Shown: positions 1-64,000 of the stretch, in pieces
Position numbering within the stretch: the first letter of the stretch is position 1
Layout: every line of letters starts with the position of its first letter
Assembly (NCBI RefSeq): GCF_002024805.1
Contig: NZ_CP014337.1
Coordinates: 1,736,001 to 1,800,000 of the forward strand
DNA length: 64,000 nucleotides
DNA from: Elizabethkingia bruuniana
GTDB lineage: Bacteria; Bacteroidota; Bacteroidia; Flavobacteriales; Weeksellaceae
Direction: 5' to 3'
Notes under the pieces: generated by a model
Database searches by the model: none
Told to the model about the DNA's origin: nothing
The model's input: the letters and a program-made list of their open reading frames with translations, nothing else
Program-made: the position numbers and the translations under genes

Positions 1-1
1 A

Positions 2-415
2 GTGGAACTGATCCCGCAAGGGACATTAGCAACCCGTTGTATGGCTGCTGGCTACGGAATGCCGGCTGTCTATACTCCTGCAGGTGTAGGTACTGAGGTT
101 GCGGAAGGCAAAGAAGTGCGCAACTTCGATGGTAAAGACTATTTACTGGAATATGCTTTCGACGCAGATTTTGCAATTGTAAAGGCCTGGAAAGGCGATA
201 CTGCCGGAAATCTTATTTTCCGTTCTACTTCCAGAAACTTTAATCCGGTAATGGCTATGGCAGGTAAAATAACCATTGCTGAAGTTGAAGAATTGGTTGA
301 AGTCGGAGAGCTTAACCCCGATGAAATTCATACTCCCGGAATCTATGTTCATAGAATATTCCAGGGTGATCATTATGAAAAAAGAATTGAACAGAGAACG
401 GTAAGAAAGAAATAG
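2..415 (+). CDS. scoA: Succinyl-CoA:3-ketoacid CoA-transferase subunit A (3' part)
   Basis: This is the C-terminal part (about 137 residues) of the A subunit of a two-subunit 3-oxoacid CoA-transferase, which moves CoA from succinyl-CoA to acetoacetate; the 5' end lies outside the window. The glycine-rich segment GVGTEVAEGKE, the stretch DYLLEYAFDADFAIVKAWKGD and the C-terminal segment with TPGIYVHRIF are typical of the family. The B subunit follows on the same strand after a 72-base gap made of inverted repeats, so the two are read as one operon. The assignment follows from family pattern plus the neighbour; substrate choice within the CoA-transferase family I is inferred. Confidence 0.93.
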   Translation: MELIPQGTLATRCMAAGYGMPAVYTPAGVGTEVAEGKEVRNFDGKDYLLEYAFDADFAIVKAWKGDTAGNLIFRSTSRNFNPVMAMAGKITIAEVEELVEVGELNPDEIHTPGIYVHRIFQGDHYEKRIEQRTVRKK

Positions 416-423
416 TAATAATG

Positions 424-485
424 ATTTGAAAATTTGAAAACATATATTTTCAAATTTTCAAATTGCCAAATTTTCAAATTATTAA
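424..485. repeat. AT-rich inverted repeat between scoA and scoB
   Basis: Bases 424-440 and 447-463 are perfect 17-base inverted arms built from the unit AATTTGAAAA, with a 6-base loop CATATA. A further half unit (CAAATTTTCAAATT) lies at 467-480. It fills almost the whole gap between two genes of one operon. Related units occur at 29331-29378 and, as a half copy, around 14023-14037. Confidence 0.8.
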
Positions 486-487
486 AC

Positions 488-1144
488 ATGTTAACAAAAG
501 AACAAATTGCACAACGTATTGCAAGAGAAATAAAAAATAATAGTTATGTTAATCTGGGTATTGGGATTCCTACACTGGTTGCCAACTATATTCCGGAGGG
601 TGTAAATGTTGTATTACAATCTGAAAATGGATTACTAGGTATGGGGCCTTTTCCTTTTGAAGGTGAAGAAGATCCGGATCTTATTAATGCCGGTAAACAA
701 ACCATCACTACTCTTCCCGGATCTGCTATTTTTGATTCTGCATTAAGTTTCGGAATGATCAGAGCACAAAAAGTAGATCTTACAATTCTTGGTGCTATGG
801 AAGTTTCTGAGAACGGAGATATAGCCAACTGGAAAATTCCAGGAAAGATGGTAAAAGGTATGGGTGGCGCTATGGATCTTGTAGCTTCTGCGAAAAATAT
901 TATCGTAGCAATGCAGCAGGTAAATAAAAGTGGCGAGAGCAAACTATTGCCGGAATGTACTTTACCATTAACCGGAGTAAAATGTATTAAAAAGATTGTT
1001 ACTGAATTAGGCGTTTACGAAGTACTTCCTGAAGGTGGATTTAAAGTTCTGGAAAGAGCTCCCGGAGTAAGCCTTGAAGAAATAAAAGCCGCTACGGCCG
1101 GAAAGCTTTACGCAGATGATAATGTACCAGAAATGGTATTTTAA
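488..1144 (+). CDS. scoB: Succinyl-CoA:3-ketoacid CoA-transferase subunit B
   Basis: B subunit of the CoA-transferase, 218 residues, the normal family length. The catalytic glutamate lies in the conserved QSENGLLGMGPFP segment near residue 50, the residue that forms the CoA thioester intermediate in this family. I chose ATG 488 (MLTKEQIAQRIA) although the frame stays open to 434: the extra upstream residues would be translated from the inverted repeat 424-485 and have no family counterpart. A stem-loop followed by eight T (1155-1180) ends the operon. The pair serves ketone body and branched-chain amino acid breakdown; this role is inferred from the family. Confidence 0.94.
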   Translation: MLTKEQIAQRIAREIKNNSYVNLGIGIPTLVANYIPEGVNVVLQSENGLLGMGPFPFEGEEDPDLINAGKQTITTLPGSAIFDSALSFGMIRAQKVDLTILGAMEVSENGDIANWKIPGKMVKGMGGAMDLVASAKNIIVAMQQVNKSGESKLLPECTLPLTGVKCIKKIVTELGVYEVLPEGGFKVLERAPGVSLEEIKAATAGKLYADDNVPEMVF

Positions 1145-1154
1145 ACAAAATAAC

Positions 1155-1180
1155 AGTCAGCTTTTAGCTGGCTTTTTTTT
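1155..1180 (+). terminator. Rho-independent terminator of the sco operon
   Basis: Arms 1155-1161 (AGTCAGC) and 1167-1173 (GCTGGCT, one G-T wobble) enclose a 5-base loop and are followed by T through 1180. The T tract is at the same time the antisense of the Lys-rich C-terminus of the convergent gene at 1157-2014. Confidence 0.85.
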
Positions 1181-2014
1181 GCTATTTACTTTTCCGGATA
1201 AATCTGCAGGAGTTGATTTAAAGATAAACATGAAGTAGCCATAAATACTAAAAACCAGTACAATAACAAAAAACAAACAGATGAAGAATCCGCCCCAACT
1301 GAGATCCGAATTGCCTGCTAACTTACCCAGTAAGGCTTTTGTCATTAGTAATGCCATAAAGAGCATCATTCCCGGAATGACAAGATATCCGAAAATGATT
1401 GTTGTAAACAATACCGCCTTATCTTTCAGGTATTCATTCCGGAGGCCATACCCAAGGATAAAAAGTAAACCAGAATAAAAAACGGCAAGAAATACCAACT
1501 CACCAAAATAAATGATATACCGCTTCGGATTGAAAGCATAAGCATAATTCATTCCTTCTTTATAGCCCACTTTCACAAAACTTCCTTCAGAAAAGCGTTC
1601 TTCAGAAGCCATATTCAAAGGAATATTAATGATGTGATTATTCTGATCTGCAAAACCTACCAAAGGTCTGTATTCAGAGACTCCCAGGTTCTTTTCACGT
1701 ACACCTACCCTATAAGATGGATCAATTACTTTAGCAGAATATTTCGGAAGAGAGAATTCATGACTTATCTGCTTTACAACAGCTCCTGTCAGTATAACTG
1801 TAAATAAAATCACAATATAGCTGACTGCTGATGCATAAGACAATGAAAAAAAATAATTAAGTCTGGTTACTTCTTTCTGAGATTGTCTTAAAAAATTATG
1901 GGCCAGTCCAATAGAAACCAGCCCTGTAATAAGGTAGAACCACCAGGAAAGTTCTATGACTTCCAGCTGCATGCTAAAGCCCTTAACCGCTTTCTCCTGA
2001 TAGTAAAAATCCAT
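1157..2014 (-). CDS. Membrane protein with DUF3592-like layout
   Basis: 285-residue integral membrane protein of unknown function. Predicted membrane segments lie near residues 25-42, 56-80, 165-190, 198-225 and 240-265, with a soluble stretch (about 85-160) between the second and third that contains VGVREKNLGVSEYRPLVGFADQ, reminiscent of the extracytoplasmic part of DUF3592 proteins. The tail is basic (KVNSKKKPAKS). It starts 5 bases after the GNAT gene and ends the six-gene minus operon that begins with bstA. A start at Met15 (MQLEV) is possible. The last codons lie inside the terminator of the opposite operon, which leaves little room for change in either. Confidence 0.6.
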   Translation of the reverse strand: MDFYYQEKAVKGFSMQLEVIELSWWFYLITGLVSIGLAHNFLRQSQKEVTRLNYFFSLSYASAVSYIVILFTVILTGAVVKQISHEFSLPKYSAKVIDPSYRVGVREKNLGVSEYRPLVGFADQNNHIINIPLNMASEERFSEGSFVKVGYKEGMNYAYAFNPKRYIIYFGELVFLAVFYSGLLFILGYGLRNEYLKDKAVLFTTIIFGYLVIPGMMLFMALLMTKALLGKLAGNSDLSWGGFFICLFFVIVLVFSIYGYFMFIFKSTPADLSGKVNSKKKPAKS

Positions 2015-2019
2015 TTAAT

Positions 2020-2301
2020 CTATGCTAAAATATCTTTATATTCATCGGAACTATGCAGAACTCTGTTTGCATAAGGACACAATGGTATTATTTTAATGTT
2101 ATTCTCGCGTGCGTAATCTACTCCTGCATTCACCAACTGCTTTCCTATTCCCCTTCCTCCGAAAGCTTCATCTACTTCTGTATGATCAATAATAATTTTG
2201 TCTTCTCCGGCTACCGAATATGTCATTAACCCAACAACTCTGTCATATTCAATAGCTTCAAATACTCCTTTTGAACCTTCTCTTTTGTGTTTTATTTCCA
2301 T
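2020..2301 (-). CDS. Small GNAT-type N-acetyltransferase (YjdJ/NATD1-like)
   Basis: 93-residue protein of the short GCN5-related acetyltransferase family. The acetyl-CoA binding pattern is seen in VDEAFGGRGIGKQLV (Q/R-x-x-G-x-G/A type) and the C-terminal part IKIIPLCPYANRVL matches the conserved IxPxCPY..xxF end of this subgroup. Substrate is unknown. It is the fifth gene of the bstA operon, 22 bases after the deformylase-like gene. Confidence 0.8.
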   Translation of the reverse strand: MEIKHKREGSKGVFEAIEYDRVVGLMTYSVAGEDKIIIDHTEVDEAFGGRGIGKQLVNAGVDYARENNIKIIPLCPYANRVLHSSDEYKDILA

Positions 2302-2323
2302 TTTATAATCAATTTAAATGTTA

Positions 2324-2941
2324 TTATTTAATTTTAATAAAAGCATCAGCTCTCTCATAAAGATCATTTTTTTCTTTTTCTTTTTTATCAGATATCAAAA
2401 TACCTGAAAGATGATCTATTTCATGCTGAAAAATAACCGCAGTAAAACCTTCTACTATTTCGGTATGTTTTTTACCTTTCAAATCCGAATACTCCAATTG
2501 TATGACTTTGCTTCTATAAAACTGATCTCTAAAATCTGTGATAGAAAGATCCCCTTCTGGTCCAAGGTTTTGCAATTGTGATTTCCACAGAATTACAGGA
2601 TTCAGAAAATATTCAAATGGCTTCCCTTCTTTATCAAAACGCTGAACCCAAATTATTCTTCGGTTAATTCCTACCTGAGGTGCGGCAATACCAACTCCAC
2701 TGCCTGTTGAAAGCAGGGACAGTTTCATCCGTTCAACCAGAATAGCTGTATTGGGATCTTTTGGATCAATATCTGCGGACATACCAAGCAGTGTTTTACT
2801 CTGTTCAGGCTCACTTACATTATAAACAGGTAATGCAGAATGAATATCTCCCTGTTTTATAATAGATATTTCATTTGAAGTTAGTTTCTGAGCACTGAGC
2901 AAACCTACACATACAACTAACAGAAGCGTTATTTTTTTCAT
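2324..2941 (-). CDS. Exported peptide-deformylase-like protein, metal Cys replaced by Asp
   Basis: 205-residue member of the peptide deformylase fold. Motif 1 is intact (GVGIAAPQ, residues 82-89) and motif 3 is intact (HEIDH, residues 173-177), but motif 2, normally EGCLS, reads EGDLS (129-133): the cysteine that binds the metal in known deformylases is Asp131. In addition the protein begins with a clear signal peptide (KK, hydrophobic 5-15, LLSAQ), so it should act in the periplasm, where formyl-Met removal is not expected. Length exceeds the usual 165-190 residues because of the leader. It follows a Crp/Fnr regulator by 35 bases. True cellular deformylase is presumably elsewhere. Function open: altered metalloenzyme or a catalytically changed paralogue. 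Confidence 0.85.
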   Translation of the reverse strand: MKKITLLLVVCVGLLSAQKLTSNEISIIKQGDIHSALPVYNVSEPEQSKTLLGMSADIDPKDPNTAILVERMKLSLLSTGSGVGIAAPQVGINRRIIWVQRFDKEGKPFEYFLNPVILWKSQLQNLGPEGDLSITDFRDQFYRSKVIQLEYSDLKGKKHTEIVEGFTAVIFQHEIDHLSGILISDKKEKEKNDLYERADAFIKIK

Positions 2942-2976
2942 TTTTTGTGATACTAAATATTAATTTAAGCTCCTAA

Positions 2977-3573
2977 TTATCCGGGAAGAAAGTTCTTCTT
3001 TGCCAGTTCTCTGCGGACACGGCTAAGGCTTTCCGGGGTTATTCCCAGATATGAAGCAATCATCCACTGAGGAACTCTCATCATAAGATTTGGATAGGTA
3101 GTAATAAAGTCCAGATATCGCTCTTCTGCAGTAGCCCCTAATAACTGTGATACTCTTTTCTGAAGCTGGCGGATATGACGGTGCAGCAAGAATTCAGATT
3201 TTTCAATCGCATCTTTATACTCCTTACTCAGATTAATAAAAAATTCCGGTTCAAGGATTACAACAACAGTATCTTCCACAGCCTCTATTGTAAAATCCGT
3301 AGGAAGGCCAAAATAGGAGCTGTTTCTATCCCCTAGCAGCCAATTTTCCGGAGCAAAGTATAATACATGCTCTTTTCCGTTTTTATCTGTAAAAAACTGA
3401 CGGAGAAGTCCCTGCTCTACAAAATAAAGTTCTTTATTTATTTCACCTGCTCTTACAAGTACTCTTCCTTTTGGAATGGTTTTAAGTTTTATGAGATTCT
3501 CACAAACCGAAACCTGCTGATCCTGAATGCCAAAAAGCTGCTGAATATATTTTGAGAAATTTTCTGTTATCAT
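2977..3573 (-). CDS. Crp/Fnr-family transcriptional regulator
   Basis: 198-residue regulator with an N-terminal cyclic-nucleotide-binding-type beta barrel (about 25-120; PKGRVLVRAGEINKELYFVEQG) and a C-terminal winged helix-turn-helix (about 150-195; WMIASYLGITPESLSRVRREL). No cysteine set for an iron-sulfur cluster is visible, so it is not an Fnr-type oxygen sensor; the ligand is unknown. It starts 4 bases after ytxJ, in the same operon as two bacillithiol-linked genes, which suggests a link to thiol or electrophile stress; that link is inference. Confidence 0.9.
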   Translation of the reverse strand: MITENFSKYIQQLFGIQDQQVSVCENLIKLKTIPKGRVLVRAGEINKELYFVEQGLLRQFFTDKNGKEHVLYFAPENWLLGDRNSSYFGLPTDFTIEAVEDTVVVILEPEFFINLSKEYKDAIEKSEFLLHRHIRQLQKRVSQLLGATAEERYLDFITTYPNLMMRVPQWMIASYLGITPESLSRVRRELAKKNFLPG

Positions 3574-3577
3574 TCTT

Positions 3578-3949
3578 CTAAGGTAGTAATTCCAGGTTTA
3601 TATTTTCATGCGAAGCCTTGTAAATCGCAACTCCATTTTCCAACACAATAATCTGCGGGCTTTCATGTCTTATCATAAATTGTTCAGCAATCTGATTGGA
3701 AATAGGTCTGAAACGCAACAGGTCCAGATAATAGAACTTGTATCCTTCCGGAGCATGTTTATTAAGATCTGTTTCAAAATTTTTCAGAACCATTTTACTG
3801 ATAAAGCAGCTCGTAGAGTGCTTAAAAATAGCTACTTTAGTATGCTTGGACTCCTCAACAACCTTATCCAAATTTTCAGTTGACTCTATAGTAAGCCACG
3901 GACTGTTCTTCAACTCCTCTTTGCTTTTAAATAAATCAAATATTCCCAT
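3578..3949 (-). CDS. ytxJ: Bacillithiol system redox protein YtxJ (monothiol bacilliredoxin)
   Basis: 123-residue thioredoxin-like protein. The active-site segment FKHSTSCFISKM with a single cysteine (Cys48) and the cis-Pro region HESPQIIVLENG match YtxJ, the proposed monothiol bacilliredoxin BrxC that removes bacillithiol from proteins. The start lies 1 base after the stop of the bacillithiol transferase gene, so the two are translationally close. Its presence argues that this organism makes bacillithiol or its N-methyl form; the biosynthesis genes are not in the window. Confidence 0.88.
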   Translation of the reverse strand: MGIFDLFKSKEELKNSPWLTIESTENLDKVVEESKHTKVAIFKHSTSCFISKMVLKNFETDLNKHAPEGYKFYYLDLLRFRPISNQIAEQFMIRHESPQIIVLENGVAIYKASHENINLELLP

Positions 3950-3950
3950 T

Positions 3951-4475
3951 TTACTTTTGTAGTGTTAATTGTATATGTCCTAAATGATGGTTACAATGCC
4001 AATCATAGGTAGCCAGTGCTGTATAGAGCGAAATTTCATTATTATGCTCAGGGTGCACAAATATTCTGTGATAATCCTCAGAAGTCATACTTTCCAACAA
4101 AACCGTCCAACGATGGTGCAATCCTTCCAATATGGATAATGATGAATCTATAGGCAGGTGCTTTGTGTCACCTAATTCTGCCCACAAATTTTCCATATAA
4201 GGTTTTATAACTGGTTTATCCTCGGTAAGCGCCAACTTGAATCTTGTAAAGGAATTTATATGAGAATCTGCACAATGGTGCACTACTTGCCGTACTGTCC
4301 AGCCATTTTCTCTATATGGAGTATCCAATTGTTCATCGGACATATTCTGTGTCAGTTCTTTTACTTTATTAGGAAATTCCTTTATAACTGTAATCCAGTC
4401 TTTTATTTTGCCTTCATCAAATTCCGCAGGTTTCTGAAATCTTCCGATGGGATATTTTTTCTGCTCTAAATCCAT
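3951..4475 (-). CDS. YfiT-family bacillithiol transferase (DinB/BstA-like)
   Basis: 174-residue four-helix DinB-fold protein. The metal triad typical of the fold is visible: His66/His67 in RQVVHHCADSH and His160/His164 in YDWHCNHHLGHI. The opening PIGRFQKPAEFD and the GWTVRQVVHH segment are characteristic of the YfiT/BstA branch, which couples bacillithiol to electrophiles or drugs. It is the first gene of a six-gene operon (ytxJ, Crp/Fnr, deformylase-like, GNAT, membrane protein). A -7 box for it is at 4493-4500 on the minus strand, back to back with that of pncA. Confidence 0.88.
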   Translation of the reverse strand: MDLEQKKYPIGRFQKPAEFDEGKIKDWITVIKEFPNKVKELTQNMSDEQLDTPYRENGWTVRQVVHHCADSHINSFTRFKLALTEDKPVIKPYMENLWAELGDTKHLPIDSSLSILEGLHHRWTVLLESMTSEDYHRIFVHPEHNNEISLYTALATYDWHCNHHLGHIQLTLQK

Positions 4476-4492
4476 GCAATTCGTTTATCTAT

Positions 4493-4511
4493 CAAATTTA
4501 CCATAAATTTG
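4493..4511. promoter_or_regulatory. Back-to-back divergent -7 boxes of bstA and pncA
   Basis: 4493-4500 reads CAAATTTA, i.e. TAAATTTG on the minus strand toward bstA; 4504-4511 reads TAAATTTG on the plus strand toward pncA. Both fit the Bacteroidota consensus TAnnTTTG and are separated by only CCA, forming a perfect 19-base palindrome (centre included). Neither has a clear TTTG at -33. Confidence 0.7.
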
Positions 4512-4528
4512 TTAATTAAATCGTCAAA

Positions 4529-5134
4529 ATGAAAAAAGCATTAATTATAGTAGATGTACAAAATGATTTCTGTGAAGGAGGCTCTTTAGCTGTACCAGGA
4601 GCAAGCGAAATTATTCCGTACATCAATGGCCTTATGGACAGCGATCAGTACGATCAAATTATATTAACACAAGATTTTCATCCAGCCAATCATAAAAGCT
4701 TTGCTTCTAATAATAGCAGAAATGTAGGTGAAACAATTATATTGAATGGTATTCCTCAGTTTATGTGGCCCGATCACTGTGTACAGGGAACACCTGGTGT
4801 AGAGTTTCATCCTGCATTAAATCGTGACAAAGCAACACATATTATTCAGAAAGGTAAAAACCCTGAAATTGATAGTTATAGTGCATTCCAGGACAACAAT
4901 CACTTTATGAAAACAGGCCTTACTGATTTTCTAAAATATCATGATATTGAATTGGTAGAAATAGCAGGACTTGCATTAGATTACTGTGTAAGAGCCACTT
5001 GCCTGGATGCCGTAAAAGAAGGATTTATAACCTGTCTTCACTTCAATGGTACTCGTGCAGTAAATGTAAAGCCAGACAGCGGAAAAGATACGATCTATGA
5101 GCTAATCGAAAATAAAGTAAGTGTTTTGGCATAA
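4529..5134 (+). CDS. pncA: Nicotinamidase (bifunctional nicotinamidase/pyrazinamidase)
   Basis: 201-residue isochorismatase-fold amidase that converts nicotinamide to nicotinate for NAD salvage. The catalytic triad is visible: Asp9 in VDVQNDF, Lys108 in IIQKGKNP and Cys153 in ALDYCVRAT. Metal ligands Asp49 and His51 lie in TQDFHPANH and a third His in WPDHCVQGT. A -7 box TAAATTTG at 4504-4511 places the transcript start about 13 bases before ATG 4529, which supports this start. It stands alone, followed by a terminator at 5173-5206. Confidence 0.96.
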   Translation: MKKALIIVDVQNDFCEGGSLAVPGASEIIPYINGLMDSDQYDQIILTQDFHPANHKSFASNNSRNVGETIILNGIPQFMWPDHCVQGTPGVEFHPALNRDKATHIIQKGKNPEIDSYSAFQDNNHFMKTGLTDFLKYHDIELVEIAGLALDYCVRATCLDAVKEGFITCLHFNGTRAVNVKPDSGKDTIYELIENKVSVLA

Positions 5135-5172
5135 CTAAAGCCATCTAAAGATTAGAAAAATCTAATAATAAA

Positions 5173-5206
5173 GGCAGTTTCTTTTAAAATGGAAGCTGCC
5201 TTTTTT
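5173..5206 (+). terminator. Terminator of pncA
   Basis: Arms 5173-5181 (GGCAGTTTC) and 5192-5200 (GAAGCTGCC, one wobble) with a 10-base loop, followed by six T. The next promoter's -7 box (TACCTTTG, 5210-5217) follows at once. Confidence 0.9.
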
Positions 5207-5209
5207 ATA

Positions 5210-5217
5210 TACCTTTG
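5210..5217 (+). promoter_or_regulatory. -7 promoter box of the OMP gene at 5242
   Basis: TACCTTTG matches TAnnTTTG and sits 24 bases before ATG 5242 and directly behind the pncA terminator. No good -33 TTTG is seen. Confidence 0.55.
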
Positions 5218-5241
5218 CCAGGTTTAATCAATATAAAAACT

Positions 5242-5799
5242 ATGAAGAAACTTTTATTATTTATACCTCTGATTTCTGCATCCTTATTACAAGCACAAAA
5301 AATTGAAATTTCGGCAGCATACGGAACACCTTCTATCTTTGGGGTTAGCAGCTCGCTTTATGATTTTGTAGGAAATGCTATTACGGGGAATTTAGAAGAA
5401 ACATCTAACAGCAATGGTGTTCTAAGCCTTAATGTTATGATGTACAATCGTGATATGAAATGGCGCTATGGCCTGGAATTCAACATGGAATCTTTCGATG
5501 AAAAAGGAACTGGTTTTACTAGTCAGTCTCTTGTTTCGGTTCTGCCAAGAGTCGATTATTTTTGGTCAGGGGCTGATAGAAAATTAAGGCTCTATTCCGG
5601 AGTGTCTGCAGGAGTTTTATTTAAAAATGCTAAATATATTGACAAAACTTCTAAAGCTGAAGAGAAAGATAATCTTACAACTTTTGGTTTCAACATCATG
5701 CCTATAGGCCTTAGATACGGAAAAGATTTTGGTGTTTTCATAGAACCTAATATTGGAACAAGAGGTTTTGTAAATGCTGGTGTCTCCTATATTTTCTAA
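5242..5799 (+). CDS. Outer-membrane beta-barrel protein, hypothetical
   Basis: 185-residue secreted protein of unknown function. A signal peptide (MKKLLLFIPLISASLLQAQ) is followed by alternating amphipathic strands (LSLNVMMYNRDMKWRYGLEFNMES, LVSVLPRVDYFW, FGVFIEPNIGTRGFVNAGVSYIF) ending in an aromatic residue, the pattern of a small outer-membrane barrel. I chose ATG 5242; the frame is open from 5215 but the promoter box lies at 5210-5217, so upstream starts are excluded. It is a single-gene unit closed by a bidirectional terminator. Confidence 0.75.
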   Translation: MKKLLLFIPLISASLLQAQKIEISAAYGTPSIFGVSSSLYDFVGNAITGNLEETSNSNGVLSLNVMMYNRDMKWRYGLEFNMESFDEKGTGFTSQSLVSVLPRVDYFWSGADRKLRLYSGVSAGVLFKNAKYIDKTSKAEEKDNLTTFGFNIMPIGLRYGKDFGVFIEPNIGTRGFVNAGVSYIF

Positions 5800-5831
5800 A
5801 AAGTATTGGTATCTTATCTCTTTTAAAATAC

Positions 5832-5864
5832 AAACATCACAGGTTTCAGAAACCTGTGATGTTT
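5832..5864. terminator. Bidirectional terminator
   Basis: Perfect 15-base arms 5832-5846 and 5850-5864 with loop CAG; T tract to 5868 on the plus side, and a weaker A/T-rich continuation for minus transcripts. It separates two convergent genes. Confidence 0.93.
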
Positions 5865-5896
5865 TTTTATTGGGTTTTACACATCATTTTGATAAT

Positions 5897-7138
5897 CTAA
5901 TTTACCGTTATAGGAATTTCCACAGGTGCTGTGTCATTATTAAAAATATCTGTCAGCGTAAGCTTTACAGTATAATTACCTTTTGCCAAAGTTGTAGTGA
6001 TAGTTTCTGTACGCTGTTCAGGTTTTATTTTCTGAACAGTCTGTACAACTGCCCCGCTACTGTTTAGCACCTGTATATTATAAGATAATTGTGGTGCTTT
6101 GGTATCATTAATAGCCCATGAGACTGTAACTTTATTACTTCCATACTGTGCTGTTGCAGAAGTTCTTTCCAGATTCTGGATTACCGGAGCTGCTCCCTGA
6201 TTAGTCTGAGTCGGCAATTGTAAGGTTCTTCCTGTTCCAAATGCAGTATCAGGTACTGTAGTACCGCCATGAACCATAAAGTATGCATCTTCACCTGCAT
6301 CATATCCCGAATTGAATGCACGGTCGAAATATCCATTTCTTCCCTGATCCCCGCTATTGGCACTAAAGTTTCTGCTTGTTGACTTTTGCCATGCGTTGCT
6401 GGCATCTAAGCTCCACGCATCTTTAAGGTAAGCCTTACGCACATATCTGCCATCATATTTTGGATTATCTCCTACCCAGTTTTCAAGAAATGTATCGATA
6501 TAAGTTCCCAGATTTCCTGTCGATGCATCTCTGTAAATAGTTGAAGTAAGGAACCATTTTCCGGTTGCCAAATCCTGTATAAAATTGGCAATATAGATTT
6601 TCCCATTCTCTTTCCAAGAACGTAGTACTACATTATACCAGTTGTTTAGTTTCCATTGATATGGATTAATTGTTTTCTGCCCATCTCCTTCTCCACCAAA
6701 TCTGCTGGCTACAGTTTTGGATCCAAGGTAACTATATCCTGCATAACTGCCACCGGCAGTATTTTTATCCCATAAAGAAGCAATCAGAATATTAGGCGTT
6801 CCAAAGCTTTTGTCTGGTGTTTGTTGTAATCCTGCATAACCACCATTATAATTAATTACCGAGAAATATTCAGTTAGAGCCGATCTGGTAATCTTAACCT
6901 TATTCATTTGCAAAACAGCATCTGCGGGAAAGTAATAAGTTAAATGTTGGGAAGGAGCGGCATTGCTCCCTGTAAGTTGAATGTTTGGCAGATCTTGTTC
7001 AGTAAGATTGGTGACAATACCTTTTGCTGAATTTTCTGCGTTGGTATTCTGAAGTGAATTTTCTGACGGCGAATCTCTGTTGCATGAAGCCAGAAGCATA
7101 ATCACCGCAAGGGATGATAATGAAATTGATTTTTTCAT
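5897..7138 (-). CDS. DUF3472 lipoprotein with C-terminal Ig/Fn3-like domain
   Basis: 413-residue secreted protein. The N-terminus has a lipoprotein signal with lipobox LLASC (Cys19). Residues about 60-290 carry the DUF3472 region (LTYYFPADAV, WKLNNWYNVVLRSWKENG, FLENWVGDNPKYDGRYVRKAYL), found in secreted Bacteroidota proteins often tied to carbohydrate-rich targets; a beta-sandwich domain of Ig/Fn3 type follows (about 315-413; KVTVSWAINDTKAPQLSYNIQVLNSS). The enzymatic role is unknown. It is transcribed alone and faces the beta-barrel gene across a shared terminator. Confidence 0.85.
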   Translation of the reverse strand: MKKSISLSSLAVIMLLASCNRDSPSENSLQNTNAENSAKGIVTNLTEQDLPNIQLTGSNAAPSQHLTYYFPADAVLQMNKVKITRSALTEYFSVINYNGGYAGLQQTPDKSFGTPNILIASLWDKNTAGGSYAGYSYLGSKTVASRFGGEGDGQKTINPYQWKLNNWYNVVLRSWKENGKIYIANFIQDLATGKWFLTSTIYRDASTGNLGTYIDTFLENWVGDNPKYDGRYVRKAYLKDAWSLDASNAWQKSTSRNFSANSGDQGRNGYFDRAFNSGYDAGEDAYFMVHGGTTVPDTAFGTGRTLQLPTQTNQGAAPVIQNLERTSATAQYGSNKVTVSWAINDTKAPQLSYNIQVLNSSGAVVQTVQKIKPEQRTETITTTLAKGNYTVKLTLTDIFNNDTAPVEIPITVN

Positions 7139-7215
7139 AATAAATTAGTTTTTAAAATTATACGATTTGGTAATCAGATAAAGTTAAAAATAAAATATCA
7201 GAAAATTGATAATAC

Positions 7216-7245
7216 AAAAAAAAAGAGTTTCATAAAGAAACTCTT
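7216..7245 (-). terminator. Terminator of the pseudouridine synthase gene
   Basis: Arms 7223-7231 and 7237-7245 (AAGAGTTTC/GAAACTCTT), loop of 5, followed on the minus strand by a U tract (A run 7216-7224 on plus). Confidence 0.88.
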
Positions 7246-7255
7246 ATATTATTGA

Positions 7256-8242
7256 TTAAAGCATTTTTAGATTATTAACCTCCTGTTCTGTAAGGATTCT
7301 CCAATGCCCTCTTTTTACATTCTTCTTGGTAAGACCTGCAAACATTACTCTGTCCAAGCTTTCAACTTCGTAGCCCAATCTTTGGAAGATACGACGTACA
7401 ACCCTGTTCCATCCGATGTGGATTTCTATACCAACTTCTGTTTTAGGTTTTCCTTCAATAAAAGAAATATTATCTACCTCTGCAACACCTTCCTCAAGAC
7501 GAATACCTTCACGAATTGCCTGAAGATCTTCAATAGAAAGTTTTCTGTCCAATACAACATGATATATCTTCTTCATCCCGAATGATGGGTGCGTAAGTTT
7601 TTTAGTCATGTGTCCGTCATTGGTTAACAAGATAACACCAGTCGTTTGTCTGTCCAAACGCCCCACAGGGAATAGTCTGTATGGAGATGCATTCGCTACC
7701 AGATCCATTACTGTCTTACGTGCTTTCTCATCTTTCGTTGTAGAAAGATAACCTTTTGGCTTATTTAGTAATACATATACTGGTTTTTCCGGAGTAATAC
7801 CCTGTCCGTCGAAAACAACTCTGTCTGTTTTCTGAACCTGGTAACCCATTTCAGTAACTACTTTACCATTTACTTCTACCAAACCTTGTGTAATAAGATC
7901 ATCTGCTTCACGACGGCTGCAAATTCCTGAATTTGCAATATATTTATTAAGACGTATGGTTTCTTTTTCAGGCTTATTGGCTAGCTTATCAAACTTTCTC
8001 TTCAGGATATAACCTTTGATTTTCTCATCATGCTCAGCTTTCCTGTCAAAAGGTCTTTTGAATGATTTAGGTCCGCCAAATTTGCGATCACCTTTTTCGT
8101 ATTTATCTCTGGAATCGAAAGTTTTACCACCACCTCTCTTTGAGTCGGATGCAGAGCGGGAAGTTTTGTCAAAAGAAGTTTTTCTCTCTCCTGGTTTTCC
8201 GTTTTTCTGTCTGTCTGAAAAATTTTTACGTTCTCTGCTCAT
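7256..8242 (-). CDS. RluB/RsuA-type rRNA pseudouridine synthase with basic N-terminal extension
   Basis: 328-residue pseudouridine synthase. Residues 1-90 form a charged low-complexity extension rich in Lys, Arg, Gly and Ser; an S4 RNA-binding domain follows (about 94-140; IRLNKYIANSGICSRREADDLI) and then the catalytic domain with the Asp in GRLDRQTTGVILLTNDG. This is the RsuA/RluB/RluE/RluF branch, most likely acting on 23S rRNA. The basic extension is common in Bacteroidota homologues and may aid rRNA binding. A -7 box (TAACTTTG on minus, 8264-8271) precedes the start by 21 bases. The terminator at 7216-7245 ends the unit. Confidence 0.93.
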   Translation of the reverse strand: MSRERKNFSDRQKNGKPGERKTSFDKTSRSASDSKRGGGKTFDSRDKYEKGDRKFGGPKSFKRPFDRKAEHDEKIKGYILKRKFDKLANKPEKETIRLNKYIANSGICSRREADDLITQGLVEVNGKVVTEMGYQVQKTDRVVFDGQGITPEKPVYVLLNKPKGYLSTTKDEKARKTVMDLVANASPYRLFPVGRLDRQTTGVILLTNDGHMTKKLTHPSFGMKKIYHVVLDRKLSIEDLQAIREGIRLEEGVAEVDNISFIEGKPKTEVGIEIHIGWNRVVRRIFQRLGYEVESLDRVMFAGLTKKNVKRGHWRILTEQEVNNLKML

Positions 8243-8284
8243 TTCTATATTCTATATTTTCGGCAAAGTTACGAAAAATAAAAG

Positions 8285-9181
8285 CTAGTAGTGAAGATAG
8301 GTAAGAATTCCGTCAGATAACATGCATAAAATTCCAATAAACACCCACAGACGTAATAGATTTAGAGCTGAGAAACTATGAAATTTGGTCCTGTTGAGTA
8401 ATAAATACACAACAATTACCTGAATAAACATACCCACACAGAAATAGTAAGACATCAGATAATGTACAGCATTTCCTTTTATAATAAGTGCAGAGACAAC
8501 AATATTAAGAATAAGCAATATAATAGCAACAATTTTAGCTGTTTTTATACCAAACTTATTAGCGATCGTATCATATCCAAAAATACGGTCGGCATTACTG
8601 GTTAGAAGGTCTTTGACAATATCTATAGTAAGCAGTATCAGAAACAGAAATACCGACATCATCATCAGATGTGGCGAATATGTCTGGTAATAGATTAGCA
8701 TACCAAAGAAAGGGTAAAGACTAAGTCCTACAAATGTGAGATTATTTACAACCAGAATTTTGCTTAGTTTATGACTGTAGAACCACATCAGGAACTGATA
8801 GATTAGAAAGAAAACAAATACCCTTTCGGAAATAAATGCTGCAATGCCTAAAGAGAGTATATTAAGTGTAAGATAAACATACAAATAATACTTCTGTCCC
8901 AGAAAGCTTTGAAATTTACTACGGAAAGGTTTGGTTATTTTATCTTTTTCGCGGTCATAAAACTGGTTGATAATGCCGCCAGCCATTATACTGAGGAAAC
9001 TACAAAATATAATTCCGTGTACTTTATAATCGAAAACAAAGCTCTTAAGGCTTTCTTCCTGATTAAATAAAAAGAATGTTGAAACGTATAATGCGAAAAT
9101 CAGCAGAAATGTGACAAAAGCTCTTGCTCCCAGCAAAAATCCTATAAATACAGATAATCTGGAGAGCAAACGATTCTTCAC
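8285..9181 (-). CDS. UbiA-family prenyltransferase
   Basis: 298-residue membrane prenyltransferase with about eight or nine helices. The first Asp-rich motif is seen in GGIINQFYDREKDKITKP (N-x-x-x-D-x-x-x-D) and a second in TIDIVKDLLTSNADRIFGYDT. Such enzymes attach a polyprenyl chain to an acceptor; the branch near geranylgeranylglycerol-phosphate or menaquinone/haem enzymes cannot be told apart here. The start is GTG at 9181 (KNRLLSRLSVF). It lies 27 bases downstream of the mevalonate-kinase-like gene, so both probably serve isoprenoid use. Confidence 0.88.
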   Translation of the reverse strand: MKNRLLSRLSVFIGFLLGARAFVTFLLIFALYVSTFFLFNQEESLKSFVFDYKVHGIIFCSFLSIMAGGIINQFYDREKDKITKPFRSKFQSFLGQKYYLYVYLTLNILSLGIAAFISERVFVFFLIYQFLMWFYSHKLSKILVVNNLTFVGLSLYPFFGMLIYYQTYSPHLMMMSVFLFLILLTIDIVKDLLTSNADRIFGYDTIANKFGIKTAKIVAIILLILNIVVSALIIKGNAVHYLMSYYFCVGMFIQVIVVYLLLNRTKFHSFSALNLLRLWVFIGILCMLSDGILTYLHY

Positions 9182-9208
9182 ACTTGTTGAAATTTTAAAA
9201 TTTAATTA

Positions 9209-10141
9209 TTAGAAACGATAGATAACTTCCTTTTGGAAACCTTCTAACATCTTGTCGGCTTTATCGTAATCCTTGGTAAAACCAAGAATATAACCACCTC
9301 CTCCGCTACCGCAAAGTTTCAGATAGTATGCATTGGTATCCAGACCTCTCTTCCATGCATTGAAAATATTTTCCGGAATCATTGGTCTGAAATGCTCATA
9401 TGCCCAATGTGAGAGTTTTTTAAGGTTTCTGAAGAAAGGGTTCATATCTTTTTTTAGAAACGCATCAATGCAGGCATTATTGTATCGGATAAATTCGTCT
9501 TTTAATGTTTTGCGGAAACCTTCATTCTTCAGTTTCTCGAAGAAAATCTGAATCATTGGTCCGGTTTCCCCTATCTGCCCGGAATCTATTAAGAAAACAG
9601 CTCCTTTACCATGCTCACCCTCGGGTAAAGCAACTCTGTCCAGGTTTTCTTTGTTTTCAATAAGGATTGGCAGATTCATATAGCAGATTAACGGATCCAT
9701 ACCGGAACTTTTACCATGGAAGTAACTTTCCATTTCTCCGAAAACAGCTTTAAGGTGTTTCAGATTATCTTTCGATATATTTTCCGGATTATGTTTGTTA
9801 ACTGAATAGCGTTCGAATATAGCAGCTACTAAAGCTCCTGAGCTTCCTACTCCATAGCCTTGCGGAATATTAGAGTCGAAGAAAAGACCATTAGAAATAT
9901 CCTTTTTAAAGCTTTCGATATCCAGTCTGAAATCATCAGAAAGATTCAGGTCTGAAAGAAAGTCTGAATATTTTTGCAAATGTTTGTTGGAGTTTATCTC
10001 GAATTCAGAATCGGAGTCAGCTTCTGAAAACTTTAAAGTTCCTTTATAGAAACTATAAGGTACAACGAGCCCCTGAGAATCTTCAATCATTCCGTATTCT
10101 CCGAACAAAATTATTTTTGCATAAAATAAAGGATTCGCCAT
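9209..10141 (-). CDS. GHMP kinase, probable mevalonate kinase
   Basis: 310-residue GHMP-superfamily kinase. The three GHMP motifs are visible: an N-terminal YAKIILFGEYGMI, the phosphate loop PQGYGVGSSGALVAAI (about residue 92) and a C-terminal KLCGSGGGGYILGF. The opening resembles mevalonate kinases, which phosphorylate mevalonate in the mevalonate route to isopentenyl diphosphate used by Flavobacteriia. A -7 box CAAAATTA (10159-10166, minus strand TAATTTTG) lies 18 bases ahead. It leads a unit with the UbiA enzyme. Substrate is inferred from family and neighbour. Confidence 0.85.
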   Translation of the reverse strand: MANPLFYAKIILFGEYGMIEDSQGLVVPYSFYKGTLKFSEADSDSEFEINSNKHLQKYSDFLSDLNLSDDFRLDIESFKKDISNGLFFDSNIPQGYGVGSSGALVAAIFERYSVNKHNPENISKDNLKHLKAVFGEMESYFHGKSSGMDPLICYMNLPILIENKENLDRVALPEGEHGKGAVFLIDSGQIGETGPMIQIFFEKLKNEGFRKTLKDEFIRYNNACIDAFLKKDMNPFFRNLKKLSHWAYEHFRPMIPENIFNAWKRGLDTNAYYLKLCGSGGGGYILGFTKDYDKADKMLEGFQKEVIYRF

Positions 10142-10465
10142 GTGTCTTTTATATGCTACAAAATTACAAAATTTCTATTTTCCGAATGTTATTTTTATTA
10201 AAAATATATTCTATAACATTACAAAGGATCTATAAATTCGGGTAACATTAAGCAAATTTCCGGCCAGAAAATCTTATACAGCTTCCCAATATAGGATTCC
10301 TCTCTAATTTCAATTCATATTAAATCCTATAAATTATCATATAGAGTGAGCAATGGGCTATAAATTATAAAGTTTATTAAAATTATTCAATGGAAAGTGA
10401 TTTTTTATAAATTTGGGATGTAGTAATATTGTTAATACAGCCTATCCATCCAATAACCATAGAAT
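10142..10465. other. Intergenic region with two divergent promoters
   Basis: This 324-base AT-rich gap lies between divergent genes. It holds a minus-strand -7 box at 10159-10166 for the GHMP kinase and a plus-strand -7 box TAAATTTG at 10408-10415 for the ABC pair, whose leader would be about 45 bases. No open reading frame, strong hairpin or repeat was seen in the rest. Confidence 0.55.
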
Positions 10466-11377
10466 TTGAAAGCAATTTTCCATCATTTTATTTTCAGAAT
10501 TAGTCAGTGCTTTCGAATTTTCAGCTTTCAGGGTAAGACTGCTTTACCTTTTTTAATTATTGCAGGAGTTTTAATCGCGCTTAAACTTCCTGACAACCGC
10601 TTATATCCTCTACTCTTCTTTTTGATAGCCCTGTCATTTCATTTTAGAAGAAAAGATATTCCTTTTCTAAAAAAAGCTTTTATAAAGAACTGGCGCATTA
10701 TTATCTTCCTTGAATCTACATTCATCTATTTGTTTTTACTTCTTGGAAACATATACCATAAGTACGATATAATAGGCTTTGCAGGATTACTTCTGATTAC
10801 AAGCTTTTCATTTTTTTATCCTAAGACAAAAATTAGTGTTACTTCTAAATGGGATTTTATTCCTAATGAACTTTTTGAATGGAAATGTTTACTGAGAAAA
10901 AATACAGTTGCAGCTATTATCATCTATCTGGTTGTTATAGCGTCTGCCTATCATATTTCCACATTAATTTTCTGCGGGTTATTCGTTCTGGACTTGTTTC
11001 CGAGGCTGTACTCTGATAATGAAAATAAAGAAATGCTGGAAATGTATTTCAGAAAATATACTCTGGAAGATAAGATCCGTAAGAATATGAAATTATTCAA
11101 TCTCGTATTCTTGCCTGTCTATATAGTTTTTTTAATTCTGAATAGAGAAAATAGCCTGCTGTTACTATACTATATTCTGTTTATGAATTTGTTTCTTATA
11201 CTGGCATTAACCAGAAAGTATAAAGTCTATCACTATAAAGTGAGGAGTAATTATTTTGATATGGGAATATATTTATCCTATTTTATCTATACTATAACTA
11301 TTATCCCTGCCGTTGTAATTATTGTCGATAACATTAAATCTGCAAAAGAAAATATCAGCCAATATGTTGGAAATTAA
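10466..11377 (+). CDS. Putative ABC-transporter membrane subunit
   Basis: 303-residue hydrophobic protein with about eight predicted membrane helices (for example 28-46, 78-97, 103-117, 147-175, 208-222, 230-247, 265-290). I do not recognise its family. It overlaps the ABC ATPase gene by 14 bases, which argues that it is the membrane partner of that ATPase. The frame begins with TTG at 10466 (KAIFHHFIF); no ATG in frame lies near, so a TTG start is proposed. Substrate is unknown. Confidence 0.6.
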   Translation: MKAIFHHFIFRISQCFRIFSFQGKTALPFLIIAGVLIALKLPDNRLYPLLFFLIALSFHFRRKDIPFLKKAFIKNWRIIIFLESTFIYLFLLLGNIYHKYDIIGFAGLLLITSFSFFYPKTKISVTSKWDFIPNELFEWKCLLRKNTVAAIIIYLVVIASAYHISTLIFCGLFVLDLFPRLYSDNENKEMLEMYFRKYTLEDKIRKNMKLFNLVFLPVYIVFLILNRENSLLLLYYILFMNLFLILALTRKYKVYHYKVRSNYFDMGIYLSYFIYTITIIPAVVIIVDNIKSAKENISQYVGN

Positions 11378-11999
11378 AAATCTGAATGTAAGCTTTAAAG
11401 CTCAGAATGTTCTTAATAACCTTAATCTGAATATAGAGGAAGGTATTGTTATCGGTATTCTCGGAAAGAATGGAGCCGGAAAAACAACCTTGTTCGAATC
11501 CCTGTATCAAAATGTGAAATACAGTGGAACTATTAAATGGCACAACGAATCTCTAAAAAGAGAAAATATATCTTACTTAGAAACCGAAAACTATTTCTAT
11601 CCGTACATTACCGGAAAAGAATACCTTGGTTATTTTTCGAAAGATAAAGAATCGAAATACAACTTGCTAACCGAAAATTTCGGACTTCCATTAGAAAAAT
11701 TTGCTCAGGACTATTCCAGTGGAATGAAAAAGAAGCTAGCCCTTATAGGGATGTTATTATTGGACAAACCTGTTAATATTCTGGACGAACCATTTAATGG
11801 TGTCGACTTTGAAGGTGTACATGTTTTATACGACATTATCCGGGATCTAAAATCTGAAAACAAAGCTGTTCTGATAAGTTCTCATATCATAGAAACCTTA
11901 TTTCATACCTGTGACAAAATCGCCATACTACAAAACGGGAGTATTGACAGGGTTATTGACAAAGCTGATTATCACCAGCTACACAACTTCAAATTCTGA
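11364..11999 (+). CDS. ABC transporter ATP-binding protein
   Basis: 211-residue ABC ATPase. Walker A is GKNGAGKTT, the signature is YSSGMKKKLAL, Walker B is VNILDEPFNG, and the switch histidine is in ISSHI. The signature motif (SSGM) is the type found in ABC-2/drug and bacteriocin export ATPases. ATG 11364 (MLEIKNLNVSF) overlaps the upstream membrane gene by 14 bases; the open frame from 11322 inside that gene is not used. The pair stands alone and converges on rsgA with an 8-base gap. Confidence 0.9.
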   Translation: MLEIKNLNVSFKAQNVLNNLNLNIEEGIVIGILGKNGAGKTTLFESLYQNVKYSGTIKWHNESLKRENISYLETENYFYPYITGKEYLGYFSKDKESKYNLLTENFGLPLEKFAQDYSSGMKKKLALIGMLLLDKPVNILDEPFNGVDFEGVHVLYDIIRDLKSENKAVLISSHIIETLFHTCDKIAILQNGSIDRVIDKADYHQLHNFKF

Positions 12000-12007
12000 G
12001 AAAAGAA

Positions 12008-12937
12008 TTATTGGTTCTGCTCTTCTGCTTCCTCCATTAATTTAATGTAAGTAGCATAACGGGATTCCAGAATTTCTTCATGCTCCAATGCATTCAAAAC
12101 AGCGCATTTTGGTTCGTTTATATGCAGGCAATTATTGAATTTGCAATTCTCGGAAATACTAAAAATCTCCGGAAAATAATGCTGGATTTCTTCTTTTTCA
12201 ACATCAATCATCGCAAATTCACGAACTCCGGGAGTATCAATTACCTGACCGCCAAAAGGCCAGAAATGCATTTGTGCAAATGTCGTAGTGTGCTTACCCT
12301 TCAGGTGAATATCTGATATATCTCCTGTCTTTAGATTTACTTCAGGATTTAAAGCATTTACTAAAGTAGATTTCCCACTTCCTGAGTGTCCGAAAAATAC
12401 AGAAGTTTTATCTTTTAGAATCTCTCTGAGACCTTCCATATTCAGTTCGGATACAGAGGAAACAAAAAGAGAATCATAACCTATAGATTGGTATACAGTA
12501 GCAATGTCTTCAGCATATTCCAGTTCTTCCTGGTCCAGCAAATCGGCTTTATTGAAAAGGATTAAAGGCTTTATATCATAAGCCTCGCAACATACCAGAA
12601 AACGGTCTAAAAAACCTAAGGAAGTTTCCGGCATTTTCAGTGTGAAAAGAATGCAGCCAATATCAATATTGGAAGCTATAATGTGAGCTTCTTTGGACAG
12701 GTTTACAGCCTTACGGATCAGATAGTTCTTTCGCGGTTCTATCTTTGTAATCCATGCAATATCATCCTGTTCTAGCGAGAACTCAACAAAATCCCCGACT
12801 GCCAAAGGATTGGTCAGTCGGGTTTTTATTAATTTAAATTTGCCTCTGATTCGGGCTTCATAAATTTTTCCGGATTCTTGATCTAAAACCTGATACCAGC
12901 TTCCGGTAGATTTTATGATAATACCCCTCATAAGCAA
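12008..12937 (-). CDS. rsgA: Ribosome small-subunit-dependent GTPase A
   Basis: 309-residue circularly permuted GTPase that helps late 30S maturation. An OB-fold region (about 1-70) precedes the permuted G motifs in order G4 (FNKADLL), G1 (GHSGSGKSTLVN) and G3 (DTPGVREF), and a zinc knuckle follows (CKFNNCLHINEPKC). Length and order match the family. It lies 3 bases behind the DAHP synthase gene and is likely co-transcribed from dnaX. Confidence 0.96.
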   Translation of the reverse strand: MLMRGIIIKSTGSWYQVLDQESGKIYEARIRGKFKLIKTRLTNPLAVGDFVEFSLEQDDIAWITKIEPRKNYLIRKAVNLSKEAHIIASNIDIGCILFTLKMPETSLGFLDRFLVCCEAYDIKPLILFNKADLLDQEELEYAEDIATVYQSIGYDSLFVSSVSELNMEGLREILKDKTSVFFGHSGSGKSTLVNALNPEVNLKTGDISDIHLKGKHTTTFAQMHFWPFGGQVIDTPGVREFAMIDVEKEEIQHYFPEIFSISENCKFNNCLHINEPKCAVLNALEHEEILESRYATYIKLMEEAEEQNQ

Positions 12938-12940
12938 TAA

Positions 12941-14020
12941 TTATTTGTTAATCATAATGTTATTCTGAACATCAATAGATTCTTCGTGAATAGCATTGAA
13001 TACTTTCTCGATAAATTCTCTTGACATTCCGGTTTCATCAGCTTTTTGTGCTGCATATTCAGCAATAACTTTCCATCTGTCCGGTTGGAAGATCGCAATG
13101 TTATTTTCTTTTTTCAATGTACCGATTTTCTCAGACACCTTCATTCTTTGATTAAGAAGGCTGATAAGCTGGAAGTCGATATCGCTGATTAATGTTCTGT
13201 GTTTACCCATTTCATCTTCGTATCCTGAGATATCCTGATTTCTTGTTTTCAGATTAGACAGTAGCTCAGCTAAAACTTCCGGAGTAATTTGTTGTGCAGC
13301 ATCACTCCATGCTTCATCCGGATTCGGGTGAGTTTCGATCATAAGACCTTCATAGCCACAGTTTAGAGCTTCCTGAGAGATAGCAGCTAAACCTGTTCTG
13401 TTTCCACAAATGTGAGAAGGGTCTACAATCATTGGAATATTTGGAAATTGCTTTTTGAAATCAAGTGCAATTGTCCAGTTTGGAACGTTACGGTATTTAG
13501 TTTTCTGGTAATTAGAGAAACCTCTGTGGATTACACCAAGGTTTTTAACATCTTGTCCTAATAATCTCTCCATAGCCCCGATCCATAATGCAAGATCCGG
13601 GTTAACCGGGTTTTTAACAAGTACAGGCTTGTTGGTACCTCTTAGTGCCTGTGCGATTTCCTGAACTGTAAAAGGATTTACAGTAGAACGTGCTCCGATC
13701 CATAAGATATCTACATCAGCTTCTAATGCTGCAAATACGTGATTTGCATTCGCTACCTCAGTTGCTGTTTTAAAACCGTACTCTTCTTTAACTTTTTTTA
13801 GCCAGTTAAGACCAATAACCCCTACTCCTTCAAAACCATTTGGCTTAGTACGAGGTTTCCAGATTCCTGCACGAAATACAGAAACATTGGCGTTGCTCTC
13901 TTTAATTCTTCTGGCTGCTTCCAGCATTTGTGACTCGCTTTCCGCGCTACATGGTCCCGCAACTACTAGCGGTGATCCTAGTTCTGATATCCAATCAGAC
14001 TTTACTTCGTTTAGATTCAT
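12941..14020 (-). CDS. Bifunctional DAHP synthase / chorismate mutase type II
   Basis: 359-residue fusion. Residues about 1-260 are a DAHP synthase of the KDO8P-synthase-like class (VVAGPCSAESESQM, WKPRTKPNGFEGVG, VIHRGFSNY, IVDPSHICGN), which makes the first shikimate intermediate; residues about 262-359 are an AroQ chorismate mutase (HRTLISDIDFQLISLLNQRMKVSEKIGTLKKE). The fusion couples entry into the pathway with the branch to prephenate, and in homologues the mutase domain mediates feedback control; that control is inferred here. The gene begins 15 bases after dnaX and ends 3 bases before rsgA. Confidence 0.95.
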   Translation of the reverse strand: MNLNEVKSDWISELGSPLVVAGPCSAESESQMLEAARRIKESNANVSVFRAGIWKPRTKPNGFEGVGVIGLNWLKKVKEEYGFKTATEVANANHVFAALEADVDILWIGARSTVNPFTVQEIAQALRGTNKPVLVKNPVNPDLALWIGAMERLLGQDVKNLGVIHRGFSNYQKTKYRNVPNWTIALDFKKQFPNIPMIVDPSHICGNRTGLAAISQEALNCGYEGLMIETHPNPDEAWSDAAQQITPEVLAELLSNLKTRNQDISGYEDEMGKHRTLISDIDFQLISLLNQRMKVSEKIGTLKKENNIAIFQPDRWKVIAEYAAQKADETGMSREFIEKVFNAIHEESIDVQNNIMINK

Positions 14021-14035
14021 ATTTAATTTGAGAAT

Positions 14036-15717
14036 TTAGGAAAAATCAAACTTCATTAAATCGTCCAGCTCCTTAAGAATTGGATTCTTTTCTGCAAATT
14101 TATCAAATAATTTTCGTTTGGTAATGATTTCTTTTTGCAAAGTTTCATCCTCCACGTATTTACTTTTAATATGAAAATTATTGACTTTACGCTGAAATAC
14201 AGATAAAAAATCTTTTCTTACGGTCTCAAACTCGGATTTAGCAGCTTCAGAAGGTACTTTTATAAGAATTTTATTTTCATCCTTCTTCTGTAATTTACAG
14301 ACTTTTATGGCTGAAAACTTCACCGGATCATCATCTTGAAGATTATCTAGAAATTGCTTCCATTCATGCAATAAATCTACTTCAGAAAAATGATTTGCAG
14401 GTAAATTATCTTTTACTTCTACCTTTTCCGTCTTTACTTCCTCTTTTTTATTCAGCCATCCGGTAATACTAAAAGAAGAAATATCTTCTAATGGTTTTAC
14501 TTCTTTTGGCTTATTTGGATTATCTAATAAAGATGGATTAGCCGTTATTTCCGTAGAAACCGGTTTCTGATTCTGGGTAACCTGAGTTTGTTCCTGATTC
14601 GCTTTAGCGCCTGCTTTTAAAAGCGGCGCTAAGATTCTAAACTTTTTTTTTTCGTGGCATCACTTACGGAAAGTGAAGCTAATTGCATAAGAGCGATTTC
14701 AACAGTGAGACGTTGATTTTTAGAATTCTTATAGTTAATATCTGCCTGATTGCAGATTTCCAAAGCATCGATAAGTTCCTGTGCGGTCCATTTCTGGCTT
14801 TGCTCTACATATTTAGCTTTTGTTTTCTCTCCTACTTCTATAAGATTAATTGTATTAGGGTTCTGCGCCATCATCAGATCACGGAAGTGGCTTCCCAGTC
14901 CTCCGATAAAAATATGTGGATCAAATCCTTTATTTACAATCTCATTAAGTTTGGAAAGAATTCCCGGAATATCATTAGATTTTGCAAAATCTGCAATTTG
15001 CAGATAGTAATCGTAATCTAATATATTCAGTGTTTCTGCCGCCTTGGCAAGTGTTATATTCCTTTGTGTAAAAGTTGTAAGGCGGTCGAAAATGGAAAGA
15101 GCATCACGTAAAGCGCCATCTGCCTTTTGGGCTACCAGAAACAGAGCATCGTCTTCATACTGAATATCTTCTTTCTCTGCTATCTTGCGTAGATGATTCT
15201 GGATATCTTCTATCTGAATTCTTTTAAAATCATAAATCTGACATCTTGATAAAATCGTCGGAATTATCTTATGCTTTTCGGTAGTTGCCAAGATAAAAAT
15301 AGCATGCGCAGGCGGTTCTTCCAATGTTTTAAGAAAAGCATTGAATGCTGCAGTGGACAGCATGTGCACCTCGTCGATAATATATACTTTATATTTTCCA
15401 ACCTGAGGGGCAAAACGAACCTGATCGATCAGTTCCCGGATATCGTCAACAGAATTATTTGATGCTGCATCTAATTCGTAAATATTAAATGCAAATCCTG
15501 TATCATCCGAAGCTCCTGATTTTTCATTAATTTTTCTGGCAAGAATACGTGCGCATGTAGTTTTACCTACACCACGCGGCCCGCAGAAAAGAAGTGCCTG
15601 TGCTAACTGATTGTTATCTATAGCATGCTCCAGAGTATCTGTAATGTGGGATTGCCCAACAACGGTATCAAATTCTAGTGGGCGATATTTACGTGCAGAT
15701 ACTATAAAGTTTTCCAT
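14036..15717 (-). CDS. dnaX: DNA polymerase III gamma/tau subunit, with programmed frameshift
   Basis: Clamp-loader ATPase. The in-frame product from ATG 15717 is 362 residues and stops at 14629-14631: Walker A GPRGVGKTT (46-54), DEVH box (about 115-118), sensor 1 ATTEKHKIIPTILSRCQ. A second frame in -1 phase runs on to 14036 and includes HEWKQFLDNL and a C-terminal tau-like region. Joining the frames at the A10 run (14643-14652) gives a tau form of about 560 residues, while normal reading gives a gamma form. The usual four-cysteine zinc module between Walker A and the ELDAASN segment is missing (residues 62-82 contain no Cys). First gene of a unit with the DAHP synthase fusion and rsgA. Its promoter (15722-15752) predicts a leaderless message. 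Confidence 0.92.
14604..14652 (-). promoter_or_regulatory. dnaX frameshift signal: A10 slippery run plus stem-loop
   Basis: On the minus strand ten A occupy 14652-14643 (codons ACG AAA AAA AAA AGT). Nine bases after AAG begins a stem-loop: TTAGCGCC (14632-14625) pairs perfectly with GGCGCTAA (14611-14604), closed by a self-complementary GCTTTTAAAAGC. The zero-frame stop TAG (14631-14629) lies in the first arm. A -1 slip by the ribosome, or one extra A by RNA polymerase slippage, opens the frame to 14036. Confidence 0.85.
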
Positions 15718-15721
15718 ACCT

Positions 15722-15752
15722 CAAAAATAAAAAAAAGCTAGACGAAATCAAA
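15722..15752 (-). promoter_or_regulatory. Promoter of dnaX, predicted leaderless
   Basis: On the minus strand TTTG (15752-15749), a 19-base spacer and TATTTTTG (15729-15722) match the Bacteroidota consensus with its usual spacing. Only 4 bases separate the box from ATG 15717, so transcription should begin at or next to the start codon. Confidence 0.75.
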
Positions 15753-15814
15753 AGTTTTTCAGGATTCTTTGATTCTAATTTTTCCTTTGTTAATATTATT
15801 TTATACTGTTAAAC

Positions 15815-15849
15815 AAAAAAAGCGCCTCTAAGTAAATAGAAGCGCTTTT
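15815..15849. terminator. Terminator behind ppa
   Basis: Arms 15818-15830 and 15837-15849 (13 bases, one mismatch), loop AGTAAA, with an A run (15815-15820) that gives a U tract for minus transcripts. It ends the pyrophosphatase message and lies about 60 bases ahead of the dnaX promoter. Confidence 0.88.
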
Positions 15850-15870
15850 ATCTTTTTTATTATCTTAAGA

Positions 15871-16482
15871 TTATTCTCCGTAATGTTGGTTATAATCTTT
15901 AATAGATGCTTCTATAACTTTTTTTGCGTGCTCAGCCCCATATACGTCATCGATTCTTACTACAGCTGGTTCAGTTGGTAAGTTTTTATACGAAAGGAAA
16001 TAATGCTTCAAACGGTTCACTTCAGCTACCGGAAGATCGGAGATATCTCTCATGTGACCATAAACCTGGTCATCTACTAATACAGCGATGATTTTGTCAT
16101 CAGCCTCTCCTTTATCAATCATTTTAAAGCCTCCGATTGGAATAGCTTCTAAAATCATACCTCCGCCATTGATGTTGTGGCTGCTAAGAACACAAATATC
16201 CAATGGATCGTGATCTCCTTCTTTAACGTCTACAGAACCATTCGCAACAGCCAAATCCTTTACAGCATCCTCACAGTAAGTCTGTGGAACGAAACCATAT
16301 AAAGCAGGAATGATATTAGAAAACTTCTGTGGTCTGTCTACTTTCAGGTAACCAGTTTCTTTATCTACTTCATATTTAATAGTATCAGAAGGTACGATCT
16401 CTACGAAAACATTTACAATTTCCGGAGCTTTCTCTCCAACACTGATACCATGCCAAGGATGGGCTTTGAATTTAGGGTTCAT
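15871..16482 (-). CDS. ppa: Inorganic pyrophosphatase, family I
   Basis: 203-residue cytoplasmic pyrophosphatase that pulls biosynthetic reactions by hydrolysing PPi. The metal-binding signature is in VKEGDHDPLDICVLS (D-x-D-P-x-D), the tyrosine-containing YGFVPQTYCED segment precedes it, and the acidic DKGEADDKIIAVLVDD completes the site. Family I length is slightly above the common 175 residues, as in other Bacteroidota. A -7 box (TAATTTTG on minus, 16558-16565) lies about 75 bases upstream, leaving a long leader without evident structure. Single-gene unit. Confidence 0.96.
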   Translation of the reverse strand: MNPKFKAHPWHGISVGEKAPEIVNVFVEIVPSDTIKYEVDKETGYLKVDRPQKFSNIIPALYGFVPQTYCEDAVKDLAVANGSVDVKEGDHDPLDICVLSSHNINGGGMILEAIPIGGFKMIDKGEADDKIIAVLVDDQVYGHMRDISDLPVAEVNRLKHYFLSYKNLPTEPAVVRIDDVYGAEHAKKVIEASIKDYNQHYGE

Positions 16483-16638
16483 ATAATTGTTTATATTTTA
16501 AGTTTTACAATTGCTCCGTAATATGAAATTAACAATTTCGAATACGAAAACAGGGTGCAAAATTACAAATTATTTGAAATAAATGGTTTTAAATTTTCAA
16601 TTTTTAAATTAATTTTATTTTCAGTTACTTTTAAAAGC

Positions 16639-18381
16639 CTACCTGATAAAGTATACCTTTAAGATTTTGTGATTTTTTATCTCATAAACTGCAGTAGCCT
16701 CAACTTTCGTATTACTTATCATTCCTGATACACTTTCTCTGTCTATCACAATATTTCCCTGGATAATTCTTCCTTTTAGTTCACAATGCAGGTTTGGCAT
16801 CTTAGCAAACATCTGAGTATAAGATTTTCTCATCTCATCTTTTCCTTTACTTATCAAAGTATTTGGAAAAGTATAAATCTCAACATCATCAGAATATGGC
16901 TCCAGAAAAGCTTCGATATTTCTGGCGTTATATGCATTGAGCTGTTGCTGTACAAGCAATTCAGGGGTTATTGGAATTAAGCTTTCAGGATCTAATACAT
17001 TGCCATTCTTGAAAATCTTATTTACGGTAGTAAGATTTTCAAGAGATTTAGTCGGATCCGCATTCAACAGAATCATATCTGCAATTTTACCTTTTGCAAT
17101 ATTCCCGGATACCATTTCTTTATCTAATATTTTAACTGGATTGATAATCGCAGATTGCAATACCTGCCAAATCGATAACCCACTTTCCTGCATTGCTTTC
17201 AGTTCATTTTGAAAAGATGACGCATGCTGTGTTCCGATATTTCCGGCATCTGTTCCGGCAGCAATCGTAACTCCTCCATCAGCTAACTTTTTCAGATTAA
17301 CTTTACGGATCGAATCAGTACGAGATATGCGAGCCTTCATCTGTGGCTGATCAAACCTTTGCTTAAGTACAGGAATTACTGCATTTGACAAATGCTTTAT
17401 ATCATATATTGAGCCGATTGCCACAGGATCTGAGCTTTTTAGGTCATATGTATCATAATCAATCTTCTGCCCAAACGTATTATAATAATTGTCCATAACT
17501 GTGAGCGTAGGTGATAAAATAACTTTTCCTGACTTCAATATCTGAACAAAACTATCGGAAACAACTTCATCCTCTATATTGTGAACCAGAAAATCACAAC
17601 CATTTTGTACAGCTATTTGTGCTGCAATTCTTTCTGTAGCGTGTACAGCAACTTTTAATTTGTTCTTATGAGCTTCCTGAATAACTTCTTTAATCAACGG
17701 CTCGTATTTTCTGGCTGCTGCTTCAACTCCTTCTTTTCCCAAAGAAACAATGTACCATATTTTAATAAAATCCGGACGATACGGTAATTGCTCATTGATT
17801 GCTTTTTTGGCGTCTTCAATTGTTGACACCAATCTGAAAGGCTCATCATTTTTAAGCCCCATAAATACCTGAGGCTCGTATGTAGTAAGCAAAGGTCCTG
17901 TCATATAAACTGATGGCAATAATCTGTTTCCGGAAAGTGAATCTCTTAATTTCAAAAAATTATAAGTTGCCCCTACATCTATAACACTTGTTATACCGGC
18001 CATTAAGTACCTCTTCAATAGAGCTTCCATATTTTGGTGCCCCATCTCTATCTCTTTATTATAAGGAACATACTTCCTAAGGTCTAAAGCATCTGGTCTT
18101 GTATAAAGCCCTCCACTTTGGAAGAAATGTACGTGAGCATCAGTCATACCGGGCATTAGGTATTTCCCTGTACCATCTATGATTATAGCATTAGAAGGAA
18201 ATGTTTTTTTTCCGGCTTTTTGTACATCTGCAATAACTTCTTTATTAATAGCAACTGTTTGCGCTGGTATTAATTTCTTGTTGACAACATCAACAATTGT
18301 CACGTTCTTGATAAATGTCTGAGAATATAGGCTAACAGAACATAATCCTGCAGCAAAAAATATAGACAGAAGTTTTTTCAT
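16639..18381 (-). CDS. Exported amidohydrolase with C-terminal SnoaL/NTF2-like domain
   Basis: 580-residue secreted metal-dependent hydrolase. A signal peptide (1-20, ending SLYSQ) precedes an amidohydrolase barrel (about 22-455): HVHF metal motif at residues 82-85 (GMTDAHVHFF), a carboxylated-Lys or bridging region around DFIKIW, His in KVAVHATE and HNIED, and the Asp in AAGTDAGNIG. Residues about 460-580 form a separate NTF2-like/SnoaL domain (AYNARNIEAFLEPYSDDVEIYTFPNTLISKGKDEMR). Such barrels cleave cyclic amides or dipeptides (imidazolonepropionase/prolidase-like); substrate unknown. -7 box at 18404-18411. The two-domain join is unusual but coherent. Confidence 0.88.
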   Translation of the reverse strand: MKKLLSIFFAAGLCSVSLYSQTFIKNVTIVDVVNKKLIPAQTVAINKEVIADVQKAGKKTFPSNAIIIDGTGKYLMPGMTDAHVHFFQSGGLYTRPDALDLRKYVPYNKEIEMGHQNMEALLKRYLMAGITSVIDVGATYNFLKLRDSLSGNRLLPSVYMTGPLLTTYEPQVFMGLKNDEPFRLVSTIEDAKKAINEQLPYRPDFIKIWYIVSLGKEGVEAAARKYEPLIKEVIQEAHKNKLKVAVHATERIAAQIAVQNGCDFLVHNIEDEVVSDSFVQILKSGKVILSPTLTVMDNYYNTFGQKIDYDTYDLKSSDPVAIGSIYDIKHLSNAVIPVLKQRFDQPQMKARISRTDSIRKVNLKKLADGGVTIAAGTDAGNIGTQHASSFQNELKAMQESGLSIWQVLQSAIINPVKILDKEMVSGNIAKGKIADMILLNADPTKSLENLTTVNKIFKNGNVLDPESLIPITPELLVQQQLNAYNARNIEAFLEPYSDDVEIYTFPNTLISKGKDEMRKSYTQMFAKMPNLHCELKGRIIQGNIVIDRESVSGMISNTKVEATAVYEIKNHKILKVYFIR

Positions 18382-18471
18382 AATTCCTGATTTGGTGTAA
18401 AAACAAAGTTAATTGAAGTAACTCAATTTTCAGGAATCTTTTTCTATGCAGAAAAAATCATTAATTAATAT

Positions 18472-19149
18472 TTAAAGAATACCCTCGTCGCTGAAACTAA
18501 AAAAAGAATCCTGGGAAATAATGAGGTGATCCAAAAGTTTTATATTCAAAAGCTCTCCCCCATTTTTAAGACTTTCCGTAATCTGTATATCCTGTCGACT
18601 TGGTTTTAAATTTCCGGATGGATGATTGTGTGCAACAACAATGGCTGTTGCAAGATGATCTAAAGCAATACTAAATAATATTCTGGCATCTACAATAGAT
18701 TGGTCGATACCGCCGTGGGTAAGTTTTTCTTTATGGATAATCATGTTACTCTGGTTGAGAAACAGACACCAGAATTCTTCATGATGCAAATCCCCTAAAT
18801 ACGGGTGTAATATATTGAAAGCATCTTTGCTATTGCTGATTACAGGATTTTTAGAAACTTCCTGCAAGGCTTTTCTCCTTCCTATCTCCAAGGCAGTTGC
18901 AATAGTTATTGCTTTTACCTCTCCTATCCCTTTATACTTCATCAGGTCTTTAACGGTTAGCAAACTCAGCTGATGCCAATTGTTGTTTACAGATCGTAAT
19001 ATTCTTCTTCCAAGCTCTACTACGCTTTCCCCTATATTACCAGATCCTATAATAATAGCCAGTAAATCGGCATCCGAAAGTGCCTCTTTGCCTTTCAGTA
19101 AAAATTTTTCACGGGGCCGATCATCTTCAGCAAGGGATTTTATTTTCAT
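18472..19149 (-). CDS. radC: RadC family JAB-domain protein
   Basis: 225-residue RadC protein. A helix-hairpin-helix-like N-terminal region (DLMKYKGIGEVKAITIATALEIGRR, about 67-90) is followed by a JAMM/JAB metalloprotease-like domain (about 100-225) with the metal motif AHNHPSGNLKPSRQD and the upstream Glu in HEEFWCLFLNQ. The historical DNA-repair role is not supported by later work; the true function of RadC is unresolved. It is transcribed alone between the amidohydrolase and the S41 protease. Confidence 0.94.
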   Translation of the reverse strand: MKIKSLAEDDRPREKFLLKGKEALSDADLLAIIIGSGNIGESVVELGRRILRSVNNNWHQLSLLTVKDLMKYKGIGEVKAITIATALEIGRRKALQEVSKNPVISNSKDAFNILHPYLGDLHHEEFWCLFLNQSNMIIHKEKLTHGGIDQSIVDARILFSIALDHLATAIVVAHNHPSGNLKPSRQDIQITESLKNGGELLNIKLLDHLIISQDSFFSFSDEGIL

Positions 19150-19262
19150 ACTTAAGATCCTGTTGCTGTTAAAGATAAGAAATAAAAATTACTTACTCAA
19201 TACTTTAGTTAAAAATATACATTATAATAAATTAAATAATTAATAATATATAAAATATTATT

Positions 19263-20690
19263 CTAATGTTCCAAATAATCTACTGTATATTGTATCCAAT
19301 CTTCAACATTTTTATCCAGATAAAGATCCGGCTGAAGTCCAATATTATCGACAGGATAATCTGGTAACCTTAAAGATCTGAAAGTTGGCAGTTGTAACTG
19401 ATACTCCGGACAGCCAAAATCGAAAAAACGGGCTGCAGCATAATCTAATCCACCGGAAGACACTGTACCAATTATCTTCACTTTCTTACTTTGTCTGGTA
19501 GCCATTACAAAGTTTTCGGCAGCACTTCCTACCCTTTTATCTACTAAAACAGCTATATGTTCAGGACCTTTATTAGAAATATCAACCTTATTTATGGAAA
19601 AAGGCTTACCACTAAGATTAACAAATTTTCCCATATTATTTTTAAGAAGAGCAATATCCTTATTCAACATCTCAATTTCCTCTTTTTTATCCTCTCTGTT
19701 TTTCACAGATTCTATATATTTGGATAATCCGTCTATTAATGTCTTTGTCGATAAATATTCAACTCCCAAACTTCTGGTTGACCCGGTCATAATATAGGGT
19801 AACAATGTATAATAAGCAGTATCGGTTCCTCCTGAATTCCCTCTTAAATCAACAATAAGATTTTTACTATTCTCAAGTAATGAACGGTTCTTATTAATAA
19901 GATCTTCTATCATTTCAACATAGGGGTAATCAAAAGAAGGCAGTTTTATGATAGCTGTTTTATCTGTAAGCTGTTTTATACCAAAGCCGCGAAGCTCGCC
20001 CACTTTCATTTTCAATTGCTCTTCCGACAATTCGGCTTTCGGAGTCTCTTTTACAAAAAAAGCTCTCATTTCTCTGAAGTATATAATGCTATTGTTGTAA
20101 ACATCATAATTCCCGGTTTTCAGACTTTTATCCAAAGCGTAATATTCATATTTGCCGTCAGGAAATAATCTGAATTTAACTTCTTTAGGTTTCCAAAACT
20201 TAGAGCTTGAGGCAGTAATAAATCCTGTATACTCAGTACTATTTTTCTTAGTGATTCCTATATCATAAATAAGACCTCCTGTCTCGACGAACTTACTTTT
20301 CCATATTCCTTCAAGACCTTTAGTTGTTGGCTTTATTGATTTCTGAAATTTAGAAATATCAATTTTTACAAAATCTGATCCGTTAATTTGTTGTTCTTTC
20401 TTACCAATTGAAGAGTTTATCCAAATATGTCCGTCTCTAAAAAAAGAAGTATATTTTCTTAGAATTTCTATGCAGTTTTCAGATGTAGTATTGTTTGCAT
20501 TATCAAATAGTTGCTTTTTGAAACCATCATAGAGGACTTTATCTTTTGTTTTTTGCTCAAAGCCCGGATATTCATTCTCAATCTTGGTGATTAATTTATC
20601 CAGGGCGTCACTGCAGTGGCAATTATTTTGAGCATAAAAGAGGTTTGCAATAAGGAAAGCAGTAACTGCGAGAATAATTTTCAGTTTCAT
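19263..20690 (-). CDS. Secreted S41-family peptidase
   Basis: 475-residue exported protease-like protein with signal peptide (1-20, NLFYAQ). The S41/TSP core is visible: KNLIVDLRGNSGGTDTAYY (substrate-binding glycine loop) and VLVDKRVGSAAENFVMATRQ holding the catalytic Ser. No PDZ domain is evident; residues 25-215 form an N-terminal extension of unknown role with a cysteine pair CHCSD. Targets are unknown. The downstream-facing regulator gene at 20760-21599 is on the same strand, 69 bases upstream. Confidence 0.88.
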   Translation of the reverse strand: MKLKIILAVTAFLIANLFYAQNNCHCSDALDKLITKIENEYPGFEQKTKDKVLYDGFKKQLFDNANNTTSENCIEILRKYTSFFRDGHIWINSSIGKKEQQINGSDFVKIDISKFQKSIKPTTKGLEGIWKSKFVETGGLIYDIGITKKNSTEYTGFITASSSKFWKPKEVKFRLFPDGKYEYYALDKSLKTGNYDVYNNSIIYFREMRAFFVKETPKAELSEEQLKMKVGELRGFGIKQLTDKTAIIKLPSFDYPYVEMIEDLINKNRSLLENSKNLIVDLRGNSGGTDTAYYTLLPYIMTGSTRSLGVEYLSTKTLIDGLSKYIESVKNREDKKEEIEMLNKDIALLKNNMGKFVNLSGKPFSINKVDISNKGPEHIAVLVDKRVGSAAENFVMATRQSKKVKIIGTVSSGGLDYAAARFFDFGCPEYQLQLPTFRSLRLPDYPVDNIGLQPDLYLDKNVEDWIQYTVDYLEH

Positions 20691-20759
20691 TTTGTATGGT
20701 TATTTCACACAACAAATAAAATTAAAACTATAGCTTTAAAATTGTAAAAATCGTGCAAT

Positions 20760-21599
20760 TTAGCCTTCAGTATAAATCCAGGCTAATTCTTCCTGTTGAA
20801 GTTTAGTTTTCTTCTTCAACTGCCCCGGGGTTTCACCGGTAATGTCTTTAAAATCTTTTATAAAATGTGATTGATCTGCATAATTATAATTGTATGCAAG
20901 CTCAGAAAATTTATTACAATTGTAGTCAAGCAGTTTATCCAGTACATTTCTAAATCTCATGGTTCTTAAAAATGTTTTAGGACTTTGTCCTACCTGGTCT
21001 ATGAATAAACGATACAAAGTAGATTCATTTACAAATAACTTTTTAGAGAGCTCTCTTATTCTAATCTCTTCATTGTTATTTATATGAAATAATGCTTCTT
21101 CCATCCGATTGGTTTTAGAAATATCACGTATACTCTTCAGCAACAAGCTCTCGAGCATATATTGTCTCGCGTAATTGTCTTCATTTTCAAACAGCTTTTC
21201 CAAAAAACAGGGATCACAATTTTGAAATAGCAATTCAAATACTTTATTACTACTCAACAGCTCATTATAAGAGACTTTTGTAAACTTACGGAGTGCTGCC
21301 GGATGGAAAATAATACAAATTTCATCAAGTTTAGCATTAATATCTACATGCAGGCTTGATTCGTGAAATCCGGAAAGAAAGCTTACATACGTTTCATCAC
21401 CCTCTAATGTAGATATATACTTTGCATTACTCCTCTGCTCAACAATTACCTTATTCTTTTTGTAGATGGATAAGCAAAGATTTGTATTAGGGAAGGTTGT
21501 ATAATTAACCATCTCTTTACCTTCAGATCTAAAGAAAATAAAATACTGTATAACATCTTCTAATTTAGGATGTATGGCTTTTAGGATGCTGGTCTTCAT
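20760..21599 (-). CDS. AraC-family transcriptional regulator
   Basis: 279-residue regulator. The C-terminal AraC DNA-binding domain (about 175-270) contains both helix-turn-helix units (IRELSKKLFVNESTLYRLFIDQVG and FSELAYNYNYADQSHFIKDFKDITGETPGQLKKK). The N-terminal half (1-160) is a DUF6597/cupin-like sensor without a recognised ligand. Neighbours on the same strand are the S41 protease downstream and the LolD-like operon upstream; either may be its target, which is inference. Confidence 0.9.
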   Translation of the reverse strand: MKTSILKAIHPKLEDVIQYFIFFRSEGKEMVNYTTFPNTNLCLSIYKKNKVIVEQRSNAKYISTLEGDETYVSFLSGFHESSLHVDINAKLDEICIIFHPAALRKFTKVSYNELLSSNKVFELLFQNCDPCFLEKLFENEDNYARQYMLESLLLKSIRDISKTNRMEEALFHINNNEEIRIRELSKKLFVNESTLYRLFIDQVGQSPKTFLRTMRFRNVLDKLLDYNCNKFSELAYNYNYADQSHFIKDFKDITGETPGQLKKKTKLQQEELAWIYTEG

Positions 21600-21632
21600 G
21601 ATATTCTAGTTATTAAATCGCCGAATCTTTGA

Positions 21633-22160
21633 TTATACATGAAGCAATGTCTTCATAAAGAAAAGCAGACCAGCTATAACAACAATACCTGCTAATATGC
21701 TAATTTTATCTCTTTTAGAATATTCTGTCTTATCCTGAATACCAGAGAACATATTTTTAACCATAGTAAGTACGCGCTGTTTATTTATATAAAGAATAAT
21801 AAAAATAATAAGCTGAAGAAATATAGCAGTACCTAATGCTACTATCCCATAGAAATAATCCTGAAGGATAATATTAAAAAGGAGAATTGATAAAAGAATT
21901 GCTCCAAAGATTCTTGTCCTGTAAAACAATAAACAAGCAGCTCCTAATATTTCGAAAAAACCAATAATTAAAGGATAGGCTACTGTATAACCATAAAAAG
22001 CCCACATAATCTGGTGCCCGGACATTTCGGAAACTTTTCCGTTATAATGTTCTATAGTATCAAACTGAACATATTTCGAAGCACCATATGTTGCCATATA
22101 AAACGAAACAAATATTACAAGGCCCCATTCTGTAGCCTTAATCAGTATTTTTTTATTCAT
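21633..22160 (-). CDS. DoxX-like membrane protein
   Basis: 175-residue protein with four predicted membrane helices plus a C-terminal one (about 12-27, 58-80, 84-103, 105-125, 153-172). The layout with IEHYNGKVSEMSGHQIMWAFYGYTVAYPLIIGFFEILGAACLLF resembles the DoxX/DoxD superfamily, whose members are quinone- or thiol-linked membrane proteins; no specific function can be given. It is the last gene of a three-gene unit, 4 bases behind the L,D-transpeptidase-like gene. Confidence 0.68.
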   Translation of the reverse strand: MNKKILIKATEWGLVIFVSFYMATYGASKYVQFDTIEHYNGKVSEMSGHQIMWAFYGYTVAYPLIIGFFEILGAACLLFYRTRIFGAILLSILLFNIILQDYFYGIVALGTAIFLQLIIFIILYINKQRVLTMVKNMFSGIQDKTEYSKRDKISILAGIVVIAGLLFFMKTLLHV

Positions 22161-22164
22161 AGGC

Positions 22165-22758
22165 TTAGTCGTATATATACAAAACTATATTCTTTTCTGA
22201 AGAATCTATATATTTCTCTAAAGTACTAAAAAAAGCAGGTGATACCATCGGACATCCCAAACTAAGCACAATAGGATTGGTGGTTTCATTATCGGGAACT
22301 TTTGAATATTTATGCAGTACAATAGCACGGCTAAATGCATTACTGTTTGTATTGTCCAGACCAATAAGCCTGTATGCTTTGCCAAAATCTCCGTTATAGC
22401 TATTCTTTACAACATATTTCCCTATAGAAGAGCAGTATGAACCATCGGTATTACTAAACTTAAGCTTTCCGTTAATTTTTCCTTTTTCAGATCCGGAGCC
22501 ATGTGCGACCATAGCTTTTTCCAGAATTTTTCCTGATTTTAAATCAATCACAAAAAATCTGTACTTATTGGAAGAGATAGAGAAATCAATGAAGAAAGCT
22601 AACTTTTCACTGTAGCCGTTTTCTGAAGCAAATTTTCTTATCTCTTCTGTTCTATCGTTCAGGTTATTGCTCCTGACTGTGGAATTACTAAAGCTGATAT
22701 TCGATGCCAGCACGATAGCAAAAATGCCCAAAAGAGAAAGAAATATATATTTCTTCAT
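22165..22758 (-). CDS. Murein L,D-transpeptidase catalytic-domain protein
   Basis: 197-residue exported protein. A signal peptide or N-terminal anchor (1-23) precedes the YkuD-like catalytic domain of the family typified by the murein L,D-transpeptidase catalytic domain. Active residues are His149 in IVLHKY and Cys169 in SLGCPMVSP, with the supporting Gly/Ser pattern HGSGSEKG. Predicted action is on peptidoglycan peptide stems or lipoprotein attachment in the periplasm. Two bases separate it from the LolD-like ATPase gene, and four from the DoxX-like gene. Confidence 0.88.
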   Translation of the reverse strand: MKKYIFLSLLGIFAIVLASNISFSNSTVRSNNLNDRTEEIRKFASENGYSEKLAFFIDFSISSNKYRFFVIDLKSGKILEKAMVAHGSGSEKGKINGKLKFSNTDGSYCSSIGKYVVKNSYNGDFGKAYRLIGLDNTNSNAFSRAIVLHKYSKVPDNETTNPIVLSLGCPMVSPAFFSTLEKYIDSSEKNIVLYIYD

Positions 22759-22760
22759 TC

Positions 22761-23438
22761 TTAGAAACCGTCCACAATCTGGCCGTCTTTCATCACTAAT
22801 TTACGGTCAGTACTTTCTGCAAGTCCTTGGTTGTGGGTTACAATAACGAAGGTCTGATTGTATTTATCTCTAAGATCAAAGAATAACTGATGAAGGCTGT
22901 CTGCATTTTTAGAATCCAGATTTCCTGTAGGTTCATCTGCAAAGATAATTTTCGGATCATTAATTAGCGCTCTTGCTACAGCAACACGTTGTGCTTCTCC
23001 TCCGGAAAGTTCTTTTGGTTTATGATGAATTCTATGCGCAATTTTCAGCTCATCAAAAAGCTCATGTGCCTTTTCTAAAGCATTCGGATTGGGTTTGTCC
23101 GAAATTCTTACCGGCAAAAGTACATTTTCCAATGCTGTAAATTCGGGCAGAAGTTGATGAAACTGGAATACAAAACCTATATTTCTGTTACGGAATCTGG
23201 ATAATTCTTTATCTGACATTTCCAGAAAAGATTTGCCATTCAGTAATATCTCAGTATCATTAACAGATGTATTAGATGGAGAATCCAATGTCCCCAGAAT
23301 TTGTAACAAAGTAGATTTACCTGCACCAGATTCCCCTACAATAGAGACAATTTCTGCATCCGGAATTTCGATATTCACTCCTTTTAATACATCTAATGAA
23401 CCGTAAGATTTATATATATTTTTCGCTTTAATCATCAT
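22761..23438 (-). CDS. LolD-like ABC transporter ATP-binding protein
   Basis: 225-residue ATPase of the LolD/MacB branch: Walker [13 protein letters not shown], signature [15 protein letters not shown], Walker [14 protein letters not shown], His switch VTHN. LolD proteins drive release of lipoproteins from the inner membrane with LolC/E permeases; no permease gene is adjacent, so the partner lies elsewhere. It heads a unit with an L,D-transpeptidase-like gene. A -7 box 4 bases before the ATG (23443-23450) predicts a leaderless message; the start reads ATGATG. Confidence 0.9.
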
Positions 23439-23442
23439 TCGT

Positions 23443-23450
23443 CAAAAATA
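23443..23450 (-). promoter_or_regulatory. -7 promoter box of the LolD-like gene, predicted leaderless
   Basis: TATTTTTG on the minus strand, then 4 bases (ACGA) and ATG 23438. The spacing is the same as for dnaX and the DEAD-box helicase gene. Confidence 0.65.
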
Positions 23451-23651
23451 CTAATTAGTTATGATTTATAAAGTATGAATTTGTATAGTTGTATATAATT
23501 TTTAAAATGATTTCAAAGATTACAAAGAACTCTTTAATCACATTTTATTTAAGCTTAAAACCTGCTGAAATTTCATTGTTATACTCTCGTTCGTCAATCC
23601 CTCTATAAACTGGCTCTCTACAGTTTGGACTCAGAGTGATATTGCTTGTCC

Positions 23652-23683
23652 AAAAAAATGGCCAGAATTTCTTCCGGCCATTT
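23652..23683 (-). terminator. Terminator of the GH31 gene
   Basis: Arms 23656-23663 and 23676-23683 (AAATGGCC/GGCCATTT) with an inner GAA/TTC pair, followed on the minus strand by a U tract (A run 23652-23658). Confidence 0.9.
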
Positions 23684-23706
23684 ATTTAGATATTTATCAG
23701 TGATCT

Positions 23707-26700
23707 TTAAAAGTTTACTGAATTCAGATCTTTATCTACAAGGATTCCCTGTTGTGGTTTTAGATTAAACTTCAGGTTCTTTTTCGCTTTGAACTTAATG
23801 ATGAACAAATTATTGCTACCATTAAGAGCTTCTTGCTTTCCTAGATTAACAAAGGTAGGATACAATACCTTCTCTCTGTTGGAGTGCAACCTGTCATTTG
23901 TAAGGTTCTCCATTTTCTTGGTATCTAGCGTCTGGATTCCAACGAATTCATAATCCTGAGCATTATAAGGCAATGCAAAACTTAGTGCATTTACAGATTT
24001 CAGATTAGTTCCTTTTACAGTCACTTCAATGATTTCGTCTTTGTTATAATTCTGCTTAGGTGTTGTTATTTCCAATTTCCCGGCTACCTTTTCAATCTTT
24101 GCTTCATCTACACCACCATCTAATTGAGTTGCAACAACAGAAATATCGTAAGCATCGATAAGGTTATTCTTATTGACATCACCATTACTTACATAACCTT
24201 CGAAGTCTGCATCTCCTTTTCTTAATCCCGTATAGTTGGTGTAAGAAGTAAGGTCATTTCGGTCAATTAGCTTATCGTTATTGATATCTCCTGGCAAATA
24301 GCTTTCTGTTCCAGGTACTTTGAATACATATAACTCACGGCCCGTTCCATAATCGCCTACAGCTTGTTCCACAGAAATCTTCACATATCTTGCTGTCGGA
24401 TGAGATGTAAAGCTAAACTCTTTAGGATCGAAATCATCTTTCCATTCAAATGTTCCGGCATCTGTCCAGGTTTGTTTATCCATACTGTAAGAAACTTTAC
24501 CTTTCTTAATCAGCCCGTTTCGTCCATCGTTACGTGGCAATAACTGGAATTTATCTAACTGATTAATCGATTTAAGATCTACAACAAGATCGAAAGGAAC
24601 AGCTTTAACTCTATATTTAGTATGCCACATATTACCTTCTTCCTCATCGAATAACTTATAAACTTCAAAGCCTTCCTGTGCATCTACAGATGTCGTTCCG
24701 GATATTCCTTTAATAGCAAATTCTAAAGGATTAGATTTTGTTTTGGCAGCAAACGAAGTCCAGTCAGAAGCTCCGTCTTTATTTACCGCTCTTACTTTGA
24801 ATGTATAATTTGTTTCGGCAGTCAGACCTTCAAACAGAAGTTCTGTATCTTTTATTGTAGAATATTTCAATCCATTGAAGTCTATTTCGTAGTAATCTGC
24901 ATTCGGAACTTTATCCCAAGTAGGCTTTACGGTATAAGCTTCCAGGTTTTTGTCAGTAATCTGTACGTTTTTCGGAGCTGTAAGTGCTCCAGATGTTATT
25001 TTCAGATGATTTTTAGGCTCGAATTTGTAACCTTCAAGTTCTAAAGATACTTTTTGACTTGTGATATCTGCTTTAGCCGTTTTTACCCAAACCTGTGGAT
25101 TTTTTACAATCTGAATCTTTTCGAACTCAGTCCCTTTGGTTGAGAATCTATTGAAATTAGGCTTTTCGTTGTAATAGTATACATTTTCCTGTGCTTCAAA
25201 CTCTGCTAATGAAGTAACTTCTTTAAGTTTCGCCTTTTTATTTCCAACTTTAGCTATAATATTTCCAGGCTTTGCAGTAACGCTGATTCTAAATTCAGTC
25301 GCTTTATCTTTTGTTTGTCCGTCAAAATTTCCTTTTGCAGGAAATACAGTTACAACAGCTTTATCTTTAACCAGATTAGATTCAATAATTGTTGACGCTC
25401 CTTTACCAGCTTTATACTGTTCGGATACTCCATCGTCATCATATTCTGTAAATGAAGTTTTACCCAAAGGATATACTTCATAAATACGAAGATTTTTATT
25501 GATCTCTGATACATTATTATTCGGATTAGCCAACGGAATGATTGCTCCACGTTTTACAAATACCGGAAGCTTCCAAATCGGACTATCGATGCTATTAATG
25601 ATCTCTCCACCGTCATATTGCTCTCCGGTAAGGTAATCTACCCATTGTCCTTTTGGAAGGTAAATTCCGTTACGTATATCATTGCCTTTATCGTCGGTTT
25701 TGGTTTCTTGGTAAATAGGGGCTACAAGGAAATTTGGTCCGTACATAAACTGGTACTGTGTCATCTTTCCCTGAGTATATGCATTTTGTTCTTCCAGGAA
25801 CATTGCTCTGATCATAGGTAAACCATTTACAGCTTCTTTTGCAATACTGTAAGAATATGGAAGAAGCTCTGACTTTAATTTCAGATAATTACGGTTAATG
25901 GAAGTTGCTGTTTCTCCTAAAGCATGCGGATATTTCTCATTAGAACCCCAGCCATCCATATTCAGCTGCATTGGAGTGAATGCTTTCCACTGGAAATCTC
26001 TGGTATTAATAATAGGCTTCTTTCCTCCGAAAATACCATCCATATCAGACGTAATATTCGGCTGTCCGGATAATCCGGATCCGATATAAGTCGGAATATG
26101 AAAACGTATATATTCCCAAACACCACCGGTCTGATCTCCGGACCAGATTCCTGCATAACGCTGGGTTCCTGCCCAACCATCTAATGATATAATAAATGGT
26201 CTGGCATCATTACCATATTTAGGCATAATATTACCCACGTCTGAAACACCATTCAGTCCAAACGAGTAACCATCTCCGACCCATGCTACGTCCGTCTTCA
26301 GAACACGTACTCCGGCATCTCTTACCTCTTTAATGATATCCCTTTGTAATAATGCACTTATTCCTTCTTTAGGGTGAAGATCGGATTGCGTCCACAGACC
26401 TATTTCAACACCATTTTTACGAGCGTAATCTCCAAAATCCTTCAGGTTCTTAATGTTACCATCCAGAGTTTCTGTTTGTCCATAGCCGGCACCGTAGCCA
26501 TCATTAGGCAGCACCCATCCTAATGGCATATCATTATTCTTGTAGCGGTCTACAACAGCACGTGCTGAGAACTGATAATTGTTTTTTTCACCATTCAAGG
26601 ATTCTTTAATACCGCCATTTTCTTTCTGGCTTTCTTTATAACGTTTTCCGTCTTCAAAAAGAATTCCTTTTTCATCCTCTTTCCAGTAATCTCTGTTATA

Positions 26701-27570
26701 AGCATTAAGGTGCCCTTCATAGAACCCAAACTTTGGTAATAAAACCGGATTACCAGTAAGCTGATAGAAATCGTTAAGCAAAGCAACCGGACCATCGTTT
26801 ACCATAAAGAATAAATCCAGATAGTTATCATCATGAGACAGAGAAACTTTACCCTTCTCCTTTGCCCCGAAATCGTATTTCCCTTTCTTGAAGGTATACC
26901 ACATCATTCCATAGCCTTTAGAAGACCAATAGAAAGGTGTTGGAGAAGCTACTCCACCATCTGTCCAGCTGTTCTGGTTTTCAATAGCGATAGCCTTTCC
27001 TTTATGAGAAAAACGTCCGTTCTGAACGCCGCCGCCATAGAAATATTCTTGTGGGTTTTCCTTTAGTGTAAGACTTGTTTTATTTTTTTCAAAACTTAAT
27101 GGTTCTACTTCTTCAACAACTACAGCTTTTGTCTGCAGATTGATAAGTTTAAAAAGAGAGGTGTTTTTATCAAAAACTACCTGCACCTTATCTGTTGTAA
27201 TACTCAGTTGGTTATTATCCTGAGCAATATTAAGCTTGGTTACAGCTTTTCTTGGATTGCTGACTAATATTTTAGCCTCAGGCTTTGCCTCTGGATCACG
27301 CATTCCTTTTCCACTGTTATCCTGGAATAATCTGAAGATATTGTCTCCGTAGAAATCCAGTAAAGCTTTTTGTTGGTTCGAGAATGTAATCTCGATGGTT
27401 GTAGCATTAATTTTTTTTGCATCTGTTATTTTCAGTTGTTGCTGAGTAACATTCTCTACTTTAGCAGCAACAGTTTGTTGTGCCTGTACATAGTTTGTTA
27501 GAAATGTTGAGGAAGCAAATGCAAATAATACTCCGGCAGTAGGTTTAATACCCCAGAATTTTCTCTTCAT
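23707..27570 (-). CDS. Large secreted GH31 glycosidase with Fn3, F5/8C, dockerin-like and cohesin-like segments
   Basis: 1287-residue exported glycoside hydrolase. Signal peptide to about residue 31 (NYVQAQ); GH31 N-terminal sandwich (about 45-270); catalytic barrel (about 280-600) with likely nucleophile Asp427 in VLKTDVAWVGDG and acid/base Asp479 in WSGDQTGGVWEY; a DUF5110-type beta domain (about 690-800); Fn3 (about 865-950; DYYEIDFNGLKYSTIKD, YTFKVRAVNKDG); F5/8 type C/CBM32-like (about 955-1085); two dockerin-like repeats (GDINNDKLIDRNDL, GDVNKNNLIDAYDI, about 1094-1151); cohesin-like beta domain to the end. GH31 covers alpha-glucosidases, galactosidases and N-acetylgalactosaminidases; the accessory pattern recalls the last group, which is inference. 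-7 box at 27605-27612. Confidence 0.88.
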   Translation of the reverse strand: MKRKFWGIKPTAGVLFAFASSTFLTNYVQAQQTVAAKVENVTQQQLKITDAKKINATTIEITFSNQQKALLDFYGDNIFRLFQDNSGKGMRDPEAKPEAKILVSNPRKAVTKLNIAQDNNQLSITTDKVQVVFDKNTSLFKLINLQTKAVVVEEVEPLSFEKNKTSLTLKENPQEYFYGGGVQNGRFSHKGKAIAIENQNSWTDGGVASPTPFYWSSKGYGMMWYTFKKGKYDFGAKEKGKVSLSHDDNYLDLFFMVNDGPVALLNDFYQLTGNPVLLPKFGFYEGHLNAYNRDYWKEDEKGILFEDGKRYKESQKENGGIKESLNGEKNNYQFSARAVVDRYKNNDMPLGWVLPNDGYGAGYGQTETLDGNIKNLKDFGDYARKNGVEIGLWTQSDLHPKEGISALLQRDIIKEVRDAGVRVLKTDVAWVGDGYSFGLNGVSDVGNIMPKYGNDARPFIISLDGWAGTQRYAGIWSGDQTGGVWEYIRFHIPTYIGSGLSGQPNITSDMDGIFGGKKPIINTRDFQWKAFTPMQLNMDGWGSNEKYPHALGETATSINRNYLKLKSELLPYSYSIAKEAVNGLPMIRAMFLEEQNAYTQGKMTQYQFMYGPNFLVAPIYQETKTDDKGNDIRNGIYLPKGQWVDYLTGEQYDGGEIINSIDSPIWKLPVFVKRGAIIPLANPNNNVSEINKNLRIYEVYPLGKTSFTEYDDDGVSEQYKAGKGASTIIESNLVKDKAVVTVFPAKGNFDGQTKDKATEFRISVTAKPGNIIAKVGNKKAKLKEVTSLAEFEAQENVYYYNEKPNFNRFSTKGTEFEKIQIVKNPQVWVKTAKADITSQKVSLELEGYKFEPKNHLKITSGALTAPKNVQITDKNLEAYTVKPTWDKVPNADYYEIDFNGLKYSTIKDTELLFEGLTAETNYTFKVRAVNKDGASDWTSFAAKTKSNPLEFAIKGISGTTSVDAQEGFEVYKLFDEEEGNMWHTKYRVKAVPFDLVVDLKSINQLDKFQLLPRNDGRNGLIKKGKVSYSMDKQTWTDAGTFEWKDDFDPKEFSFTSHPTARYVKISVEQAVGDYGTGRELYVFKVPGTESYLPGDINNDKLIDRNDLTSYTNYTGLRKGDADFEGYVSNGDVNKNNLIDAYDISVVATQLDGGVDEAKIEKVAGKLEITTPKQNYNKDEIIEVTVKGTNLKSVNALSFALPYNAQDYEFVGIQTLDTKKMENLTNDRLHSNREKVLYPTFVNLGKQEALNGSNNLFIIKFKAKKNLKFNLKPQQGILVDKDLNSVNF

Positions 27571-27667
27571 AATATTTAAATTTTCCTGGTTAATAAGAAT
27601 CTTACAAATGTAACAAGCATAATTGTATTTAAGGCATTATATGTATAAAAATATTACCAATGTATAC

Positions 27668-27705
27668 GAAAAAAGCCCTCCTCAATGAAGAAGAAGGCTT
27701 TTTTC
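27668..27705 (-). terminator. Terminator of the pdh unit
   Basis: Arms 27668-27677 (GAAAAAAGCC) and 27696-27705 (GGCTTTTTTC), perfect 10 bases, loop of 18 with a further TTC/GAA-type pairing. It lies 19 bases after the pdhC stop. Confidence 0.85.
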
Positions 27706-27723
27706 TATTATTTTGTTGAACTT

Positions 27724-29307
27724 TTATATCAATAAGCTCAATGGATTTTCAAGGTAAGTTCTTAAAGTTTGTAAGAACTGAGCCCCTGTAGCACCATCAA
27801 CCACTCTGTGGTCACAAGCTAATGAAAGCTTCATCGTATTACCAACTACAATCTGACCATCTTTAACAACAGGCTTCTCGATGATAGCACCTACTGAAAG
27901 AATAGCAGCATTTGGCTGGTTGATAATACTTGTAAATGTTTCGATACCGAACATTCCAAGGTTAGAAATAGAGAAAGTACTTCCTTCCATTTCGTTAGCT
28001 TTAAGACCTTTGTTTTTAGCTCTTGCAGCCATATCTTTTACTGAAGCCGAAATTTCAGAGTAAGACATATGGTCTGTATTCTTCAATACAGGAACTACTA
28101 ATCCGTCTGGAATCGCTACAGCTACACCAATATTAATGTTTCCACGGTGGATGATCTTATCTCCTGCCCATGAGCTGTTTACTTGTGGATGTTTTCTTAA
28201 AGCAATTGCAGTAGCTTTAATGATCATATCGTTGAAAGATACTTTAGTATCTGGCAAGCTGTTGATCTCTTTTCTTGCTGCAATAGCTTTATCCATATTG
28301 ATTTCCACCATCAGGTAGTAGTGAGGTGCCGTGAATTTACTTTCAGAAAGTCTTTTCGCGATCACATTACGAACCTGAGAGTTTGGAGTTTCAGTATCTT
28401 CACCAGCTACAAAGTTAACTACAGCTTTAGCTGGAGCTGCTGTTACAGCTGTAGCAGCCTGTGCAGAAGGCTGATAATTTTCAACATCCTTCTTTACAAT
28501 TCTACCACCATCACCAGAACCTTTTACAGCTGAAATGTCGATTCCTTTATCTGAAGCAATTTTACGTGCTAAAGGAGAAATTGCTACTCTGTCACCTGTA
28601 GATGAAGCTGCAACAACTTCTTCTTTTGGCTGAGTTGCAACTGGCTTTTCAGATACCGCCGGAGCTGCATCAGATTTAGCTGCAGGTTTTCCTGAAGTTA
28701 ATCCGGAAACATCTGTTCCTGCAGGGCCAATAATTGCTAAAACCGTGTCAACTAATGCTGCACCAGATTCAGCTACCCCTTGATAAAGTAATGTTCCGTT
28801 GAATTCAGATTCGAAATCCTGTACCGCTTTGTCGGTTTCAATTTCTGCTAGAATATCTCCTTCTTTTACTGCATCACCAACATTCTTGTGCCATTTAGCA
28901 ACTTTCCCTTCTGTCATTGTATCAGAAAGACGAGGCATTGTGATAATTTCTACACCAGCAGGTACTTCTGCTGAAGCAGTAGATTCAGCTGCTGCAGGCT
29001 CTGCTGCTGCCTGTGCAGGAGCTTCTTCTTTTGCAGGTGCGCCACCGATTAATGCTGAAATATCTTCGCCTTCTTTACCAATAATACATAAAACAGTATC
29101 TACAGGAGCTTGACCACCTTCAGCAACACCCTGATAAAGTAATGTTCCGTTGATTTCAGATTCAAAGTCCTGTACCGCTTTATCAGTTTCGATTTCAGCA
29201 AGAAGATCTCCTTCTTTAACCGTATCACCTACATTTTTATGCCATTTTGAAACCTTACCTTCCGTCATAGTATCCGAAAGACGCGGCATTGTGATTACTT
29301 CTGCCAT
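27724..29307 (-). CDS. pdhC: Pyruvate dehydrogenase E2, dihydrolipoamide acetyltransferase with two lipoyl domains
   Basis: 527-residue core enzyme of the pyruvate dehydrogenase complex. Two lipoyl domains (1-77 and about 120-197) each carry the lipoylated Lys in EIETDKAV (Lys43 in the first), joined by Ala/Pro-rich linkers. A subunit-binding domain follows (about 243-280; ISPLARKIASDKGIDISAVKGSGDGGRIVKKD) and then the acyltransferase domain ending with the catalytic DHRVVDGA. It lies 81 bases behind pdhA, with an inverted repeat in the gap. The two lipoyl domains are also near-repeats at the DNA level (28750-28940 and 29100-29300). E1 beta and E3 are outside the window. Confidence 0.96.
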   Translation of the reverse strand: MAEVITMPRLSDTMTEGKVSKWHKNVGDTVKEGDLLAEIETDKAVQDFESEINGTLLYQGVAEGGQAPVDTVLCIIGKEGEDISALIGGAPAKEEAPAQAAAEPAAAESTASAEVPAGVEIITMPRLSDTMTEGKVAKWHKNVGDAVKEGDILAEIETDKAVQDFESEFNGTLLYQGVAESGAALVDTVLAIIGPAGTDVSGLTSGKPAAKSDAAPAVSEKPVATQPKEEVVAASSTGDRVAISPLARKIASDKGIDISAVKGSGDGGRIVKKDVENYQPSAQAATAVTAAPAKAVVNFVAGEDTETPNSQVRNVIAKRLSESKFTAPHYYLMVEINMDKAIAARKEINSLPDTKVSFNDMIIKATAIALRKHPQVNSSWAGDKIIHRGNINIGVAVAIPDGLVVPVLKNTDHMSYSEISASVKDMAARAKNKGLKANEMEGSTFSISNLGMFGIETFTSIINQPNAAILSVGAIIEKPVVKDGQIVVGNTMKLSLACDHRVVDGATGAQFLQTLRTYLENPLSLLI

Positions 29308-29330
29308 AATTTTCTTTATTTAAAAATTTG

Positions 29331-29378
29331 AAATTTGAGAATTGAGATTAAAAATACTTTATACTCAAATTCTAAATT
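29331..29378. repeat. AT-rich inverted repeat between pdhC and pdhA
   Basis: 29331-29346 (AAATTTGAGAATTGAG) is imperfectly inverted at 29364-29378 (CTCAAATTCTAAATT). Unit and setting (gap inside a co-directional gene pair) resemble the repeat at 424-485. Confidence 0.6.
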
Positions 29379-29388
29379 AATATCGTTA

Positions 29389-30390
29389 TTAGTTTTCTAG
29401 TTTATCAATGAATGGATAGTCTGGCTCTGAGTATACAAAGTCATAAACCTGAGATAAATCTGGATATGCAGAGTTTTCCATGAATTCTACACACTCTTCA
29501 ACAAATTCTTTAGACTTTTCGTCGATAGCTTCTAATTCAGATTCAGTAGCCCAGTTGTTTTCAAGAATTCTGCTCTTCACTAACTCGATAGGATCTTCAT
29601 TCTTCATCATCCCTACTTCTTCTTTAGTTCTGTATGGCTCAGCATCAGACATAGAGTGACCTCTGTAACGGTAAGTTCTAGCTTCTAAGAATGTTGGTCC
29701 TTCTCCTCGTCTTGCTCTTTCGATAGCTTCGAAAGCAGCCTCAGCAACTTTTTCAGGATCCATTGCATCTACAGGCATACAAGGCATTTCATATCCTAAA
29801 CCTAATTTGTAGATATCTTCGTGGTTTGAAGTTCTTTTTACAGAAGTACCCATTGCATACTGGTTGTTCTCCACAACAAATACTACCGGAAGTTTCCAGT
29901 TCATTGCCATGTTGAAAGTCTCGTGAAGAGATCCCTGACGTGCAGCACCATCTCCGAAGAAACAGATGTTTACACCACCAGTTTTGAAATATTTATCTCC
30001 AAAAGCGATACCTGCTCCTAATGGAATCTGGCCACCTACAATGCCGTGACCTCCGTAAAAACGGTGTTCTTTGCTAAAAATGTGCATAGAACCACCCATA
30101 CCATGTGAAGTACCGGTAACTTTACCACATAATTCCGCCATAATTCTTTTAGGATCAACCCCCATTGCCATTGGATGGATATGACATCTGTAAGCAGTAA
30201 TCATACTGTCTTTGGTTAAATCCATTGCATGTGTAAAACCTGCAGGGATTGCCTCCTGACCGTTGTAAAGGTGTAAGAAACCTCTGATTTTCTGCTTCAA
30301 ATAAAGAGAACGACACTTATCTTCGAAGCGTCTCCACATCGTCATATCCTCGTACCATTTCAGGTAGACTTCTTTAGAAAATTCTTTCAT
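29389..30390 (-). CDS. pdhA: Pyruvate dehydrogenase E1 component subunit alpha
   Basis: 333-residue thiamine-diphosphate enzyme subunit that decarboxylates pyruvate. The TPP motif runs from FFGDGAARQGS to VVFVVENNQYAMGT; the segment TYRYRGHSMSDAEPYRTKEEV is the phosphorylation-loop region, unmodified in bacteria. HGMGGSMHIFSKEHRFYGGHGIVGGQ is a conserved channel segment. Followed by pdhC. A -7 box (TATTTTTG on minus, 30462-30469) and a leader hairpin (30413-30449) precede it. Confidence 0.96.
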   Translation of the reverse strand: MKEFSKEVYLKWYEDMTMWRRFEDKCRSLYLKQKIRGFLHLYNGQEAIPAGFTHAMDLTKDSMITAYRCHIHPMAMGVDPKRIMAELCGKVTGTSHGMGGSMHIFSKEHRFYGGHGIVGGQIPLGAGIAFGDKYFKTGGVNICFFGDGAARQGSLHETFNMAMNWKLPVVFVVENNQYAMGTSVKRTSNHEDIYKLGLGYEMPCMPVDAMDPEKVAEAAFEAIERARRGEGPTFLEARTYRYRGHSMSDAEPYRTKEEVGMMKNEDPIELVKSRILENNWATESELEAIDEKSKEFVEECVEFMENSAYPDLSQVYDFVYSEPDYPFIDKLEN

Positions 30391-30412
30391 GTGTAACTAT
30401 TGTTATTTATTT

Positions 30413-30469
30413 AATAATCACAAATAACCATTAAGGTTTTATGATTATTGAATCGAGAGCACAAAAATA
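30413..30469 (-). promoter_or_regulatory. pdhA promoter and leader hairpin
   Basis: TATTTTTG on the minus strand at 30469-30462 fits the -7 consensus. In the leader, AATAATCA (30413-30420) and TGATTATT (30442-30449) form 8-base arms with an inner AACC/GGTT pair (30426-30429/30435-30438). The palindrome could be an operator or an RNA structure. Confidence 0.5.
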
Positions 30470-30550
30470 CTAAAAAACTTCTTTATTTTCTGCATAAGAT
30501 TATGAAGTCTGATTATATTTCTGTGAACAGATTCTAAAATTGTTTTATTA

Positions 30551-31567
30551 TTAATCTCTGCTTTCCAAATGTTTTTGCCACTGCCATGTTGTTTTCAGGG
30601 CTTCAGTAAGACTTGTATCAGCCTTCCAGCCTAGCTCTGCCTCTGCTTTTGATGCATTTGCATAAGCTATTGTAATATCGCCGTCACGACGTGGTTTAAA
30701 CTCATATTTTACTTCTACATCATTAGCCGTTTCAAAGCTTTTAACAACTTCCAATACAGATGATCCTTTACCTGTTCCAAGGTTATAAATATCTACAACG
30801 GTATCAGTATCTGCAGCGATTAGTTTTTTAAGAGAAGCAACGTGTGCTTTTGCTAAGTCGACTACATAGATATAATCACGAACAGCTGTTCCGTCTGGTG
30901 TCGGATAATCGTTGCCGAAAATGCTTAAATACTCGCGGACACCTGCCGCTGTCTGGCTAACATAAGGAATAAGATTGTTTGGAATACCAAGAGGCAACTC
31001 TCCGATTAAAGCACTTGGATGAGCACCAATAGGATTGAAATATCTTAGTAAACTTACTTTCTTATGATGGGCAATAGCGAAATCTTTGATGATCTCCTCT
31101 CCCATCTGCTTGGTTTTCCCATAAGAAGATTCAGGTAATTTCAGTTCTGTTTCTTCATTAATAGGCATTTCATCTGCTTGTCCGTATACGGTGCATGATG
31201 AGCTGAAAATAAAGTTAGAAATATTTTTCTCTTTAAATTCCTGAAGAATATTAATCAGAGAAAAAAGATTATTTTCATAGTAATCAACTGGCTTTTCCTG
31301 ACTTTCTCCTACTGCTTTATAAGCTGCAAAATGAATACAGCCTTCAATTTTATGAGCTTCTAAAACCTGAGTTAATAGCTCTCTTCTTTTTAAATCAAAA
31401 GGATAGAATGTTGGTCTTACCCCTGTAATTTTCTCAATACCGTCCAGAACTCTTTTCTCGGTATTGGAAAGATCATCGATAATCACAACATCAAAGTTGT
31501 TCTGGATAAGCTCTACTACTGTATGCGAACCTATATATCCCAGTCCTCCTGTTACTAATATTGCCAT
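30551..31567 (-). CDS. galE: UDP-glucose 4-epimerase
   Basis: 338-residue short-chain dehydrogenase-type epimerase that interconverts UDP-glucose and UDP-galactose. The NAD-binding GGLGYIGSH (residues 7-15), Ser in FSSSCTVYG and the YGKTK catalytic pair (Tyr and Lys) are present, with the substrate region NPIGAHPSALIGE. It follows a DegT aminotransferase by 17 bases, so both probably supply nucleotide sugars for surface glycans; that link is inference. Confidence 0.95.
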   Translation of the reverse strand: MAILVTGGLGYIGSHTVVELIQNNFDVVIIDDLSNTEKRVLDGIEKITGVRPTFYPFDLKRRELLTQVLEAHKIEGCIHFAAYKAVGESQEKPVDYYENNLFSLINILQEFKEKNISNFIFSSSCTVYGQADEMPINEETELKLPESSYGKTKQMGEEIIKDFAIAHHKKVSLLRYFNPIGAHPSALIGELPLGIPNNLIPYVSQTAAGVREYLSIFGNDYPTPDGTAVRDYIYVVDLAKAHVASLKKLIAADTDTVVDIYNLGTGKGSSVLEVVKSFETANDVEVKYEFKPRRDGDITIAYANASKAEAELGWKADTSLTEALKTTWQWQKHLESRD

Positions 31568-31584
31568 AGTTATAGTTTTGGTTT

Positions 31585-32709
31585 TTATTTCATGAACTCT
31601 AAAACAGCATCGGTAATATACTTCAACTGCTCTTCATCTAATTCGGTATGCATCGGCAAAGAGATTACCTGATCTAATAACTTATCCGTGTTTACAAAGT
31701 CTGCGTCATTGCCATCCTGGAAGTAAGCCTTCTGCTTTCTTAAAGCTACCGGATAATAGATCATGGCAGGGATTTCTTTAGAAGTTAAAAACTCCTGAAG
31801 TTCATTTCTCTTACCATTTAGGATTCTTAATGTATACTGGTGGAAAACGTGTGTAGAATCTGTTGCTCTCTCTGGGACTAAGATGTCCGGGTGATTTGCA
31901 AATGCATTATCATAATAAGCTGCAGCTTCGTTTCTTGCTTTTGCATATTCATCAAGAAGTCTTAGTTTTATTCTAAGAACGGCTGCCTGCACACTATCTA
32001 AACGGGAATTAACGCCTACCTCATCATGATAATATCTACGGTACATCCCATGGTTTACAATACCGCGGATTTTGTATTCCAACTCATCATCATTAGTAAA
32101 TATAGCACCACCGTCTCCGTAGCATCCAAGGTTTTTAGATGGGAAGAAAGATGTAGTACCTAAAGTACCCATCGTTCCGGATTTCTTTTTAGTTCCGTCG
32201 GAGAATGTATAATCGGCACCAATAGCTTGCGCATTGTCTTCTATTACATAGAGATTATGTTCTTTAGCTACTTTTAGTATTTCTTCCATATTGGAACATT
32301 GTCCGAATAAATGAACAGGAATAATAGCTTTAGTTTTTGGCGTGATTGCAGCTTTCAGCTTTTCAATATCTATTGTAAAGGTATTATAATCTACATCTAC
32401 CAAAACTGACTTTAGCTTTAATAAATGAATCACCTCTACCGTAGCGGCAAAGGTGAAATCTGCTGTTATTACTTCGTCTCCTTCCTGAAGGTCTAATGCC
32501 ATTAATGCAATCTGTAAAGCATCGGTACCGTTGGCACAAGGAATAACGTGTTTTACGTCAAGGTAGTTTTGTAGTTCTGTCGTGAATTCTTTTACTTCTG
32601 GTCCGTTGATAAAGGCTGCTGATTCCATTACCTTTAACACTGCTGCATCTGCTTCGTTTTTTATTTTTTGATATTGACCTTGCAGGTCAACCATCTGTAT
32701 TTTTTTCAT
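31585..32709 (-). CDS. DegT/DnrJ/EryC1/StrS-family sugar aminotransferase
   Basis: 374-residue PLP enzyme that aminates keto-sugar nucleotides. The PLP lysine lies in TTSFFPSKNLGCYGDGGA, the Asp/Gln pair in VIEDNAQAIGADY and the conserved DSVQAAVLRIKL segment are present. The exact sugar is unknown; homologues work on UDP-2-acetamido-3-keto or 4-keto sugars in lipopolysaccharide or capsule synthesis. A -7 box TAAATTTG (32734-32727 on minus) precedes it by 17 bases. It heads a unit with galE. Confidence 0.92.
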   Translation of the reverse strand: MKKIQMVDLQGQYQKIKNEADAAVLKVMESAAFINGPEVKEFTTELQNYLDVKHVIPCANGTDALQIALMALDLQEGDEVITADFTFAATVEVIHLLKLKSVLVDVDYNTFTIDIEKLKAAITPKTKAIIPVHLFGQCSNMEEILKVAKEHNLYVIEDNAQAIGADYTFSDGTKKKSGTMGTLGTTSFFPSKNLGCYGDGGAIFTNDDELEYKIRGIVNHGMYRRYYHDEVGVNSRLDSVQAAVLRIKLRLLDEYAKARNEAAAYYDNAFANHPDILVPERATDSTHVFHQYTLRILNGKRNELQEFLTSKEIPAMIYYPVALRKQKAYFQDGNDADFVNTDKLLDQVISLPMHTELDEEQLKYITDAVLEFMK

Positions 32710-33083
32710 GTAAGACTATTATCGTACAAATTTATTATTTTATTTTCAGAACCTGTTATAAAAATGAGTTATATCATTCATTAACCACAACTATTACCAG
32801 AAAAGCTTTACAGACATTTACCTCTTCAGTAAATATGTTCAAAAATGGACAACCAGTGTACGAAAATGAACACTATCGACTTTCTCCTAAAAATACAATT
32901 TACTGATTTACAGCAAATAACAATATCATTTATTTTTTGGTATTCTTTTAACATTAATACGGATAAGAAAAAATAATTACCAAACATTGGGTTTTACATT
33001 TTTAAAAATTTAATTGGAAAATTTGCATAACTAAAATTTTAGTTATAAAATTGTATACCTAAAACATTAGGTAAATAACTGAT
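32710..33083. promoter_or_regulatory. Intergenic region with operator-like palindromes before the 33084 receptor
   Basis: This 374-base gap between divergent genes holds the DegT promoter (32727-32734, minus) and, on the right, two palindromes: 33027-33046, a perfect 20-base inverted repeat (ATAACTAAAA and its complement), and 33057-33072, ACCTAA-AACA-TTAGGT. The first directly follows AAAATTTG (33018-33025), a near match to a -7 box. The part 32760-33000 shows no gene or strong structure. Confidence 0.6.
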
Positions 33084-35168
33084 ATGAAAAAACTAATAAC
33101 GCTAGCTGCAGCATTAACCGGATTACTGATTACGGCGCAGGAGACGAAAACCACAAAAGACACGCTACAACAGAGCAAAGAAATACAGGAAGTAATCCTT
33201 AAATCACAACGCAAAAAACAATTTGTAGACAAAGCAGTATATACATTCAGTGAAGAAGCTTTAAAAAGAGCCCGTTATGCAAACGATCTCCTGAAAACCT
33301 TACCCGAACTCCAGTACGATCCTATTTCTAATTCGGTTGCAAGTATAAAAGGAGGTAAAATACTATTATTGATTAATGGCGTTGAGGCTACCGAGATGCA
33401 AGTGCGTACCGTAAAGCCTGAAGATGTAATTAAAGTAGAATATTACGACAATCCACCAACCCGATGGGCTACGCGTGCTGACACAGTTGTCAATATCCTT
33501 ACAAGAAATCCGGAAACAGGTTATGTATTTGGATTAGAAGCAAGTTCAGCTCTCAACACAGGATTTGTAAACGGATCGGCTTATGCCAATTATACCAAAG
33601 GGCGAAATAACCTGGGAATGGATTATACCATTAACCTAAGAGATTATGATAACCGACAGTTTAGAAATACATATGATTATATGTTAAACGGTAGCCATTA
33701 TAGCTCAGAAGAAAACAGAAAGGATCATTTTGGTTATACCTCTCAGGGAATTACCCTACGCTATAACAACGTTTTAACTGGAAATTATGCTTTTCAGGCA
33801 AAACTAAATCTTGATCTTTCAACAAGCTTCTCAAAAGCTAACGGACTTAATGCTTTTACAAAAGATACATCAACTGAACAACATGGAACTTTAAGAAATA
33901 CCTCTTCAGACTATAACAAACCAACTATAGACTTATATTTCTCTAAGAATCTGGGTAAAAAAGATGAGTTAAGCATTAATCTCGTTGGCTCTAAATACAC
34001 CACTAATTCTGCTGAATTATCAAAAGAATGGATTCTAGCCAATAATCAGAGTGTATTTGACAATGATATGAACCTTAAAGCAAAGCAAACAAGCCTTGTT
34101 GGAGAAATAGCACACACACATGATTTTAGTATTGGGAAACTAAGTTCTGGTTACAGGATTTCCAATAATGCAATATCCAATAATCTACAAAATTTGCAAG
34201 GTAACTCTTATTATGAAGTGAATTACCTGGAACAATATTTCTATACGGAATTCTCGGGGAAGAAAAACAAATTAATGTACAGAGTAGGCCTGGGTTTAAC
34301 TAATATTCATAACCAGAGTGCTGAAATAACGAATAACGAGTGGACCATTACTCCGAAATTAATTCTGGGTTATCAGTTAACAAAAAATCAGAGCTTAAGA
34401 TTTACAAGTAGCTACGTTCCTAGAAGCCCTTCGAGTTCTGCTTTAAGCAGCAATGTGGTACAGGTGGTTCCAAACATTATAAGAAGCGGAAATCCTTATC
34501 TGAAAACGCAACGTTCATGGGGTAATAATCTTATATATTCTATGAACAATAAGTATTTCGATATTAATGCTAATTTGTTTTTTTGGCACAGAGATCGTGC
34601 CATTAACCAGATGTATGTTGCAGATCCAACCTTTGGAGGCTATATGCTAACCTATGAAAATGCACAATATTCTCAACAATATGGAATGCAATTAACTGGT
34701 TCGGTAAAGCCTTTTGGAAATAATCTATTTGTAGTAAAAGTTGTTTTTGCTCCGGCATCTGAACTATTCAAGACCGGTTCCGGAGCCGTTCTTAAAAATA
34801 ATTACATAGGAAACTCTTTTGTAATTTCTTCAGAATATAAGTCTTTCAATATTCAGTATCAATATACGATTCCATATTACACACTGAACGGTGCGTTTTT
34901 GAGTACCAATGAGAATGCTAACCATATTTTTGTTAATTATAAACATAATAACTGGAGCTTCAGTACCGGAATGTATTGGTGGGGAATGCCTTCGGAATAC
35001 AAATCTAAAACTTTACCAGAGAGCCTTGTAAGCTATACCGGGCACACACAAATTTTCAATAACAAATCCATGTTTATTCTGGGTATTGGTTATGACTTTG
35101 CAAAGGGAAGAAAAAATGAAATTCAGAAAAAACTAAATAACGATACGGCACCGCCTGCTACATTCTAA
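33084..35168 (+). CDS. Outer-membrane beta-barrel receptor-like protein (TonB-receptor superfamily)
   Basis: 694-residue outer-membrane protein. A signal peptide (1-18, LLITAQ) is followed by a short linker with the sequence EIQEVILKSQRKKQFVDK, a plug-like domain (about 35-145; LLKTLPELQYDPISNSVASIKGGKILLLINGVEATEMQVRTVKPEDVIKVEYYDNP) and a large barrel ending in YDFAKGRK. This is the OMP_b-brl_3 layout seen in Bacteroidota. Unlike most relatives it lacks an N-terminal carboxypeptidase-regulatory domain; the next gene encodes one. Substrate unknown. The promoter region has two palindromes (33027-33072), pointing to a specific regulator. Confidence 0.85.
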   Translation: MKKLITLAAALTGLLITAQETKTTKDTLQQSKEIQEVILKSQRKKQFVDKAVYTFSEEALKRARYANDLLKTLPELQYDPISNSVASIKGGKILLLINGVEATEMQVRTVKPEDVIKVEYYDNPPTRWATRADTVVNILTRNPETGYVFGLEASSALNTGFVNGSAYANYTKGRNNLGMDYTINLRDYDNRQFRNTYDYMLNGSHYSSEENRKDHFGYTSQGITLRYNNVLTGNYAFQAKLNLDLSTSFSKANGLNAFTKDTSTEQHGTLRNTSSDYNKPTIDLYFSKNLGKKDELSINLVGSKYTTNSAELSKEWILANNQSVFDNDMNLKAKQTSLVGEIAHTHDFSIGKLSSGYRISNNAISNNLQNLQGNSYYEVNYLEQYFYTEFSGKKNKLMYRVGLGLTNIHNQSAEITNNEWTITPKLILGYQLTKNQSLRFTSSYVPRSPSSSALSSNVVQVVPNIIRSGNPYLKTQRSWGNNLIYSMNNKYFDINANLFFWHRDRAINQMYVADPTFGGYMLTYENAQYSQQYGMQLTGSVKPFGNNLFVVKVVFAPASELFKTGSGAVLKNNYIGNSFVISSEYKSFNIQYQYTIPYYTLNGAFLSTNENANHIFVNYKHNNWSFSTGMYWWGMPSEYKSKTLPESLVSYTGHTQIFNNKSMFILGIGYDFAKGRKNEIQKKLNNDTAPPATF

Positions 35169-35191
35169 AACTAACTTAAATACATTCTGCT

Positions 35192-35884
35192 ATGAACAAA
35201 TTAATCTACATTCTCATTAGTATTTTGGCAACATTATTTGCTTTTAAAATTTATGCAGCCGAAAAAACTGTTCAGTATAGAGATATGGAGCTTGCCGGAG
35301 TTGTTGTTGACTCTCACAGTTTGTCTCCAATAGAAAAAGTTTCAATCCTGGACAACAACAATAAAAAAATCGGAGAAACCAATGCTAACGGATATTTCAG
35401 AATAAAATTTCCCGTGAATAAAACCGGAGAGGTTCTTTTTAAAATAAAACTTGAGAAAAAAGGTTACGAAAGCTTTATCCAGAATGACCATTGGGGAAAC
35501 TACGACAATCCTTCAGGGAGCTTTTGCTTTGGAATGAAAAAAAACAATGAAGAAGGTGAAGCATTCTCTAAAATCCTGGGTAGAAATTTGACTTATACCT
35601 ACGCAAAAGCTAGCGTGGAGCATATAAAAGAAAACCGGAAAGCAGATGGGATTGTTAACTCTGCTAAAAAAGGTAATGATAATCTTATTTTAACCATCAA
35701 CGGTGAGAAATATCTGGTAACCAATTTCAATTATTTTAAACTGGGATCTAAGGACAAGTACATTATGGTTAATGATGCTATCCAACCTATCGAAGGTCTG
35801 AACAACACCCTTAAACGAAGCAATATTAAAAACCTTAGCCGTCTTGGCGGCAAGGAAGCACAATTCGACCTTACTACATTTTAA
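35192..35884 (+). CDS. Secreted carboxypeptidase-regulatory-like domain protein
   Basis: 230-residue exported protein with signal peptide (1-22, IYAAE). Residues about 33-100 resemble a carboxypeptidase regulatory-like (CarboxypepD_reg) domain: LAGVVVDSHSLSPIEKVSILD, ETNANGYFRIKF. The remainder has no recognised domain. It begins 23 bases after the receptor gene, so the two form one unit, and it supplies the domain that is normally fused to such receptors. A 12-base hairpin (35917-35943) ends the unit. Function is unknown. Confidence 0.75.
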   Translation: MNKLIYILISILATLFAFKIYAAEKTVQYRDMELAGVVVDSHSLSPIEKVSILDNNNKKIGETNANGYFRIKFPVNKTGEVLFKIKLEKKGYESFIQNDHWGNYDNPSGSFCFGMKKNNEEGEAFSKILGRNLTYTYAKASVEHIKENRKADGIVNSAKKGNDNLILTINGEKYLVTNFNYFKLGSKDKYIMVNDAIQPIEGLNNTLKRSNIKNLSRLGGKEAQFDLTTF

Positions 35885-35916
35885 ACTTACATTCAATTCA
35901 TACTAATTCTTTAGTA

Positions 35917-35943
35917 AGATACCCCTCATAATGAGGGGTATCT
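35917..35943. terminator. GC-rich hairpin behind the 33084-35884 unit
   Basis: Perfect 12-base arms 35917-35928 and 35932-35943 (AGATACCCCTCA and complement), loop TAA. No T tract follows on either side, so termination is likely but not certain. It lies between convergent genes. Confidence 0.7.
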
Positions 35944-35979
35944 CCATTTAATAACCTAAAATATAATTTATGAAAAAAA

Positions 35980-36804
35980 TTATCTTCTTCTACCACCTTC
36001 TCCACCATCTCTCTGCATGTGAGGCTGATGCATTCCTCCTCCCATACCGGGTCCTCTGAAGTTATTTCTGTCAGCTCGTGGCATTTGCATGTTATGATTT
36101 TGCTGATTTCTGAAATCTTTCATCTGATCATTATGTCTGTTGAGCATATCCTGATTAATTGCTCCATTATTTCTCTCAAAACGCATGTCCGGATTATTTC
36201 TGGCTGCCTGATTATGGTTTCGTTGATCATCTGTAGGAACAGAATTGTTACGTTGTTCTCTCATATACTGCCGATCATTATGATCAGGAGTCATATTTAC
36301 TCCGCCTCTTCCGTTATAGCTTATCCGGTTAGCGTTATTTACGTAATGGTTGTCTATATATGTATTATGTATGTTTGTATTTACCCGTGTAACTGCTGTA
36401 TTATATATATAAGTATTACCACGCCACATACCACCTGAGAAACCTGTTCCGAAATAACCGAAGCCGTAATTAATTCCGCCATAGAAACCTACACGAGGTC
36501 CCCAATAGCCGCGATGCCACGCATACATACCGTTATTAAATCCCCAGTAGCCCGGAGTCCAAAGCATTCCTATAGAAGGAGGTAAAGTCCAGTAACCAGG
36601 TACCCAGTAATATCCTGAATACTGATCGTATGCCCAATAACCGGGAATCCATATATAACCGTCTGCCGGAGGCATTGGTTGTGTGTATACAGGTATTGGC
36701 GGAGGTGCAATGTTTATACTAACGGAAAGCTGTGCTTTTGCTTGTGTGCCTAGTGTCAATAATGATACGATTGACAATATATAGGCTAAACGTTTTGCTT
36801 TCAT
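35980..36804 (-). CDS. YXWGXW-repeat secreted protein
   Basis: 274-residue exported protein. After a signal peptide (1-24, QAKAQ) and a Pro-rich piece come tandem PGYW-type repeats (residues about 50-110: YIWIPGYWAY, YYWVPGYWTL, MLWTPGYWGF, AWHRGYWGP), the YXWGXW pattern. The C-terminal half (about 165-274) is low-complexity, rich in Asn, Arg, Met, Gln and Gly and ends in GGRRR. Such proteins are thought to be surface or envelope associated; no activity is known. Transcribed alone. Confidence 0.88.
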   Translation of the reverse strand: MKAKRLAYILSIVSLLTLGTQAKAQLSVSINIAPPPIPVYTQPMPPADGYIWIPGYWAYDQYSGYYWVPGYWTLPPSIGMLWTPGYWGFNNGMYAWHRGYWGPRVGFYGGINYGFGYFGTGFSGGMWRGNTYIYNTAVTRVNTNIHNTYIDNHYVNNANRISYNGRGGVNMTPDHNDRQYMREQRNNSVPTDDQRNHNQAARNNPDMRFERNNGAINQDMLNRHNDQMKDFRNQQNHNMQMPRADRNNFRGPGMGGGMHQPHMQRDGGEGGRRR

Positions 36805-37016
36805 GATACTGAATTTTATATCTCATATTTTTCAAATAAAGTACCATGATAATCAGTTATGTTAACTTTAAATGCATTTAACACATATTAATGGATTCTC
36901 TTCATTTTTAAGTTCTTAAAAATTATGTTAAAACCTTTTGTCAATAACATTTTACACTTATTTCTTTATCTTTAACGACATAAAAAACTTCGTTTTTAAT
37001 ACTGAAACCTGCTTAT

Positions 37017-37046
37017 AAAAAAATAAGCCTACCGAAGTAAGCTTAT
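37017..37046 (-). terminator. Terminator of ppc
   Basis: Arms 37023-37032 and 37037-37046 (one mismatch), loop CGAA, with an A run (37017-37023) forming the U tract for minus transcripts. It lies 21 bases after the ppc stop. Confidence 0.82.
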
Positions 37047-37067
37047 CTTTTGTTATTATATCAATAT

Positions 37068-39605
37068 CTATGCTGAATTACGACTCGCATTAATATTTCC
37101 GAATAATGCCCTTGTGACAATTTTTTCATAGGTTTCTTTATGCGGATTCTCTTCTTTAATCTTTTGTAAAGCATATTGCTGAATCGTTAGCAACGGCAGC
37201 ACAATATTTTCTCTCATTTTAATAGAACTCTTAGACAATGGTTCTTCCTCCATCAGAGATTTGTAATTGGCTATTTCCAATAACATTTCATGAGTCAGCA
37301 GGTATTCATTGTGCAGGATCTGCCAAAATTCACCAAATACTTTGTCATTACGCAGATAATAGGTCAGTGGAAAGTAAGTCTTGCTCATAGACATCATACT
37401 ATTCTGAATAAGGGTCTTGAAGAACATAGATTCTCTGTATAGTTTTTTCAAATCTTCCAGTCTTCCCTCTTCTTTTAATCTTTGTAAAGCCGTACCCACT
37501 CCGAAGTATCCGGGTACATTTTGTTTTAGCAAACTCCATGATCCTACAAACGGGATTGCTCTCAGATCTTCGAATACCAGCTGACCGTCATTTCTCTTAC
37601 TCGGACGGCTTCCGATATTGGTACGTCCATAATATTTCAGTGTACTAACCTCTTCCAGATAAGGCACAAAAAGAGGATGATCTTTCAGTGCTTTATATTT
37701 CTGGTAGCTAATTCCGGCAAGCTCATTTAGCAAAGCTCTTTCCCAATCTTTCAGATTTATTTTGTCCTGAGGAAAAATTTCATTTTCTAATCCTGCTGTA
37801 AGCAACTGCTCAAAGTTGAAAGTTGCCTGATCTTTCGTTCCAAAAACGCTGGTAATTGTTTGCCCCTGAATTGTTAATTCTATCTGGTGGTTGGCAATAC
37901 TTTTCCCCTGCGCCGCATAAAACTGGTGTGTTTTCCCACCACCACGTGCAGGAGGCCCGCCTCTACCATCAAAGAATATAACTTTGATATCGTTTTCATC
38001 CGAAACCTTTGACAGTACTTCTTTGGTTGTATAAATATCCCAGTTTGCTTTTATATACCCGGCATCTTTTGTTCCGTCTGAAAATCCAAGCATAATAAAT
38101 TGTCTGCCATTACGGCGATTCAGATGTTCTTTATATTGAGCAAGGTTATAAAGCCTGTTCATTGTTGCCTCTGCATTTTCAAAGCCTTCTATGGTTTCGA
38201 ACAACGGAACAATATCTATTTTTATATCCTTATCGGCATAACCACAATATTTAAATAAGGCATAAACATTCAGAACATCATAAATAGAAGAACTGTCCGA
38301 AATAATATAACGGTGAATACTTTTCTCTCCATTTAGCTCCTGAATATCTTTTACCTGATAGATGTTTTTCAATGTATCCTTTACTATATCATCACTATAA
38401 TTTTCAGGATTAACCTGTAAAGTAGTGTTGAGAAGCAGATTCAATTTTTCGTCTTCATTCAATGCATGGTAATCTTTACCAAACTCTTTTTCAAAAATCT
38501 GTTCCAGCGCTTTGTAATGGATTTTACTGTTCTGGCGAATGTCCAGCGAAGCGAAATAGATCCCAAATAAATCTATACGTCCTATCAGATCATCAATTTT
38601 ATCAATAAACAATCCGTTATTATTTTCTTTTACTTCATGTCTTATATCCTGTAAAGCTTTTTTGAATTCTCCGGCAGTAAGGTCGTATTTGTTTTCGAAA
38701 ATATTCTGATATACCCTTTCACTAATCTGTCTCAGCATTTCGGTAACTTTCGGGAAAGTAATTCTCTTGCGGAGTTTCTTCAGATGTTCATAATAACATT
38801 TAAGAATAGCAAGCCTTAATTCTGAAGATACACGTTGAGTAATTTCTGCGGTTACAAAAGGATTCCCGTCTCTGTCCCCTCCCGGCCAAAAGCCTAACTG
38901 GAATAAATGCGGATTTATGTGTGCATCGTCAAAAATCCGTTTGGTATCCCGGTACAACTCTCCCAGAGTATCATAATAAACATAGCGCAGATAATAGATA
39001 ATACTCTGAGCCTCGTCATAAGGTGTTGGCTTTTCCTGATTGATAAATGACGTCATTCCCAACTGCTGCAGGAGCATATCGATATTGGTAACCGAATCTG
39101 TTTTTATAGCCTGATTCAGATCATGGAGAATGGATTGTACGGAATTAGAATAAAATTGTGTCGGGTGTGCTGTAAACACAACTTTAACACCAAACTGCTC
39201 CATTTTCTCTTTAATAATATTCAGTTTTCCTTGCTGGGATGCAACTTCGTACAAATTACGGACAGTTCCGGGATCAGTATTGGCATTTAGTGTAGAAAAT
39301 GCCGAATCTTCAATACTGTCAAATAATACTACCTGTCTTTCTACATACTGGATAATACGGAACAGAAGATCTATTCGTTCCTCTTCAGTTTTCAGGTCTG
39401 TATGACTGTCGAAGAAATGTTTCATTACCTCCATTGGAGATTTTCCGTTTTCATAGCCTTCTTTACTCTCTTCATGGAGAAAAGGCAAGAGCATTCCGAT
39501 ATTGGTCATTTTATCGTATGGAAGGCTCATGAAAAGGCTATTATAGATCTGAAATTTGTTTTTTACAATTTGTCTGAATTTTTCTACTTGTTCATTGGTC
39601 TTCAT
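37068..39605 (-). CDS. ppc: Phosphoenolpyruvate carboxylase
   Basis: 845-residue enzyme that carboxylates PEP to oxaloacetate, refilling the TCA cycle. The catalytic His lies in VVFTAHPTQF and the glycine loop with the catalytic region in FDGRGGPPARGGGKTHQF; FWPGGDRDGNPFVT is the conserved substrate segment. It is somewhat shorter than the 880-930 residues common in proteobacteria. The C-terminus reads NASRNSA, where classical enzymes end in (Q/R)NTG; the conserved Asn is kept but the final Gly is not. It stands alone with a terminator behind it. Confidence 0.95.
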   Translation of the reverse strand: MKTNEQVEKFRQIVKNKFQIYNSLFMSLPYDKMTNIGMLLPFLHEESKEGYENGKSPMEVMKHFFDSHTDLKTEEERIDLLFRIIQYVERQVVLFDSIEDSAFSTLNANTDPGTVRNLYEVASQQGKLNIIKEKMEQFGVKVVFTAHPTQFYSNSVQSILHDLNQAIKTDSVTNIDMLLQQLGMTSFINQEKPTPYDEAQSIIYYLRYVYYDTLGELYRDTKRIFDDAHINPHLFQLGFWPGGDRDGNPFVTAEITQRVSSELRLAILKCYYEHLKKLRKRITFPKVTEMLRQISERVYQNIFENKYDLTAGEFKKALQDIRHEVKENNNGLFIDKIDDLIGRIDLFGIYFASLDIRQNSKIHYKALEQIFEKEFGKDYHALNEDEKLNLLLNTTLQVNPENYSDDIVKDTLKNIYQVKDIQELNGEKSIHRYIISDSSSIYDVLNVYALFKYCGYADKDIKIDIVPLFETIEGFENAEATMNRLYNLAQYKEHLNRRNGRQFIMLGFSDGTKDAGYIKANWDIYTTKEVLSKVSDENDIKVIFFDGRGGPPARGGGKTHQFYAAQGKSIANHQIELTIQGQTITSVFGTKDQATFNFEQLLTAGLENEIFPQDKINLKDWERALLNELAGISYQKYKALKDHPLFVPYLEEVSTLKYYGRTNIGSRPSKRNDGQLVFEDLRAIPFVGSWSLLKQNVPGYFGVGTALQRLKEEGRLEDLKKLYRESMFFKTLIQNSMMSMSKTYFPLTYYLRNDKVFGEFWQILHNEYLLTHEMLLEIANYKSLMEEEPLSKSSIKMRENIVLPLLTIQQYALQKIKEENPHKETYEKIVTRALFGNINASRNSA

Positions 39606-39976
39606 TAACGTTATTAATTTTGGTTAAAAGTTAAGGCTTTTATTAGATTTTATAGTTTAAATATTTGCTAAATCTTCTTATTATAAATTTATTTATCCAA
39701 AAAATAGAATTATATAATTCCTGGCAAAATATTTAAGCCTACCAAATTTAGGCAACATTTAATTCTTTACAAAGAAAATAATTACCTTTGTAGCATGTCT
39801 AGCGCTAAGAAGATATCCGCATAATACATAACTTCTGACATTTCTGTCGGGGTTATGGCAATTTCTGTTTTTCAGACTTCCCAGTCTGAAGATTTCTAAT
39901 TATTATATCTTAACAAACATTTAACCTGTTAACTTTTAATTGACTGGTAAATGATTTTAAAATTTTAAAAATCAAA
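39606..39976 (+). ncRNA. Intergenic region with candidate structured RNA (39783-39890)
   Basis: The 371-base gap between divergent genes carries a -7-like box TACCTTTG (39783-39790) and, behind it, two stem-loops: 39827-39857, about 13 pairs with one bulge and loop TTTC (outer CATAAC/GTTATG), and 39871-39890, eight perfect pairs (TTCAGACT/AGTCTGAA) with loop TCCC. The only frame is a 9-codon ATG at 39795. It may be a small RNA or the long leader of the GNAT gene at 39977. The 39606-39770 part shows nothing clear. Confidence 0.4.
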
Positions 39977-40510
39977 ATGAATATCCTTTTTAGACAAGAA
40001 AATAAAGACGACTATACAGCTGTATTTCATGTGATTCAAAGAGCATTTGAAAAAGAAGAAATGAGTGATCACAGCGAGCAATACTTAGTAGAAAGACTAA
40101 GAAATTCCGAGGCTTTTATTCCGGAACTTTCTATTGTTGCGGAGATAAATCAAAATATTATAGGACATATCTTACTCACCCGGATTAAAGTCGTAAATAA
40201 CGAAAACAAGCAATCTGAGTCCCTGGCATTAGCTCCAGTCTCGGTACTACCAGAATATCAGGGTAAAGGTATTGGCGGAAAGCTAATAGAAACCGCCCAT
40301 AAAAAAGCTAAGGAGTTAGGTTTCGGATCTGTAATTTTATTAGGTCATGAGAATTACTATCCCCGATTCGGTTATGAGATGGCAAAAAAATATGGAATTA
40401 AATTACCTTTTGATGTACCTGATGAAAACTGTATGGCTATAGAGCTTATAAAAGGCTCTTTAGAGGGAGTTGAAGGAACAGTTGTTTATCCTAAGGCTTT
40501 TTTCGAATAA
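39977..40510 (+). CDS. GNAT-family N-acetyltransferase (YhbS-like)
   Basis: 177-residue acetyltransferase of the YhbS type. The acetyl-CoA motif is APVSVLPEYQGKGIGGKLIETAHKKAKELGF, followed by SVILLGHENYYPRFGYEMAKKYG, the typical YhbS signature. Substrate unknown. Possibly a long 5' leader with structure (39791-39976). A terminator follows at 40535-40561. Confidence 0.93.
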   Translation: MNILFRQENKDDYTAVFHVIQRAFEKEEMSDHSEQYLVERLRNSEAFIPELSIVAEINQNIIGHILLTRIKVVNNENKQSESLALAPVSVLPEYQGKGIGGKLIETAHKKAKELGFGSVILLGHENYYPRFGYEMAKKYGIKLPFDVPDENCMAIELIKGSLEGVEGTVVYPKAFFE

Positions 40511-40534
40511 TAAAACATCTTAATTTATGATACT

Positions 40535-40561
40535 GCCAGTGCTTTTGCATTGGCTTTTTTT
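40535..40561 (+). terminator. Terminator of the YhbS-like gene
   Basis: Arms 40535-40542 (GCCAGTGC) and 40547-40554 (GCATTGGC, one wobble), loop TTTT, followed by seven T. Confidence 0.92.
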
Positions 40562-40614
40562 ATGATGCAACTGTAACCAAATAAACCAATAGCTGTCTTA
40601 CTAAAAAGCTTAGT

Positions 40615-41052
40615 ATGAATACTCACACACCTCGCAAAACCAATTTGGAAGATTCAAAGATTGATGTAAAGATTAAACTGGCTGCATTATGGACTTCTGT
40701 TACATTATGTTATTTATATGGAGATTACTTTGAACTCTACATTCCCGGAAAAGTTAAAGAACTTATTGATGGGCACAATCTTCTCAATGATCCTCAGAAA
40801 TTATTCGGAGCTAGTCTATTATTAGCTATTCCGGCTGTTATGGTCGGATTATCTGTTATTTTGAAACCAAAACTCAACAGATTATTTAATCTTATTTTCG
40901 GAACACTTTTCACCTTGATTATGCTGCTTATTGCCATTACTTCTTTGGATTCATGGAGAATGTTTTATGTATTTCTGGCATTAACAGAAAGCGCTATTAC
41001 GATTCTGATTGTTTTATATGCATGGAAATGGCCTAAGCAGAAATTAAGTTAA
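40615..41052 (+). CDS. Four-helix membrane protein (possibly DUF6326)
   Basis: 145-residue protein with four predicted membrane helices (about 22-40, 63-82, 90-108, 115-134). The segment KLAALWTSVTLCYLYGDYFELYIPGKVKELIDG recalls DUF6326 proteins, a family of unknown role; I hold this name loosely. It starts at ATG 40615 and is transcribed alone between two plus-strand genes. Confidence 0.65.
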   Translation: MNTHTPRKTNLEDSKIDVKIKLAALWTSVTLCYLYGDYFELYIPGKVKELIDGHNLLNDPQKLFGASLLLAIPAVMVGLSVILKPKLNRLFNLIFGTLFTLIMLLIAITSLDSWRMFYVFLALTESAITILIVLYAWKWPKQKLS

Positions 41053-41206
41053 GCAAGGAGAACAATTTATTTAGTATAACGAATATAAATTTATGGAATA
41101 TTCTATTTTTAGAACTCCTCCTTTTTTCATTATTTATATAGATTTTATAAGTCTGAATATTCGCAAAATTCAACATAATCTGATTTACTGCGTTAAAATA
41201 AAGCCC

Positions 41207-41214
41207 TACATTTG
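41207..41214 (+). promoter_or_regulatory. -7 promoter box of the alcohol dehydrogenase unit
   Basis: TACATTTG fits TAnnTTTG, with TTTA at 41184-41187 at the -33 distance. It lies 18 bases before ATG 41233 and overlaps the upstream TTG of the open frame, which rules that TTG out. Confidence 0.65.
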
Positions 41215-41232
41215 TTAGGTAAAATCAATCCT

Positions 41233-42396
41233 ATGCTAAATTTTAAATATAAAAATCCAACCAAAATTATTTTTGGAAAGGGTGAAATCGCTTCACTTGG
41301 AAAAGAGATTCCTTCAGATGCTAAAATTCTTCTGTTATACGGAGGTGGCAGTATTAAAAAGAATGGCGTATATCAACAGGTAAAAGATACTCTGGTAAAT
41401 CATCAGGTAGAAGAATTCGGAGGTATTCCTGCTAATCCGGAATATGAGGTACTGATGGAAGCTTTGCAAGTTATTAAAGAAAAGAATATTACTTACCTTC
41501 TTGCTGTTGGTGGCGGATCTGTTATTGACGGAACCAAATATCTTGCTGCTGCTGCAAAATACAATGGAGAGCCTTGGGATATTCTTAGAAATTCGGTAAG
41601 AACTATGGAAGGACAGGCTTTACCTTTCGCTACGGTATTAACTTTACCTGCTACAGGTTCGGAAATGAATTCCGGCTATGTTATTTCAAGAAGAGCTACT
41701 CAGGAAAAATTATCTTCTGGTGGACCAGGATTATTCCCGCAGGTTTCTGTTCTTGACCCTGAGGTTATTCGCTCTATTCCGAAAAATCAGATTGCCAATG
41801 GTATTACCGATGCATACACTCATGTAATGGAACAATACATGACCTACCCTATTGGGGCTACATTACAGGATAGATTTGCAGAAAGTATTTTGCAGTCTTT
41901 ACAAGAAATTGCGCCTAAGGTTATGCAGGAAGAATTTGATTATACAGCTGCAGGTGATTTTATGTGGAGCTGTACTATGGCACTTAATGGGCTGATCCAG
42001 CAAGGTGTTCCTTCAGATTGGGCTGTACACGCTATGGGACACGAACTTACAGCATACTACGGTATAGATCATGCACGTACATTAGCTATTATTGCACCTA
42101 GCCATTACCGTTATAATCTGGAGTCTAAAAAAGAAAAGTTAGCTCAATACGGAGAAAGAGTATGGAATATCACGGAGGGAACAACGGAAGAGAAAGCATT
42201 AAAAGCTATTGAAAGAATGGAGGAATTCTTCCACTCCTTGGGAATATTAACCAAACTTTCAGAATATACAGAGGTATATAATGGAACTGCAGAAAAAGTT
42301 GAAAGCGCATTTATCAGCAGAAACCTAAATGGTATCGGAGAACACAAAAAATTAACACCTTCCGATGCTAAGAAAATTGTTGAAATGAGCTATTAG
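41233..42396 (+). CDS. Iron-containing alcohol dehydrogenase
   Basis: 387-residue group III dehydrogenase near YqhD/BdhA, NAD(P)H-dependent reduction of aldehydes. Cofactor loop AVGGGSVIDGTKYLA; metal ligands are visible in ITDAYTHVMEQY (Asp, His), VHAMGHELTAYYG and GIDHARTLAI (His). ATG 41233 (MLNFKYKNPTKIIFG) is chosen because the promoter box sits at 41207-41214. It leads a unit with the SGNH hydrolase gene, 5 bases downstream. A role in clearing reactive aldehydes is inferred from the family. Confidence 0.93.
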   Translation: MLNFKYKNPTKIIFGKGEIASLGKEIPSDAKILLLYGGGSIKKNGVYQQVKDTLVNHQVEEFGGIPANPEYEVLMEALQVIKEKNITYLLAVGGGSVIDGTKYLAAAAKYNGEPWDILRNSVRTMEGQALPFATVLTLPATGSEMNSGYVISRRATQEKLSSGGPGLFPQVSVLDPEVIRSIPKNQIANGITDAYTHVMEQYMTYPIGATLQDRFAESILQSLQEIAPKVMQEEFDYTAAGDFMWSCTMALNGLIQQGVPSDWAVHAMGHELTAYYGIDHARTLAIIAPSHYRYNLESKKEKLAQYGERVWNITEGTTEEKALKAIERMEEFFHSLGILTKLSEYTEVYNGTAEKVESAFISRNLNGIGEHKKLTPSDAKKIVEMSY

Positions 42397-42401
42397 GAAA
42401 T

Positions 42402-43061
42402 ATGAAGAAATTAAGAATGATATTTGCGTTTGTAGTACTACTATCAATAACACTACAAGCACAGGAAAAAAGAATGTTCTGGCACGACATTCAGGAATTC
42501 AAAAAAAGGGATAGCGTAAACGGAATTCCTCAAAATGCTATATTATTTATCGGAAGCTCTACTTTCACCAAGTGGACAGATATTGCTAAATACTTCCCTC
42601 AGAAGACCATTATTAACAGAGGTTTTGGAGGTTCAAGACTTTCTGATCTGAATTACTTTGCAGATGATCTTCTGAAGCCATATCACCCTAAGCAAATTGT
42701 TGTTTATTGTGGAGATAATGATTTCGTATCGGAGGACAAGCCTTCTGTAGATATAGTGGTTGCAAGATTTAAAACTTTCTACGGTAAAATAAGACAGTAT
42801 TATCCTAAAATTAATGTGTCTTACATTTCCATTAAGCACTCGCCTTCCAGAGAAGACTACTGGCCACAAATGCAGCAGGCTAATAAGGAAATAAAAGCTT
42901 TCTTAAAAAGTCAGAAAAACACATCATACATTGATATTACCAAAGTAATGAATGATAAAAATGGTGTTATTAGAAAGGATATATTTCTGGATGACATGCT
43001 CCATATGAAACCTTCGGGTTATGCTATATGGGAAAAAGCGATAGCGCCCTACTTAAAATAA
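42402..43061 (+). CDS. Secreted SGNH/GDSL-family hydrolase
   Basis: 219-residue exported esterase-like protein with signal peptide (1-20, TLQAQ). Catalytic blocks: I, LFIGSSTFTKW (Ser52 likely nucleophile); II, GFGGSRLSDL; III, YCGDND; V, DDMLHMKPSGYAIW with Asp and His. The family cleaves esters on lipids or on acetylated glycans; the substrate is unknown. It follows the alcohol dehydrogenase by 5 bases and ends in a terminator at 43066-43090. Confidence 0.9.
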   Translation: MKKLRMIFAFVVLLSITLQAQEKRMFWHDIQEFKKRDSVNGIPQNAILFIGSSTFTKWTDIAKYFPQKTIINRGFGGSRLSDLNYFADDLLKPYHPKQIVVYCGDNDFVSEDKPSVDIVVARFKTFYGKIRQYYPKINVSYISIKHSPSREDYWPQMQQANKEIKAFLKSQKNTSYIDITKVMNDKNGVIRKDIFLDDMLHMKPSGYAIWEKAIAPYLK

Positions 43062-43065
43062 TTAC

Positions 43066-43090
43066 AAATGCTCCTGTCAGGAGCATTTTT
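43066..43090 (+). terminator. Terminator of the 41233-43061 unit
   Basis: Perfect arms 43066-43075 and 43079-43088 (AAATGCTCCT and complement), loop GTC, T run to 43090. A new promoter box starts 6 bases later. Confidence 0.93.
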
Positions 43091-43095
43091 ATTTA

Positions 43096-43103
43096 TATTT
43101 TTG
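43096..43103 (+). promoter_or_regulatory. -7 promoter box of the lipoprotein gene
   Basis: TATTTTTG fits the consensus, directly behind the terminator and 12 bases before ATG 43116, which fixes that start. Confidence 0.6.
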
Positions 43104-43115
43104 CGAAAAATTTAT

Positions 43116-43964
43116 ATGACTAAAAATCTATTTTATCTTATTCCAATTTTCATCTTATTATTTTCCTGCCGTAACAGTGACAATGAATCTGATATTAAGA
43201 ATGAGCAGGAATTCCTTGTTAAGAGACTTAATCCGATATTTTCCCCTGAGGGATATAATATATCAGCCTCCGGTCCGGGAGTAAACAGTTATTTTGAATT
43301 TGAATATGACTCAAAGAACAGAATAACAAAAAGAATTGGGTCAGTTTTACAGCTATCTACATACAGTTATGTGTTTACCGATAGGATAGCTATAATTATA
43401 AAATACAATAACTCATCTGCCTCTATAAAAAAAATTGATATAAAAGATCCTAATTCTACTATAATTGATATTGAAGAAAATATTCTATTTAACAATAATA
43501 ACCAGATTATAGAAAAAAATATTCCCAGTCTGAATCATAATTCCAAATATGATAAAAGAATAAAGTATTTTTATAATAATAAAACTCTAATAAAAAGAGA
43601 AACAACATACCCTAACAAATTATTTAATACTTTGGAACCTTGGGAATACATTGAAACTATTGTTGAAGATTATATATATGATTCAAACAGTAATCTTCAG
43701 AAAATAGTAACAACCAGCCACAAAACCGGAAGCATAAATTCAGTAGATAAGATTAAAGAAATAACTTTTGGGAATTATGATACCAGTAAAAACCCATTTA
43801 CAAAGCTGGGTATTCTCAATGACTATTTTGAAAGGAGTTTGTCTAAAAACAATTTCAGATCAAGAACAGAAATCAGTTATAATATAGAGGGCAACCCATA
43901 TAAAGGATCAGAAAACACATGGAATTACCCTTATGATTCTAGTGGCAATTTAATTCTGGAATAA
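43116..43964 (+). CDS. Hypothetical lipoprotein
   Basis: 282-residue protein with lipobox LLFSC (Cys18) after a hydrophobic leader. The body has repeated short segments such as YFEFEYDSKNRITKRIG, YIYDSNSNLQKIV and YDSSGNLILE, a pattern like RHS/YD-type or DUF4595-like beta repeats of Bacteroidota lipoproteins. No activity can be named. The Asn/Asp/Lys-rich, AT-rich coding region differs somewhat from its neighbours. ATG 43116 is favoured over 43068, which would read through the terminator. Confidence 0.7.
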   Translation: MTKNLFYLIPIFILLFSCRNSDNESDIKNEQEFLVKRLNPIFSPEGYNISASGPGVNSYFEFEYDSKNRITKRIGSVLQLSTYSYVFTDRIAIIIKYNNSSASIKKIDIKDPNSTIIDIEENILFNNNNQIIEKNIPSLNHNSKYDKRIKYFYNNKTLIKRETTYPNKLFNTLEPWEYIETIVEDYIYDSNSNLQKIVTTSHKTGSINSVDKIKEITFGNYDTSKNPFTKLGILNDYFERSLSKNNFRSRTEISYNIEGNPYKGSENTWNYPYDSSGNLILE

Positions 43965-44005
43965 TATTTTAATGCAATATACAGAAGCATTATAAAATCA
44001 AAGTT

Positions 44006-44812
44006 ATGGAAGTCAACAAAAATATATCTTTAGTCCTTTCCGGTGGTGGCGCCAGAGGCCTAGCCCATATAGGTGTTATCGAAGAACTGGAGAGACAAAA
44101 CTTTAAAATAAACAGTATTGTTGGTACTTCTATGGGAGCTTTAGTTGGAGGAATATATGCCATGGGCAAACTTCAGGAGTTTAAAGAATGGATAGTAAAG
44201 CTTAACCGCTATAGCTTTCTGAGACTTATAGATTTTTCATTCAAGAACGGAGGCTTTATTAAAGGTGAAAAAATCTTAAATATCCTAAGTCTAGCCATAC
44301 CCGGAGAAAATATTGAAGACCTTAAAATTCCGTTTGCATGTCTAGCGACAGACATACAGGCACATCAACCTGTTTATATTAATTCAGGTAATATCTATGA
44401 TGCTATAAGGGCTTCTATAGCTATACCCTCTGTTTTTACGCCGGTTATAAGAGATAATATGGTTTTGGTAGACGGTGGTGTTCTGAATAATATTCCGATT
44501 GATTATGCAATAAAAACGAATCCGGAAGATAAAATTCTTGCGGTAAACGTTAATGCCAGAATTCCTTTTGAAGGAAAAGCACTTCCTACGCCGTCATCTA
44601 AGCTGGGAATGCTGAGACTGACGAACCGGACTATATCTTTAATGATTGAAACCATTGGTAACTTTAATCTTAAAGAACATGCTCCTGATTTTATGATTAA
44701 TATTTCCCGTTATTCCTGCGAATTATATGAATTCTATAAGGCTCAGAGCCAAATTGAATATGGCAGAAAATGTGCTCGGGAGCAGCTGAAAAATTATTTT
44801 TCGCAGCACTAA
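44006..44812 (+). CDS. Patatin-like phospholipase
   Basis: 268-residue cytoplasmic or membrane-associated lipid acyl hydrolase. The oxyanion loop SGGGARGLAHIG (12-23), the nucleophile Ser42 in GTSMG and the catalytic Asp156 in VDGG form the Ser-Asp dyad of patatins. It lacks the barrel domain of PlpD or BamA-fused types. Followed by a 15-base hairpin terminator shared with the DEAD-box helicase gene. Confidence 0.93.
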   Translation: MEVNKNISLVLSGGGARGLAHIGVIEELERQNFKINSIVGTSMGALVGGIYAMGKLQEFKEWIVKLNRYSFLRLIDFSFKNGGFIKGEKILNILSLAIPGENIEDLKIPFACLATDIQAHQPVYINSGNIYDAIRASIAIPSVFTPVIRDNMVLVDGGVLNNIPIDYAIKTNPEDKILAVNVNARIPFEGKALPTPSSKLGMLRLTNRTISLMIETIGNFNLKEHAPDFMINISRYSCELYEFYKAQSQIEYGRKCAREQLKNYFSQH

Positions 44813-44858
44813 AGAAACATCAGAGATTTTCAGTTAATATATTCCCGAATCTCCAAAT

Positions 44859-44893
44859 ATAAAAACCGTGTAAATTTCTTACACGGTTTTTAT
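44859..44893. terminator. Bidirectional terminator
   Basis: Perfect 15-base arms 44859-44873 and 44879-44893 (ACCGTGTAA core with A5/T5 flanks), loop ATTTC. It serves the patatin gene and the convergent helicase gene. Confidence 0.94.
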
Positions 44894-44904
44894 TTGAGCT
44901 GTTA

Positions 44905-46251
44905 TTATCTCTTATTTCTTTTGGCTTTTTGTTTCTGCTGATTTCTGTTAGCAGGCTTTGTTTTAGGTGGTTTTCTTTTAGTAGGTCCACCAAGGTTAAT
45001 CTTTTTATTCTTATCCTTCTTCTCATGAAAAGCTCCACCACCCTGCGTAATATCCGGTGCCTTTGTAGGGTTCTTCATTTTGACCTCTTCCTTCTCAGAT
45101 TCGATCTTTTTAGGATTAATCGTTACTTCCTCAGGGAAATCGATAAATTGAAGCTCTTTGTTCATTAAAACTTCGATCTCCAATAGCAAAGCTTCTTCTT
45201 TTTTAGTAATGAAGGAAATTGCTGTACCATCCTTATCAGCACGACCTGTACGACCTATACGGTGAATATATTGTTCCGGAACCTCTGGAACTTCGAAATT
45301 GAATACATGGGTAATATCTGAAATATCTAGACCACGTGCCATTACGTCTGTTGTAATAAGACCTCGCACTTCGGCATCTTCAAATTTACGCATGGCTCTT
45401 AGCCTGTAGTTTTGAGATTTATTAGAGTGGATTACATCAAACTGATCCGGATACAACTCGTCTAATGTATTGAAAAGATAATCTGCATGCTTCTTATTAT
45501 TAGCAAAAACCAAAACTTTAGACATGCTTTCATCACTTTCCAAAAGATGCTTTAACAAGTTGATTTTAGTATTGAAGTTTTCGACCTTATATCCCTGCTG
45601 AGTAATTTTTTCTAGCGGAGTCCCGGATTTTGCTAAGCTTATTTCTTCAGGACCATTAAAATATTCATCCAGCATCGTATCAACAGCTTCCGTCATCGTT
45701 GCAGAGAATAGTATATTTTGTCTCTTCTGACGCATAACTTCAAAGATATGAGTTAACTGTGGGCGGAATCCTAAGTTCAGCATTTCATCGAACTCATCAA
45801 TAACAAGATGGCGTACATCTTTTAGGCTTATTGCATTATCTATTGCTAAATCCAATACCCGGCCTGGTGTTCCTACCAAAATATCACAGCCATTATCAAA
45901 CAATAATTTCTGTGTATTGATATTTTTACCACCATAAATACCTATAACACGAGCTGTCATGTTTTCGGTTAAGTTTTCAAGTATTTCCGTAACCTGTACA
46001 ACAAGCTCACGAGTAGGTACTAAAACCAATACTGTCGGGTTGTCGGCTTTGGAATATTTCCACATTTTGAGAACTGGTAACAAATAAGCCAGGGTTTTAC
46101 CTGTACCAGTTTGTGCAATCCCCATAACGTCGCGTCCCGACAAAATAGGTTTAAAGCTCTTCAGCTGAATAGGAGTTGGTACAGTTATTCCGTTTTGCTC
46201 TAATGCCGAAAAAAGATTTTTCGGTAATTCGAAATCCTCAAATGTTATCAT
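44905..46251 (-). CDS. DEAD-box RNA helicase
   Basis: 448-residue ATP-dependent RNA helicase. Motifs in order: Q motif VPTPIQ, I AQTGTGKT, Ia PTREL, II VIDEFDEM (DEFD variant), III FSATM, V TTDVMARGLDI, VI HRIGRTGR; a basic C-terminal tail rich in Lys and Pro (about 395-448) likely binds RNA. I place the start at ATG 46251 (MITFEDFELP); the longer frame to 46341 includes about 30 unmatched residues, and the -7 box at 46256-46263 excludes it. The message should be leaderless. Role in ribosome assembly or cold adaptation is inferred. Confidence 0.93.
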   Translation of the reverse strand: MITFEDFELPKNLFSALEQNGITVPTPIQLKSFKPILSGRDVMGIAQTGTGKTLAYLLPVLKMWKYSKADNPTVLVLVPTRELVVQVTEILENLTENMTARVIGIYGGKNINTQKLLFDNGCDILVGTPGRVLDLAIDNAISLKDVRHLVIDEFDEMLNLGFRPQLTHIFEVMRQKRQNILFSATMTEAVDTMLDEYFNGPEEISLAKSGTPLEKITQQGYKVENFNTKINLLKHLLESDESMSKVLVFANNKKHADYLFNTLDELYPDQFDVIHSNKSQNYRLRAMRKFEDAEVRGLITTDVMARGLDISDITHVFNFEVPEVPEQYIHRIGRTGRADKDGTAISFITKKEEALLLEIEVLMNKELQFIDFPEEVTINPKKIESEKEEVKMKNPTKAPDITQGGGAFHEKKDKNKKINLGGPTKRKPPKTKPANRNQQKQKAKRNKR

Positions 46252-46255
46252 CCTG

Positions 46256-46263
46256 CAAAGATA
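46256..46263 (-). promoter_or_regulatory. -7 promoter box of the helicase gene, predicted leaderless
   Basis: TATCTTTG on the minus strand, 4 bases (CAGG), then ATG 46251. Same geometry as dnaX and the LolD-like gene. Confidence 0.68.
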
Positions 46264-46362
46264 TGAATCAGTATATGAAAACCGAAATTTTAGCACTAAG
46301 TTTCTCGTTTCACTATTTCTACGCCCATATACTGATTGCAATATCAGCTTTTATTAATCAAT

Positions 46363-48504
46363 TTAATATCTGAAACTCAGTGTCAATGTATAATATCTTC
46401 CGTTACCTCTGACATATTCAGCATCTCTTGCAGTGTACATGGATGTAGGGGTAAAATAAGTTTTATCAAACAGGTTTTCTACTCCCAACCCTAACATTAT
46501 AAACTGATTAAATTTATAACTTCCCTGAAAATTGAACAGATTGAAAGATTCCACAGGTCCTTCACCTTCTTCATATTTCCCGGATTTATCTGGAGAAAAC
46601 CGATCCCTTTTGAATGAGTGCATATGATATACACCCAAATTCAATTTTTTATCATCTGATATCCATTTAACATAAGAATTTAGTCTTGGCGGAGCAATCC
46701 TTAATCCACTCAGATACTTTTGATAGGTATTATCATTATTTACATCTACTTTACCTTCCTGATAAGTATAATTCACCCCTATATTCAATCCTTTTGTCGG
46801 ATAAATATTCATGACAAGATCTACTCCGCTAATATATTGTGGTGCCCGCAATGGTGTCCAAAAACCATTCACAGAAACTAAATCAGCTCCAAGCTTAGAG
46901 TAATTATAAAAATAACTTGCAGAAAAGTCTATAATTTTCCCTATTTTACTATTGAAACCTATTTCATAGCTGTCTACTTCAACGGGTTCTGTATTAATTT
47001 CGTTTAGCACATTGCTTTTAGCATCTCTTAATACACGCCCAAGATCATAAATATTAAATCCTCTGGAATAAGAAGTGAAAGGCTGGAAATAGCTAAAGGC
47101 AGTATAACTAAGTCCGGCATTGTATGAGAAATTTTTATACTTCAGACTTCCTCCCTGTACATTAAAAGCACTGTCTTTTCCGGAAGGAAGCGTTGTATAA
47201 TCCGGAACTTTTATATTCATTAAATCCCAGCGGCTTCCCATTTTTACTGTTAAATCTTCTGTAAGATATAGTTTACTTTGTATAAAAGGTGCAAACGCCA
47301 TCATATTCAACTCAGGAACCCATACTCTGCCATCTACTAATGGCTGTGTAGTATGTTCATTCAGTAAATCAATACCATAAGTAAGAGAAGCTTTTAATAT
47401 ACCGTCTTTTCTGAATTCTGTATTAAAGTCGGTACGAAAGCCATATTTCTTTTCCAGAATTGCAGATTGGCCACCTGTTTTCCAACGAGGTGCTTCTCTG
47501 TAGTCGTAAATTGTATAAAAGTCTTGAAAATAAACGGATGCATTGAATGATGTATTACGAAATATAGAAGTATTGGTATATTTCAAATAAGCGTTATGAT
47601 TATATTTAGTTCCTTCTTTTACACCAAGACCCTCTCCTATTTTACCCGTTGATGGTCTTTCACCATACTTTCCTTTGTCCAGGATATATTTGGAATCCTG
47701 CAAACTGGAATAGTAGTTATACATCAATTCTATTCTGCTTTTATCATTGAAGGAATAACCCAATTTTGCAAAGGCGTTATTCACTTTTGTTTCACCAAGT
47801 CCATATCTGGGGTTTTGGACTAAACCTTCTCCATCTATCTTAACGCCATTCTCTGTGAAAGTTCCATTTACCAGATAATCAAATTTGCCCAGCTTTCCAT
47901 AAAAACTCTGTGACACTCTATATCCAGCTCCTCCTTCGGATTTAAACATCTTGTTATTGAATAATTCATGCCCCGTAAATCCCAAGACAGTTTTTCCAGA
48001 TATTGGCTTTTTTGAATTATCTTTTTGAGTTATATAATTAATAATCCCTCCTTCTGCACCATTTCCATAAATAGATGTAGCTCCTTTAACAACTTCAATT
48101 CTCTCAAGTACAGAAGGATCTATACTTCTGATCTCTCTGTCGTTATTCCGGAGTGGGCTGGATTGTGGAATTCCGTCTATCATTATCAATACATTTCTCC
48201 CCCGCAATGTTTGTCCTCTGTTTCCGACCAGATTATTTCCAAATGCTAATCCGGGAACCTGATAAGCAAGGATATTACTAAGGTCCGGAGAAATTGCAGC
48301 TTGTTCTTCAATTTCTTTACGGTTGATAATGTGTACTGTTGATGCTGTTTTTTTTATTATCTCTGGTGTTCTGGTTGCTGTTATAATGACTTCATCAAGC
48401 CTTCCTTGTTTAACAGAATCATTTACTTTAATAACATTTTTCTGAGCTTTTACAATTCCCGATACAAGGAATACACTCCCTAAGCATAGTAGTGTTTTTT
48501 TCAT
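46363..48504 (-). CDS. TonB-dependent outer-membrane receptor, siderophore-type
   Basis: 713-residue receptor. Signal peptide (1-20), TonB-box-like DEVIITATR (about 37-45), plug domain (about 50-165; NILAYQVPGLAFGNN, LRGRNVLIMIDGIPQSSPLRN, IERIEVVKGATSIYGNGAEGGIINYI) and a barrel with LGVENLFDKTYFTP and terminal TLSFRY. The architecture is that of ferric-siderophore or haem receptors, perhaps IutA-like. The promoter carries a palindrome next to the -7 box (48527-48549), fitting iron control. Ligand is inferred. Confidence 0.92.
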   Translation of the reverse strand: MKKTLLCLGSVFLVSGIVKAQKNVIKVNDSVKQGRLDEVIITATRTPEIIKKTASTVHIINRKEIEEQAAISPDLSNILAYQVPGLAFGNNLVGNRGQTLRGRNVLIMIDGIPQSSPLRNNDREIRSIDPSVLERIEVVKGATSIYGNGAEGGIINYITQKDNSKKPISGKTVLGFTGHELFNNKMFKSEGGAGYRVSQSFYGKLGKFDYLVNGTFTENGVKIDGEGLVQNPRYGLGETKVNNAFAKLGYSFNDKSRIELMYNYYSSLQDSKYILDKGKYGERPSTGKIGEGLGVKEGTKYNHNAYLKYTNTSIFRNTSFNASVYFQDFYTIYDYREAPRWKTGGQSAILEKKYGFRTDFNTEFRKDGILKASLTYGIDLLNEHTTQPLVDGRVWVPELNMMAFAPFIQSKLYLTEDLTVKMGSRWDLMNIKVPDYTTLPSGKDSAFNVQGGSLKYKNFSYNAGLSYTAFSYFQPFTSYSRGFNIYDLGRVLRDAKSNVLNEINTEPVEVDSYEIGFNSKIGKIIDFSASYFYNYSKLGADLVSVNGFWTPLRAPQYISGVDLVMNIYPTKGLNIGVNYTYQEGKVDVNNDNTYQKYLSGLRIAPPRLNSYVKWISDDKKLNLGVYHMHSFKRDRFSPDKSGKYEEGEGPVESFNLFNFQGSYKFNQFIMLGLGVENLFDKTYFTPTSMYTARDAEYVRGNGRYYTLTLSFRY

Positions 48505-48526
48505 TTAGTAGTAGTGTGTAATTATT

Positions 48527-48549
48527 TTTATTTAGAATAAACAAATTTA
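48527..48549 (-). promoter_or_regulatory. TonB receptor promoter with operator-like palindrome
   Basis: TAAATTTG on the minus strand (48549-48542) is a -7 box. Directly behind it 48527-48541 is a perfect palindrome TTTATT-TAG-AATAAA covering the expected transcript start. It resembles an AT-rich metal-regulator half-site pair; Fur binding is inferred, not shown. Confidence 0.55.
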
Positions 48550-48663
48550 ACACTTTTCAAATAAAACCCTGCTTTGGAAGCATCAACAGAAGATTTTCTA
48601 TAATAAAGAGTATTGAAAAAATTCAGAATAAAATAAAATATAACAGAAATTAACCTTCTGTAA

Positions 48664-50310
48664 TTATCTTTTTCTTAATATTCTTAGGACCAGAATAAAA
48701 ATGATAATGATATTAATCACAATACCAATAATACCCAATACTGAAATATTACCAACCAATGGCTCTGCCTTCCCTACCCACAAAATAGCTGTAGCAACCA
48801 TATTGGCACAAAGGATAAGTGCAAGAATAAGATCTTGAAACCCTCTTTGTATAATATTATTGGTCTTAGGAAGGTTTTTAACTTCTGTATTTAAGATAAG
48901 GCTTCCTTCATTCGCTTTCAATAAAACACTACTAATTTCGCGGGGTAATACGTCAATATGCTCAGTAATCTCTTCTACTCTTTTTATTCCCTTGTTATAA
49001 AGATAGCCAGGGCTGATGCGCTTCAACATAATCTTCTTTACATAAGGCTCTATACTTTTTACTAAATCCATATTGGGATTTATTTTTCGCCCTACACTTT
49101 CTATAAGACTTATCCCACGTACCAGAAGATAAAAATATTCGGGCATATTGACTTTGTTTTCCATCAGAATAGCGCGCAGCTTATTCAGAATAAAGCCTGC
49201 ATCAATATTTTCCAGAGATGCACTATGTACAAAATCTAATACCTCCTGAAGATCATTTTCCAGCTTACGTTCATCTTTAATATCTATTTCAACAGCCATT
49301 TTTTTTATGACTTCAATAAGTTTTCTAGGTCTTTTCGAAATGAAATTGATGATAAAATTTTCTAATAATTCCTTATCCTGAGGAAAAATAGTTCCTGTTG
49401 CTCCAAGATCTATAAAAACAACTCTCCCATCCGGCTTTACTAAAATATTCCCAGCATGCGGATCTGCATGAAAGAAGCCATAATCCAGAATTTGAGCAAG
49501 AAATAACTGAAGCCCTCTGTCAGCAATAATCTCAGGGTTCAGCTCATAGCTCTTTAATCCTTCCAGATCTGTAACTTTTACCCCGTCTATGAATTCCATA
49601 CAAAGTACCTCGTTATTACTCAGTTCTTCATAAACTTTGGGAACATAAGTGTTCTTATTATTTTTAAAGTTAAAAGCAAACTTCTGGATATTCTCTTTTT
49701 CCTGTACCAAGGAAAGTTCAGTAAGCAATGATTTTTCAAACGTAGCAATTGCTTTATTCAGATCCAGATGCTGAGCAAATTCAAAATAAGTATTGAGAAT
49801 TTTTGCCAGATCTTTCATGAGTAATAAATCATCTTCAATAACTTCCTGAATTCCCTGTCTCTTTACTTTTAATACTACAGGACTTCCATCTTTCAATATA
49901 CCTTTATAAACCTGCGCAATTGAAGCAGAAGCAATAGGTTTCCTGTCTAAAGACTGGAATATATCTAAAATATTAATACTCAGCTGTTCTTCCAGTACGG
50001 AATCAAGATCAAGATCCTGTACTTCTACCCTGTCTTGTAGGTTTTGTAGTTCAGCAATCATTTCTTTAGGAAGCATATCTTCCCGGTTACTGAAAGCCTG
50101 ACCTATTTTAACAAAGGAGGGGCCTAATTCTTCTAATGCCATACGAATACGTTCGTATACAGTATTCTGTGTATTCGACTCATCAGAGAAATTTGTTTTC
50201 TGATCATTCTGCCCTCCAATTCTGGACACAATATCTTTAAAACCGTATTTAGCAAGAACCGAGATAAGGCGGCTTGTGCGTTTTAGCTTTCTCTGTTGTT
50301 TGTTTAGCAT
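48664..50310 (-). CDS. ABC1/AarF/UbiB-family atypical kinase
   Basis: 548-residue protein of the UbiB family. N-terminal KxGQ-type motif SFVKIGQAFSNREDMLP; ATP-binding region ASIAQVYKGILKDG and VVLKVKRQG; catalytic-like FFHADPHAGNILVKPDG and metal-binding VFIDLGATG. Two membrane helices lie at the C-terminus (about 495-515, 523-543). Such proteins support quinone synthesis or lipid transport; in a menaquinone-using flavobacterium the role is not established. Single gene. Confidence 0.92.
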   Translation of the reverse strand: MLNKQQRKLKRTSRLISVLAKYGFKDIVSRIGGQNDQKTNFSDESNTQNTVYERIRMALEELGPSFVKIGQAFSNREDMLPKEMIAELQNLQDRVEVQDLDLDSVLEEQLSINILDIFQSLDRKPIASASIAQVYKGILKDGSPVVLKVKRQGIQEVIEDDLLLMKDLAKILNTYFEFAQHLDLNKAIATFEKSLLTELSLVQEKENIQKFAFNFKNNKNTYVPKVYEELSNNEVLCMEFIDGVKVTDLEGLKSYELNPEIIADRGLQLFLAQILDYGFFHADPHAGNILVKPDGRVVFIDLGATGTIFPQDKELLENFIINFISKRPRKLIEVIKKMAVEIDIKDERKLENDLQEVLDFVHSASLENIDAGFILNKLRAILMENKVNMPEYFYLLVRGISLIESVGRKINPNMDLVKSIEPYVKKIMLKRISPGYLYNKGIKRVEEITEHIDVLPREISSVLLKANEGSLILNTEVKNLPKTNNIIQRGFQDLILALILCANMVATAILWVGKAEPLVGNISVLGIIGIVINIIIIFILVLRILRKR

Positions 50311-50418
50311 TACAATAATTTTGTTCTAGTTAATCAAAAATTATTCCTCTTCAACTCTCATATAAAATAAATACAGTCTGGAAATTCTAAAACATCATAT
50401 TACATTCTGTATATTTTG

Positions 50419-50426
50419 TAAGTTTG
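50419..50426 (+). promoter_or_regulatory. -7 promoter box of the AraC/MFS unit
   Basis: TAAGTTTG fits the consensus and lies 38 bases before ATG 50465. No -33 TTTG is visible at the usual distance. Confidence 0.5.
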
Positions 50427-50464
50427 CTGTGTCTTACTAAAAGCAAATAGCTGAAGTTGAAATT

Positions 50465-51274
50465 ATGGATTGCGAGATAAAATATTCAGAGGAAAATGAT
50501 AATTTACGAACCGCTTCACCTGTAAAAAATAATTATTACACTATACTTATCTGTTGCAAAGGCTTTGCACATGTACAAATTGGGTATCATGAATTTGAAT
50601 TAAATCCAGGCGCTATTGCAATTTTGGAACCAGATCTGATATTCTCAATACAGAATCTATCCGCTGATCTAAAGGTTCAGCAAATATTTTTCAAGAAAAA
50701 CTTTCTTCAGAAAATGTTTTTTAAAGAAGATATCATCAATGAACTCCTTTCTTTAAACCCAAAATACCCACCAGTATATGATTTAAATGATCATTCTGAA
50801 TCGGTAGCTACAAAATTTACGCAAATAAAAAATGAGTTGGAGTCTAAGCATGCATATCACCAGGATATGGTCAGACTTATTCTTACAGAAATATTGTATG
50901 AATATAACAGAGCCTGTGAATATTGTCTTTTAGGATTTGAGAAAAATATGAATAGAAACTACCAGCTAACTTATGAATTTAAAAAACTGGTTGATGAGCA
51001 TTTCACTCAATGGAACTCAGTCAGTGCCTATGCTTCACACATAGGAATTTCAGCTAAACATCTCAGTGAAGTCATAAAAGAAGAAACTGGAAATACAGCT
51101 CTGCAAATTATTCATGAAAGGCTTTTACTGGAAAGTCAATATCTTTTGAAACATACCACCCTCTCCATAAAAGAATGCGCCTATATTCTGGGATTCGATA
51201 CTGCATCTTATTTTTCTCGTTTTTTCAAAAATCATATGATGTGCTCACCTGCTGATTACAGACATAGTCCGTAA
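50465..51274 (+). CDS. AraC-family transcriptional regulator
   Basis: 269-residue regulator with an N-terminal cupin-like sensor (about 25-100; GYHEFELNPGAIAILEPDLIF) and a C-terminal AraC domain (about 165-265; NSVSAYASHIGISAKHLSEVIKEETG and IKECAYILGFDTASYFSRFFKNHMMCSPADYR). It is followed 84 bases downstream by an MFS exporter gene on the same strand, which it probably controls; this is inference from the common regulator-exporter pairing. Confidence 0.92.
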   Translation: MDCEIKYSEENDNLRTASPVKNNYYTILICCKGFAHVQIGYHEFELNPGAIAILEPDLIFSIQNLSADLKVQQIFFKKNFLQKMFFKEDIINELLSLNPKYPPVYDLNDHSESVATKFTQIKNELESKHAYHQDMVRLILTEILYEYNRACEYCLLGFEKNMNRNYQLTYEFKKLVDEHFTQWNSVSAYASHIGISAKHLSEVIKEETGNTALQIIHERLLLESQYLLKHTTLSIKECAYILGFDTASYFSRFFKNHMMCSPADYRHSP

Positions 51275-51358
51275 AATTTGAACTTTTTACCGAGATTTTG
51301 ATATTGATGTCCTTTTCATTCATTTTCATCTTTGCATAATAAATTTAACAAGATCGAA

Positions 51359-52789
51359 ATGAATAATTCAAACAACGAAAATATGGACATTCAAAATGCT
51401 GGTTGGGGAGCTCTCTTTTCTAACGGAAACGGATTAAAAGCAACTGTTCTGGCATTAGGTGTAATGCTTCATGCTACAAATGTTTATTTAGCAACTACGA
51501 TTATGCCCTCTATTATAAAAGAAATTGGAGGATTAGAATATTACGCTTGGAATACTACTATATTCGTTGTTGCATCTGTTATTGGTTCTGTTATTTCGGC
51601 AAATAAAATTGCAAAGTTAGGACCACTAAAAGCCTATCAGACGGGTATTATTATTTTTTCTATCGGAACCTTAATTTGTTCTCTGGCACCCGCAATGCAT
51701 ATTCTTATATTTGGCAGATTTGTGCAAGGCCTTGGTGGAGGTTTGCTATTCGCTCTGTCTTATGCCATGATTAGACTCATATTCAATAAAAATCTGTGGC
51801 CTCGTGCTATGGCTCTTGTTTCAGGAATGTGGGGTGTTGCTGCTTTTTCAGGACCTTTTCTTGGAGGTATCTTTGCCGAATATAAAAGTTGGAGATGGGC
51901 TTTTGGTTCTTTATTAATTATTTGTCTTTTCATATTCATCGTTGCAAGTATTGTTTTGCCGAAAGAAAAGAATGCTAAAAATATTCCACTGGTTCCTTAT
52001 ACCAAATTACTATTGCTTTGTTTGGCTGCATTAGCTGTATCTATAGGAAGTGTTCCTAAAAATGTCTATGCAAATATTGCTGGTGTCACGATTTCTGTAT
52101 TATTTCTAATCTTACTCGTTATAGCAGAAAGCAAGCAAAAGACACGCTTGCTTCCCTCCGGAGGATATAAAATATCTTTTCCTCTCGGTTCAAAATACGC
52201 TATCATGGCTCTTTTAACTATTGCAACTGCTATTGAGATTTATGTACCTTATTTTGCACAAATTATATACAAATTTACACCTTTAGAATCTGGATACCTA
52301 ACTGTCTTAGTCGCTGCTGGATGGACTTTATCATCAATAATATTCTCCGGATACAAAGGACATTCTGTTAACAGACTTATATATACAGGCTCCTTTATAA
52401 TGTTTATCGGCCTATTTGGCCTTTGCTACAACTCATTAAACAGTGCCCTATCACCTGTTATAAATATAAGTCTTAACTGTATCTTTTTATTAGCCATCGG
52501 AATGGGTATAGGAATGGGATGGCCACATCTGTTAACTGGTGTATTCTCTTTATCTCCGGTTGGTGAAGAGGATCTTACATCAGCATCTGTAACAACAGTA
52601 CAGTTAATGGCTACAACATTTGGAGCTGCACTGGCAGGGTTGGTAACCAATATCGGAGGAATCTCAAGTCCTGGAGGTATTATCGGAGCAGAGAGTGCAT
52701 CTATTTATCTTTATGGATTCTTTTCCATAACGCCATTGATAGCGCTCTTTATACTTTATTTTTCAAAAAAAGAAAAGGACAGATTCTAA
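51359..52789 (+). CDS. MFS multidrug-efflux-type transporter (DHA2-like)
   Basis: 476-residue transporter with about 12-14 predicted membrane helices. The motif GRFVQGLGGGLLFALSYAMIR (motif C-like, GxxxG pattern) and KLGPLKAYQTGIIIFSIGTLICSLAP with a conserved Asp-free loop place it in the major facilitator superfamily, near the 14-helix drug:H+ antiporters. I chose ATG 51359 rather than the TTG at 51332, which lies in a near -7 motif (CATCTTTG). The stop codon is inside the loop of a terminator hairpin. Confidence 0.9.
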   Translation: MNNSNNENMDIQNAGWGALFSNGNGLKATVLALGVMLHATNVYLATTIMPSIIKEIGGLEYYAWNTTIFVVASVIGSVISANKIAKLGPLKAYQTGIIIFSIGTLICSLAPAMHILIFGRFVQGLGGGLLFALSYAMIRLIFNKNLWPRAMALVSGMWGVAAFSGPFLGGIFAEYKSWRWAFGSLLIICLFIFIVASIVLPKEKNAKNIPLVPYTKLLLLCLAALAVSIGSVPKNVYANIAGVTISVLFLILLVIAESKQKTRLLPSGGYKISFPLGSKYAIMALLTIATAIEIYVPYFAQIIYKFTPLESGYLTVLVAAGWTLSSIIFSGYKGHSVNRLIYTGSFIMFIGLFGLCYNSLNSALSPVINISLNCIFLLAIGMGIGMGWPHLLTGVFSLSPVGEEDLTSASVTTVQLMATTFGAALAGLVTNIGGISSPGGIIGAESASIYLYGFFSITPLIALFILYFSKKEKDRF

Positions 52790-52803
52790 ACCTGTCCTTT
52801 TCT
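52771..52803. terminator. Bidirectional terminator overlapping the MFS stop codon
   Basis: Perfect 12-base arms 52771-52782 and 52792-52803 (AGAAAAGGACAG and complement). The left arm encodes the last residues of the transporter and the TAA stop (52787-52789) is in the loop. It also ends guaA transcripts coming from the right. Confidence 0.9.
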
Positions 52804-52808
52804 TTATA

Positions 52809-54338
52809 TTATTCCCACTCGATTGTTGCAGGTGGTTTGCTTGAAATATCGTAAGCAACACGGTTAATGCCTCTTACCTCATTGATAATTCTGTTGGAAA
52901 CAGTTTCCAGGAATTCATAAGGAAGCTTGCTCCATGTAGCCGTCATAAAGTCTATTGTATTAGCAGAACGTACAACAGCTGTATATTCATAAGTTCTCTC
53001 ATCACCCATTACTCCTACAGATTTTACAGGAAGTAATACTACGAAAGCCTGAGATACTTTTTCGTACAGATCATTTTTGTACAATTCCTCGATGAAGATA
53101 TCATCAGCTTCCTGAAGGATTCTTACTTTCTCTACATCTACTGCTCCAAGAACACGGATACCTAATCCAGGACCTGGAAACGGGTGTCTGTATACCAAGT
53201 GGTGAGGAATACCTAGTTCCTCTCCTACTCTTCTTACTTCGTCTTTGAATAGCTCTCTTAGCGGTTCTAGTAATTCGAAATCCATTTCCTCTGGAAGACC
53301 ACCAACATTGTGGTGAGACTTGATTACTGCAGAAGGTCCTTTTACAGACTGAGATTCGATAACATCAGGATAGATAGTTCCCTGTGCTAAGAATTTTGCA
53401 CCTTCAATTTTATGAGATTCTTCATCGAAAACAGCGATAAACTCGTTTCCGATAATCTTTCTTTTTTGTTCAGGATCATCAACACCAGCCAGCTTAGACA
53501 AGAATCTGTCTGCAGCATCTACCAGTTTAATGTTCATGTGGAAATGCTGTCCGTAGTTTTCCATTACTTTCTTCGCCTCATCTTTTCTCAGAAGCCCTGT
53601 ATCTACAAAAATACAAGTCAACTGATCCCCGATAGCTTTATGGATAAGTACTGCTGCTACAGAAGAATCTACACCTCCTGAAAGTCCAAGGATTACTTTC
53701 TGGCTGCCTACTTTTTCTTTAATCTCAGCAACTGTTCTTTCAATATAATTAGTCAGTTTCCAGCTTCTTTCAGATTGGCAGATGTTCAGAACAAAGTTCT
53801 CCAGCATCTTGCTTCCTTCCTCTGTGTGAGAAACTTCAGGGTGGAACTGAACAGTAAAGATTTTTTTATCTTCATTTGCCATTCCGGCAATAACACCGGA
53901 TTTAGCAACGATATCGAATCCTTGAGGAGCAGTTTCTACTTCGTCAAAATGGCTCATCCATGCTATAGATCTTTCTTTTACTCCGTCGAATAAAGAACAT
54001 GCTTTTACAATCTCCAATTCAGCTTTTCCATATTCTCCTTTTACACCTTTAGCAACTTTACCTCCTAAAAGGTGAGCTGTTAACTGCATTCCATAGCAAA
54101 TCCCTAAAACAGGAATTCCTAATTCGAAAATTTCTTTTGAAACCAAATGTGCATCTTCTGCATTTACAGAAGAAGGTCCTCCTGAAAGAATAATACCGAA
54201 AGGATTTCTTTCTTTAATTTCTTCCAATGGCGTGTAGTAAGGGATGATTTCAGAATACACTCCCATCTCTCTTACTCTTCTTCCGATTAACTGGTTGTAT
54301 TGTGAACCGAAGTCTAAAATAATAATTCCTCTTTCCAT
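52809..54338 (-). CDS. guaA: GMP synthase (glutamine-hydrolysing)
   Basis: 509-residue enzyme converting XMP to GMP. A class I glutamine amidotransferase domain (1-190) has the catalytic Cys in LGICYGMQ and His/Glu in [12 protein letters not shown]; the ATP-pyrophosphatase domain carries [13 protein letters not shown]; the dimerisation domain ends in the conserved [11 protein letters not shown]. Full length. It is the last gene of the leftward purine block, after a gap with an inverted repeat and the purD terminator; its own promoter was not clear. Confidence 0.97.
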
Positions 54339-54353
54339 AAAAATTAAGGTAAC

Positions 54354-54413
54354 AATTTAGCAATGTACATCATATAACAATCAATTATTGGTAAACTGGT
54401 ACATTGATAAATT
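54354..54413. repeat. Imperfect inverted repeat between guaA and purD
   Basis: 54354-54368 (AATTTAGCAATGTAC) pairs with 54399-54413 (GTACATTGATAAATT), 14 of 15. The units AACAATTTAGCAATGTA and ATTGGTAAACTGGTACATTG recur in variant form at 59027-59090, also in a gap between purine genes. Confidence 0.7.
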
Positions 54414-54432
54414 CGTTGATATTTATTAAAAG

Positions 54433-54454
54433 CCCCTAAACTTTCGCTCAGGGG
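54433..54454 (-). terminator. Terminator of purD
   Basis: On the minus strand CCCCTGAGC (54454-54446) pairs with GTTTAGGGG (54441-54433) using two wobbles, closed by a GAAA tetraloop and followed by CTTTTA. It lies 11 bases after the purD stop. Confidence 0.8.
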
Positions 54455-54465
54455 TTATGTTTGTT

Positions 54466-55713
54466 TTATTTCTTTTGCTCGAACAAGCCTATATCGTGTC
54501 TGTAGAAGCCGTAGTCGAAAGAAACCTTTTTAATGTTGTCATAAGCCTGCTTTCTGGCATCATCATAAGTTTCTCCAAATCCTACAACATTTACAACTCT
54601 GCCGCCTGTTGTATAATAGCTGTTTCCGCCTTTTCTGGCACCTGCAAGAAGACAAAGTGTATCAACTTTATCAGTTCCTTTTATTTCAAGACCAGTTTCG
54701 ATATTTCTTGGATATCCTCCGGAAACCATTACCACACATACCGCTTTTTTATCAGCAAATTTTAGTTCTACCGGTTTTCCTTCCATACAGTCATTGATAA
54801 CATCCACAAGGCTGTTTTCCATTAGAGGCAAAATAACCTGAGTTTCAGGATCTCCTAAACGCATGTTGTATTCCAAAAGGTAACTTCCTTCTGCAGTAAC
54901 CATTAATCCGAAGAAAATAAATCCTTTGAAACTAAGGTTCTCCTGCTTAAGACCTTTCAGCGTTGGCAGCATAATATTTCTTTCGAAATCTGCATAGTGC
55001 ATCCCGTTGAATTCAGGACTTGGTGCTACAGTACCCATACCACCGGTATTCATACCTTCATCACCTTCTCCTACTTTCTTGTAATCTTTTACAGGAATAC
55101 AAGGGAATAACTCTTCACCGTTAGAGAAACAGATAATAGAAGCTTCAAATCCTTGTAAAAATTCTTCAATAACCAGCTTAATCCCGGCATCACCGTGAAT
55201 TCTTCTGATCATGAAATCATGAATAACAGCATCTGCTTCTTCAAGAGTTTCACAGATTACTACTCCTTTACCACCTGCTAAACCGCTAGCCTTTATTACT
55301 AACGGAAATTTGTGATCTTTAACATAATCTAAAGCATCCTGGTATACTTCAAAAACCTGAGCCTTTGCAGTTTTAATACCATGATCCTGCATAAATCTCT
55401 TAGAGAAAGCTTTAGAACCTTCTAATGAAGCCGCTTTAGCATTTGGTCCAAAAATTTTAAGACCTGCTGCTTTAAACTCATCTACGATTCCTTCCACTAA
55501 AGGTGCTTCAGGACCAACAATTGTTAAATCAACTTTTTCTCTTGTTGCAAATTCTACCAGTTCCGGGATAGAATCTTCATATATATTCTCACCATATTCT
55601 TCGGTTGAAGCGTTTCCTCTTGCAAAGAATATTTTTTTAACTTTCGGATCTTGTTTAAGTTTCCATCCAATTGCAGCCTCACGACCTCCGGTACCAACGA
55701 CTAATACTCGCAT
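54466..55713 (-). CDS. purD: Phosphoribosylamine-glycine ligase
   Basis: 415-residue ATP-grasp enzyme, second step of IMP synthesis. VVGTGGREAAIGWKL is the N-terminal signature; KASGLAGGKGVVIC binds ATP; GGMGTVAPSPEF and YNMRLGDPETQ are conserved substrate and metal segments. A consensus promoter (TTTG, 19 bases, TATCTTTG; 55777-55807) lies ahead, so purD can be read separately from purH. Confidence 0.97.
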   Translation of the reverse strand: MRVLVVGTGGREAAIGWKLKQDPKVKKIFFARGNASTEEYGENIYEDSIPELVEFATREKVDLTIVGPEAPLVEGIVDEFKAAGLKIFGPNAKAASLEGSKAFSKRFMQDHGIKTAKAQVFEVYQDALDYVKDHKFPLVIKASGLAGGKGVVICETLEEADAVIHDFMIRRIHGDAGIKLVIEEFLQGFEASIICFSNGEELFPCIPVKDYKKVGEGDEGMNTGGMGTVAPSPEFNGMHYADFERNIMLPTLKGLKQENLSFKGFIFFGLMVTAEGSYLLEYNMRLGDPETQVILPLMENSLVDVINDCMEGKPVELKFADKKAVCVVMVSGGYPRNIETGLEIKGTDKVDTLCLLAGARKGGNSYYTTGGRVVNVVGFGETYDDARKQAYDNIKKVSFDYGFYRHDIGLFEQKK

Positions 55714-55776
55714 ATTTTAGCTATATGTTTTTTTATTTAAATCTTAAAAATTTGTGCTTTACTTTGTAGCAAGTGT

Positions 55777-55807
55777 CAAAGATAGCATAAAAACTATTTT
55801 TTTCAAA
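55777..55807 (-). promoter_or_regulatory. Promoter of purD
   Basis: On the minus strand TTTG (55807-55804), a 19-base spacer and TATCTTTG (55784-55777) match the full Bacteroidota consensus. The leader to ATG 55713 is about 60 bases. Confidence 0.75.
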
Positions 55808-55837
55808 AAAATAGAAAGTTAATTCCTGTTAATTGAA

Positions 55838-57352
55838 TTAATGGAAAAAGTGACGCATCCCGGTAAATAACATTGGGATTTCATGCTCATTTGCAGCCTG
55901 AATACTTTCTTCATCACGCATAGATCCACCTGGCTGAATGATAGCTTTGATCCCCTCTGCAGCACAGAAATCTACAACGTCTCTGAACGGGAAGAAAGCA
56001 TCTGAAGCCAACACCAATTCGCCACCGAATTTTGCTTTTGCTCTTTCTACTGCATGTTGTGTAGCCCAGATACGGTTAACCTGTCCGCCACCAATTCCTA
56101 AAGCCTGCTGACCATTGGAAACAACTATTGCGTTAGATTTTACATATTTCACAACTCTCTGTGAGAAGATCAATGCTTTTCTCTGCTCATCTGTAGGTTG
56201 TTTTTCAGTTACAACATTGATGTCTTCAGAAAACTCATCATCAGCATTCTGTACCAGCATACCACCATCAATTTTCACCCAAACCTGCTTATCAGAAACC
56301 GGATGTTTGATTTTGATAACACGAAGATTTTTCTTTTTGTTAAGGATTTCTAAAGCATCAGCATCAAAATCCGGTGCCATAACAATCTCTAAGAAAGTTT
56401 CGTTTAATGCAGTCGCTGTAGCAGCATCTACTTTAAAGTTCATCCCTACGATTCCACCAAAAATGGAAACAGGATCACACTCAAATGTTTTTCTGTATGT
56501 TTCTTCTGGTGTTGTGCCTACAGCTACTCCACAAGGTGTAGAATGCTTCACAGCGCAACAAGCCATTTCTTCTTTGAATTCATTTACCACTTTCCAGCAA
56601 AGATCCATATCTCTCAGGTTATTGAAAGAAAGCTCTTTTCCGCCTAACTGTTCGAAATCTTTCATCGCTCCTTTCTCTACTGTAGAAACATAGTAGGCCG
56701 CAGATTGATGTGGATTTTCACCGTAACGAAGGTTCGCTACTTTTTTGAATGAAGCATTCAGATAGTTAGGATATTCTTCATCCAAAAGCATTTTGGAAAT
56801 TGCTGCATCATACGCCGCAGTAAGGTTGAATACCTTCCCTGCTAACATCTTACGCGTTTCCAGTTGAGTATTTCCGGAAGTTTCAATTTCTTCCTGAATT
56901 TTTGAATAATCACCGGCATCGGTAATTACAGTAACATCAAAGAATCCTTTAGCTGCAGAACGCAACATAGAGGGTCCGCCTATATCGATAAATTCTACTT
57001 TTTCTTCTAAAGAAATTTCTTTATCAGCATTTTCAAAAAACGGATATAGGTTAACAATTACCATATCGATTAAGCCAATTCCGTGCTCCTGAACAGTTTT
57101 CATGTGCTCTTCGTTAGAACGAATTGCTAAAATACCTCCGTGTACTTTTGGGTGCAGCGTTTTTACTCTTCCGTCCAGCATCTCCGGAAAGTTAGTTACT
57201 TCATCAATCTGAACAGGGCTAAGTCCTGCATCTTTCAGATGCTTAAAGGTTCCTCCTGTTGAGATCAGCTCATAATTGTTTTTTTCCAAAAACCTGGCAA
57301 AATCGATTAGACCGCTTTTGTCAGAAACACTAATTAATGCTCTTTTTTTCAT
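55838..57352 (-). CDS. purH: Bifunctional AICAR transformylase / IMP cyclohydrolase
   Basis: 504-residue enzyme for the last two steps of IMP synthesis. The MGS-like cyclohydrolase domain (1-195; [41 protein letters not shown]) precedes the transformylase domain (about 200-504; [26 protein letters not shown], with Lys-His catalytic pair). Length normal. The 200-base gap upstream contains two hairpins (57373-57439). Confidence 0.97.
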
Positions 57353-57372
57353 TTCTTTCTTTACTTTTTGTA

Positions 57373-57439
57373 CTAATCTTACTTAAGGATTAGCATTTGG
57401 AAAATCTGCAACAATTATTTCCTTTCCCAAATAATTGTT
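57373..57439 (-). promoter_or_regulatory. Two hairpins in the purH leader
   Basis: In the 200-base gap before purH, 57410-57420 and 57429-57439 are perfect 11-base arms (AACAATTATTT and complement) around an 8-base pyrimidine loop, and 57373-57392 forms CTAATC...GATTAG with a small bulge. On the minus strand both precede ATG 57352. No U tract follows, so this is not a plain terminator. Confidence 0.5.
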
Positions 57440-57552
57440 ACAAACGTTCCCGTTTTCATTTTTTAACTTTTAATTTGAAGCTATGCCTCCATTCATTTTA
57501 CTTTTTACAGCTATTTCACAACTGCATTTACCGGGTCTTTCAGTTCCGGATT

Positions 57553-58440
57553 TTATTTACTTTCCTTTTTCTTTATTATTTCAGCCTGGATAGCATCTAA
57601 ATTACGGAAGGCTTTCTCTGTATCTCCCCCCATTTTATTTTTAGAAATTTCGATCCATTTACTTGCTTCGTCATATTTCCCTTTGGAGAAATACATATAT
57701 ACAAGATTGTAAAGAATTTCGTTTTTATTTTTTTGATTTTTAAAATCAAATGCTAGTTTGGCAAGTTCTTCTGCCGTTTTCCAATCCTCTGTATGAACTG
57801 CTGTATAAGCAGCTTCTTTAACTATTAATTCATTAGTATCAAATCCTTTAGCTATAGCCTCTTTTCCAATTCTAGCCGCATCAGGATATTGTTTTAATGC
57901 ATTATAGGAGAACATTAATTCAAAATAAACATCTTTTGTACGATAGTTATTATTGTATAATTTTTGTAAAATTTCTAGCGCCATATCTGGTCTATTAGCC
58001 CCATTCAGACTACTTGCTCTTCGCAATTTTGCTTCATTTTCAGAAAGATTCATAGAATAACCTTTCAGCCAGGATGGTACAACATCTATTTTTAAATCAT
58101 TCAATCTCTTATCAGACAGTATAGCTAAAAAAGGTGAAAAATTTCCAATCCTTGTTATCATCATAGATCCTTTATTATCAAGAGATGATAATTGAAATTC
58201 ATTATTTGAATAACTTAACTCTCCTCCATATCTAAAAGAATATCCTCCTCCACTTTCATCATAGTAAACAAATCCTAATGTAAAAGGTTTATCTTTATCT
58301 GTATCTTTAGGTTTTATTATAACCCAATGATTTTCTGCATCAACGGCATTTTTATTAAAGATAATATCTTCGGGTAGCTTTATCTGCCCAGTAAGACTTA
58401 CTCCTATAAGAGTGGCGAAAAAGATAATATTCTTAATCAT
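57553..58440 (-). CDS. Secreted TPR protein within the purine block
   Basis: 295-residue exported protein (signal peptide 1-19, SLTGQ). Residues about 25-125 form a beta-rich part; about 128-295 hold tetratricopeptide-like helices (RPDMALEILQKLYNNN, VYFELMFSYNALKQYPDAARIGKEAI, WKTAEELAKLAFDF, YNLVYMYFSKGKYDEASKWIEISK). No catalytic site is seen. It starts 10 bases after the purN stop, so it is read with purine genes though nothing links it to purine synthesis. Function unknown. Confidence 0.8.
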   Translation of the reverse strand: MIKNIIFFATLIGVSLTGQIKLPEDIIFNKNAVDAENHWVIIKPKDTDKDKPFTLGFVYYDESGGGYSFRYGGELSYSNNEFQLSSLDNKGSMMITRIGNFSPFLAILSDKRLNDLKIDVVPSWLKGYSMNLSENEAKLRRASSLNGANRPDMALEILQKLYNNNYRTKDVYFELMFSYNALKQYPDAARIGKEAIAKGFDTNELIVKEAAYTAVHTEDWKTAEELAKLAFDFKNQKNKNEILYNLVYMYFSKGKYDEASKWIEISKNKMGGDTEKAFRNLDAIQAEIIKKKESK

Positions 58441-58450
58441 ATGAATAGAT

Positions 58451-59014
58451 TTATTTATTCAATACTTTCTCAATAGCTAAAGGAAAAATATCATATTCTA
58501 TCTGGTGAACTTTACCAGCGATATCTTCCGGCGTATCATTTTCTTCAACAGTAATCTTTCCCTGCAGAATAACTTCTCCTTCATCTACTCCTGTGGTTAC
58601 AAAATGTACAGTAGCTCCGGATTCTGTTTCTCCTGCTTCTTTAACAGCATTGTGCACATGCATACCCCACATTCCTTTTCCTCCGAATTTTGGAAGCAAA
58701 GATGGGTGAACATTAATCATTTTGCCTTCCCACTTTTCACAAAACTCCTGTGTAAGAACGGATAAAAATCCAGCCAGTACAATAAGTGATGTATCTTCAG
58801 GAATTACAGTATCTAGTTTCTGGCAAAAATCCTTTCCTCTTTTAATTAATTGAAAAGGGATTCCGGCATCTTCAGCTCTTTTTAGTCCGTAACAATCACG
58901 GTCAGCTACTACAAGGCTTATTTCTGCATTCTGGATTTCTTTATCAGCAATAGCTTTTATAATCCTTTGCAAATTAGTTCCTGAGCCTGATACCAGTATT
59001 ACTATTTTTTTCAT
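58451..59014 (-). CDS. purN: Phosphoribosylglycinamide formyltransferase
   Basis: 187-residue folate-dependent enzyme of IMP synthesis. VSGSGTNLQRIIKAI binds the substrate phosphate; the catalytic region is INVHPSLLPKFGGKGMWGMHVHNAV with Asn/His and the Asp in VTTGVDEGEVILQ. I chose ATG 59014 (MKKIVILVSGSG); the frame to 59029 would add residues encoded by an intergenic repeat. Confidence 0.96.
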   Translation of the reverse strand: MKKIVILVSGSGTNLQRIIKAIADKEIQNAEISLVVADRDCYGLKRAEDAGIPFQLIKRGKDFCQKLDTVIPEDTSLIVLAGFLSVLTQEFCEKWEGKMINVHPSLLPKFGGKGMWGMHVHNAVKEAGETESGATVHFVTTGVDEGEVILQGKITVEENDTPEDIAGKVHQIEYDIFPLAIEKVLNK

Positions 59015-59026
59015 TTTCAAATGTAG

Positions 59027-59081
59027 CAATGTAGTAATGCAACAATGTCCTTTATTGGTATATTGTCACATTATTATATTG
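59027..59081. repeat. Imperfect inverted repeat between purN and purM
   Basis: 59027-59048 (CAATGTAGTAATGCAACAATGT) pairs with 59060-59081 in 17 of 22 positions, most mismatches being G-T wobbles. It shares the CAATGTA and ATTGGTA units with the repeat at 54354-54413. Confidence 0.7.
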
Positions 59082-59092
59082 GTAAATTATTT

Positions 59093-60079
59093 TTAGATTA
59101 ATTGGATTTTCTCAGCGTTCTCTGTAATTTCACCTACAAGGTAAGCATCAGGTAAAAGCGCTAAAGCTTTCTGTGCATCAGCTTCTGTAAGGACAACCAC
59201 CATACCTACTCCCATGTTGAATGTTCCATACATTTCTTCACGTGCTATGTTTCCTCTTTTTTCAAGTTCCAACATAATAGACGGAATTCTGATTTCTTTT
59301 GTTTCAACACTTGCACAAAGTCCTTCAGGAATAATTCTTGGAATATTTTCGTACAATCCTCCACCAGTAATGTGAGCAATACCATGGATCTCCATTTCAT
59401 TCATCAGTTTCTGAATGCTTTGGTAATATAATCTTGTAGGTACCAATAATGTTTCGTGAATAGGCTTTCCTTCGAAATCTTCATTGAAGTCAGGGAATAC
59501 TTTTCTTACCAGAGAGAAACCATTAGAGTGGAATCCTGAACTTGGTAAAGCAATAATTTTGTCTCCGGCTTTGATTTTAGAACCGTCAATAACCTGATCT
59601 TTCTCTACAATACCTACACAGAAACCTGCTACATCATAATCTCCAGGATTATACATTCCCGGCATTTCAGCAGTTTCACCACCAATAAGGGCACATTGAT
59701 TGTCTTTACAAGCTTCCACCATTCCCAGTACGATTTCAGCTGCTACATCGGCATCTAATTTTCCACAAGCTAAGTAGTCTAAGAAGAATAAAGGTTTTGC
59801 ACCGTGGCATACTATATCATTAGCACACATCGCGAAACAATCGATTCCTATAGAACCGTATTGTTTGGTATCCAATGCTATTTTCAGTTTGGTACCAACT
59901 CCATCTGTACCACTTACCAGTACCGGGTTTTTGTAACCACCAATTTCATAAAAAGCACCAAAGCTTCCAAGATTGTTCAGCACGTTCGGGTTATGTGTTT
60001 CACTAACGGCCTTTTTTATCTTGTCCACCGTTTTGTACCCTTCTTCTTTGTCAACTCCTGCGGATTTGTAGGTATTCAT
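59093..60079 (-). CDS. purM: Phosphoribosylformylglycinamidine cyclo-ligase
   Basis: 328-residue AIR synthase. Signature segments VSGTDGVGTKLKIA, CHGAKPLFFLDYLACGKL, ALIGGETAEMPGMY and HITGGGLYENIPRI match PurM; ATP and FGAM bind in these loops. It heads the purine block. Upstream lies a possible structured leader or small RNA with a terminator hairpin (60171-60324). Confidence 0.97.
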   Translation of the reverse strand: MNTYKSAGVDKEEGYKTVDKIKKAVSETHNPNVLNNLGSFGAFYEIGGYKNPVLVSGTDGVGTKLKIALDTKQYGSIGIDCFAMCANDIVCHGAKPLFFLDYLACGKLDADVAAEIVLGMVEACKDNQCALIGGETAEMPGMYNPGDYDVAGFCVGIVEKDQVIDGSKIKAGDKIIALPSSGFHSNGFSLVRKVFPDFNEDFEGKPIHETLLVPTRLYYQSIQKLMNEMEIHGIAHITGGGLYENIPRIIPEGLCASVETKEIRIPSIMLELEKRGNIAREEMYGTFNMGVGMVVVLTEADAQKALALLPDAYLVGEITENAEKIQLI

Positions 60080-60170
60080 TTTTAGTTTTTATTATTTAGT
60101 GAATAAAATTACAATTTTAAAATTGATCTGAAGTTTTGATTCTCAATTTGTTTTATCAAAAAACGTAAAT

Positions 60171-60324
60171 AAAAAAGCCGACAAACTTTTGGAGTCTGTC
60201 GGCCATTATTTATCTCAAATTTAAAGGGCACACCGAGTTGTCTTTTCCTATTGTCCGGGATGACTGATGCTTTTCTTTAAATTGCTTTATGATCTTCACT
60301 TCTGAATTTTGATTTGCAAATTTA
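60171..60324 (-). ncRNA. Candidate small RNA or attenuator leader ahead of purM
   Basis: On the minus strand a -7 box TAAATTTG (60324-60317) is followed by about 140 bases that end in a terminator: stem 60203-60193/60187-60177 (11 pairs, one wobble, loop CCAAA) plus six U to 60171. In between AATTTAAAG (60283-60275) pairs perfectly with CTTTAAATT (60226-60218), closing about 48 bases of unusually GC-rich sequence (CATCCCGGACAA, CTCGGTGTGCCC). It could be a small RNA, the 3' end of the FMN reductase message, or an aptamer-terminator device controlling purM. Confidence 0.5.
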
Positions 60325-60354
60325 ATAAAATTTACTTTAAAATCCTATTAGAAT

Positions 60355-60906
60355 TTATGCATTTACTTTTGCAGCGAATTCCTCTTTTATTTTAGCAATC
60401 TTATGCTCTAATTCCTTAGCTTTTTCAGCATCCAGAATACCTTTCTCAGCATCGAAATTATCTTTGAATTTAGGCAATGAGAAAGTCTCTACAATGTTTG
60501 CTCCACTATGCGGAAAACGCGCAGTTGCTGCAGCCAATACGTTCGCACCACCTTTAGGTCCAGGTGCTGTAGCCATTAAGAAGACATCTTTATCTCCCCA
60601 GTGTGGTCTTCCCGGAATACGGGATACCCAGTCGAAAACATTCTTGAAAGCTACAGAATAGCTGCTGTTATGCTCTGCCAAAGACATGATTACTAAATCT
60701 GCGCTATCAATTTTCTCAGCAAAATTCTTTGCTTCCTGAGGAACTCCGGATTGTTGTTCTCTATGAACTCCATAGATAGGCATTTCATAATCATTAAGAT
60801 CTAAAAGCTCTACGTCATTACTATCAAATTGTTTTGTAACGTACTCTACCAATACCTTATTAATTGATGCCGGAGAATTGGTTCCTGCAAAAGCTACTAT
60901 TTTCAT
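60355..60906 (-). CDS. NAD(P)H-dependent FMN reductase
   Basis: 183-residue flavodoxin-like oxidoreductase. The phosphate loop AFAGTNSPASINKVL and the flavin segment SLAEHNSSYSVAFKNVFDWVSR match the NADPH-dependent FMN/azoreductase family (SsuE/YieF-like). It lies 107 bases behind the pirin gene and may be co-expressed with it; both are linked to quinone or redox stress in other bacteria. Confidence 0.92.
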   Translation of the reverse strand: MKIVAFAGTNSPASINKVLVEYVTKQFDSNDVELLDLNDYEMPIYGVHREQQSGVPQEAKNFAEKIDSADLVIMSLAEHNSSYSVAFKNVFDWVSRIPGRPHWGDKDVFLMATAPGPKGGANVLAAATARFPHSGANIVETFSLPKFKDNFDAEKGILDAEKAKELEHKIAKIKEEFAAKVNA

Positions 60907-61013
60907 TTATTTCTAATATTATTTTTAGTTGTTGTTGAAAACGAGCCATGGTCACTTCTTTTATAGCAATATGATTTCCGGCTCATTTATATCTTATCTT
61001 TATTGAGTTTAAA

Positions 61014-61742
61014 TTAATGTGCAAAATTAGGCAAATTCATAGGAACATCTATAATCAAAAGTTCAGAATTTTCTGTTGCTTCTATATTGAATTTATCTGT
61101 ATCCCAAATTCCAAATGCATCACGGGTGTTCAATACCTGATCTCCAATTTTCACCTGACCGTTTAATACAAACACATAAGCACCATTTCCTTCTCTGTGG
61201 ATAGGATATTCTTTACTGAATCCTTTGTCAAAGTTTGCTAAATTGAACCATGCATCCTGATGAATCCATACACCTTCGTCATCTGCGTTAGGGGACAAAA
61301 TCTGTTGAAAATCATTTTTCTTATAACCTTCGGAAACATCAACCTGATCATAACGTGGTGTTACATTTTCTTTGTTAGGAAAAATCCATATCTGCAGAAA
61401 TTTTACTGCTTTATCTGCGTTAGCATTCATTTCACTATGCATTACACCAGTACCGGCAGACATTACCTGAATATCTCCTTTTTTTATGATTCCTGCACTT
61501 CCCATATTATCTCCATGCTTCAAGTCTCCTTCTAACGGAATAGAAATAATCTCCATATTGTTATGCGGGTGCTTACCAAAGCCCATACCACCTTCCACAT
61601 AGTCATCGTTTAAAACTCTCAGCGTTCCAAAATTTACTCTTTCAGGGTTAAAGTAACCTGCAAAACTAAAACTGTGTGCACTTTTTAACCAACCGTGATC
61701 TGCGAATCCTCTGCTGTTTGCACTGTGATATACTGTTTTCAT
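61014..61742 (-). CDS. Pirin-family protein
   Basis: 242-residue bicupin protein of the pirin/YhhW type. N-terminal cupin metal site: FGKHPHNNMEIISIPLEG (two His and Glu) and VMHSEMNAN (His). Typical opening ANSRGFADHGWLKSAHSFSFAGYF. Homologues include quercetin 2,3-dioxygenases; activity here is uncertain. A -7 box TAAATTTG (61775-61768 on minus) precedes it by 25 bases. Confidence 0.94.
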   Translation of the reverse strand: MKTVYHSANSRGFADHGWLKSAHSFSFAGYFNPERVNFGTLRVLNDDYVEGGMGFGKHPHNNMEIISIPLEGDLKHGDNMGSAGIIKKGDIQVMSAGTGVMHSEMNANADKAVKFLQIWIFPNKENVTPRYDQVDVSEGYKKNDFQQILSPNADDEGVWIHQDAWFNLANFDKGFSKEYPIHREGNGAYVFVLNGQVKIGDQVLNTRDAFGIWDTDKFNIEATENSELLIIDVPMNLPNFAH

Positions 61743-61964
61743 ATGTTTATGTTTATTTTTTCTTATGCAAATTTACGCTACTACCAAGATGAATGAATTG
61801 ATGTAAGATAAGTAAATAAGCGAATCAATATATTTCATATATTCGTGAGAAATTAGGATTATATAACTAAATCGAATAATAATATGATAAAACCTCTATT
61901 AATTACATCTTTTACTGTGAAATCAAAATGTTTCGGCAGATATAAACAAAAAATTCAGTAAAAG

Positions 61965-62768
61965 ATGGAGAGTATTCTAGAAAACTGCAGCAGTTGCGGT
62001 ACAGCTGTTAACGGAAACTATTGTACTGAATGTGGACAGAAAAAATTCAAAAGAATTGACCACACTTATGTGTTTGATGAAGTTAAAAGTTTTGCCTACT
62101 ATACCGAAAAAGGATTTTTCTATTCCGTTAAAAATATCATATTAAACCCCGGAAAGACGGCCAGAAAATTTCTGGAGGGCGACAGAATACACCATTACAA
62201 ACCTTTCGCTCTTACCATGGTACTCAGTGGTATTTCGATATTATTATCCAGCTTCCTTAATATAAAGGACATCATGGAGAATGCAATAAAGGCTTCTAAT
62301 CAAAATGTATCCGATAGATTTGTTGATGCATATTCCACCGGGTTCCTCTCCTATTTCTCCTTTATTATGCTGGCTTTAATACCATTCTTTTCTCTTCTTA
62401 CCAGGATAGCGTTTAGAAAATGGGGACAAAATTATTACGAGCACCTGGTCATGAATGCCTATTTCCAGTGTTTTTATACCATTGCGCTCATTATTATTTT
62501 TGATCCTATTTTTTATTTCTTACAGAATGACCCGATAACAATTAGTAAAATCTCTACTTTATCGTATTTAATTGTTCCAATATTACTTTTTTGGTTCTAT
62601 AAGGGCTTTTATTCAGAGAAAAGTACAAAAAGTATTATTGGCCGTTTATTTATTTTTTACCTGCTACAGATTGCAGCTATAATTGTCATCTTTATCGGAT
62701 TGCTTTTAATAGGTTTCCTTATTGGTAAATTTAACCCTGAATTGATACAGGGAATGATAAAGAAATAG
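61965..62768 (+). CDS. DUF3667 membrane protein with zinc ribbon
   Basis: 267-residue protein with an N-terminal zinc ribbon (Cys8, Cys11, Cys20, Cys23 in CSSCGTAVNGNYCTECGQ), the segment RIDHTYVFDEVKSFAYYTEKGFFYSVKNIILNPGKTARKFLEGDRIHHYKPFA typical of DUF3667, and about five membrane helices (about 83-99, 128-147, 165-185, 200-213, 227-255). Function unknown. Single gene; a long hairpin ends it. Confidence 0.88.
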   Translation: MESILENCSSCGTAVNGNYCTECGQKKFKRIDHTYVFDEVKSFAYYTEKGFFYSVKNIILNPGKTARKFLEGDRIHHYKPFALTMVLSGISILLSSFLNIKDIMENAIKASNQNVSDRFVDAYSTGFLSYFSFIMLALIPFFSLLTRIAFRKWGQNYYEHLVMNAYFQCFYTIALIIIFDPIFYFLQNDPITISKISTLSYLIVPILLFWFYKGFYSEKSTKSIIGRLFIFYLLQIAAIIVIFIGLLLIGFLIGKFNPELIQGMIKK

Positions 62769-62794
62769 AGTTCTATTACTTCTAAACACCCAAT

Positions 62795-62840
62795 AAAATA
62801 AAGACCTATGATATTTGAAATATCATAGGTCTTTTATTTT
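62795..62840 (+). terminator. Terminator behind the DUF3667 gene
   Basis: AAAGACCTATGATA (62800-62813) pairs with TATCATAGGTCTTT (62821-62834), extended outward by A/T pairs with one bulge; loop TTTGAAA; T-rich end. It could act in both directions. Confidence 0.88.
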
Positions 62841-62841
62841 A

Positions 62842-62929
62842 ATCTGAGACCGAAGTAAAGTAATTTATATATTCCACCTCGTCAGTCTGAGTGATTTTTG
62901 TTTCAAAAATCGTATCGAAGACTCAGGCT
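62842..62929. repeat. REP-like palindromic intergenic element
   Basis: AGTCTGAGT (62884-62892) pairs with ACTCAGGCT (62921-62929, one wobble) around an inner GATTTTTG/CAAAAATC stem (62893-62900/62904-62911) and an unpaired GTATCGAAG. The words GTCAGTCTGAG and TATCGAAGACTCA resemble the GTCATTCTGAG...CGAAGAATC palindromes scattered in flavobacterial genomes. A part copy (AATCTGAGACCGAAG) lies at 62841-62855. Confidence 0.6.
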
Positions 62930-62932
62930 AAT

Positions 62933-64000
<1,068 letters not shown>

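Follow-up and report, generated by a model that had tools for sequence, protein, structure and literature searches.

A deformylase-like protein of Elizabethkingia with a probable export leader and a conserved aspartate at the position of the metal-binding cysteine

Results

The reading frame and its motifs

The window, by which we mean the whole 64,000-nucleotide stretch of the Elizabethkingia bruuniana chromosome that was analysed, contains a minus-strand open reading frame (2324..2941) that runs from ATG to TAA and encodes a product of 205 amino acids, called here the EGDLS protein, whose match to the deformylase family PF01327 scores 111 bits (cut-off, 22.8). Two of the three deformylase motifs are intact, as the sequence-only reading had recognized: motif I, GVGIAAPQ, which ends in the expected Gln (residues 82-89; 2675..2698, minus strand), and motif III, which reads QHEIDHLSG and so conforms to the QHExDH pattern, with its two His ligands and catalytic Glu in residues 172-177 (2411..2428, minus strand). 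Motif II (residues 129-133; 2543..2557, minus strand) reads EGDLS instead of the EGCLS of deformylases, and alignment to solved deformylases places Asp131 at the position of the Cys metal ligand. The whole of motif I and the Q, H, E, D and H of motif III are invariant both in an alignment of 14 family members (A1) and in one of 28 (A2). Against TIGR00079, the NCBI deformylase equivalog model, the product scores 95.4, which is below the cut-off of 103.95.

The first 18 codons (2888..2941, minus strand) encode a leader, MKKITLLLVVCVGLLSAQ, that resembles a signal peptide and is likely, judging from its sequence, to be cleaved between A17 and Q18, both of which are invariant in 28 orthologues. 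In 54 of the 76 reading frames tallied, the stretch 5' of motif I has no Met codons besides those within the leader and one that lies just 10 residues ahead of the motif. The sequence-only reading had proposed a signal peptide, and the sharing of the leader among orthologues is in keeping with this: the EGDLS protein is very probably exported, with the periplasm as its most likely location. Peptide deformylase proper works in the cytoplasm at the ribosome.

Conservation of the aspartate

A scan of the genome collection yielded 80 related contigs, nearly all from Chryseobacterium and Elizabethkingia, with Moheibacter besides at 51% identity, and the Asp of motif II is encoded in all 80. Both Asp codons are in use, GAT in 70 and GAC in 9 of the 79 reading frames counted, and the median dN/dS over 421 pairs is 0.056, which indicates strong purifying selection on the gene. 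Because all 80 related loci carry the Asp and dN/dS is this low, chance, a sequencing error or a pseudogene can be ruled out; the codon in the window is GAT, two changes away from TGT or TGC, as the sequence-only reading had pointed out. Gln89, Glu129, Gly130, Leu132, Ser133, His173, Glu174 and His177 are likewise invariant in the 28 orthologues.

When 395 Bacteroidota genomes were searched with a DNA pattern encoding EGDL...QHExDH, 8 matched, each of them from the window's own family, the Weeksellaceae, and a reversed control of the pattern gave no matches; the count is a lower bound because the Glu codon was fixed as GAA in the pattern. The bacteria in which the exchange is fixed belong to soil, water and opportunistic groups. 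An origin of the gene on a mobile element was considered and rejected, as there was no plasmid match at E 1e-20 and the only phage matches were to distant deformylases. Searches of an open-access literature collection turned up neither a mention of the string EGDLS nor a description of a deformylase that is exported.

The exported family and the origin of the exchange

Searches extended from the Weeksellaceae to the order and then to the phylum delimit an exported deformylase-like family whose members score above 190 bits with a family hidden Markov model, compared with less than 118 bits for the ordinary deformylases listed. The EGDLS protein falls within this family by its leader and N-terminal extension, by Gly127 and Phe166, and by a score above 190 bits. 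Members from other Weeksellaceae genera have the same type of leader but carry EGCLS, scattered members from other Bacteroidota have lipoprotein-like leaders, and one protein (L193) groups with the family although it has no obvious leader. One member, L171/L197, comes from another taxonomic family of the same class and has 411 residues, in which a signal-like leader is followed by DUF1684 and EGCLS deformylase domains. L134-L138, L223 and L224 make up a distinct clade within the Weeksellaceae, in which the leaders are lipoprotein-like, motif II reads DGCLS and additional cysteines occur. Motif II is also altered in viral deformylases, to EACLS in six and to ESCMS in L228.

In a tree of 60 proteins from which the motif column had been left out, the 21 Asp proteins all fall into a single clade (support 96/91, recovered in 97% of bootstrap trees), so that one change accounts for their distribution. 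The sister clades retain the Cys, which is usually the sole cysteine of the mature protein. Since the Asp proteins form a single clade whose sisters carry export leaders together with Cys, the replacement of Cys by Asp was most likely a single event within a family that, to judge from its leaders, was already exported. The sequence-only reading had named homologues with the same export signal that keep the Cys and are active deformylases as evidence that would count against it, and half of this description applies, in that relatives with the same kind of export signal do keep the Cys.

Cysteine content, predicted fold and substrate pocket

In 79 of the 80 related loci the mature part of the Asp-clade protein is free of cysteine. 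Each of the 19 EGCLS members of the family (18 with a leader, and L193 without one) has exactly one mature Cys, the ligand itself, and ordinary deformylases in the compared set have between one and four.

A structure prediction from a shallow alignment reached a pLDDT of 63.8 and was superseded by one in which viral deformylases had been added to the alignment, with a pLDDT of 93.8. The structure matches listed for the latter model are solved deformylases, so that the predicted fold is that of a deformylase; the best match, to the Thermotoga maritima enzyme, has a Z of 23.1 and an rmsd of 1.3 A over 147 residues.

Gly127, Phe166, Thr167, Val169 and Ile170 are nearly fixed across both the Asp and the Cys clades of the exported family and differ from the residues of most ordinary enzymes. 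The comparison was numbered on a row for the E. coli deformylase, and we take these five positions, on the basis of the E. coli structures, to line the methionine pocket. The new specificity that had been proposed earlier is plausible, because the predicted pocket positions depart from those of ordinary deformylases, and the sharing of these residues by both clades suggests that a change in specificity may be older than the exchange of the ligand.

Gene neighbourhood

In the window the gene lies in a tight run on the minus strand. The probable first gene of the run encodes a YfiT-family bacillithiol transferase (3951..4475; NF009807, 244 bits against a cut-off of 160), with the motif TAAATTTG in the intergenic stretch upstream of it, and is followed by genes for a monothiol bacilliredoxin of the BrxC/YtxJ type (3578..3949; PF11009, and TIGR04019 above its cut-off) and a Crp/Fnr-type regulator (2977..3573; PF00027), both of which are neighbours only in Elizabethkingia. 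Downstream of the EGDLS gene is a gene for a small GNAT-like protein (2020..2301; Acetyltransf_CG, PF14542). The last gene of the run (1157-2014) encodes an apparent membrane protein of 285 residues that has no Pfam or NCBIfam match. The run of yfiT, brxC, crp, EGDLS gene and GNAT gene occurs in all three other Elizabethkingia contigs tested and is absent from the Chryseobacterium contigs tested. The operon described from the sequence, in which bacillithiol genes are combined with a Crp-type regulator, is thus real in this genome, but it does not serve as a functional clue because it is confined to Elizabethkingia, and a general functional link to bacillithiol or Crp is rejected for the same reason.

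The gene lies 3' of a ChaN gene in 74 of the loci analysed, with genes for HemS and an HmuV-type ATPase further upstream in most of these. In Chryseobacterium the sequence TAnnTTTG is found 24-27 nt 5' of the ATG in 71 of 75 cases, compared with 4% in shuffled sequence, and some loci have a hairpin-like stretch; on these two grounds the gene is probably transcribed there from its own promoter, and a functional link to haem uptake is weakened accordingly. The Moheibacter-type and EGCLS lineages have different neighbour genes. With no constant neighbour across the lineages, the context does not assign a function. Two local arrangements were also observed: in three Moheibacter-like loci (L120, L127 and L129) the gene is directly 3' of one for an N-acetylmuramoyl-L-alanine amidase that resembles a lipoprotein and contains a peptidoglycan-binding domain, and in Chryseobacterium sp. 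Bi04 (L052) a long stretch of near-identical repeats lies about 1.2 kb upstream.

The same genome (4.43 Mb, one contig) encodes two further PF01327 proteins, both with EGCLS, and ordinary N-terminal processing is therefore independent of the EGDLS protein. The gene for one of these deformylases (L002; G000 contig 1, near 1972018) directly follows that of another Crp-family regulator and is itself followed by a gene that reads like a methionine aminopeptidase.

Discussion

The replacement of the Cys at the ligand position by Asp is solidly established as a feature of the sequence, and the resulting protein is likely to be an enzyme. The function that we propose, and to which we give an even chance, is that of an exported, probably periplasmic metallohydrolase of the deformylase fold with a His-His-Asp site, which would act on N-formylated or N-acylated peptides and whose Asp would resist the oxidation to which a thiol is subject. 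The ancestor would have been an exported deformylase homologue that had the Cys and an already altered substrate pocket, and in one Weeksellaceae lineage the mature protein would then have exchanged its remaining cysteine for Asp. The metal would be held by His173, His177 and Asp131 in place of two His and a Cys, Glu174 would activate the metal-bound water as in the usual mechanism, Gln89 and the backbone of Leu132 would stabilize the intermediate, and formyl or other small acyl groups would be removed from peptides outside the cytoplasm. The proposal is favoured by the lack of any variation in the catalytic Gln, the Glu and the two His across the exported family. The protein is nevertheless placed as a variant within the deformylase superfamily; strictly speaking it is not a peptide deformylase, since it lacks the Cys ligand that characterizes those enzymes. 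This absence weakens its claim to be a peptide deformylase but leaves the case for its acting in the manner of one unaffected.

The proposed resistance to oxidation draws on what is known of the cysteine in deformylases and in exported proteins. Hydrogen peroxide oxidizes the Cys ligand of deformylase along with its iron, exported cysteines are systematically oxidized (PMC10751367), and nitric oxide S-nitrosylates Cys90 of deformylase (PMC7683392). It is therefore reasonable to regard the change of the last thiol to a carboxylate ligand as an adaptation to an oxidizing compartment, in which an Asp could plausibly keep a metal site working under conditions that a Cys-Fe site would not survive. 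Export did not make the exchange obligatory, since the exported sisters retain their Cys. The retained Cys counts against the proposal as a whole, and so does L193, which groups with the family but has no obvious signal peptide.

An objection to the proposed enzyme is that the C90S form of the Salmonella deformylase is non-functional (PMC7683392); the residue introduced there was Ser and not Asp, but the ligand position is a sensitive one. The same result, with the fact that the exchange strikes a metal ligand and the score below the cut-off of the NCBI equivalog, would be accounted for if the protein were a non-catalytic descendant, an exported deformylase fold with a ligand, be it a formylated peptide, actinonin or another hydroxamate, or a metal, that it binds without hydrolysing anything. 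We consider this unlikely, though deserving of real weight: the orthologues show no change in the catalytic Gln, the Glu or either His, dN/dS is very low, and Asp is a good metal ligand that has become fixed, whereas varied residues would be expected at this position after loss of the site. A second alternative, which we regard as improbable, is that of an ordinary deformylase that works within the membrane or on its cytoplasmic side, with the leader as an uncleaved anchor. The family member that lacks an obvious leader could be read in this way, but the invariant Ala-Gln at the end of the leader in the 28 orthologues, the lipoprotein-like leaders of related clades and the fusion of one member behind a leader-bearing DUF1684 domain all point to export, and the cytoplasm is already served by two Cys-type deformylases. 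Very improbable, finally, is a change of chemistry, in which the His-His-Asp set, similar to the two-His-one-carboxylate site of the non-haem iron oxygenases, would serve a reaction other than amide hydrolysis, possibly in haem or iron handling: the HmuV-type ATPase, HemS and ChaN genes that adjoin the gene in most Chryseobacterium loci would fit, but the HExxH and catalytic Glu typical of hydrolases are kept, the gene has an apparent promoter of its own in Chryseobacterium, and its neighbours differ in other lineages.

A broader and more tentative reading, which we put somewhat below an even chance, is that the protein represents a natural His-His-Asp deformylase active outside the cytoplasm, part of an extracytoplasmic system of deformylation or deacylation in which the oxidation-prone Cys was replaced once while the enzyme went on acting on formylated or acylated peptides that are exported. 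Deformylases are commonly recognized by their Cys ligand, to which their use of iron and their sensitivity to oxidants are tied. A natural and long-conserved exchange for Asp, with a close sister family that carries Cys, is thus a clean experiment of evolution on the reason for the Cys in deformylase. The exchange would also point to an extracytoplasmic requirement for deformylation or deacylation that has gone unrecognized, and it cautions against labelling any PF01327 protein by default as a deformylase of the ribosome and a target for drugs.

Comparison with known systems

The type 3 and other accessory deformylases are likewise extra copies with altered motifs that occur beside a normal deformylase, but the parts of their description consulted here mention neither an Asp ligand nor exported forms (PMC12690207). 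Peptide deformylase itself (PF01327; type 1B enzymes such as that of Acinetobacter baumannii, 6jf4, and the Thermotoga maritima enzyme, 1lme), which takes the formyl cap off newly made bacterial proteins, shares with the EGDLS protein the fold (best Z 23.1), the motif I with its Gln, the HExDH, and the residues that flank the ligand position, Glu-Gly on its N-terminal side and Leu-Ser on its C-terminal side. The EGDLS protein differs from it in having Asp at that position, an export leader, a mature part free of Cys, and Gly127, Phe166 and Thr167 where ordinary enzymes usually hold other residues. The aspzincin metallopeptidases also combine an HExxH with Asp as the third ligand, but the order of their motifs is unrelated and the likeness would lie in the ligand set only. 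Further counterparts are the exported EGCLS homologues of the Weeksellaceae and of scattered other Bacteroidota, which have the same leader, N-terminal extension, pocket residues and scarcity of mature cysteine, and which, unlike the EGDLS protein, have kept the Cys ligand.
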